IMG/VR virus record: IMGVR_UViG_3300044904_000301
Coordinates: 1 to 30,211 of that record
DNA length: 30,211 nucleotides
Reading direction: 5' to 3' (one strand)
Origin: a virus
Part shown: piece after piece, positions 1 through 30,211 of the stretch
Position numbering within the stretch: position 1 is the stretch's first letter
How the letters are laid out: each line of letters opens with the position of its first letter
Notes under the pieces: model-generated
Seen by the model: only the letters and a program-made list of their open reading frames with translations
Database searches by the model: none
Told to the model about the DNA's origin: nothing
Position numbers and translations under genes: made by a program

Positions 1-285
1 ATGCCAAAATTTACAGCACGTCAGTTGCATCGGGCGTTGAATGAAGCGGCCCCTGAGTTCCGCCCTCTGAATATGGGTAAGTGGCGCCTAGAGATTCGGG
101 ACATTCGCAACCAGTTGATTAAGCTACGCGACCGCGCGGACGACGAGCTTGAACGCATTCGCGGAGCGTATGACGAGGACATGGGTCAGCGGGCTATTGC
201 CGAACAGGAAAAGATGGAAGATAAGCTCGATGAGGCTATAGACGCTATCGCCGAGGCCATCAACCAGTTGGATATACTTTTATAG
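1..285 (+). CDS. Small charged coiled-coil protein, unknown function
   Basis: A 94-residue frame begins with ATG at the first base of the window, so its ribosome binding site cannot be seen and the true start could lie upstream. From about residue 28 the protein is a run of charged heptad-like sequence (RDIRNQLIKLRDRADDELER, then later EKMEDKLDEAIDAIAEAI), so a long alpha-helical coiled coil is likely. There are no cysteines, membrane segments or recognisable catalytic motifs. Its last 26 bases overlap the end of the convergent HNH endonuclease gene, which suggests that the endonuclease landed just behind this gene. I do not recognise a family. Confidence 0.6.
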   Translation: MPKFTARQLHRALNEAAPEFRPLNMGKWRLEIRDIRNQLIKLRDRADDELERIRGAYDEDMGQRAIAEQEKMEDKLDEAIDAIAEAINQLDILL

Positions 286-823
286 GTCGTTTTGCGGCTT
301 CTCGTTTTTTGGCTGCTTCGCTCATGCGTTGTCGGATTTCGGGTGAGAGAGTGTGGTGCTTGCCCAGTGCGTGATGATTCCCGCGTTGGGCAAGAGCGTT
401 CTTTCGTTTATGTTCTTCAGTTTGAATATGGCCCAGTGAATTCTTATTCCCCATGTGCGATAATCGTTGTTTGAGTTTGGTTTCTTCGGATGCTTTCTTT
501 CCTAATGCGGCTTCACGAAGTTTTTGTTTGTGTTCCGTAGATTTGGGTTTGTTTTTGAGTGCTACACTTATTTTTGCTCGACGCTCTGGTGGAACAATAG
601 AACCGGTATTGAGTTGCCGGCAGAGTTCAACCTTAGCAGCAAAGAATTCCTCGGTGGTATTTGCGAGACCCAACCATGCGACTTTATCTTGAAGTCTGCC
701 ATATTGACGCCAGAGAAGTCTATGTGCTTCTGCGTGTTCGGGAATGGTTAGTTCGATAAGGTTGGATAGTTCGTCTGTTCCGCCGGCGTGCTTGGGAACG
801 ATGTGGTGTTTGTGGAGAAACAT
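260..823 (-). CDS. HNH homing endonuclease with NUMOD3-type repeats
   Basis: The protein opens with an HNH core (HKHHIVPKHAGGT, then SNLIELT and EHAEAHRLLW), in which the paired histidines, the asparagine and the later histidines match the HNH active site and metal ligands. The C-terminal half carries repeated motifs of the NUMOD3 kind (ERRAKISVALKN, EHKQKLREAALG, EETKLKQRLS, EIRQRMSEAAKKR), typical DNA-contacting modules of phage homing endonucleases. I chose the ATG at 823 because the HNH fold begins at once after it; an in-frame ATG at 853 would add ten unrelated residues. Neither start has a clear Shine-Dalgarno sequence. The gene lies opposite its neighbours and its start codon abuts that of the plus-strand phosphoesterase. 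A CATAAATA element lies just upstream. It is probably a mobile intergenic endonuclease. Confidence 0.85.
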   Translation of the reverse strand: MFLHKHHIVPKHAGGTDELSNLIELTIPEHAEAHRLLWRQYGRLQDKVAWLGLANTTEEFFAAKVELCRQLNTGSIVPPERRAKISVALKNKPKSTEHKQKLREAALGKKASEETKLKQRLSHMGNKNSLGHIQTEEHKRKNALAQRGNHHALGKHHTLSPEIRQRMSEAAKKREAAKRPIKVYPTG

Positions 824-1471
824 ATGAAAATAATGGCAATAGCGGACCTTCATGGACGGTTGCCCGACTTGTCTATTTATGGGTCTTTTGATTGTCTACT
901 CATCGCCGGGGATTTCTGCGCGGACCTTTGTTCACCGTGGGACTACGGCGTGATGCGGGCTCGACAGATGGAATGGCTGGAGACCAGCTATGCTCGGTGG
1001 GAACAGAGGGTTCCCGCTCGTCATATCCTTGTTACTCCCGGCAACCATGATTGGGTTGAACGTCTTCCCGATGGGCTTCGGTCGCGGATGCTCATCGATG
1101 AGGAATGGGAAGTGGACGGGGTGAGGTTTTGGTTGACTCCCTGGGTCTCTCCGATATGTGACTGGAACTATATGCTGGAACGGGGCCCGCGTAAAGAACG
1201 CTTTGCGTTGATTCCCGAGGGGCTCGACATGCTCGTGTCGCATAGTCCTGCACACGGGGTGCTGGATGTGGCGTATAATGGTGAGGCTTGTGGGTGCCCA
1301 GAGCTTCGACAGGCTATCTATCGGGCCCAGCCGAAGCACTGCGTATTCGGGCACATCCATGAAGGGCGTCGTCATAAGATGCCGAGTCTGGATGAGTCGA
1401 TTGGTAACTGTTTGATGCACAACGTCGCGATGTGGGGCCGCGATTGGCAGCCCACTATGATTGAGTTGTAA
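824..1471 (+). CDS. Calcineurin-like metallophosphoesterase
   Basis: This 215-residue protein has the whole metallophosphoesterase signature in order: DLH near the N-terminus (D8, H10), GD at residues 29-30, GNHD at 73-76, SHSPAHG in the middle and GHIHEG near the C-terminus. These residues bind two metal ions and hydrolyse phosphomonoesters or phosphodiesters. The small size fits the YfcE-like branch with no added domains, so the substrate could be a nucleotide or nucleic acid. The ATG at 824 is preceded by GGAGA at 814-818 and places the DLH motif close to the N-terminus as usual. An upstream ATG at 788 would add residues that overlap the HNH gene and is less likely. Confidence 0.88.
   Translation: MKIMAIADLHGRLPDLSIYGSFDCLLIAGDFCADLCSPWDYGVMRARQMEWLETSYARWEQRVPARHILVTPGNHDWVERLPDGLRSRMLIDEEWEVDGVRFWLTPWVSPICDWNYMLERGPRKERFALIPEGLDMLVSHSPAHGVLDVAYNGEACGCPELRQAIYRAQPKHCVFGHIHEGRRHKMPSLDESIGNCLMHNVAMWGRDWQPTMIEL
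874..881 (-). promoter_or_regulatory. T4-late-promoter-like element (CATAAATA)
   Basis: On the minus strand CATAAATA differs from the T4 late consensus TATAAATA at one position only. It lies 20 bases before the possible ATG at 853 and 50 before the preferred ATG at 823 of the HNH gene, inside the coding sequence of the phosphoesterase. Confidence 0.4.
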
Positions 1472-1485
1472 GCTAAGTAAAGGCC

Positions 1486-1497
1486 TACAACGTTGTA
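1486..1497. promoter_or_regulatory. 12-bp perfect palindrome upstream of a small membrane-protein gene
   Basis: TACAACGTTGTA is a perfect inverted repeat in the short gap before the gene at 1517. It could be an operator half-site pair, but there is no second copy nearby and such palindromes also arise by chance. Confidence 0.2.
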
Positions 1498-1516
1498 ACT
1501 CTTTTCAGGAGGCGGT

Positions 1517-1753
1517 ATGTTCACAGTTTTGTTTGTCGCCCTCGCGGCGATTGTCTTGTTCATTCTCGTAGGTGCGGTGATTCACAGTTCCATCAAGTCG
1601 GTAATCGTAGGGCTGAAGGCAGACGTATTGGCAGCCGTGGATGAAATCAAGAAGCTCATCCCGAAGAGTTCAACGGTGAACATCACCAATACGACCACGC
1701 CGACGACCGGTGGTGGCGGAACGACAACGGGTCCGACCCCGCAGAAAGCCTAA
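1517..1753 (+). CDS. Small single-span membrane protein with Thr/Gly-rich tail
   Basis: This 78-residue protein begins with a hydrophobic stretch (about residues 2-24, FTVLFVALAAIVLFILVGAV), followed by an amphipathic segment with Lys and Glu (about 32-50) and a low-complexity tail rich in Thr, Gly and Pro. The likely topology is one N-terminal anchor with a soluble tail. The start is well supported by AGGAGG at 1507-1512. It stands just before the strong promoter at 1788 and probably closes the preceding transcription unit. I recognise no family; it could be a small superinfection-exclusion or envelope-acting accessory protein, but nothing in the sequence decides that. Confidence 0.7.
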   Translation: MFTVLFVALAAIVLFILVGAVIHSSIKSVIVGLKADVLAAVDEIKKLIPKSSTVNITNTTTPTTGGGGTTTGPTPQKA

Positions 1754-1787
1754 CTCTACCAGTATAGCAGTCTGCCAAAAATAGTCC

Positions 1788-1816
1788 TTGACATCGCGTG
1801 GGTGAGCTGCTATACT
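1788..1816 (+). promoter_or_regulatory. Strong sigma-70 promoter
   Basis: TTGACA at 1788-1793 and TATACT at 1811-1816 are separated by 17 bp. The -35 is perfect and the -10 has one mismatch. It would drive the winged-helix gene at 1905 through a leader of about 80 bases, and perhaps the structured region beyond it as far as the terminator at 2771. Confidence 0.85.
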
Positions 1817-1904
1817 AGTCTCTGTTGATTCGGATGTTGTGTGTTTTGACGCCACGCAAACGTTCATGACATGGTAGCGTCATATTCTCATGGGAGATAA
1901 GTGA

Positions 1905-2228
1905 ATGATTGAACGTAAGACAGTGAACGCAAAGATTCTGCGCCTGCTTCAGGGTGGGTACGATTATACGGCAGACCAGATTCGTCAGCGGTTCGGCATC
2001 CGTGATGTCGGCAACCGTATCACGGAGCTTCGGAAGGCTGGATACGCGATCTACCTGAACGAAAAGACTACGACAATTGGCGACAAGATCAAGGTCTATC
2101 GCCTCGGTCGCCCAACGCGCAAGCAGGTGGCTGCAGGGTTCGCGCTTCTCAACGATCCGCTTTTGCGGTCGTATCGCGAGATGTATTTTGAATACGAGGT
2201 TGACGATAACCTCGCTCTCGCGAAGTAA
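1905..2228 (+). CDS. Winged-helix DNA-binding protein
   Basis: The 107-residue protein has an N-terminal helix-turn-helix with a wing: NAKILRLLQGGYDYTADQI, RQRFGIRDVGNRITELRKAG, then YAIYLNEKTTTIGDKIKVYRL as the beta wing. This layout matches the short phage helix-turn-helix proteins of the HTH_39 type. The C-terminal tail is acidic and may be a contact surface. GGGAGA at 1890-1895 is upstream of the ATG at a slightly long spacing. The gene has its own strong promoter, so it may be an early regulator of phage or host transcription. It is followed directly by the long structured non-coding region, which could be its 3' untranslated region. The target is unknown. Confidence 0.7.
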   Translation: MIERKTVNAKILRLLQGGYDYTADQIRQRFGIRDVGNRITELRKAGYAIYLNEKTTTIGDKIKVYRLGRPTRKQVAAGFALLNDPLLRSYREMYFEYEVDDNLALAK

Positions 2229-2811
2229 GTTCTGCACTGGCGAAAGCCTGTTGCTTCCTGGGTGGCTGCTGAAGCGGCTGTGTAATAGTGGATGACTCCC
2301 CAGGCAATACCAAAATACGTCATTCGTTCCTGTGCCTAAATGGAATCGGCTATGGTTACAGCAGGATATCTAAATGCGCGATGCTCGGTAGCGTGTTCCT
2401 GACCGAGCAGTTACCTTAACTTTATGAGGGAGTGCTATCATGCCTAGTTGAGATATGATAGAAAAGTGCGTAAGGGAGACCTGATCGCACGGTGAACCAA
2501 ATAGTGCCGAAAACGTTTCGTGGTAAGGCTAGCACAATTTGAAAAAGAGACATTAAAGTCTCGACAAGCTAGTAACTACGCTACTCCGTCACAAGATGAC
2601 GGCGGCCGCCCGGTTCTGCTGAGAGTAGAGTTGCAGTAGTTGGTTCGTGACCGCTACGCTCGCAATGAGGATCAGCATCCTACGAGGGGTAGGAACGTGA
2701 GAGATGGGAAGAGAGACGCGCTCTATTTAGGTTAGATGCTTATTTTAGAAAACTTATTTTGTGATTGACGGGGCTAGAGGACGCAAAGCGACTTCTAGCC
2801 CTTTTGCTTTT
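2229..2811 (+). ncRNA. Candidate large structured non-coding RNA (about 580 nt), unidentified class
   Basis: No credible protein is encoded here, yet the plus strand can form many perfect stems. These are 2382-2389 with 2402-2409 (8 bp); 2435-2441 with 2455-2461 (7 bp); 2466-2470 with 2486-2490, enclosing a 3-bp stem capped by a GAGA tetraloop; 2496-2499 with 2521-2524, enclosing 2508-2512 with 2516-2520; 2528-2533 with 2568-2573, enclosing 2547-2551 with 2558-2562; 2586-2591 with 2597-2602 (6 bp, CAAGA loop); and two mutually exclusive stems, 2668-2672 with 2677-2681 against 2679-2683 with 2689-2693. It ends in a strong terminator. The 5' end is not known; it may be processed from the transcript of the upstream promoter. 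The size and phage setting recall the large ornate RNAs GOLLD and ROOL, but I cannot identify either. It is not a tRNA, tmRNA or RNase P RNA that I can recognise. Confidence 0.5.
2771..2811 (+). terminator. Intrinsic (rho-independent) terminator
   Basis: GGGCTAGA at 2771-2778 pairs with TCTAGCCC at 2794-2801. The stem continues inward with a GU pair, a GC pair, one A-A mismatch and three more pairs around an AAA loop. A T-rich tract (TTTTGCTTTT) follows at 2802-2811. It closes the transcript that contains the structured region. Confidence 0.88.
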
Positions 2812-2814
2812 AAC

Positions 2815-2843
2815 TTGACTTTGCTTGATGTGTGTGAGACAAT
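2815..2843 (+). promoter_or_regulatory. Sigma-70-like promoter giving a near-leaderless transcript
   Basis: TTGACT at 2815-2820 and GACAAT at 2838-2843 are 17 bp apart. The -35 has one mismatch and the -10 has two. Transcription would begin about at 2850, which is the A of the ATG of the next gene, so the mRNA might have almost no leader. Confidence 0.5.
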
Positions 2844-2849
2844 AGCGAC

Positions 2850-3203
2850 ATGATTGATTTGTATGTGGATGATGTGAGAGTGTGCCCGGATGGATGGTGT
2901 ATCGCAAGAGACATTCGCGCAGCAAAGGAATGGCTCAAGACCGGTGTGGTAGAGCATTTGAGTTTAGACCACGACATGGGTGCTTGCCCGGACTGTGTGG
3001 CTGCTCGCAAGGACTGCGGCGACATGTTGACGCCAGAAACAACGTTCTGGAATTGGTGCCCGCACGAAGAGGACGGCACTGCACTCGTTCACTGGATGAT
3101 TGAGAATGACATCTGGCCGAAATACAAACCTGTGGTGCATAGTGCCAACCCTGTTGGGGCTGCACGAATGCGCGGCATGATTGATCGGTATTGGCATGAA
3201 TAA
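2850..3203 (+). CDS. Cyclic-phosphate processing receiver-domain (cREC-like) protein
   Basis: The 117-residue protein matches the compact receiver-like family predicted to act on cyclic phosphates. It has the N-terminal strand with paired aspartates (LYVDDVR, D7 and D8), CPDGW, the SLDHDMG motif in the middle, and near the C-terminus the signature HSANPVGAARMRGMI. In the family these acidic residues and the HSANP element form the presumed active pocket. An insertion with four cysteines and a histidine (ACPDCVAARKDC, then NWCPH) sits between the central motif and the last helix and may bind zinc. No Shine-Dalgarno sequence precedes the ATG. Role in the phage: possibly RNA repair or removal of a cyclic nucleotide signal, which is inference. 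Confidence 0.7.
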   Translation: MIDLYVDDVRVCPDGWCIARDIRAAKEWLKTGVVEHLSLDHDMGACPDCVAARKDCGDMLTPETTFWNWCPHEEDGTALVHWMIENDIWPKYKPVVHSANPVGAARMRGMIDRYWHE

Positions 3204-3507
3204 AGTCTTCGGCGGGACGGTGAACTATTCGGGTGAGAACCTGTGTTATACCTGTTCCTGCGGGCAGCACATGAAGGGCTCGCTCGTCAACGAAGATGTA
3301 GTGCTTTGCCACACACGCGGAACTAGTCCGCCAATTCGGATTACGTGGAAGGTCACGAGTTGTAATGACTACGAGGACGCTCGCACTCCTGAATTGTGGG
3401 AGATGGAAAAGATTGCCTGGAAGATTTCGGCCGACGGAAAGAGGCGATTTGTTGGGTTCCTTTCACCAAAACAGTGGAAAGAAAAAGGAATGGACCCTGA
3501 CGATTAG
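3196..3507 (+). CDS. Hypothetical protein with N-terminal cysteine cluster
   Basis: From ATG at 3196 the protein has 103 residues; an in-frame TTG at 3181 is a weaker alternative. The start overlaps the stop of the receiver-domain gene by eight bases, a sign of translational coupling. Near the N-terminus it has CYTCSCGQH followed later by LCHTRG, enough cysteines and histidines for a small zinc site. The middle (PPIRITWKVTSC) looks like a beta strand and the end is basic (KRRFVGFLSPKQWKEKG). I recognise no family. The coupling suggests that it acts with the preceding protein. Confidence 0.6.
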   Translation: MNKVFGGTVNYSGENLCYTCSCGQHMKGSLVNEDVVLCHTRGTSPPIRITWKVTSCNDYEDARTPELWEMEKIAWKISADGKRRFVGFLSPKQWKEKGMDPDD

Positions 3508-3537
3508 TTCGGAGGTGTCATATAGATATATGGTGCG

Positions 3538-3637
3538 CGTCCGGCGAAGCTGCTAGTAGACGTTCAACAATCCTACCGGACGTCGAAGTCAGTGAGAGCC
3601 GCGTTCCTGCCTTGGGGGCCCGTCGATCTGGCGGGCC
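3538..3637 (+). promoter_or_regulatory. Structured leader and possible terminator/attenuator before the endonuclease VII-like gene
   Basis: The 149-base gap holds two good stems. CGTCCGG at 3538-3544 pairs with CCGGACG at 3576-3582 (7 bp); an alternative helix joins 3559-3563 with 3580-3584. GGCCCGTC at 3617-3624 pairs with GGCGGGCC at 3630-3637 around a GATCT loop, and is followed by TCAATTTTA. The second hairpin could stop transcription or attenuate it, but its T tract is poor. No promoter is obvious in the gap. Confidence 0.4.
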
Positions 3638-3656
3638 TCAATTTTATGGAGTAGTG

Positions 3657-4031
3657 ATGAAACGATGTATGGATTGTGGGCAAGACAAACCGATTGAGGA
3701 ATTTCATCTCTGGAGAAAAGATGTGTCCCGTGATGAACATCGCGACCCATACCGGCCATATTGTCGTGATTGCCGCGCATCTCGCCGGCGAGGAATCTCT
3801 CCCGCGTCATATCAGCAGTTGTTAGAAAGACAGAAATTTGGGTGCGCCATTTGCGGTTGCCCGGAAACTGAAACGTCGCGAAGAGGGAGATTGTCAATTG
3901 ACCACGACCACAAAACGAATGTTGTTCGTGGTTTGTTGTGTTCTAAATGTAACCGTGGGTTGGGCGCGTTCGATGACAACTTGCTCAAACTGCAATATGC
4001 TGTTAGCTACCTGATGACCCATTTGGAGTAA
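3657..4031 (+). CDS. Endonuclease VII-family HNH nuclease
   Basis: The 124-residue protein has the T4 endonuclease VII core: C63-x2-C66, then DHDH at 82-85, then RGLLCSKCN with C95, C98 and N99. These residues form the zinc site and the beta-beta-alpha metal nuclease centre. An added N-terminal zinc finger is made of C4-x2-C7 and C36-x2-C39. The protein lacks the long C-terminal part of T4 gp49 (157 residues), so it may be a resolvase, but equally one of the free-standing HNH nucleases of this family that spread in phages. The start at ATG 3657 is preceded by GGAG at 3648-3651. A GC-rich hairpin stands in the leader. Confidence 0.8.
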   Translation: MKRCMDCGQDKPIEEFHLWRKDVSRDEHRDPYRPYCRDCRASRRRGISPASYQQLLERQKFGCAICGCPETETSRRGRLSIDHDHKTNVVRGLLCSKCNRGLGAFDDNLLKLQYAVSYLMTHLE

Positions 4032-4033
4032 TG

Positions 4034-4960
4034 ATGCCGAAACTGGAAATTCCAATCGCAGAGATGCGTAAGCGCAAACTGTTCGTCGCAACACCGATGT
4101 ATGGAGGCCAATGTGCTGGCCCCTTCGCAAAGTCCTGCCTCGACCTCGTGACGCTGTGCCAGAAACATGGTATTGAGTGTCAGTTCTTCTTCCTCTTCAA
4201 CGAATCTCTTGTGACTCGCGCCCGCAATTACCTTGCGGACGAATTTCTACGCAGCCCCGCCACACACTTGATGTTTATTGACAGCGATATCGGATTCAAC
4301 CCGATGGACGTGCTGGCGCTTCTGGCGATTGATAAGCCTATCGCCGGCGGCCCGTATCCCAAGAAGACCATCGCGTGGGAGAAAATTCTGGATGCGGCCA
4401 AGTTTGGTTTGGCGAACGACAACCCGCTGTATCTGGAACGCTATTCCGGCGACTACGTGTTCAACGTCGTTCCGGGGACCATCGAGATCAAGATGGACGA
4501 GCCCGTCGAGGTGCTGGAAATCGGTACAGGGTTTATGCTCATCAAGCGGGAAGTGCTGGAAGATTTCAAGAGAGCGTATCCCGACCTCGCTTACACACCA
4601 GACCACAACCGCACAGCCCAGTTCGATGGGTCCCGTCAGATTCACATGTTCTTCCAGGCGCTTATCGACCCCGTGTCGAATCGGTACCTCTCCGAGGATT
4701 ACATGTTCTGTCAGTGGGCTCGCAAGATGGGGTCATCTGTGTGGTTCTGTCCGTGGATGAAACTCCAGCACATCGGGACTTACGTGTTTGGTGGGTCGCT
4801 GGAATCCCTCGCGCAGCTTTCGCATGTGCAGAAGCAGCAGGGATTCGCCACTCCGGTCGCCAAGGACTTGACCGCAAAGGTTCCGGCCGGCCCCACGATT
4901 GCTTCCCAGCCGCCGCTCGGGGACCCGACGATCACCGAACCTATTGTTGAGGTGAAGTAA
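4034..4960 (+). CDS. Glycosyltransferase-like protein (GT-A fold)
   Basis: The N-terminal part reads as a GT-A nucleotide-sugar transferase: a first strand with VATPMYGGQ, the ARNYLADEFL helix, and FIDSDIGFNP containing the DxD-type metal motif (DSD). Further on are IGTGFMLIKREVLE and LSEDYMFCQWARKMG, the EDY element being usual at the acceptor or catalytic site of such enzymes. The last 60 residues are rich in Pro and Thr and look flexible. ATG at 4034 gives correct spacing to TTGGAG at 4023-4028; an ATG at 4031 overlaps the upstream stop. It might glycosylate phage DNA, virion proteins or a surface structure; the sequence does not tell which. Confidence 0.65.
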   Translation: MPKLEIPIAEMRKRKLFVATPMYGGQCAGPFAKSCLDLVTLCQKHGIECQFFFLFNESLVTRARNYLADEFLRSPATHLMFIDSDIGFNPMDVLALLAIDKPIAGGPYPKKTIAWEKILDAAKFGLANDNPLYLERYSGDYVFNVVPGTIEIKMDEPVEVLEIGTGFMLIKREVLEDFKRAYPDLAYTPDHNRTAQFDGSRQIHMFFQALIDPVSNRYLSEDYMFCQWARKMGSSVWFCPWMKLQHIGTYVFGGSLESLAQLSHVQKQQGFATPVAKDLTAKVPAGPTIASQPPLGDPTITEPIVEVK

Positions 4961-5547
4961 TGAAAGTGAAGTGCTGCAAATGCGGGTCAGAGCGCGAGAT
5001 AGATGACGAACTAATAGACCCGATAGACATTACAAAGCCATTCACTTGTCTATCGTGTTATGGGATAGCGCAGCTCACGTCCGCCGGGAATGAGTCGTAT
5101 GATGTAAGCTCGAAGCCGACAAACCCAAAGGATACTATCGGGAGTGACAAGGTCCCGATTCATCTGTGGCCCGAAACTGCCACAATCTTGGGTGCGATGG
5201 CGTTGCTGGATGGAGCGTTGAAGTATGGACGCGCCAACTGGCGACACGATGGGGCTCGGGCTTCAATCTACTTTGATGCGTGTCGTCGGCACCTCAATAA
5301 GTGGTTCGAGGGCGAGGACACGGACCCTGATTCGGGACTTCCACATTTGGCACACGCACTCGCAAGCATCGCGATTGTCGTTGATGCGGAGGCGATGGGA
5401 GAACTGGTTGATGACCGCCAGTTTGCCACATCGTCTGACGGTCGCCGGTATGCGGCCGCTATCGATGCACTCACCCCGCACGTCAAGCGGCTGAAGGACT
5501 TGTATAAGGACCGAAAGCCAAAGCACTGGACTATCGCCGATGTATAG
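4960..5547 (+). CDS. dATP/dGTP pyrophosphohydrolase-like (DUF5664/MazZ family)
   Basis: The core at about residues 53-140 matches the all-alpha family that includes MazZ of cyanophage S-2L: NPKDTIGSDKVP, then LDGALKYGRANWR, then RHLNKWFEGEDTDPDSG and LPHLAHALASIAI. Characterised members remove phosphate from dATP and dGTP. The first 35 residues form a likely zinc ribbon (CCKCGS, then CLSC), an addition I do not expect in the minimal enzyme. The ATG overlaps the stop of the glycosyltransferase gene, so the two genes are coupled. Together with the MazG gene at 11355 it points to purine dNTP pool control. No PurZ homologue is visible, so a 2-aminoadenine genome should not be inferred. Confidence 0.75.
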   Translation: MKVKCCKCGSEREIDDELIDPIDITKPFTCLSCYGIAQLTSAGNESYDVSSKPTNPKDTIGSDKVPIHLWPETATILGAMALLDGALKYGRANWRHDGARASIYFDACRRHLNKWFEGEDTDPDSGLPHLAHALASIAIVVDAEAMGELVDDRQFATSSDGRRYAAAIDALTPHVKRLKDLYKDRKPKHWTIADV

Positions 5548-5549
5548 TC

Positions 5550-5578
5550 TTGACTTATCACCCCAGTTCGTTTATAAT
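5550..5578 (+). promoter_or_regulatory. Strong sigma-70 promoter for the sliding clamp gene
   Basis: TTGACT at 5550-5555 and a perfect TATAAT at 5573-5578 are separated by 17 bp. They lie just before the clamp gene at 5603 with its AAGGAG site. It looks like the main early promoter of the replication cluster. Confidence 0.88.
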
Positions 5579-5602
5579 GGTCTATTGAAGGAGTAGTATC
5601 GT

Positions 5603-6292
5603 ATGGCAGCATTTGCAGTAAGTAGCACAGTTCAAAAGGTCCTTAAGAATTTCGCCGGGATTTCCGGTTCCGTTCTTCTCGCAGAGGGCAAGTCGCAGAA
5701 GACCGTTTCACAGGGCAAGTCAGTTCTGGCTCTGGCGGAATTCCCCGATGCGTGGCCGCAGGAAACTGGCATCTATGACTTGGACAAGTTCCTCGGCATC
5801 CTCTCGCTTGATAGTAAGCCGGAGATTGAGTTCGGTGAGGAGTCGATGACGATCACATCTGGTGCATCCAGCGTGACCTATCGCTACTCCGACCCCACCA
5901 CAATCCTGGTCCCACCCAGTAAGAAGCTCCCCGTTGATGATCCCGCAGTAGAGTTTACACTCTCGGAAACGGTGCTTTCACGTCTTGGGAAGGTCACAGC
6001 GATGTTGGACCTCGACCAGATTGTCTTCAGTATCAATATCACCGACGACGAAAAGACCGTGACCGTCAGAGCAGCGGATGCGAAGAACCCCGTGTCGCAC
6101 AAGGCCAGCATCGTAGTGCCGAGTGAGGACATCGTGGTGCATCGTCCGTTCACTGCGGACCTCAAGGTCAAGGCGGAGAACTTCCGTATGCTGATGGATG
6201 GCGGATATGTTGTGTCCGTATCCAAGTGGTCATACGTGTTCTTCACGCACAAGACGGAACCCGTCTCGTATTACGTCGTTATTCAGCCATAG
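5603..6292 (+). CDS. 45: DNA polymerase sliding clamp (T4 gp45-like)
   Basis: At 229 residues it is almost the length of T4 gp45 (228). The N-terminal part shows the clamp pattern: VQKVLKNFAGISGSVLLAEG, SVLALAEFPD and IYDLDKFLGILSL, then a second domain with FTLSETVLSRLGKVTAML. The C-terminus (KWSYVFFTHKTEPVSYYVVI) is the last strand of the second domain. The trimeric ring tethers polymerase gp43 and, in T4-type phages, also the late sigma-like factors gp55 and gp33. It has its own strong promoter and a good AAGGAG site. It begins the conserved order 45-44-62-regA-43, although here other genes and a tRNA separate 45 from 44. Confidence 0.93.
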   Translation: MAAFAVSSTVQKVLKNFAGISGSVLLAEGKSQKTVSQGKSVLALAEFPDAWPQETGIYDLDKFLGILSLDSKPEIEFGEESMTITSGASSVTYRYSDPTTILVPPSKKLPVDDPAVEFTLSETVLSRLGKVTAMLDLDQIVFSINITDDEKTVTVRAADAKNPVSHKASIVVPSEDIVVHRPFTADLKVKAENFRMLMDGGYVVSVSKWSYVFFTHKTEPVSYYVVIQP

Positions 6293-6300
6293 GAGGCAGG

Positions 6301-6687
6301 ATGTTTGTTCTTTTACTATCGGTTATTGGGCTCGTCACGTTGGCGGCGCTCATCTGGGCAGTATGGAAGATTGCTTCGTTGAAGCAGGAAATCTACCATT
6401 TGGAAGTGGACCGTCGGTTTGATGGAGGCTGGCAGCACGCCTCCGACATCGGCGAGGCTCTGGGTCGTCAGATTGAGACGTTAGAACACAAGCTCGAAGA
6501 GGAATGCAAAAAGCTGGAAACAGAATGGCAGCAGACCCTTGACAGCACTCGCGACTACTTACAGGAACGAATCAATAACGTGGAGCGCAAGATCGAGAAG
6601 GACAGAGAATCGTCCGAGCGGTATGCGACTGACCAGTTCGCTGAACTCTATCACCGGATTGATGCGTTAGAGGGAAAGCGCAAGTAA
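6301..6687 (+). CDS. Membrane-anchored coiled-coil protein
   Basis: The 128-residue protein starts with one clear transmembrane helix (about residues 2-22, FVLLLSVIGLVTLAALIWAVW) and continues as a long charged coiled coil (from about residue 50: IGEALGRQIETLEHKLEEEC through VERKIEKDRESSERYATDQF). The ATG at 6301 follows an excellent AGGAGGCAGG, nine bases after the clamp stop, so it shares the clamp mRNA. It may be anchored in the inner membrane with the coil in the cytoplasm. The function is unknown; its place behind the clamp is not part of the T4 arrangement. Confidence 0.75.
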   Translation: MFVLLLSVIGLVTLAALIWAVWKIASLKQEIYHLEVDRRFDGGWQHASDIGEALGRQIETLEHKLEEECKKLETEWQQTLDSTRDYLQERINNVERKIEKDRESSERYATDQFAELYHRIDALEGKRK

Positions 6688-6708
6688 ATCCTCCGGTTAA
6701 CGCACAAC

Positions 6709-6804
6709 GGGGCCCGGACCTGTGGGTGCGCTGTAGCGTCGTAAGGGGCTCGCAGGAGGTAGGAGGCGGGTAGCTACCATGGTGGTCCGTCTTTTGAATG
6801 CCCC
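6709..6804 (+). ncRNA. Compact multi-branched structured RNA or leader
   Basis: The 138-base gap folds into a closed structure. GGGGC at 6709-6713 pairs with GCCCC at 6800-6804, CGGACC at 6715-6720 pairs with GGTCCG at 6784-6789, and an inner helix pairs 6719-6724 with 6751-6756 (which competes for two bases). There is a small GCGC-TGTA-GCGT hairpin and a self-complementary GGTAGCTACC at 6769-6778. A T-rich stretch follows the closing stem, and the Shine-Dalgarno site of the next small gene begins at 6815. It could be a regulatory leader (riboswitch-like) for that gene or a small RNA. I do not recognise a known class. Confidence 0.45.
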
Positions 6805-6825
6805 TTTATTTTATAGGAGAACATT

Positions 6826-6987
6826 GTGTTGCGTGGAAAATTTTATGTAGCGGAAGTCGCGCCCTCCGCCCCCGCCGAGACGTGCATGCCGTTCGGCACG
6901 ATTCAGATGTTTGTGGACAATCCATCAGCAGAATTGCAGTTTACAGTTGGTCGGAAGTTCTATGTGGACTTCACTCCAGCCGAATAG
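6826..6987 (+). CDS. Small 53-residue protein with GTG start
   Basis: AGGAGA at 6815-6820 stands five bases before a GTG at 6826, which opens a frame of 53 residues ending in TAG at 6985-6987. The product contains two related hydrophobic strands, GKFYVAEVAPSAPAET and GRKFYVDFTPAE, one at each end, with FGTIQMFVDNPSAELQFTV between, so it could be a small beta protein with an internal duplication. Its stop is five bases before the tRNA. It follows the structured leader, which may control it. No family is recognised. Confidence 0.6.
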   Translation: MLRGKFYVAEVAPSAPAETCMPFGTIQMFVDNPSAELQFTVGRKFYVDFTPAE

Positions 6988-6992
6988 GAAAT

Positions 6993-7083
6993 GCTCCCGT
7001 CGTCCAATGCAGGACCCTTGGTTTATACCCAAGAAGCGATAGATTATCGCGTAATGTTGGTGCAAGTCCAGCCGGGAGCACCA
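6993..7083 (+). tRNA. Class II tRNA with anticodon UAU (predicted AUA reader), unusual D-arm
   Basis: The cloverleaf is clear. The acceptor GCTCCCG (6993-6999) pairs perfectly with CGGGAGC (7073-7079), followed by discriminator A and an encoded CCA (7081-7083). The D-stem is GTCC/GGAC (7002-7005 with 7012-7015) with a loop of only six bases that lacks the GG pair. The anticodon stem is CTTGG/CCAAG (7017-7021 with 7029-7033) with loop TTTATAC, giving anticodon TAT. A long variable arm has a perfect 6-bp stem GCGATA/TATCGC (7036-7041 with 7045-7050). The T-stem is GTTGG/CCAGC with loop TGCAAGT. A long variable arm is normal for Leu, Ser or Tyr, not Ile, so the amino-acid identity is uncertain. 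Confidence 0.85.
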
Positions 7084-7084
7084 T

Positions 7085-7648
7085 TTATGTTTGGAGAGGC
7101 GAATGATTGGATTTGTTTAGACGAAATTTATTTCCTTTCATCCTTTCCGATATTTTGGCTCGTTGTTCTTTAGTCCAGATGCGAGTTTTATTGGCCTTAC
7201 TAACTGCAAGTCGTGTTTGGCTGGGGATTATTTTACCAAGTTGTGCGAAGTGGATTTTTCTACCAATCGTTGAATGGGGGTGCCTGCCGTTTGGTCGTGG
7301 GCCGCATAATGATGTTCGCCGTTGTTCTTTGGTTTCATTAGACAACAGAGTGTGAATGTGATTATTTTGCCACACACATCGGTTAAATAATTTAAGGTTG
7401 TAGGGCACTCCGCATCGTCGTAATAATTTGTGTTCGAAAAGTAAAGCGGATTTGTAGTCATCAAAAGTGCGAACGATTTTGATTGCGAAATCCTGTGGGT
7501 TGGTTTGGTATTCTTTTTTAATTATTCTGCTTGACGAGTAATACCGCGAACCTAAATCTAAATTTGGAATTTGCTGTGATTTTCGAGAACCGATATAGTA
7601 ACAATTTGTTGGCAAATGTTTGAGGTGATAAACATAATAATATGGCAC
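7085..7648 (-). CDS. GIY-YIG homing endonuclease
   Basis: The N-terminus carries a divergent GIY-YIG module: YYVYHLKH as the first strand, CYYIGSRK as the second (Y18-I19-G20), and further on FEHKLL with the catalytic glutamate and YNLKLFN. The C-terminal part has NUMOD3-type DNA-contact repeats (TRLAVSKANKTRIWT, then KEQRAKISERMKGNK). The start is a GTG at 7648, well supported by AGGAGA (7661-7656 on the minus strand) at seven bases. A CTAAATAC element lies just upstream at 7673-7666. Its stop codon ends one base from the CCA end of the convergent tRNA. Its G+C is clearly lower than that of its neighbours (about 35-42 percent in the parts I counted), a sign of recent acquisition. Confidence 0.87.
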   Translation of the reverse strand: MPYYYVYHLKHLPTNCYYIGSRKSQQIPNLDLGSRYYSSSRIIKKEYQTNPQDFAIKIVRTFDDYKSALLFEHKLLRRCGVPYNLKLFNRCVWQNNHIHTLLSNETKEQRRTSLCGPRPNGRHPHSTIGRKIHFAQLGKIIPSQTRLAVSKANKTRIWTKEQRAKISERMKGNKFRLNKSNHSPLQT

Positions 7649-7665
7649 AAATAAATCTCCTATTT

Positions 7666-7673
7666 GTATTTAG
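7666..7673 (-). promoter_or_regulatory. T4-late-promoter-like element (CTAAATAC)
   Basis: On the minus strand CTAAATAC lies 17 bases before the GTG of the GIY-YIG gene. It resembles the T4 late -10 element TATAAATA with mismatches at the ends. Its use as a promoter is inferred from similar elements before three other endonuclease genes. Confidence 0.4.
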
Positions 7674-7684
7674 GGTAACTCGTT

Positions 7685-8632
7685 ATGGAACCTAGACTTC
7701 AGTTTGCTTGGGTGGAAAAGTGGCGCCCGCAGACAATCGATGAGTGTATTTTACCCCAAGCGGTTCGGGCAACAATGTTGGGCATTCTTTCACAAAAGGA
7801 TACTCCACATTTGTTGTTTACTGGACGTGCCGGTGTCGGAAAGACAACGGTAGCGAAGGCTTTGGTGCGGGAACTGGGCGCCGATGCGTTGGTTATTAAT
7901 GCTTCTGAAGAAAATGGTATTGATGTTCTTCGGGGTAAAATTAAGGATTATGCTTCGACGATGGGCTTTGCTGGAGGCGGCCGCAAGTATGTTATCCTTG
8001 ATGAAAGTGACTATCTTCACCCACAAAGCACGCAACCAGCGTTGCGAGTGTTTATGGAAGAATTCAGTCAAACAACGTGTTTCATTCTGACGTGCAATTT
8101 TCTTCAACGAGTTATTGCCCCTATTCAAAGCCGTTGTTCGATTGTGGATTTCAAGATCCCGTCAGCGGAGCGTCCCGCGGTTGCTGCGGCGTTCACCAAG
8201 CGTGTCGTAGACATTCTGACCAAAGAGGGCGTCAAGTTCAACGTGAAGCTTGTCGCACAGGTGGTCGCGCTTTACTTTCCCGACTTCCGGCGAGTGCTGA
8301 ATGAGCTTCAGCGATTCAGTTCGAGCGGAGAATTATCCGAGGCCATTCTATCGCAGATCACGGATAAGGACATCAACGATCTGTTTGGTGCGCTGAAGTC
8401 ACAGGACTTCTCACAGGTCCGCAAGTGGATTGGTGTGCATGACGACATGGATTCCGCAGCGTTCTACCGGATGTTGATGGACTCGATCCCGAAGAACGTG
8501 GATGATTCGTGCCTCGCGGAGATGATCGTGACGATGGCGGATTACAGCTATAAGTCGGGATTCTGCGCGGACCCGCAGCTCAATAACCTCGCGTGCCTGG
8601 TAGAGATTCTGCATAATGCTCGGTGGAAGTAG
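7685..8632 (+). CDS. 44: Clamp loader ATPase subunit (T4 gp44-like)
   Basis: This 315-residue AAA+ protein (T4 gp44 has 319) shows Walker A GRAGVGKTT (K53), Walker B VILDESD (D106, E107), sensor 1 TCNF (T136-N138) and the arginine finger motif SRC (R150), followed by sensor 2 PDFRRVLNELQ and a helical collar domain. Four such subunits with one gp62 load the gp45 ring on DNA with ATP. Base composition changes inside the gene: the first 450 bases are A+T richer (about 45 percent G+C) than the rest (about 55 percent), and the change falls near 8150. The A+T-rich half borders the GIY-YIG gene. Confidence 0.93.
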   Translation: MEPRLQFAWVEKWRPQTIDECILPQAVRATMLGILSQKDTPHLLFTGRAGVGKTTVAKALVRELGADALVINASEENGIDVLRGKIKDYASTMGFAGGGRKYVILDESDYLHPQSTQPALRVFMEEFSQTTCFILTCNFLQRVIAPIQSRCSIVDFKIPSAERPAVAAAFTKRVVDILTKEGVKFNVKLVAQVVALYFPDFRRVLNELQRFSSSGELSEAILSQITDKDINDLFGALKSQDFSQVRKWIGVHDDMDSAAFYRMLMDSIPKNVDDSCLAEMIVTMADYSYKSGFCADPQLNNLACLVEILHNARWK

Positions 8633-8771
8633 AAGAAGGAATGCCGCGATCTATGCGACGATGTTCGCCTCGGTCGTGTTTGTCTGGCACCCAAGTGTGT
8701 GGACGTTGGGTTTGGTATTGATGAGCGGATTGATAGTTGCGACGATCCGCAGGGATAGGTTCAAATACTAA
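8616..8771 (+). CDS. Small overlapping membrane protein (51 residues)
   Basis: An ATG at 8616, inside the end of the clamp loader gene, opens a frame of 51 codons that stops with TAA at 8769-8771, whose last A is the first base of the next ATG. The product starts with a basic segment (MLGGSRRRNA), has two hydrophobic stretches (about residues 11-25 and 29-44) separated by WHPSVW, and ends with basic RRDRFKY, so a two-helix membrane hairpin is likely. The exact filling of the gap between two genes and the overlap at both ends support a real gene. No family is recognised. Confidence 0.6.
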   Translation: MLGGSRRRNAAIYATMFASVVFVWHPSVWTLGLVLMSGLIVATIRRDRFKY

Positions 8772-9169
8772 TGAAAATCTATGTCGCTTCTCGTTTCAAG
8801 AACCGGGACCTCGTCAAGTCGTTTGTCGCGAAGGTGTTGACGATGCGCCCTAAGAAGGAACTTGTTGTGCGGTTCACGCAGACGTGGCCTGACGAACCAG
8901 TATTGGATGGGTTGTCGTATTATGATGCTCAGAGGATTGCGTATCGGGACATCATGGAAATAGATGAGGCGGATACGTTGGTCGTGCTGACCGAGCAGTG
9001 TGAACTGGTACCAGGCGGGATGCACTTTGAGACGGGGTATGCGTGGGCCCGAGGACACCGTATTATTGTGATCGGCCCCAGGGTGAACGTATTTCAAAGC
9101 ATCGGCGGGATTGAGTGGTACCCGACGGTGGCGGCGTTTTTGGAAGACCATTTTGAAGAGGTGTTGTAA
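8771..9169 (+). CDS. Nucleoside 2-deoxyribosyltransferase-like protein
   Basis: The 132-residue protein has the Rossmann-like layout of this family: first strand KIYVASRF, then the helix with AYRDIMEIDEADTLVVLT and the signature GGMHFETGYAWARGHRIIVIG, in which E87 would be the nucleophilic glutamate. Such enzymes cleave the glycosidic bond of deoxyribonucleosides or their monophosphates and can exchange bases. The start overlaps the preceding small gene by one base and the stop overlaps the methyltransferase start. It lies within the replication cluster, so a role in dNTP supply, or in making or salvaging a modified nucleotide, is reasonable inference. Confidence 0.75.
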   Translation: MKIYVASRFKNRDLVKSFVAKVLTMRPKKELVVRFTQTWPDEPVLDGLSYYDAQRIAYRDIMEIDEADTLVVLTEQCELVPGGMHFETGYAWARGHRIIVIGPRVNVFQSIGGIEWYPTVAAFLEDHFEEVL

Positions 9170-9981
9170 TGGAAGAAAAGCTCATACTCGATTCGTCGTC
9201 AGGTGCGGTTTCAACGTCAATCGTGGGGGAACCCGAGCCAGATAAGTTTGTTCCGCAGACGCCATGCGATCCGTTCTTCGGGCCGTTTATGGCGGAGTTG
9301 CGGAATAACCTCGTTGCGGGAGGCTCCGAATTGGGCACGGGACTGACGCTCTTTACGTTAGCTGTGGCGACTCGCTCGCGCAGCATCTTGGAAATCGGAC
9401 GGTATACTGGGTTTTCAACGTTTGCTCTCGCATCCGCGTTGCGGTTCATGGAGATGGGATGGGACGAGGACCAGTTTGTGCACCAGCGCCCCGACATGGA
9501 CTATCCAAAGTTCGAGACCCGAGAGCCGGGGCACTTGACTTCGTTAGACGTGTATCCCAAGCCCATCGTGCAGGAACTTCTCAAGCGGCATGACTTGGAA
9601 AAGTATGTGACGCTGGTCAACGAAAACTCACAGACCTATGTGCTTGATGAGGCGGCCCGGTTTGACTTGATGTTTATTGATGGGGACCATACGTTCGGTG
9701 GGTGCCTGTCGGACGTAGTGCGCTATGTTCCAAAGTATCTCCGCCCGGGCGGATACTTCATCCTGCATGACTACTTCGGATGGTTCAATAATGGGAAGAA
9801 CTGCTCCCCGATTATGCAGGTAGTTCAGAAGTGCTTGGGCGACTTTGACCAGGTGCTCATCGATACCGGTTACCAGAGTTTGGTGGTGCTCCGCAAGCAG
9901 CATCTACAGCTTCCGATTCCCGCAAGAGTGAATCAGACCGCGGGAGAAGCGGCTGGGGCAATAGAGCTTTACACACGCTAA
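9169..9981 (+). CDS. Class I SAM-dependent methyltransferase
   Basis: The 270-residue protein carries SAM-binding motif I as SILEIGRYTGFSTFALASAL (about residues 72-91), the motif with LMFIDGDHTFGGCLSDV in the middle, and LRPGGYFILHDYFGW. This arrangement, with the conserved DGDH, is that of small-molecule O-methyltransferases of the Methyltransf_24 type rather than of DNA base methyltransferases, which would show a D/NPPY motif. The substrate is unknown. The gene is coupled to the deoxyribosyltransferase-like gene by ATG-stop overlap, so the two may act on related compounds. The N-terminal 35 residues look flexible. Confidence 0.78.
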   Translation: MEEKLILDSSSGAVSTSIVGEPEPDKFVPQTPCDPFFGPFMAELRNNLVAGGSELGTGLTLFTLAVATRSRSILEIGRYTGFSTFALASALRFMEMGWDEDQFVHQRPDMDYPKFETREPGHLTSLDVYPKPIVQELLKRHDLEKYVTLVNENSQTYVLDEAARFDLMFIDGDHTFGGCLSDVVRYVPKYLRPGGYFILHDYFGWFNNGKNCSPIMQVVQKCLGDFDQVLIDTGYQSLVVLRKQHLQLPIPARVNQTAGEAAGAIELYTR

Positions 9982-9982
9982 A

Positions 9983-10402
9983 ATGGCAAACAACTCTCGA
10001 CTGTTCGCGTATCTGGATGCGTTGTCGCGCACGAAGAACCAGGCGGTTCTGAATGAGCCACAGTTCTCAAAGGACTATGTGCCGTTCATTATCAATCGGG
10101 CGCTGTCGTATCATGAGGACGCGGTGATTGCCGCAAATTGGATGAATGAACGCCCGTGGTTAGATGCGGCACTTCAGTTCCAGTTTCTTCTAAATAGACT
10201 TGCCGCGAGGAAGCGTTTTTCCAAGTGGATCAAGACTACTGTGCCAAACGATGTTAGGGACGTGGCGGAATACTATGATTGCAGCCTCCGACATGCCCGC
10301 GACATCGTTCCGTTGCACACCAAGGAACAGATGACGATCATTCGGTCCCGTCTCCAGAAAGGCGGGGTCGCGAAAGCGGGTACCCGCCATGATAACACAT
10401 GA
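9983..10402 (+). CDS. 62: Clamp loader small subunit (T4 gp62-like)
   Basis: The 139-residue protein matches the phage clamp loader A subunit: YVPFIINRALSYHEDAVIAAN, then MNERPWLDAALQFQFLL and RKRFSKWIK, followed by the helical end in which a Tyr-Tyr pair (AEYYDCS) and the repeat HARDIVPLHTKEQMTII lie. It is shorter than T4 gp62 (187 residues), as in many distant T4 relatives. It has no ATPase motif; in the T4 complex it closes the ring of four gp44 subunits and contacts the clamp. Position before regA is the T4 order. Its 3' end overlaps the regA start by 14 bases. Confidence 0.88.
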   Translation: MANNSRLFAYLDALSRTKNQAVLNEPQFSKDYVPFIINRALSYHEDAVIAANWMNERPWLDAALQFQFLLNRLAARKRFSKWIKTTVPNDVRDVAEYYDCSLRHARDIVPLHTKEQMTIIRSRLQKGGVAKAGTRHDNT

Positions 10403-10859
10403 GACCAATTCAAACTCTGTAGTGCTACTACCCCATGTGGCAGCGGTGATACATGACTGTGTAGAGGTAACTCTTGCTAGTCCCGATGACTTCCTAAAGG
10501 TAAAAGAGACCTTGACCCGTATCGGGGTCGCCTCACACAAGGACCATGAGCGTCCTAGACTGTATCAAAGCTGCCACATTTTACATAAGCGTGGACAGTA
10601 TTACCTTGTCCATTTCAAAGAGCTATTCCTGCTAGACGGGAAGGCCGCGCAGACGCACTTCGATGATACGGACCGGGCCCGTCGTAATACCATCGCGAAT
10701 ATGTTGGCGGAATGGGGACTTGTAAAACTTGTGGATATAAATAAGTCCAATGAGCCAACATGTCCTATATCACAGATTACAATAATACCGTATCGAGACA
10801 AAATTTTGTGGGAATTAATAGCGAAATACGAAATCGGCAAAAAACGCACCGGTTTATAA
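10389..10859 (+). CDS. regA: RegA translational repressor
   Basis: The central part is strikingly like T4 RegA (122 residues): VEVTLASPDDFLKVKETLTR, IGVASHKD, then LYQSCHILHKRGQYYLVHFK and ANMLAEWGLVKLVD, with the C-terminal ITIIPYRDKILWELIAKYEI. RegA binds the initiation region of early phage mRNAs and blocks ribosome loading. With the ATG at 10389 the protein has 156 residues, including about 25 extra at the N-terminus; a GTG at 10446 would give the T4 length but has no clear Shine-Dalgarno site. The last 100 bases overlap the HNH gene in another frame, and an exact TATAAATA lies in its coding sequence. Confidence 0.92.
   Translation: MITHETNSNSVVLLPHVAAVIHDCVEVTLASPDDFLKVKETLTRIGVASHKDHERPRLYQSCHILHKRGQYYLVHFKELFLLDGKAAQTHFDDTDRARRNTIANMLAEWGLVKLVDINKSNEPTCPISQITIIPYRDKILWELIAKYEIGKKRTGL
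10736..10743 (+). promoter_or_regulatory. Exact T4 late promoter element (TATAAATA) inside regA
   Basis: TATAAATA matches the T4 late consensus in all eight positions and lies 16 bases before the ATG of the HNH endonuclease gene at 10760. It would allow late expression of the endonuclease independent of the early regA transcript. Confidence 0.55.
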
Positions 10860-11368
10860 ATTTAGCAGGAGAAACGTTTGGTAAGTTGGTGGTGTTGCGC
10901 CGCGGAGAAAATACACGGTCTCGTAACACAACTTGGGTTTGTAAGTGTGAGTGTGGAAACGAATGCGTGGTTGCGTCCGGGCATTTGCGGGCGGAAACGG
11001 GAACACGAAGCTGTGGGTGTTTGGTATCAGAACGAGTATCGAATAATAACAAGTTACGTAACCAGGTTGGTGCAGAAAATCCCTCGTGGAAAGGTGGTCG
11101 GTACGTAAGCAAAGATGGGTATGTTATTATTTGGACTGCAAAAAACGAGTATCGGAAAGAACATCACGTAGTCATGGAGAAGCATTTAGGGCGAAGACTG
11201 TTACCACATGAAACCGTGCACCACAAGAATGGTGTTCGCAATGACAATCGGCATAGGAATTTAGAGTTGTGGTCGTCGTCCCATCCACCCGGCCAGCGTG
11301 TTGTAGATAAAGTTAAGTGGGCCCGGGAGATTCTAAAACAGTATGGAGAATTCGATGACGTTCAATGA
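10760..11368 (+). CDS. HNH homing endonuclease with N-terminal zinc-binding module
   Basis: The N-terminal module (about residues 33-93) reads INLAGETFGKLVVLRRG, then WVCKCECGNECVV and RSCGC, a cysteine-rich DNA-recognition unit common before phage HNH domains. The C-terminal HNH_3 type nuclease follows: YRKEHHVVMEKHLGR, then HETVHHKNGVRNDNR and NLELWSSSHPPGQRV. The domain proper begins near codon 33, so the true start is uncertain; ATG 10760 is the first candidate after the late element, and GTG 10808 is another. It overlaps the end of regA by 100 bases. It is a mobile gene placed between regA and mazG. Confidence 0.82.
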   Translation: MSYITDYNNTVSRQNFVGINSEIRNRQKTHRFINLAGETFGKLVVLRRGENTRSRNTTWVCKCECGNECVVASGHLRAETGTRSCGCLVSERVSNNNKLRNQVGAENPSWKGGRYVSKDGYVIIWTAKNEYRKEHHVVMEKHLGRRLLPHETVHHKNGVRNDNRHRNLELWSSSHPPGQRVVDKVKWAREILKQYGEFDDVQ

Positions 11369-11738
11369 GTATCAGGATGGTGTGGTGAAGACGTGGGATT
11401 GTGGAAAACTCGACCAGGAACGGCTTTTGAATGCGGTGCTTGGGATTGCGGGTGAGTCGGGAGAGTATGCGGACCTCATCAAGAAGCAGGAGTTCCACGG
11501 GATTCCAGCAGACCCACGTTCGGTGCTGAAAGAACTTGGCGACATTCTCTATTATGTGACGGCGGCGGCGATTGAGCATGGATATACGTTGGAGCAAGTC
11601 GCAATAACCAACAACCAAAAACTCGCTGCTCGGTACCCTCAGGGGTTCAAACTGGGCGGGGGCATCCGTGAGGAAGACCATGGACCTCAGTCAGAACGGA
11701 CTCGAATTCATTCAACGTCGGGAGTCACTAAGCTATAG
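11355..11738 (+). CDS. MazG-like nucleotide pyrophosphohydrolase
   Basis: The 127-residue protein has the single MazG domain with its metal-binding pattern E34-x2-E37 and E60-x2-D63 in GIAGESGEYADLIKK and VLKELGDILYYV. MazG enzymes cleave NTPs or dNTPs to monophosphate and pyrophosphate; phage versions may also lower ppGpp, although that is debated. I chose ATG 11355 because GGAG at 11345-11348 fits it; ATG 11343 would add four residues. The start overlaps the HNH gene and the last 20 codons overlap the lysozyme gene in another frame. The tail beyond about residue 105 has no conserved look. Confidence 0.85.
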   Translation: MTFNEYQDGVVKTWDCGKLDQERLLNAVLGIAGESGEYADLIKKQEFHGIPADPRSVLKELGDILYYVTAAAIEHGYTLEQVAITNNQKLAARYPQGFKLGGGIREEDHGPQSERTRIHSTSGVTKL

Positions 11739-12147
11739 TGCGTATCAGGACATCGCTGGTGTTTGGACGATTGGTTACGGCACAATCCAAATTGATGGGG
11801 TACCTGTCCGACCGGGGCAGACATGCACGGCGGAGCAAGCATCGTCGTGGCTCCATGCTGATTGCCAAGCGTCAATCAACGTTATTAGCCGAGCGACGGC
11901 CGGCATCGTGTTAGCGCAGAATCAGTTTGACTCGCTTGTGGATTTCGCGTATAATGTAGGGAATAGCGGGTTCTTATCGTCTACGCTCTTGAAGATGATT
12001 CAAGCGAGACAGCCAGTAGTGGCGGATTACTTTACGCGGTGGTGCAAAGCCCGAGACCCCAAGACGGGGCAGCTAGTGGTATCACAGGGGCTCTTGAATC
12101 GTCGTAACATGGAATGGCAGATGTATTCGTTGGGAGTGTATGAATGA
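11680..12147 (+). CDS. GH24 lysozyme (endolysin, T4 gpe/P21-like)
   Basis: The catalytic triad is visible as E15 (RRESLSYSAYQD), D24 and T30 (GVWTIGYGT), with exactly the spacing of T4 lysozyme (E11, D20, T26). The fold continues with QNQFDSLVDFAYNVG and ends with GLLNRRNMEWQMY, where the RR element is the usual signature. At 155 residues the enzyme is close to T4 lysozyme (164). There is no signal peptide or SAR anchor, so it needs a holin for release. ATG 11680 has GAGGA at 11670-11674; a GTG at 11668 is less likely. Its place between regA and gene 43 is not the T4 arrangement. Confidence 0.92.
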   Translation: MDLSQNGLEFIQRRESLSYSAYQDIAGVWTIGYGTIQIDGVPVRPGQTCTAEQASSWLHADCQASINVISRATAGIVLAQNQFDSLVDFAYNVGNSGFLSSTLLKMIQARQPVVADYFTRWCKARDPKTGQLVVSQGLLNRRNMEWQMYSLGVYE

Positions 12148-12500
12148 ATAACGATGGACTATTTGTAACGAGTGTGGACCTTGGCGTGCAGAACGTGCAC
12201 CTGATGTCTGGTGAGGATATCATCGGGCATGTGTTTCGTCTTTCCGATGTCAAGATATTGCGTATTGAAAACCCGGTGATGCCAAACATCGGTATCGATC
12301 CGAGTAACAATAACATGCGCGTGGGACTATTGCCACTCCGCCCGTATTTGGAGAAGCTGAAATCTGTTGACGTGCCCGAGGCGAATGTGCTATACTTCGT
12401 AGAGGTTGGAGACCGAATGGGTCGGCTCTATGCTCAGTATACCAGCGACCTCGTGATCGCCGGACCGGGAACACTAAACGACATTCTTAACGGCAAGTAA
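12144..12500 (+). CDS. LSm-like small protein
   Basis: The 118-residue protein reads as a five-strand Sm-like barrel: NVHLMSGEDIIGHVFRLSD, then VKILRIENPVMPNIGI and VGLLPLRPYLE, then NVLYFVEVGDRMGRLYAQ. The SGEDIIGHV and ENPV elements are those of phage proteins often noted as LSm-domain-like. Such proteins may bind RNA as rings, but the function in phages is not settled. The ATG overlaps the lysozyme stop (ATGA), and GGGAG lies just upstream. It precedes the polymerase gene by four bases and may be part of the replication operon. The family assignment is from pattern only. Confidence 0.55.
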   Translation: MNNDGLFVTSVDLGVQNVHLMSGEDIIGHVFRLSDVKILRIENPVMPNIGIDPSNNNMRVGLLPLRPYLEKLKSVDVPEANVLYFVEVGDRMGRLYAQYTSDLVIAGPGTLNDILNGK

Positions 12501-12503
12501 AGC

Positions 12504-14036
12504 GTGAAGCACACTATTCGTCAGGTGAAGTATCTCAAGTCTCTTCGTCCAGAGCTGCAATACACGTCTATTGCAACGATAGGCAACCGTGTCTTTGCGC
12601 GGGCCCGGGCGAATGATGGTGCTCCCGTCTTTGTTGAAACAGAATACTGCCCTACCTATTTTACTCCTGATCTTACAGGCGCGTATGGTGCCGTAGGATT
12701 CGATGGAACCGCGCTCATGCCTAATGTGTGCGACACCATCAACGACGGCCGCCGGTTTCTTGAAGAGCAAGAGGAACACGGCGTGCCCGTCTATGGAAAC
12801 ATTCAACCCGAATACATGGTTCTCTCTGATGTCTATGGAGACAAGGATATCGATCCGAATATGGACCGGCTCCTCGTTTGGTTCCTCGATATCGAAGTGG
12901 ACCGAGACCCTATCAAGGGATTCGCCAAGATTGATGATCCGTTCAACCCGGTGACCGCGATCACGGTTATCTGGCAGCACATGGGACAGACCGGGACCGT
13001 GATCTACGGGACCAAAGACTACACACCCAAAGATGCAGAAACCTACGTGCAGTGCAAGAATGAGGACGAACTGCTCCGTCGGTTCCTTGACGATTTCAGC
13101 GCGGGTTACGACTACCCAGACATCGTGACGGGCTGGAACGTCCAGTTCTACGATATCCCGTATCTTATCAACCGCATGAAGCTCCTGTTCGCGGAAGAGA
13201 ACTGGATGCGGTTCTCGCCATTCGAGCGTATCCAAGACCGTCGCGTGACGCTGAATGGTCGGGACCAGACCGTGATGGATGTCAAGGGTATTGCGATTCT
13301 GGACTATTATGAGCTATACCGTAAGTTCACGTATCAACAGCAGGAATCTTACCGTCTCGACCACATCGCGCACGTAGAGCTAGGTAAGCGGAAGCTGTCC
13401 TATGCGGAGTTCCGTTCGCTCTATCGATTGTATCGGGAGAACCACCAAAAATTTATAACCTATAATGCGAATGATGTTAAGTTGGTGGTAGAACTTGATG
13501 CGAAGATGAAGCTCATTGAACTGGTGTGCGCTCTCGCGTATGGGAGTAAAGCCAATTTTGCAGATACGTTCCACCAAGTCCGGCTGTGGGATATCATGGC
13601 CTACCATTATTTGCGCGCCCAGGGTAAGCAAATCCCGCCGCGGAAGAACGAGACGAAGACCGAACAGTATGCGGGCGCGTATGTGAAGGACCCGTTGGTG
13701 GGACTTCACAACTGGGTCGTATCCTTTGACGTGGCGTCGATGTACCCCGGAATTATTCGTGAATGGAACTTGTCTCCGGAGACGATCATCGACCGGTCAT
13801 GTGTGAATAAATGGACGGTAGATGACTTTCTTACCAAGTCGGTAGACACCACACCCTATAGTGGCACATGTCTTGCGGGAAACGGACTACGCACACGCTC
13901 TGATGTTGAAGGTTTCATACCACACATGCTGAAAACGTTGTATGAAGAGCGTATTCGGTTTAAGGGACTGATGAACCAGGAAAAAAACACGTTAGAGTTG
14001 GTTAAAGCAGAGAAGCGTCGTCGGGGTTTAGAATAG
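12504..14036 (+). CDS. 43A: DNA polymerase family B, N-terminal part (T4 gp43-like, split)
   Basis: The 510 residues hold the N-terminal domain, the complete 3'-5' exonuclease and polymerase motif A. Exo I is FLDIEVD (D129, E131), Exo II NVQFYDIPYL (D217), Exo III YNANDVKL (Y320, D324), and motif A is SFDVASMYPGIIREWN (D409). The sequence stops at 14036 in the helical fingers region (LVKAEKRRRG), before motif B. Motifs B and C lie in the gene at 14685, so the enzyme must be assembled from two chains, or joined by splicing. Start GTG 12504 is weakly supported. Its last 35 bases overlap the reverse-oriented GIY-YIG gene. Split gp43 genes are known in Aeromonas T4-like phages. Confidence 0.93.
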   Translation: MKHTIRQVKYLKSLRPELQYTSIATIGNRVFARARANDGAPVFVETEYCPTYFTPDLTGAYGAVGFDGTALMPNVCDTINDGRRFLEEQEEHGVPVYGNIQPEYMVLSDVYGDKDIDPNMDRLLVWFLDIEVDRDPIKGFAKIDDPFNPVTAITVIWQHMGQTGTVIYGTKDYTPKDAETYVQCKNEDELLRRFLDDFSAGYDYPDIVTGWNVQFYDIPYLINRMKLLFAEENWMRFSPFERIQDRRVTLNGRDQTVMDVKGIAILDYYELYRKFTYQQQESYRLDHIAHVELGKRKLSYAEFRSLYRLYRENHQKFITYNANDVKLVVELDAKMKLIELVCALAYGSKANFADTFHQVRLWDIMAYHYLRAQGKQIPPRKNETKTEQYAGAYVKDPLVGLHNWVVSFDVASMYPGIIREWNLSPETIIDRSCVNKWTVDDFLTKSVDTTPYSGTCLAGNGLRTRSDVEGFIPHMLKTLYEERIRFKGLMNQEKNTLELVKAEKRRRGLE

Positions 14037-14595
14037 TTGCTCGTCCACCTTTGCGAGTCCAGGTTCCTAATAGTTTTTCTTTTTGAATGTGGTTCTTCAT
14101 TGAGTCGCTGATTTTTTTACGATGTTCTAATGAGAGCGGTAAACGTTTTTGCCCTCGTTGTCGTAGCGTTTGTTTCATGCCAAACTCTGGCGGCATTTTC
14201 TTTCCTTTACGGGCAATACTCATTTTTTGTTTAGTTTCTTGTGTACATGCTAAACGTTTTGCCCGTGCTTCTTTCATTTTGATGCGAGTTTCGTCGCTAT
14301 GTTTGTGACCGAATGTGCCGTCACCACCATTAGTCATATTGTATTGTGGAGTAAGTTTAGATATCCAATATTGCTCTTGTATTTTTATGTGTTCAGGAGC
14401 GGCAGAGTCGAGTATTTTGATAGTAAAATGCTCGGCACCATATTTGCGAATGGCACGATGAAATATTGTTGGTGAGCCGTTACGTGCCGAATTTTGGTGC
14501 TGTTTCCACCGGCGCTCAACAGTTTTCGTTGTTAGACCGATGTAGTTTTTGTGGTTGATGTTGTTTGTGACGCAGTATATAATAGATGTAGACAC
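14002..14595 (-). CDS. GIY-YIG homing endonuclease splitting the polymerase gene
   Basis: The N-terminus is a good GIY-YIG domain: SIIYCVTNNINHKNYIGLTT, then RRWKQH, FHRAIRKYG, IQEQYWI with the catalytic glutamate, and YNMTNGGDG. The C-terminal part has four NUMOD3-like repeats (DETRIKMKEARAKR, QETKQKMSIARKGKK and so on), as in I-TevI and SegA type enzymes. I chose the GTG at 14595 because a perfect AAGGAG (14607-14602 on the minus strand) stands six bases before it; an ATG at 14658 would add 21 unrelated residues. The gene is opposite to the polymerase it interrupts. Upstream are a strong 12-bp hairpin and a CTAAATAA element. Confidence 0.9.
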   Translation of the reverse strand: MSTSIIYCVTNNINHKNYIGLTTKTVERRWKQHQNSARNGSPTIFHRAIRKYGAEHFTIKILDSAAPEHIKIQEQYWISKLTPQYNMTNGGDGTFGHKHSDETRIKMKEARAKRLACTQETKQKMSIARKGKKMPPEFGMKQTLRQRGQKRLPLSLEHRKKISDSMKNHIQKEKLLGTWTRKGGRATILNPDDASLL

Positions 14596-14628
14596 GCCGG
14601 ACTCCTTGAAAGTCTGGATGGGTTTAGG

Positions 14629-14658
14629 GTGAGTAGAGGTCGTCAAACTTCTACTCAC
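14629..14658. promoter_or_regulatory. Strong 12-bp hairpin between the GIY-YIG gene and the second polymerase part
   Basis: GTGAGTAGAGGT at 14629-14640 pairs with ACTTCTACTCAC at 14647-14658 around a CGTCAA loop, with one GU pair. It lies in the 5' leader of the endonuclease mRNA and, on the other strand, just upstream of the second polymerase gene. It could be a weak terminator (TCGTTATTT follows on the plus strand), an mRNA stabiliser or a translational control element. Confidence 0.6.
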
Positions 14659-14661
14659 TCG

Positions 14662-14669
14662 TTATTTAG
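14662..14669 (-). promoter_or_regulatory. T4-late-promoter-like element (CTAAATAA)
   Basis: On the minus strand CTAAATAA stands 66 bases before the GTG of the GIY-YIG gene, with the 12-bp hairpin between them. It resembles the late element of T4-type phages (TATAAATA). Confidence 0.4.
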
Positions 14670-14684
14670 TGTTAGAGATGGGCT

Positions 14685-15773
14685 ATGATAGAACTAACAT
14701 CGATGACGGACGAAGAGTTACTCATATACGAAAAGAATACCGAGAAGCGCATGACCGCTTATAAGAACCAGCAGTTGGTAAGGAAGGTGAACCTCAATAG
14801 TGCTTACGGTGCTCTCGGAAGTGCGTACTACCGGTTCTACGACATCAACCTAGCAGAAGCGGTGACCAAGACTGGGCAATTGATTATTCGTTGGGTGGCA
14901 AAGGACGTGAATGCGTATCTCAATAAGCAGTTCAAGACTAATGAGGATTACATTATTGCGTCCGATACGGATTCTATCTATGTCCGTATGAGTGCGTGTG
15001 CCCGGGCCTACCAGAATCTCTATCCGAATGATACGAAAGAGCAAGTGGTGGCGATGCTAGACAAGTTCTGTAACCAGAAGCTCCAGCCCGTCATCAATCA
15101 GGCGTTCTCCGATTTGGCGGACTACATGAACGTTGTGATTCCTTGCCTATCCATGGTGCGGGAGAGTATCGCGGATAAGGGTGTATGGACAGCCAAGAAG
15201 CGTTACATCCTCAACGTCTATGATAGCGAGGGCGTGCGTTACAAGGAACCCAAGCTCAAGATCATGGGGATTGAGGCGGTTAAGTCGAGCACTCCCGCGA
15301 TTTGTCGAGACATGATCAAGCACGCCATGAAGCTCTTTATGACGGGCACCCAGGAAGATGTGTGGGCGTATATCGAGGAGTGCCGCGGAAAGTTTGTTGG
15401 GGCGCCCTTTGAAGATATCGCGTTTCCTCGCTCGGTGAACGGAATGAAGAAATACAGCCACATGGACAAGAGCGTTCCGATTCACGTCAGGGGCGCACTT
15501 GCGTTCAACGAGGCTTTGAAGTCGTTTGGGCTGGAAAAAGAGTATGAGCCGGTGCATGAGGGTGAGAAGATTCGGTTCTCGTATCTCAAGGAACCCAATA
15601 CGTTTCACACGCACGTCATGAGCGCCCCCGAGGGGTGCCCGCCAGAGTGGAACATCGAGAAGTGGATTGACTATGAGACGATGTTTGAAAAGAGTTTGGT
15701 TGAGCCTTTGGAGGCGATTCTTTCCTGCGCAGGGTGGTCCACCACCCACACAGCGTCCCTCTTTGACGATTGA
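14685..15773 (+). CDS. 43B: DNA polymerase family B, C-terminal part (T4 gp43-like, split)
   Basis: The 362 residues hold the rest of the polymerase domain: motif B RKVNLNSAYGALG (K34, N38, Y41), motif C ASDTDSIYV (D94, D96) and the thumb with WTAKKRYILNVYD and KIMGIEAVKSSTPAICRDM. The end, MFEKSLVEPLEAILSCAGW and then TASLFDD, matches the T4 gp43 C-terminus that binds the clamp. Added to the first part the length is 872 residues, near the 898 of T4 gp43, so nothing essential is lost. Both parts lie in the same reading-frame phase. The ATG has only a weak purine-rich site (GAGATGGG). This chain alone cannot act; it needs motif A from the first part. Confidence 0.93.
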   Translation: MIELTSMTDEELLIYEKNTEKRMTAYKNQQLVRKVNLNSAYGALGSAYYRFYDINLAEAVTKTGQLIIRWVAKDVNAYLNKQFKTNEDYIIASDTDSIYVRMSACARAYQNLYPNDTKEQVVAMLDKFCNQKLQPVINQAFSDLADYMNVVIPCLSMVRESIADKGVWTAKKRYILNVYDSEGVRYKEPKLKIMGIEAVKSSTPAICRDMIKHAMKLFMTGTQEDVWAYIEECRGKFVGAPFEDIAFPRSVNGMKKYSHMDKSVPIHVRGALAFNEALKSFGLEKEYEPVHEGEKIRFSYLKEPNTFHTHVMSAPEGCPPEWNIEKWIDYETMFEKSLVEPLEAILSCAGWSTTHTASLFDD

Positions 15774-15818
15774 GTGGCAGGTGACGCTTCCACCCGAACG
15801 ACCAAAATTTCCACTATT

Positions 15819-16433
15819 ATGAACTATACATTTGAACAACAAAAGGCGTATCATCAACAGCAGCATTGGTTTAAGGTTGGCGATGATTATGCGCGTCTTG
15901 CCGTGAATGTGATGCAGGAACAGCGGGGATTAACGCTTCATTATCGCACGGACCTTCCGTTTCAATATTCGTGCGGAGAGACGGAAGAAGGATACGAGGT
16001 CAAGAAGGACCAAGTATGGGTTAAGTCCCGTCGTTTGTCCATTGAAGTTTATAAGCAACGCAAGAGTGGTAGGTTTAGTCTTGCGACAACGTGGATGCCG
16101 CGCCCCTATAATACGCATTCGCTGATTCAGGGCGATGAGTCCGCGTTATTCGTGTTTGAAAAGTGGGACCTCTATAAGCGAATTGGTAAGTGGCCACTTC
16201 AGGAACAGACCATTTACCCAAAGAACGGAAGTGCTCCGTTTCGTATTGCACGATGGTTTCTTCCAGTGGAGCAAGCGATAGAGTGGGCAAAAGACGTGAT
16301 TGTTTTGGATGAGACAGCAGCTAAGTTAGAGCGTTCTTTATTTCAGTCCATACCGGATTATAGTAAGCCGGTGGTTCCCATGATTGTAACGTTACCCACG
16401 ACATATGAAGAATGGTGTTGCGTTCGTCGTTAG
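15819..16433 (+). CDS. Hypothetical protein
   Basis: From ATG 15819 the protein has 204 residues; a GTG at 15774, directly behind the polymerase stop, would add 15. Neither has a clear Shine-Dalgarno sequence. The sequence is rich in aromatic and basic residues (HYRTDLPFQYSCGETEEGY, VWVKSRRLSIEVYKQRKSG, TTWMPRPYNTH) with alternating strand patterns, and so is probably a soluble alpha/beta protein. It lies between gene 43 and uvsX. I recognise no motif or family. Confidence 0.6.
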   Translation: MNYTFEQQKAYHQQQHWFKVGDDYARLAVNVMQEQRGLTLHYRTDLPFQYSCGETEEGYEVKKDQVWVKSRRLSIEVYKQRKSGRFSLATTWMPRPYNTHSLIQGDESALFVFEKWDLYKRIGKWPLQEQTIYPKNGSAPFRIARWFLPVEQAIEWAKDVIVLDETAAKLERSLFQSIPDYSKPVVPMIVTLPTTYEEWCCVRR

Positions 16434-16446
16434 TTTGTGTTATAGT
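16418..16446 (+). promoter_or_regulatory. Possible sigma-70 promoter for uvsX
   Basis: TATAGT at 16441-16446 is a good -10, with a poor -35 (TTGCGT at 16418-16423) at 17 bp. It lies 20 bases before the uvsX start and its GGAGG site. Confidence 0.4.
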
Positions 16447-16466
16447 ATGTGCTTGGAGGTTAGTGA

Positions 16467-17522
16467 ATGGTGAAGGACTTTTTCAAATCGTTTGTAGATG
16501 ACTTGGGCGACCCCGATACGGCAATCGCTGCGGACGGCACGGCGTCGTCGGAGTTCTCAGGATATATCGATACGGGCAGTTATGTGCTCAACGCCGCGCT
16601 GAGTGGGAGTATCTTTGGTGGACTCCCAAATAACAAGGCGATTGTGTTTGGTGGCGACCCCGCGACAGGTAAGACGTTCTTCGCGTTGGGACTCGTCAAG
16701 CAGTGGCAGAAGCAGTATGCGGATGGCCGCACGTTCTACTTCGACACGGAATCGGCGGTCACCAACAAGATGATGCTGGACCGAGGGATTGACATTACCC
16801 GAGTGGCCAAGTCGGAACCAGACTCCCTAGAGGGGTTTAGGAACACCGCCGTCAAGCTGTTGGACAAGTATGCGGAGCTTGACAAAGAGACGCGGTTTCC
16901 GCTCCTACTCGTTCTGGACTCTCTTTCTATGCTCCCGTCCCGCAAGGAAATGGCGGACGTAGCGGAAGAGAAGGATACGAAGGACATGACAAAGCCCGGC
17001 ATCATCAAGGGCACATTCCGTCTTATCCGTTTGAAGCTTGCCAAGGTTCAAGTTCCCTTCATTATCACAAATCATGTCTACGCACAAATTGGTGCCTACA
17101 TGCCGACCAAAACCATGGCGGGTGGCAGCGGTGCTCAGTATGCGTCCGATACGATTGTGATGCTATCTAAGAAACAGGAGAAGGTCGGTGACGACATCGT
17201 GGGCATTCTGGTCCATGTGCATGTCAAGAAATCCCGTCTTTCCCGTGAGAATACCAAGGTGGATGTTCGCATCCTCTTTGATGGGGGCCTGGACCGCTAT
17301 TACGGTCTGCTGGACTTCGCTGTGGAAGCGGGTCTCATCAAGAAGGTCTCCACCCGCTACGAGTTACCAGACGGGTCTAAGGTGTTCGAAAAGAAGATCC
17401 TCGCTCATCCAGAGAAAGTGTTCACGCAGGAGCTATTGGAAAAGCTGGACGAATACATGAAACCCAAGTTCACATATACCGCGACTGCTGCGGCGACTGA
17501 GGTTTCAGATGATGAAGAATAA
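16467..17522 (+). CDS. uvsX: UvsX recombinase (RecA-like)
   Basis: The 351-residue protein shows Walker A GGDPATGKT (residues 62-70), the strand FYFDTESAV that holds the catalytic glutamate, Walker B LLLVLDSLS, the L1/L2 region with IITNHVYAQIG followed by GGSGAQYASD, and a C-terminal acidic tail (SDDEE). UvsX forms filaments on single-stranded DNA and carries out strand exchange in recombination-dependent replication and repair. The Walker A is closer to cellular RecA-type consensus than the atypical T4 one (GPSKSFKS). GGAGG at 16455-16459 precedes the ATG. It is followed by a coupled small gene and gp41, as is usual for replication clusters of this kind. Confidence 0.93.
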   Translation: MVKDFFKSFVDDLGDPDTAIAADGTASSEFSGYIDTGSYVLNAALSGSIFGGLPNNKAIVFGGDPATGKTFFALGLVKQWQKQYADGRTFYFDTESAVTNKMMLDRGIDITRVAKSEPDSLEGFRNTAVKLLDKYAELDKETRFPLLLVLDSLSMLPSRKEMADVAEEKDTKDMTKPGIIKGTFRLIRLKLAKVQVPFIITNHVYAQIGAYMPTKTMAGGSGAQYASDTIVMLSKKQEKVGDDIVGILVHVHVKKSRLSRENTKVDVRILFDGGLDRYYGLLDFAVEAGLIKKVSTRYELPDGSKVFEKKILAHPEKVFTQELLEKLDEYMKPKFTYTATAAATEVSDDEE

Positions 17523-17823
17523 TCCCAAGCAGGAAATACTGAATGCGGTGCTGCCCCGTATCTGGCAGCCCAAGTCAACAGATGAATCGAAGCTCGCATT
17601 AGAGATTGTAGACGGGCCATATAAGGGCGTTATTTACGGGTATACAGAGTTTGGCGCAGTGGGTCAAACAGAGGATGGGATGATTCCCGTCAAGTATGAG
17701 ACGGTGGTGTATTCCGGGCCAAAAGGATTCCAACAGGATGAAGCGTTTGATGCCTTTACGAGAGATGTGTTGGTCGCATGGCTCGAACTGGTCGCGGAAC
17801 TCGAACATAGCAAAGGGCAGTAA
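17509..17823 (+). CDS. Hypothetical protein between uvsX and the helicase gene
   Basis: The 104-residue protein overlaps the uvsX end by 14 bases and the helicase start by one base, so all three are likely translated together. GAGG at 17498-17501 precedes the ATG. The sequence contains strand-like stretches (KLALEIVDGPYKGVIYGYTE, VKYETVVYSG) and a C-terminal helix (DAFTRDVLVAWLELVAELEH). The strand part has the feel of a small beta barrel. I know no family for it; its place suggests a replication or recombination accessory protein. Confidence 0.65.
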   Translation: MMKNNPKQEILNAVLPRIWQPKSTDESKLALEIVDGPYKGVIYGYTEFGAVGQTEDGMIPVKYETVVYSGPKGFQQDEAFDAFTRDVLVAWLELVAELEHSKGQ

Positions 17824-19244
17824 TGCAGCCACTCGAAAGAACCATACTCCGCCAACTCTTCGAAAAGCGGGAGTTTGCGGAGCGTGTCGTGCCGTATCTA
17901 AAAGAAGAGTATTTCTTTACTCCGGGCGCGGCGGTGATCTATAAGCTGTATCAGGCATTCTTTGAGAAGTTCCATGTCGTGCCGCAGTTTGCTGTGATGC
18001 GGATTGGGCTGGATTCAGTCAAGACACTAACGGAACGGGAAGCGAAGGACGCCCTCGCGGAACTGGTGGAGGTGGAAGTCGAACCAACGCTCGCGTCCAA
18101 CCAAGACGCATGGCTTTTAGAACAAGCCGAGGAGTTCTGCCAGGACCGCGCCGTGCATGTGGGGTTGCAGGAGTGTATTCGGGTCATGGACGACCCGAAA
18201 GCGACCAGACATACGATTCCCGACATCATGAAGAATGCGTTGTCGGTGAGTTTTGATACACATGTCGGTCACGACCTTCTTGCGGACGCCGATGCACGAT
18301 ACGAGTTTTACCATAAGCAGGAATCCAAGCTCCCGTTTGACTTGGAGGTCTTCAACGCGATGACGCGGGGAGGTATCCCGAAGAAGACGTTGAACGTCGT
18401 GATGGCGGGAACGAACGTCGGAAAGTCGCTCTACCTGGTGCACCAGGCTGCGAGCTACATTCGGATGGGAAAGAACGTTCTGTATATCACCCTGGAAATG
18501 GCCGAGGAACGGATCGCAGAACGTATTGATGCGAACCTGATGAACCTTCCGATAGACGACGTGCATGACCTTCCAAAGATGGACTATACACGGAAGATCA
18601 ACGCGATCAAGACGATGACAACGGCCCGGTTGCTCATCAAAGAGTATCCGACTGGTCAGGCTCACGCGGGGCACTTCCGGGCGCTCTTGCAGGAACTGAA
18701 GCTCAAGCAGAACTTCGTGCCGGATGCGATCATGGTGGACTACATCACGATTTGTGCGTCGTCCCGCCTGAAGCTGGGTGCGAATGTCAACTCATTCGGT
18801 CTGTATAAGTTCGTGGCAGAAGAGCTACGAGCGATTGCGGTAGAATACAACGTGCCGGTTTGGTCCGCAGCGCAGTTCAACCGAGAAGGCTTTGCGTCGT
18901 CTAGTCCGGGCTTGGACCAGGTTGGAGAGTCGTGGGGAATCCCGCAAACTGCTGATTTCATGTTCGCTTTGGTCTCTACAGAGGATTTGGCAAAGTTGGG
19001 ACAGATGGGTGTCGTAGAGATGAAGAATAGATATGCTAAGAAGAAAACATTCGGACAGCAGCTTATTGGTGTAGATACGGACAGGATGAAACTCTATGAT
19101 TTGACTTCGGCACAGATGGCGTCGTCTGTAAGTTTGCCGCCAAGCACGATGAATGCTCCGTCGTCTACGTTTCAAACGTTCAACAAACGGAAAAAGCGGC
19201 CGCTCCAAGCTCTTAGAAAGCAGGGGCCCGCGCAGGACGAATAG
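17823..19244 (+). CDS. 41: Replicative DNA helicase (T4 gp41/DnaB-like)
   Basis: The 473 residues (T4 gp41 has 475) comprise an N-terminal helical domain and a RecA-like ATPase: Walker A AGTNVGKS (195-202), VLYITLEMAEERIAERI with the DnaB-type LEM element, Walker B DAIMVDYITI, and further VPVWSAAQFNREG with the sensor glutamine. The linker region includes FDLEVFNAMTRGGIPKKTL, a standard entry into the DnaB core. The hexamer unwinds DNA on the lagging strand and works with a primase not seen in this window. The C-terminal tail after about residue 430 is basic and low in complexity. The start overlaps the preceding stop by one base. Confidence 0.92.
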   Translation: MQPLERTILRQLFEKREFAERVVPYLKEEYFFTPGAAVIYKLYQAFFEKFHVVPQFAVMRIGLDSVKTLTEREAKDALAELVEVEVEPTLASNQDAWLLEQAEEFCQDRAVHVGLQECIRVMDDPKATRHTIPDIMKNALSVSFDTHVGHDLLADADARYEFYHKQESKLPFDLEVFNAMTRGGIPKKTLNVVMAGTNVGKSLYLVHQAASYIRMGKNVLYITLEMAEERIAERIDANLMNLPIDDVHDLPKMDYTRKINAIKTMTTARLLIKEYPTGQAHAGHFRALLQELKLKQNFVPDAIMVDYITICASSRLKLGANVNSFGLYKFVAEELRAIAVEYNVPVWSAAQFNREGFASSSPGLDQVGESWGIPQTADFMFALVSTEDLAKLGQMGVVEMKNRYAKKKTFGQQLIGVDTDRMKLYDLTSAQMASSVSLPPSTMNAPSSTFQTFNKRKKRPLQALRKQGPAQDE

Positions 19245-19251
19245 GACTCAA

Positions 19252-20010
19252 ATGCGTATCCAGACACTTCACCGTCGGGTTATCCGCGATATGGATATGA
19301 TGTTTGATGACGTGAATGCTGTCTTCCCGCCCAAGATGCCGAAACGTTATGAGACGCGCCGAATGAACTTGGGCGCTTTTGTGAAGCGGCTAAATACAGT
19401 AACAACGAAGTTCAACGTTTGCAACGAACTTCATGATGATGCGGAGATCCCGAGAGGCGCCGCAGCGGTGGCGGGCTTTTGGTATCCCGAGGACTTGTTA
19501 CCAGAAAATGATAGCGATGCGGATATCCGGGTAACCTGGCATCCAAATCCCGCTGCTCATCGGATCAAGATGACACCGATGCAGTGGGCGCGCCGGCGGT
19601 ATTACTTTTGGGAGCGTCTCGCGCACGAACTAGTGCATCGGTACCAGAGTTTGGATCGACCAGATGATGCTGTTTCGCGGACGTTCCGGGTGCGGACGGA
19701 TAACGAGGAACAGGCGCAAGAGCAACAGCAGTATTATAATGACTATGATGAGCTTGAGGCTTACGCGCACGATGCCGCATTAGAACTATCGACGTGGTGG
19801 CCTGGGTGCACCATTCAGCAAGCGATAGCGCAAGCACAGGAACTTCGTAATGACGCGAGAGTGAATGCGACGTATAATACGTATTTGACGACCTTTGAAG
19901 TAGGACATCCGGCCCGGCCGCATTTTAGACGGAAGGTGAAGCAGTGGTACCACGCGATGCAACAGACACCGGACTTCTATTCGAAGCTGGCACTCCCGCG
20001 TTTAGTGTAA
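19252..20010 (+). CDS. Putative HExxH zinc metallopeptidase
   Basis: From ATG 19252 the protein has 252 residues with a zinc-protease motif HELVH at 125-129, in RYYFWERLAHELVHRYQSL, and a likely third ligand in YDELEAYAHDAALEL (E169). This pairing is typical of gluzincin-like enzymes. Between them lies a Gln-rich stretch (EEQAQEQQQYY). There is no signal peptide, so the enzyme would act inside the cell. Substrates might be virion precursors, phage regulators or host proteins; none can be chosen from sequence. The 3' end overlaps the next gene by 67 bases. Confidence 0.62.
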   Translation: MRIQTLHRRVIRDMDMMFDDVNAVFPPKMPKRYETRRMNLGAFVKRLNTVTTKFNVCNELHDDAEIPRGAAAVAGFWYPEDLLPENDSDADIRVTWHPNPAAHRIKMTPMQWARRRYYFWERLAHELVHRYQSLDRPDDAVSRTFRVRTDNEEQAQEQQQYYNDYDELEAYAHDAALELSTWWPGCTIQQAIAQAQELRNDARVNATYNTYLTTFEVGHPARPHFRRKVKQWYHAMQQTPDFYSKLALPRLV

Positions 20011-21239
20011 CGCGATTCGGGGAGTATGACCCCGCGCTTCTCGCTGAAGCTTCTGGAAAGAAACTGACCCATCTTACTCATCTTGAGGATGTGGTCTTAG
20101 ACGATGGTCCCGCCGGCGTTACATTTGCGCTGACTATTCTACGTGAGTTCGGGCGCATTTTGAACGGCGGGTCTGTTTCTCGGGCGCTCAACGTCTCTGT
20201 GAAGTGGGACGGGGCGCCCGCTATTGTCTTTGGGACAGACCCCGAGGATGGCAAGTTCTTTGTCGCTACGAAGGGCGCGTTCAACAAAACCCCCAAGCTC
20301 GCAAAATCTCATAAGGACATCGACGCATTTTGGTCCGGCGGACTTGCGGACAAGATGCACGTCGCCTTTGACGCACTCAAAACTGCTGGACCCAAAGGGG
20401 TCTTTCAGGGCGATTCACTCTATTCCCGCGATGAGATTGCGGTGCAAACGATTGATGGGGTGATGTATTTGACGTTCCGCCCCAACACCATCACATATGC
20501 TGTCGACCAGAATAGTGACCTCGGTGCCCGGATTGCAGCGTCAGAGTTTGGGATTGTCGTGCATACGATGTATACGGGGAAGGGAACCCTGGCGGACTAT
20601 CATGCTTCACCAGTTTCCTCGTCTGCGTTTTCGTCTCTGCGCCCGGGCCGCGATGCAGTAATTTTGGATGCGTCATTTGATGATCTGTCGGGGAGCGTGA
20701 CGTTCACGGCCCAAGAACAGAATGACTTTGATTTGGCGTTTAGTGAAGCACAGGATTTGGCGAGTATCAACCCGCGGGTCTACGATGCGCTACTGACAGA
20801 GCCCTTGCACGCTTATCTCCAACAGTTTATAAACGCGCAAGTTCGGCAGAATAAGTCACTTCGCCCGAAGCAATTGGTAAAAGAGTTCAACCTGTTTTTG
20901 ATCGGCCTCCGCGACGACGAACTTGCTAAACGGAAGACCGAGATGGGGAAACAGGTGGTGCGTGGCAATTTTGAGCGTCTGTTGGACATCTTTGGAGATA
21001 TTGATAGGGAACTTGTCAACTGGTTTGCTCTACATGCGGCTATCGCTCGCACCAAGAACATCGTGGTGCGGAAATTGGGGCAGGCCTCAAAGGTATCCTC
21101 ATTCGTGCAAACGCCTACTGGCTTCAAGGTTACCGGTCCCGAGGGGTTCGTTGCGGTGAGCCATTCGGGGAAAGCTATCAAATTGGTAGACCGGCTGGAG
21201 TTTAGCCGTCTCAATTTCACCGTGCCGAAGGCGTGGTAA
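19944..21239 (+). CDS. DUF6267-like protein with ligase-type KxDG motif
   Basis: The 431-residue protein starts at GTG 19944, the only usual start before the conserved part, and overlaps the metallopeptidase end by 67 bases. It has LTHLTHLEDVVLDDGPAG, then SVKWDGAPAIVFG (K87-W-D-G90), FFVATKGAFNKTPK, GVFQGDSLY and RPNTITYAV, an order I know from phage proteins noted as DUF6267. KxDG is the motif I of the covalent nucleotidyltransferase superfamily (DNA and RNA ligases, capping enzymes), in which lysine is adenylated or guanylated; FQGDSLY may correspond to the next conserved strand. The catalytic role is inference. The C-terminal half is helical. The neighbour is another nucleotidyltransferase of a different fold. 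Confidence 0.65.
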   Translation: MVPRDATDTGLLFEAGTPAFSVTRFGEYDPALLAEASGKKLTHLTHLEDVVLDDGPAGVTFALTILREFGRILNGGSVSRALNVSVKWDGAPAIVFGTDPEDGKFFVATKGAFNKTPKLAKSHKDIDAFWSGGLADKMHVAFDALKTAGPKGVFQGDSLYSRDEIAVQTIDGVMYLTFRPNTITYAVDQNSDLGARIAASEFGIVVHTMYTGKGTLADYHASPVSSSAFSSLRPGRDAVILDASFDDLSGSVTFTAQEQNDFDLAFSEAQDLASINPRVYDALLTEPLHAYLQQFINAQVRQNKSLRPKQLVKEFNLFLIGLRDDELAKRKTEMGKQVVRGNFERLLDIFGDIDRELVNWFALHAAIARTKNIVVRKLGQASKVSSFVQTPTGFKVTGPEGFVAVSHSGKAIKLVDRLEFSRLNFTVPKAW

Positions 21240-21243
21240 GTCT

Positions 21244-22560
21244 ATGGCATCCCTAAATAAAGGTATCGTTATTGCGTTTGGACGGTTCAATCCGCCAACA
21301 ACTGGGCACGCGCTCCTGATAGACTTGATTAAGCGGGAAGCAGCCAAGCGTAAGGCGGATGTGCTGATTTTCCCGTCGCAGACGCAGGATACGGTGACGC
21401 TGAGAACCAGGGTCGCTCCTAAGAACCCTCTACCGTTCCTAGAGAAGGTGGATTTCTTAGAGGAACTATTTCCCGATGTGAACTTTAGTGATAATGTGAG
21501 CATCAAGACGCCGGGGGATGCGCTAATGGCGTGTTCGCAGGCGGGATACGATAGAGTCTGGGTGACGGTCGGAAGCGACCGAGCTGCGGATTTTATGTCG
21601 TTAGGGAAGTATGTAAAGCCCAAGGGCCTCCGAGGACAGGACATCATCCTGAAGGAATATGGGGTGATTGTGGTGCCTGCGAACCGAGACCCCGATGCGG
21701 AAGGTGTCGCGGGGATGTCCGCGTCAAAGATGCGAGCGGCCGCGCTGGAAAACGACTTTAAGGCGTTTCAAAAGGGTGTCCCGACGAAACGACTAGATAT
21801 AGCACAGCGGTTGTTTAAGAGTGTGCAGAAGCATATGGGTCTACGAGAAGCAGTTCAACGCGGGTTCCTATTGTATGGGCCCAAGAGTCTGGCAGAAGCC
21901 GTCAAGGAATACACCACGATGACGGAACTGACGCCACGGGACATCACACTCAACTCTCCACGGTTCGTGAAGGAGTTGAGTTCCAAGCGTCCGGTTGCAA
22001 TTGATGTGACTAACGAGTCCTATGTGACGGTCCATCACCTGCATCGTCTCTTGGAATCTGTGGGGATCGTCCCGACAGTCTATGTCTATACGGGTCGAGC
22101 GCGCCTGGTGTCCGAGGACACGGTACAGCAGATGACGACCGCGGGGCTCATTAGACGGGGGCTTGCTCGGGATGTTGTGGAAGTGGCGACTGCGGGACGG
22201 ATGATTCAGGACATGATCAGCATCATGGAAGGTGCGTATGGACGCCATGAATGTCCGAAATGCGAGCATGTATGGTGGGGTGTGGATTTGAAGAGTTGCC
22301 CTTCGTGCGGAGCCAAGCAGCCAAATACGGGAGGGCATCCACCACTTAGGGAAGAAGGCGAACCAAAACCCGCAGCACTCAAGACGCCAACGGAAGTTGA
22401 CCACTTGAAGGCGACACAGAAGCAACAGGAAATCGCGCTCAAGTCGCGCCAGGCCCAGGAAATCTTAGCGGCAAAGCAACGTGAGCTTGCTAAGAAAACG
22501 CGGGATACTATGAACAAAATTAAGACCGGCGAAAAACCGACAGCAACCGCCGAGAAGTAA
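21244..22560 (+). CDS. NMNAT/cytidylyltransferase-like nucleotidyltransferase with C-terminal zinc ribbon
   Basis: The first 170 residues form an HxGH-type nucleotidyltransferase: GIVIAFGRFNPPTTGHALLI carries the (H/T)xGH motif as TTGH (residues 19-22), and GMSASKMRAAAL stands for the ISxTxxR motif. Such enzymes join a nucleotide to a phosphorylated small molecule (NMN, pantetheine, glycerol phosphate). The middle region (PVAIDVTNESYVTVHHLHRL) is not recognised. Near residue 335 is a zinc ribbon, CPKCEHVWW and CPSCGAKQ. The last 60 residues are a Lys/Gln/Ala-rich helix. In size (438 residues) it is a multi-domain protein, unlike plain NadM. It follows the DUF6267-like gene by four bases and probably forms a pair with it. 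Confidence 0.75.
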   Translation: MASLNKGIVIAFGRFNPPTTGHALLIDLIKREAAKRKADVLIFPSQTQDTVTLRTRVAPKNPLPFLEKVDFLEELFPDVNFSDNVSIKTPGDALMACSQAGYDRVWVTVGSDRAADFMSLGKYVKPKGLRGQDIILKEYGVIVVPANRDPDAEGVAGMSASKMRAAALENDFKAFQKGVPTKRLDIAQRLFKSVQKHMGLREAVQRGFLLYGPKSLAEAVKEYTTMTELTPRDITLNSPRFVKELSSKRPVAIDVTNESYVTVHHLHRLLESVGIVPTVYVYTGRARLVSEDTVQQMTTAGLIRRGLARDVVEVATAGRMIQDMISIMEGAYGRHECPKCEHVWWGVDLKSCPSCGAKQPNTGGHPPLREEGEPKPAALKTPTEVDHLKATQKQQEIALKSRQAQEILAAKQRELAKKTRDTMNKIKTGEKPTATAEK

Positions 22561-22575
22561 GGCGAAGGAGATCAC

Positions 22576-24285
22576 ATGTCTGCAAACAATTGGGGCGCAA
22601 ACACATCTAACCAGCAGAAACCCACGTGGCCATGGGTCTCTGAGTATATTGGATACGCAAACTGCTTCGCGTCAGGCGGGGGCTGGACCGTTCGGTGGCC
22701 GTGGACGGATGAGATTATCGTGGCGTTGAGCAACCTGACCACAAAGCTCGGGACCGCAAACGAGGCGGGAGCCTATGTTGTCGCCAGCTACTATCCTGTC
22801 GCGGGATACCTGGTCAACTCAGCTTCGCAGTCCGTGGGAGTGCTTATCTCCTTTGATGAGGCGATCACCGTCGGTGCCCCTGCACCAACGTTGCAGCTCA
22901 TCTCAAACGCGGGTGAAGCTAACGTTGTGCTTGCGTATAACGTTGCGGCCAGCGATTTGACTGCGGGCAAACTAGTGTTCGCAAACACGAACTTCTCAGC
23001 AGCGACAGCGGGCTACGGTGACGACAAGTTGGTGGTCAACTCAACGTCTATCACCGCCAACTGGACTTCGATCAAGGATGCGGGGTCTAACGTCGCCATC
23101 GCTACTAGCATTCCGGCCGCCGTCACGCTATCCATTCCGATCTACCAGGCAATCCCGACTCAGGGTGCAGCAGTGCGCTACGGGACTGCAACCGCGAACA
23201 CGGGACAGAAGATCGGGTTCGCGTTGGATTGGAGTGAAGGATTGGTTGTGACCGGTACGCCCGGTGTGATCGCAGTCGCACCAAACACTTCGTATGCGAA
23301 CTTGATGCTCAGTTACGTCGCAGCAGCAAGCAACCTCACGGTCGGGAACCTCGTGTTCCAGAGCGCCGCGCAGGACTTCTCTGCGGTGACCGCAAACGTG
23401 CTCTACACGTTGGCAACAGACGGCACCTCGTTGAACGCAGCCACCAAGCTCGACACCATCGTTGGTGCGGAACTTGGTTCTGCGAACGTAGCGAACGCGA
23501 TTTACGTGGGTAACACGTTCAGCGTGGTTTCGTATCAGCCGTTTGCAGTGAGCGTGACACCAGGAGCGGATATCTACACGACAACGGGTCAGGTGATTTC
23601 GTTCTCACTTGTTCTGGATCGTCACGCACTCGTAACAGGCACACCGACAATTCGGGCGATTAGCAGTAATGCGTCGGTAGCAAACGTCACGTTGGGTTAT
23701 GTCAGCGGGGATTCAACGGGAACGCTGTTGTTTAGCAATACCGTGGACCTCTCAGCAATCACGGGCAACCAGACATACGTGGTCAACAGCACATCGGTTA
23801 TTACGGGATTCAGCGGAATCGCGAATACGACGATCCCGATGGCCATTACGAGCCTCGCAAACGCATCTGGTTTGCCACTTACGACACAGCACCTCAACGT
23901 GCTGGATACCGAGCCGCTACTCGCAGCATCGAGCAACGTGACGGCTGGTTCGCCTGTAGCAAACCACACCGCGCAGACGATTTCGTTCTCGCTTGTGTTT
24001 GACCGCCCAGTCGTTGTCAGCGGGACTCCAACCGTTCGGGCAATCACGAGCAACGCAACGCAGGCTAACGTGTCGTTGAGTTATGTCAGCGGCGCCGCAA
24101 CGGGCACGCTGTTGTTCTCATACGCCGGAAGCTTGGTGTCGTATGCAAACACCAACTTCGCAGTCAACTCGTCCTCGGTTATTGTGGGATTCAGCGGAAT
24201 CTCGAACAACGGTGTGGCAAGCACTTTGACCGGAACGTTGACCGGGACGGGAACTGGCGCAAGCCTCGCACTCGTCAGCGCGTAA
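22576..24285 (+). CDS. Virion surface protein with four Ig-like repeats
   Basis: The 569-residue protein has a short N-terminal head (about residues 1-75, rich in Trp) and then four beta-sandwich repeats of about 100 residues, near 83-172, 205-305, 325-425 and 455-555. Each repeat reads like GQVISFSLVLDR, VTGTPTIRAISSN, ANVTLGYVSG, GTLLFSN and VVNSTSVITGFSGI. Asn, Thr, Ser and Ala are abundant, and Cys is nearly absent. Such bacterial Ig-like (SwmB-type) repeats are common in phage decoration, tail or fibre proteins that touch glycans. GAAGGAG before the ATG supports a high rate of translation, fitting a structural protein. Confidence 0.7.
   Translation: MSANNWGANTSNQQKPTWPWVSEYIGYANCFASGGGWTVRWPWTDEIIVALSNLTTKLGTANEAGAYVVASYYPVAGYLVNSASQSVGVLISFDEAITVGAPAPTLQLISNAGEANVVLAYNVAASDLTAGKLVFANTNFSAATAGYGDDKLVVNSTSITANWTSIKDAGSNVAIATSIPAAVTLSIPIYQAIPTQGAAVRYGTATANTGQKIGFALDWSEGLVVTGTPGVIAVAPNTSYANLMLSYVAAASNLTVGNLVFQSAAQDFSAVTANVLYTLATDGTSLNAATKLDTIVGAELGSANVANAIYVGNTFSVVSYQPFAVSVTPGADIYTTTGQVISFSLVLDRHALVTGTPTIRAISSNASVANVTLGYVSGDSTGTLLFSNTVDLSAITGNQTYVVNSTSVITGFSGIANTTIPMAITSLANASGLPLTTQHLNVLDTEPLLAASSNVTAGSPVANHTAQTISFSLVFDRPVVVSGTPTVRAITSNATQANVSLSYVSGAATGTLLFSYAGSLVSYANTNFAVNSSSVIVGFSGISNNGVASTLTGTLTGTGTGASLALVSA
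23570..24230 (+). repeat. Diverged tandem duplication inside the Ig-like gene
   Basis: Two units of about 384 bases (near 23595 and near 23980) keep long stretches of the same DNA, for example ATTTCGTTCTC, TATGTCAGCGG, ACGCTGTTGTT and GGATTCAGCGGAATC. They code for repeats three and four. Repeats one and two are alike only at protein level, so the third and fourth arose later or were homogenised by recombination. Confidence 0.7.
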
Positions 24286-24294
24286 AGGATTATC

Positions 24295-25524
24295 ATGGAC
24301 AAGTTCCTCACTTTCTTGGGGGAGGCCTGGCCTCCCTCAAAGAACGGTCCACCTCAGGGAAAGCAAAAAACTCCCTTTGGGAATTCCGCGGGTCCAAAGA
24401 AATCCAAACCCTCGTTTGGTGACCAAGGAACGCCTGCGAAGGGTCTGACACTTCAGCATCCTGCAGGTCCCGCGAAAAAGTCTCCATTCGGGCCCAAATC
24501 ATCCTCAAATGATGGCGACGATAAGCCGCCGTTCGGCCAGACCGAACCGGATGAGGATGCAGGCCCGAATGGAGCGTTCGGCCAGCAGCAAGCACCGATG
24601 GATAAGGAATCCATGTTAGCGATGCAGGAAATCGAGCAGCAGAAGGCCGAGGAAGAGGCTGCGCTCGCTCGCCAGAAGGCCGAGAAGGAAGCGATTGAAC
24701 GACAGAAGGTGAAGAACATGCGCGCCCAAGCGGATGCGGATGTCCTCGCTGCGTTGGAAGACAAGTTCAACCCCGAGACGGATGTGGTCGAGTTCTACCC
24801 CGACATGCTTACGTTCACGCAGTATGATGACGAGCAGAAGGAAAAGGCCGCAAAACTCCGTGGGAAGAACCCGATGACGGGAGACGGGGCTTCACCTGGA
24901 CCTCCTGGGTCCGCAGAACCGAACGTTGGCGACCAGGGTGAGACACCCAAGTTGCCCGACGCATCGAAGACTAAATCCGACCTCAAGAAAAAGAAGATTC
25001 AGTCTACAGAAGTAGATGACGCCGAATCTCTATCTCAACCTCCTGTCTCTGATGATGAGGAAGAGGATGGGGATGAATTCGCGGACGAGGAAGAGAACGA
25101 GGATGAAGAAGCACGGGAAGAAGGCGAAGGTGAAGATGAGCGTGCTGCTGAAGAAAATGAAGAAGAGGGCGACGAGCATCAGGTTGAAAAGAACCCGATG
25201 AAGGAAAAGGAACTAGCCGCGAGCCCAAATAACAGAATGATGGGACAGGGCGAGCGAAAGATCTTCAAGATCAAGCCAGCGGACCACGTCTCGGGAAACA
25301 AGTTTGTGGGACAAGACCAGTTTGACGATGAGATGGGCGATGAGGAAGATGAGGGCGCCGGCGAGGGCGTAGAGTCTGAAGCTGAACCTCGTCCAAGCTC
25401 TGAACGTCTTGTGGGCAAGGAAAAGAAAGAGAGCTTTGCGGAGAAGGGTAAGAAGCTGAAGAAGAACAAGGCGAAGGACCCGAACATCAAGAAGTTCAGC
25501 GAATCAGGATGGCAGGGACAGTAA
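24295..25524 (+). CDS. Acidic, disordered low-complexity protein
   Basis: The 409-residue protein begins with FLTFLGEAWPPSKNGP and has five PFG/SFG or AFG repeats in its first 100 residues (TPFGNS, PSFGDQ, SPFGPK, PPFGQT, GAFGQQ). A helical Gln/Glu/Lys segment follows (about 105-150), with one conserved-looking block NPETDVVEFYPDMLTFTQYD. Residues about 240-300 are almost wholly Glu and Asp, and the end is Lys-rich. The whole appears intrinsically disordered. This could be a scaffold-like, portal-core or DNA-mimic protein, but the sequence does not decide. The last A of its stop codon is the first base of the next start codon. Confidence 0.65.
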   Translation: MDKFLTFLGEAWPPSKNGPPQGKQKTPFGNSAGPKKSKPSFGDQGTPAKGLTLQHPAGPAKKSPFGPKSSSNDGDDKPPFGQTEPDEDAGPNGAFGQQQAPMDKESMLAMQEIEQQKAEEEAALARQKAEKEAIERQKVKNMRAQADADVLAALEDKFNPETDVVEFYPDMLTFTQYDDEQKEKAAKLRGKNPMTGDGASPGPPGSAEPNVGDQGETPKLPDASKTKSDLKKKKIQSTEVDDAESLSQPPVSDDEEEDGDEFADEEENEDEEAREEGEGEDERAAEENEEEGDEHQVEKNPMKEKELAASPNNRMMGQGERKIFKIKPADHVSGNKFVGQDQFDDEMGDEEDEGAGEGVESEAEPRPSSERLVGKEKKESFAEKGKKLKKNKAKDPNIKKFSESGWQGQ

Positions 25525-26033
25525 TGACTCCCAAGGTGTATTGTGATATGGACGGCGTTTTAGCTGACTTCAACGCTGGGTGGAAAGAGTTTACGGGTGA
25601 CGACATCGATAACTGGGTCACCATCACGGGTGACGACTGGAAGTATTTGCAGAAGCAGTGGCCGACGTTCTGGATGGACCTAGAACTGATGCCTCACGCG
25701 ACTCAACTATGGACAGCGTTGCGTCCGTATGACGTAGAGATTCTAACCGCGTATCCGAATAATGGGTGGAAGACAGCAGGAGTTGGTAAGACGGTCTGGG
25801 CCCGCACAGTTCTCGGTGGTAATCCCGTCGTTCATGCGGTCGAGCGCCGAGAGAAGAAGAACTACGCGAAGCAGAAGGACGGGACTCCAAATATCTTGAT
25901 TGACGACATGGAAAAGAACGTGGATGAATGGGAGCAGGCAGGCGGCGCGGGCATCCTATACATACCATCAGCGAGCATGATACAACAAGTGGTGAGGACA
26001 ATTGAGTCCCACATGGAAAAACATGGAGCATAA
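25524..26033 (+). CDS. HAD-family 5'(3')-deoxyribonucleotidase-like phosphatase
   Basis: The 169-residue protein has the HAD motifs in order: DMDGVLADFN (D8, D10) with the nucleophile aspartate, EILTAYP with the threonine of motif II, the lysine in RREKKNYAK, and ILIDDMEKNVDEW with the paired aspartates of motif IV. The residues DGVLADF and the compact cap match NT5C-like 5' nucleotidases. It would dephosphorylate (deoxy)nucleoside monophosphates. ATG 25524 overlaps the preceding stop (TAATG) and AGGGA lies at the correct distance; an in-frame start at 25509 is less likely. The setting among structural genes is unusual for a nucleotide enzyme. Confidence 0.82.
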   Translation: MTPKVYCDMDGVLADFNAGWKEFTGDDIDNWVTITGDDWKYLQKQWPTFWMDLELMPHATQLWTALRPYDVEILTAYPNNGWKTAGVGKTVWARTVLGGNPVVHAVERREKKNYAKQKDGTPNILIDDMEKNVDEWEQAGGAGILYIPSASMIQQVVRTIESHMEKHGA

Positions 26034-26034
26034 G

Positions 26035-26271
26035 ATGAGCGACGACCGGTCATTTACAGTCAAGGACATTCAAGTAGCGTTAGACAATTACAAGGCGCAG
26101 CAGGCGGCGGTGCAGAACCAGTTGGGAGTAGTGACCGCACAGATTCAGCAGTTACAGAACACCGCGAACATGATTCAGGGTGCGATCCTTGCGCTTGAGT
26201 CTTTTCTTGCGCCACCCCCTCCACCTGCTGAACCTCCGGCGCCCCCAGTAACTCCACCAAGCGAGACGTAA
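26035..26271 (+). CDS. Small coiled-coil protein with proline-rich tail
   Basis: From ATG 26035 (GGAG just upstream) the protein has 78 residues. A heptad-like helix (YKAQQAAVQNQLGVVTAQIQ, then QLQNTANMIQGAILALESFL) is followed by a tail of prolines (PPPPPAEPPAPPVTPP). This resembles short accessory proteins among tail genes, perhaps a trimerising unit or an adaptor. It is two bases from the next gene, so the two are probably translated together. No known family is identified. Confidence 0.65.
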   Translation: MSDDRSFTVKDIQVALDNYKAQQAAVQNQLGVVTAQIQQLQNTANMIQGAILALESFLAPPPPPAEPPAPPVTPPSET

Positions 26272-26272
26272 G

Positions 26273-26839
26273 ATGGCAGATAAAAAGATCACAACATTAT
26301 CCGAACGGCTTGTTCCTATCATCGGAGAGGACTTGCTTCTTCTAGTGGCAAACGTCGTGCCGGCATCGGCAACTGCCAACTACAAGATACAGGTGCGAAA
26401 CTTCATGGCGAACAGCCAGATTACACTTCCCGCTACGGCCGGGTCGGCGTATCGCTTTACTGCGAACGTTGTAGCTAACTCGACCGCGGTGCAGGCCGCA
26501 GCGGAGTTCAAACTAGACGCCGGAAACAACGTGATAGGCAGCACGAATGCGTATGGGGCGCTTATCAATCATTCCATCGCAAACAACAGTTGGAGCCGTT
26601 CCAAGTCTCCCGTTGCGTTCCTGGGTTTGGTCGAGAATGCGGGAGCAGCGGGAAATAATACTCTCTATCTCTTGGATGCGGGACTTCAGGGGACCGCAAA
26701 CATTAGCGGGTCTAATGGTGTAGTGAACGCTTCGGCGGTGTTCAGTAAGACAGCAGACACCGGGGCGAACCGAATGGTCAAGTGCCTTATCAACGGTGAG
26801 ACGGTGTGGCTGCTCGGGACGACAACGAATCCGTCGTAA
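26273..26839 (+). CDS. Tail-fibre-like structural protein
   Basis: The 188-residue protein starts with MADKKITTLSERLVPIIGED and LLLLVANVVP, then NYKIQVRNFM, a pattern seen at the head of many phage fibre and tail-spike proteins, where it forms the attachment to the virion. The rest is beta-rich with Ala, Asn, Gly and Thr (YRFTANVVANSTAVQAAAEF; VENAGAAGNNTLYLLDAG; NGETVWLLGTTT). It lacks an evident receptor-binding tip, so it may be a short fibre or a cap. Neighbours are likewise small structural-type genes. The specific role is inference. Confidence 0.55.
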   Translation: MADKKITTLSERLVPIIGEDLLLLVANVVPASATANYKIQVRNFMANSQITLPATAGSAYRFTANVVANSTAVQAAAEFKLDAGNNVIGSTNAYGALINHSIANNSWSRSKSPVAFLGLVENAGAAGNNTLYLLDAGLQGTANISGSNGVVNASAVFSKTADTGANRMVKCLINGETVWLLGTTTNPS

Positions 26840-26843
26840 CCCT

Positions 26844-27242
26844 ATGAAAGCCTTTGAGAATTTGACCTTGAAGAACAGCTTGTTATTCGCGATGAAGTGC
26901 TACGACAATCCGCAGTGCTTGGATGAGGAAGAGTTTATCGAGGATTATAAGCGGTTGAAATACGTGAAGCGCCTGTGCCGCCGATATCTGGCAACAGGAC
27001 GAATCAGCGAGCGCCTGATGCTTAACCATCTGGTGCTCCTGAACAACGTATTCACCGCCCCGGCATCTGCCAGGTTGCTCTTCCTCAAATGTAGTGACCC
27101 GAGGATGTATCGAGTGCTCAAAGCGTTTATGAGTTACATGGGAACGCTCCCCGATGTTGTGACCGGGATAGACGGCGAGGACATCTATACCGAGGGTATC
27201 CCGAACGACGAGAAACTGACCACGAAACTTCAGGCACTCTAA
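26844..27242 (+). CDS. Conserved T4-type phage protein of unknown function
   Basis: From ATG 26844 the protein has 132 residues and is wholly helical and charged: FENLTLKNSLLFAMKCYDNP, then EEEFIEDYKRLKYVKRLCRR, YLATGRISERLMLNHLVLLN and NVFTAPASARLLFLKC. I associate this pattern with a short conserved family found in many large myophages (noted as DUF7207 as far as I remember). It has no active-site motif. It stands just before the large zinc-finger/RyR gene. Start support is weak (no clear Shine-Dalgarno sequence); an upstream start would run into the preceding gene. Confidence 0.6.
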   Translation: MKAFENLTLKNSLLFAMKCYDNPQCLDEEEFIEDYKRLKYVKRLCRRYLATGRISERLMLNHLVLLNNVFTAPASARLLFLKCSDPRMYRVLKAFMSYMGTLPDVVTGIDGEDIYTEGIPNDEKLTTKLQAL

Positions 27243-27243
27243 C

Positions 27244-28998
27244 ATGGCATACGACAAGCGATTCAAACGGTTCAAAGAGTTCGCAGAGGCAACCAGCCAG
27301 TTGTCTTTTGCGGACATGCTCCAGAAGAAAATCGACAAACAGAACAAACGAGCTGCGGACAACCGAGCTGCGATGGCCGCAACGTTAGCTGCTGCGAAAA
27401 AGAAAGTGGATGAGGACACAAGTACCCGCCCGATGGGGATGTCTGTTGCGCCAAAGGACTATAAGAAGTGCCCGGAATGTGGTGGTGATGGAAAACGTAG
27501 CGGAACGACTGGATGGGGGCAACGTCGTCCAGCGGGTGTGTGTTATACCTGCCAGGGCACGGGATATGTCCATAAGCTCCAAGAAGACGCCGATGTTCGC
27601 AACGAACTTAAGTATATCGAGCACAAGGGAAAGCCTGCATACCAGTTCCGTGAGTTCATCTTCCAGGGTACGACAAAAGAACATAACAGCATGGCGGGTT
27701 CCGCACAATACATGCCCGCAGACGAACTGTATGATAAGTTGAAGCGCGGAGTGTATGCACCAGGCGGGAGACGGGTGCGTATCTGGAAGACCGGATTGAA
27801 TGAGGATGGTGCGGGTGGTAGCGGAGGCGGCGTAGGTGCTGGAGCTGCGGATTCCGGTAATCCTCCTGCGAACTGTGCGGGACTTGGACATATCGCGGGG
27901 ATTGGTGTTCCTGCGGGGTCCAAGTTTGGTGAGCCGGGTGGCCGGAATCCTCTGGGCGGCTACACAAGCGGAAAGAAAAAGAAGCACTACAAAGAGACCA
28001 AGCAGGAACCCATCATCGATACGATAGAGAGTGCCTTGACGATGAAGGAATGGGACCAGACCCCAAAGCCCATCGAGGGCGGAGAGCAGGTCACCGAAAT
28101 CAAGCACGCCTCTGATTCGCCTCGGATTCCGATTATTATGGGGCTGCAACATCAGTTAGCGGATGTGCAGTATCGTCTTCGGTCGGAACCATCGGCGCTT
28201 CGACTTCGTAAGAAAGAACAAGAGATTCTTGGCCGTATTCACCGGGAATACGATTTGATTCGAGATGAGTTGGATGAAGAGTCTTTACCTAAAGGCTGGA
28301 CAAAAGAGCCCTGCACAACTTGTGGAGAGCGCGGCGTCGAGTATGGTGAGACCTGTGTGACGTGTGGTGGCTCGGGATACTTCTATGTTGATAAACAGGG
28401 AAAGCACCATTACTCAAATGAGTTGAATGAGACCCAGTATGTGTGGGTCTGTAGTAAGTGCGGAAAAATTTACGGCCCCGCAGATGAGGACCGCGACCCC
28501 GTTAAGTGTCCCCGGTGCGGGAGCACGCACGCGACCCGTCGGGATGATTCAGAGTTGGATGAGGAACTTTCCCAAGACGAGATAGAGAAGGCTGCGGCTG
28601 CTGTGCATGATGAGTGGATGAAGAACCAGAAGAAAGCCGGGCACACTGAGCACAAGAGTCCTGATGGGAAAGAGGACTACATGGTGCCTTACGACGAACT
28701 GAAAGACAAGTCCAAGAAGCTGGACCGGGATGCGGTCAAGGCGACAATCGATGCGTTGAAACTGGATGAAGAAACCTTTGCGGGTGCACAAGTGTTTCCT
28801 GTGAATACAGATAAGTGGATGAAGTCCCGCTTTGGAAAGAACCGCTACCATCGTTATAGCAGATATGTTGGTGAGGATGAGCAGGGTGAAACGATCCGTC
28901 AACATGGACGAACGAAGAGAAAAGATGATATCATCCTGAAGGACCAGGCGACAGGTGCGATGACGTGGTTTCTCCGTCGCAAAAAGCCAGTCAAGTAG
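27244..28998 (+). CDS. Multi-domain protein with DnaJ-type zinc fingers and a RyR-like domain
   Basis: The 584 residues hold a helical N-terminus, then CxxCxGxG elements like those of the DnaJ zinc centre: CPECGGDGKR with CYTCQGTGY (about 76-107), CTTCGERG with CVTCGGSGY (about 356-380), and a ribbon CSKCG with CPRCG (about 401-425). A Gly-rich stretch (about 190-235) is a likely linker. Residues about 445-505 (AAAVHDEWMKNQKKAG, then YMVPYDELKDKSKKLDRDAV and KATIDALKL) match the RyR domain, a small unit known from ryanodine receptors and from bacterial and phage proteins. The C-terminal part is basic and Tyr/Arg-rich (RFGKNRYHRYSRYVG). I know no such protein by name. It may act in the virion or on host proteins. 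Confidence 0.6.
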   Translation: MAYDKRFKRFKEFAEATSQLSFADMLQKKIDKQNKRAADNRAAMAATLAAAKKKVDEDTSTRPMGMSVAPKDYKKCPECGGDGKRSGTTGWGQRRPAGVCYTCQGTGYVHKLQEDADVRNELKYIEHKGKPAYQFREFIFQGTTKEHNSMAGSAQYMPADELYDKLKRGVYAPGGRRVRIWKTGLNEDGAGGSGGGVGAGAADSGNPPANCAGLGHIAGIGVPAGSKFGEPGGRNPLGGYTSGKKKKHYKETKQEPIIDTIESALTMKEWDQTPKPIEGGEQVTEIKHASDSPRIPIIMGLQHQLADVQYRLRSEPSALRLRKKEQEILGRIHREYDLIRDELDEESLPKGWTKEPCTTCGERGVEYGETCVTCGGSGYFYVDKQGKHHYSNELNETQYVWVCSKCGKIYGPADEDRDPVKCPRCGSTHATRRDDSELDEELSQDEIEKAAAAVHDEWMKNQKKAGHTEHKSPDGKEDYMVPYDELKDKSKKLDRDAVKATIDALKLDEETFAGAQVFPVNTDKWMKSRFGKNRYHRYSRYVGEDEQGETIRQHGRTKRKDDIILKDQATGAMTWFLRRKKPVK

Positions 28999-29004
28999 GA
29001 TAGA

Positions 29005-29658
29005 ATGGACGGCGTTGTGCTCGCAACGATGATCGGAGGTCTCCTTGGCTTCCTTGCAAGTGTCGTTCCCAAGGTCCTCGATATGGCGACCGCCCATATG
29101 GAGCGGACACAGAACCATCGACAGGAAGCCCAGCGAATTGATGCAGCACAAAAGGGTGTTGTTCCCCCGGGAATGATCCCGATGCCAAATGAGGGTGAAT
29201 GCCCTGCGCCGGGAATTCCACCAAATTTTCCGCCGCCTCCGTTTCAGCAGTGCGAACCTATTCAGCCGGAGCCGCCGCCGCCTCCGCCTCCGATGGATGT
29301 GATGCCACCTCGGCAGGAAGAACACCGAGAAGAGCGGCATGAATCCCTAAATAAAACTGCGTCAGATAATGATTTACCGGATGTGGATGACACAGACGGA
29401 TTTCCCTTTTGGTTGAGGTTTTTTGCAACCATGCGGGTAAGTATCCGTCCGGTGATCACGTATGCGTTTTTTGGACTGTTCGTGCTTATCAAGCTGCAAG
29501 CGATGTGGCACGGTATGTTCGATAACCAGACGCCGATTGTCCAGTTGCTCCCGATCATTTGGGATGAGGGATCAGCATCGTTGTTTGCGGCCATTCTTGC
29601 ATTTTGGTTTGGTACGCGAGCGTTTGATACGAGCAGAACTTTCATGAGGAAAGCGTAA
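29005..29658 (+). CDS. Holin-like membrane protein (3TM type)
   Basis: The 217-residue protein has an N-terminal hydrophobic segment (about residues 4-22, VVLATMIGGLLGFLASVVP), a helical part, a long Pro-rich loop (GIPPNFPPPPFQQCEP and more), and then two further membrane helices with the pattern RPVITYAFFGLFVLIKLQAM and SLFAAILAFWFGTRAFD. The last half resembles the 3TM holins associated with gene transfer agents. In that model it would permeabilise the inner membrane and release the lysozyme encoded at 11680. The proline-rich insertion is longer than I expect in the family. A membrane-anchored tail or assembly protein is the alternative. Confidence 0.55.
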   Translation: MDGVVLATMIGGLLGFLASVVPKVLDMATAHMERTQNHRQEAQRIDAAQKGVVPPGMIPMPNEGECPAPGIPPNFPPPPFQQCEPIQPEPPPPPPPMDVMPPRQEEHREERHESLNKTASDNDLPDVDDTDGFPFWLRFFATMRVSIRPVITYAFFGLFVLIKLQAMWHGMFDNQTPIVQLLPIIWDEGSASLFAAILAFWFGTRAFDTSRTFMRKA

Positions 29659-30032
29659 TGTCAGAACCTCGCGAGGAATTCGACTACCAAAATCGGGAAT
29701 ACGGAACGGTCGAAAAAGACCTGTCGTCCGTTGTAGCCCAGGTTCAAAAACTGGTCGAGGAGTATCATGAGGTCAAGCTACAAGTGGGCCGGTTGTCCGA
29801 CAGGATACCCGAAGCCCTTGACGAACGTATGATTAGAATGGAATTTCAGTTGCAGCAGATTTTGAAGGACGTAGAGACCGAGTATGTCACGCAAAAAGAG
29901 TTTGCGGAATACAGAGTTGAGCATCTGCAAATGAAGCGCCTGATGTGGGGTTTTCTATTCATGGTGATGACATCTGTTATTGGCGCATGGCTCGCACTCG
30001 TCGTGCAGAATGCGAACTCACTAGTCAAATAG
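29658..30032 (+). CDS. XhlA-like coiled-coil protein with C-terminal membrane helix
   Basis: The 124-residue protein consists of a long coiled coil (about residues 17-95: VEKDLSSVVAQVQKLVEEYH, then KLQVGRLSDRIPEALDERMI) and one membrane helix at the C-terminus (about 98-117, WGFLFMVMTSVIGAWLALVV). This is the plan of XhlA-type proteins, which accompany holins and anchor to the cytoplasmic membrane. Its ATG overlaps the stop of the holin-like gene, and the next gene also begins with a membrane segment, so the three may form a membrane or lysis set. The match is by shape, not by motif. Confidence 0.6.
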   Translation: MSEPREEFDYQNREYGTVEKDLSSVVAQVQKLVEEYHEVKLQVGRLSDRIPEALDERMIRMEFQLQQILKDVETEYVTQKEFAEYRVEHLQMKRLMWGFLFMVMTSVIGAWLALVVQNANSLVK

Positions 30033-30043
30033 AGGTAACGACC

Positions 30044-30211
30044 ATGAAGTGGAATAGGGCATTTAACGTAATGGCGTGGCCGACGATAGCTGCTGCGATG
30101 ATATCGATACTCACGTTCTCGTATTTTATGGTGCGTCCGTATCGCGGATTGTATGACGTGGTGCAGCCGGTTCGGGTAATCACCAATCCCACCGAAGTCA
30201 GCACTCTTGCG
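30044..30211 (+). CDS. N-terminal part of a membrane protein, cut by the window end
   Basis: An ATG at 30044, preceded by AGAGG at 30031-30035, opens a frame that runs without a stop to the last base (56 codons). It starts with a basic-aromatic segment (MKWNRAFNV), a membrane helix (about residues 11-29, AWPTIAAAMISILTFSYFMV) and a periplasm-like part (RPYRGLYDVVQPVRVITNPT). The layout fits a spanin-like or other single-span inner-membrane protein of a lysis set. The remaining part lies beyond the window, so nothing more can be said. Confidence 0.65.
   Translation, partial: MKWNRAFNVMAWPTIAAAMISILTFSYFMVRPYRGLYDVVQPVRVITNPTEVSTLA

Follow-up and report, generated by a model that had tools for sequence, protein, structure and literature searches.

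Nucleotides 2229 to 2811 of the window, by which we mean the whole 30,211-nt stretch of viral DNA analyzed here, appear to encode a functional structured RNA, a conclusion supported by conservation of the locus, sequence identity above that of a flanking gene, non-triplet insertions and deletions, and covariation. Our preferred reading, held with about even confidence, is that this would be a co-transcribed 3'-UTR RNA acting as an RNA-processing or stability module within a small T4-like phage clade. The 30.2-kb virus contig has a T4-like gene content, with genes for a sliding clamp, clamp loader, UvsX, DnaB-like helicase, and a split DNA polymerase. The region is bounded on its 5' side by an HTH_39 gene and on its 3' side by a cREC gene, and an endonuclease VII gene is also among its neighbors. 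The features of the locus are as follows.

1788 to 1816, plus strand: promoter TTGACA-17-TATACT with an extended -10 (TGC), the sole strong promoter ahead of the RNA.
1847 to 1882, plus strand: 5'-UTR stem TGACGC/GCGTCA ahead of the HTH gene, partly conserved.
1905 to 2228, plus strand: winged-helix gene of the HTH_39 family (phrog_4973, with no assigned function), expected to share a transcript with the RNA.
2231 to 2254, plus strand: helix P1, GCAC/GTTGC plus a GGC-GNRA-GCC hairpin, directly 3' of the HTH stop codon, in three sequences.
2255 to 2375, plus strand: variable peripheral segment with unlike hairpins, about 120 nt here and shorter in the relatives L007 and L008.
2382 to 2409, plus strand: helix P2, TGCTCGGT/ACCGAGCA, with a conserved 12-13-nt loop; one pair differs at both bases in L007 (G-C to A-U).
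2445 to 2533, plus strand: conserved core, comprising the hairpin GTGCG..AGG-GAGA-CCT..CGCAC and GGYG-RACCAAAYAG-YGCC.
2586 to 2602, plus strand: 3'-domain hairpin CCGTCA/TGACGG (CCGGA/TCCGG in L008), in the window and L008 only.
2678 to 2694, plus strand: 3'-domain hairpin TCCTAC/GTAGGA, then a conserved RACGTGAGA; the central CCTAC/GTAGG is kept in L008.
2771 to 2811, plus strand: intrinsic terminator (stem 2771-2801, U tract 2802-2811).
2815 to 2843, plus strand: promoter TTGACT-17-GACAAT, 3' of the terminator, serving the transcription unit that follows (cREC).
2850 to 3203, plus strand: cREC gene (PF20274), predicted to act in cyclic-phosphate processing (PMC7824862).

A first-pass annotation of this DNA had described the region as non-coding, and this was borne out: no open reading frame of at least 50 amino acids lies wholly inside 2324-2739 on either strand, and all six frames of 2229-2811 are full of stops (7-14 per frame). 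Its boundaries for the region were also right, the start lying directly against the stop codon of the HTH gene (2228), and the stems, GNRA tetraloop, and strong terminator that it reported are present; we found two GNRA loops, GAAA at 2242-2245 and GAGA at 2476-2479. The abundance of stems, which it had taken to signal an RNA, was not shown to exceed chance. The folding energy of the region gave z scores of -2.1 and -1.9 with the terminator and -1.15 without it, within the range of 18 control windows from the same contig (+1.3 to -3.6, with coding controls down to -3.6), and the only inverted repeat of at least 10 nt is the terminator itself. Because the energy is not unusual against the control windows, an argument from many perfect stems could not stand alone, and folding energy by itself would not show a structured RNA here.

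The case was instead made with homologues. A search with the flanking proteins led to three contigs, L007, L008, and L002, that match the window in gene order and have a long non-coding interval at the corresponding position. A homologous RNA lies between the HTH_39 and cREC genes of the T4-like contigs L008, where the alignment with the window spans the whole length, and L007, which has the 5' part only. The core (2445-2533) is 87% identical between the window and L007, as against 68% for the cREC region; the 12 differences in it fall 2, 4, and 6 over the three codon positions, with no open forward frame, and indels among the homologous RNAs are non-triplet. The slot of L002 shares the tail CCCTTTTGCNTTTAA and short motifs with the window; the profile does not find L002, whose RNA we tentatively regard as a diverged counterpart.

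As the first-pass annotation had proposed, the homologous intergenic regions were aligned, and the consensus fold obtained with RNAalifold surpassed those of column-shuffled alignments, with z=-3.0 (0/300) for alignment A7, z=-3.0 (0/100) for alignment A5, and z=-4.4 for the pair of window and L008. Covariation was assessed over three clear homologues, one partial, so that the helix-by-helix signal is thin to modest; some helices nonetheless keep pairing through sequence changes. P1 is paired at every position in all three sequences, with one double change from G-C to C-G and with loops GAAA, GCAA, and GCAA, and taken singly does not exceed shuffling (161/500). Within the core, the inner helix of the hairpin changes from AGG/CCT to CAG/CTG with pairing kept, GGUG/UGCC becomes GGCG/CGCC in L008, and the changes include wobble to Watson-Crick replacements. 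The two mutually exclusive stems near 2668-2693, put forward earlier as a possible switch, are real in the window sequence (GGAT/ATCC at 2669-2680 versus TCCTAC/GTAGGA at 2678-2694). However, such a switch is not conserved, since the former stem lies within an insertion absent from L008, whereas the latter is kept there.

The RNA ranges from about 290 to 580 nt across the homologues. L007 lacks everything from about 2535 to the terminator, about 290 nt remaining, yet retains the 5' domain, so this domain is the conserved unit; with the 3' half missing there, a giant RNA is unlikely to be that unit. In the contig L013 nothing but a terminator separates the same two genes, and the RNA is therefore dispensable.

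The first-pass annotation had likened the RNA to the giant phage RNAs GOLLD and ROOL and proposed an Infernal/Rfam scan for these, HEARO, and introns. No Rfam covariance model matched the RNAs of the window, L007, L008, or L002 at E<=10, and membership in GOLLD or ROOL thus failed its test. Of that suggestion the structured RNA survived, given locus conservation and covariation, but the giant class did not, given the lack of an Rfam match and the approximately 290 nt of L007. HEARO (IscB omega RNA) likewise had no match and the neighbors are HTH_39, cREC, and endonuclease VII; group I and II introns had none and the region lies between two intact genes. Nor was pistol matched in any of the four RNAs. 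The CUGANGA..GAAA core of the hammerhead is absent from the window RNA, and the region has no direct repeats such as would mark a type III toxin-antitoxin RNA. For HDV-like ribozymes there was no HDV-type match in Rfam, and a descriptor scan, unvalidated and run without a positive control, found nothing; theta ribozymes of this type are phage ribozymes described in RNA-processing contexts (PMC10879173). The sole Rfam match at E<=10 near the window RNA, sR36 (E 2.2), falls inside the cREC gene and is attributed to chance.

Wider searches returned the same few loci. Named phages had no DNA-level homologue, the matches listed being to the L002 tRNA. When viral contigs were scanned with patterns for P1, P2, and the core, only L007 and L008 were recovered, plus coincidences in coding sequence; a core scan of genome contigs gave six matches, about the chance expectation, of which the best two were inspected and were coding DNA. 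No second copy of the RNA was present in 115 loci, and HTH relatives in Stenotrophomonas phage DLP_6 and the Melnitz phage leave no space for such an RNA.

One alternative, which we consider improbable, is a stand-alone, trans-acting large phage RNA of the ornate kind, serving as a scaffold or cage and merely using the HTH promoter. The length of about 580 nt, the complex predicted fold, and the phage setting speak for it, as does a tRNA just downstream in L002, GOLLD and ROOL also being found near phage tRNA islands (PMC12286853). Like those RNAs, the window RNA is large, structured, and phage-borne, with tRNAs nearby in some relatives; unlike them, its conserved unit is a 5' domain, about 300 nt long, within a predicted mRNA 3' UTR. 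The variable length, the loss of the 3' half in L007, the absence of an Rfam match, and the placement of the L002 tRNA under its own promoter all argue against a trans-acting RNA.

The transcription signals bear on the placement in a 3' UTR. All four phages have a near-consensus extended -10 promoter 5' of the HTH gene (the window, L007 at 5247, L008 at 5071, and L002 at 5869), and no promoter separates the HTH gene from the RNA. Since the promoter precedes the HTH gene, none intervenes, and the cREC promoter follows the terminator, the RNA is expected to form the 3' UTR of the HTH mRNA, both under one strong promoter and one terminator. The terminator tail CCCTTTTGC is common to the window and L002; in L008 the terminator is a hairpin without a U run, and in L007 it is deleted. 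Stems similar to that at 1847-1882 occur in L007, L008, and L002 (CGACGC/GCGTCG in the last), and this 5'-UTR stem is possibly an autoregulatory site for HTH.

In related phages the orthologous slot 3' of the HTH gene is occupied by known self-cleaving ribozymes. The T4-like contig L038 carries a pistol ribozyme (Rfam RF02679) at 5531-5602, 254 nt 3' of the HTH stop and scoring 66.3 bits (cut-off 34.5), with further structured RNA and then a terminator on its 3' side. The pistol class was discovered through searches in the vicinity of phage genes and genes associated with ribozymes (PMC4604425). Type-I hammerheads lie about 40 nt 3' of the HTH stop in L022 (3971-4028) and L023 (5341-5398), in the same slot as the window RNA, which differs in lacking their core. 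Each has the full set of core nucleotides and three stems, four pairs differ between the two by compensatory changes, and they were the only two distinct matches to a strict hammerhead pattern in about 1 Mb of loci; their Rfam scores of 21-22 bits are below the cut-off, so the assignment rests on core and covariation. A sub-threshold pistol (29.9 bits) occurs in L036, also a T4-like contig, at 2423-2481, after an intervening 542-aa open reading frame. By eye, the ribozyme-type order is HTH stop, hairpin, ribozyme, structured body, and terminator, and most relatives have a hairpin after the HTH stop codon. In L004 and L005 the slot holds a short conserved structured RNA (6240-6600 and 6240-6455, respectively) that follows the HTH gene and precedes an array of tRNAs, with no Rfam match. 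The case for connecting ribozyme ends with cREC is appealing but weak, as cREC was not found in the loci of L022, L023, or L038 and is present in L013 without the RNA.

The position of the window RNA in this slot is what points to a processing or stability module. Transcription would run from the promoter at 1788 through the HTH gene and the RNA to the terminator at 2811, a two-part unit in which the 5' domain (P1 and P2 together with the core, up to about 2535) is the conserved portion and the 3' domain and terminator would end the transcript. The RNA would determine where the HTH mRNA stops on its 3' side and part it from the downstream RNA; hammerhead and pistol ribozymes presumably serve this function at the equivalent site in related phages. 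The agent at the junction might be the RNA itself as a new ribozyme, a host-RNase site, or a stabilizing fold only; transcription and processing of the region, and self-cleavage as opposed to host-RNase cleavage, are what we infer here. Against processing, the window-type RNA has no known ribozyme core and no sequence similarity to the ribozyme-bearing RNAs, local alignment of the two types giving nothing convincing. A bolder reading, which we consider unlikely, is that the 5' domain (about 2231-2535), whose core is GTGCG-hairpin-CGCACGGYGRACCAAAYAGYGCC, represents a self-cleaving ribozyme of a class not yet described; if so, it would replace hammerhead and pistol at the 3'-UTR slot and free the downstream RNA from the HTH mRNA. 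A slot with different known self-cleaving ribozymes in related phages is a natural place to seek unknown ones. The window RNA is a specific candidate, and it raises the question of what role ribozyme-released RNAs and a small HTH protein have in T4-like phages.

We also think it rather unlikely that the RNA is a cis-acting 3'-UTR element that stabilizes or regulates the HTH mRNA only, by protein binding or by blocking 3' exonucleases, with no cleavage. In both L007 and L008 the RNA likewise begins immediately 3' of the stop codon, and the hairpin at this point in most relatives would fit such an element, but its most conserved part is 210-300 nt from the stop codon and a plain hairpin would suffice, as in L013. 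That the region is intergenic DNA, unselected or in decay, whose hairpins arose by chance beside a terminator is very unlikely: the unexceptional single-sequence folding energy and the absence of the RNA from L013 are compatible with it, but not the island of 87% identity without a reading frame or a consensus structure beyond that of shuffled alignments. Least probable is a regulatory leader or riboswitch for cREC, which lies directly 3' of the RNA and has lost the intervening terminator in L007, because a terminator and a separate promoter stand between RNA and gene in the window.

A second conserved structured RNA, with a likely pseudoknot and a terminator-like hairpin, was observed at 3531-3649 and has no Rfam match; it precedes a phrog_1574 gene in relatives, and in the window the endonuclease VII gene intervenes. 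A model built from five phages (R1) found it on the expected strand in L013 (8e-6), L022 (0.0011), and L023 (0.006), with nothing else new below E=0.1 in a scan of 0.95 Mb; the RNA occurs in eight phages of the group. Most of the phages differ in the sequence of its helix B, yet the helix pairs in each; when partners were swapped among six sequences, the native score was reached in 3/720 permutations, native order counted. The helix GCGTCCGG/CCGGACGT is predicted to form a pseudoknot with helix B. Elsewhere in the window, the T4-like DNA polymerase at 12504-15773 is in two open reading frames, the gap between them holding a homing endonuclease gene on the minus strand (14002-14658) with GIY-YIG-type families among its matches.
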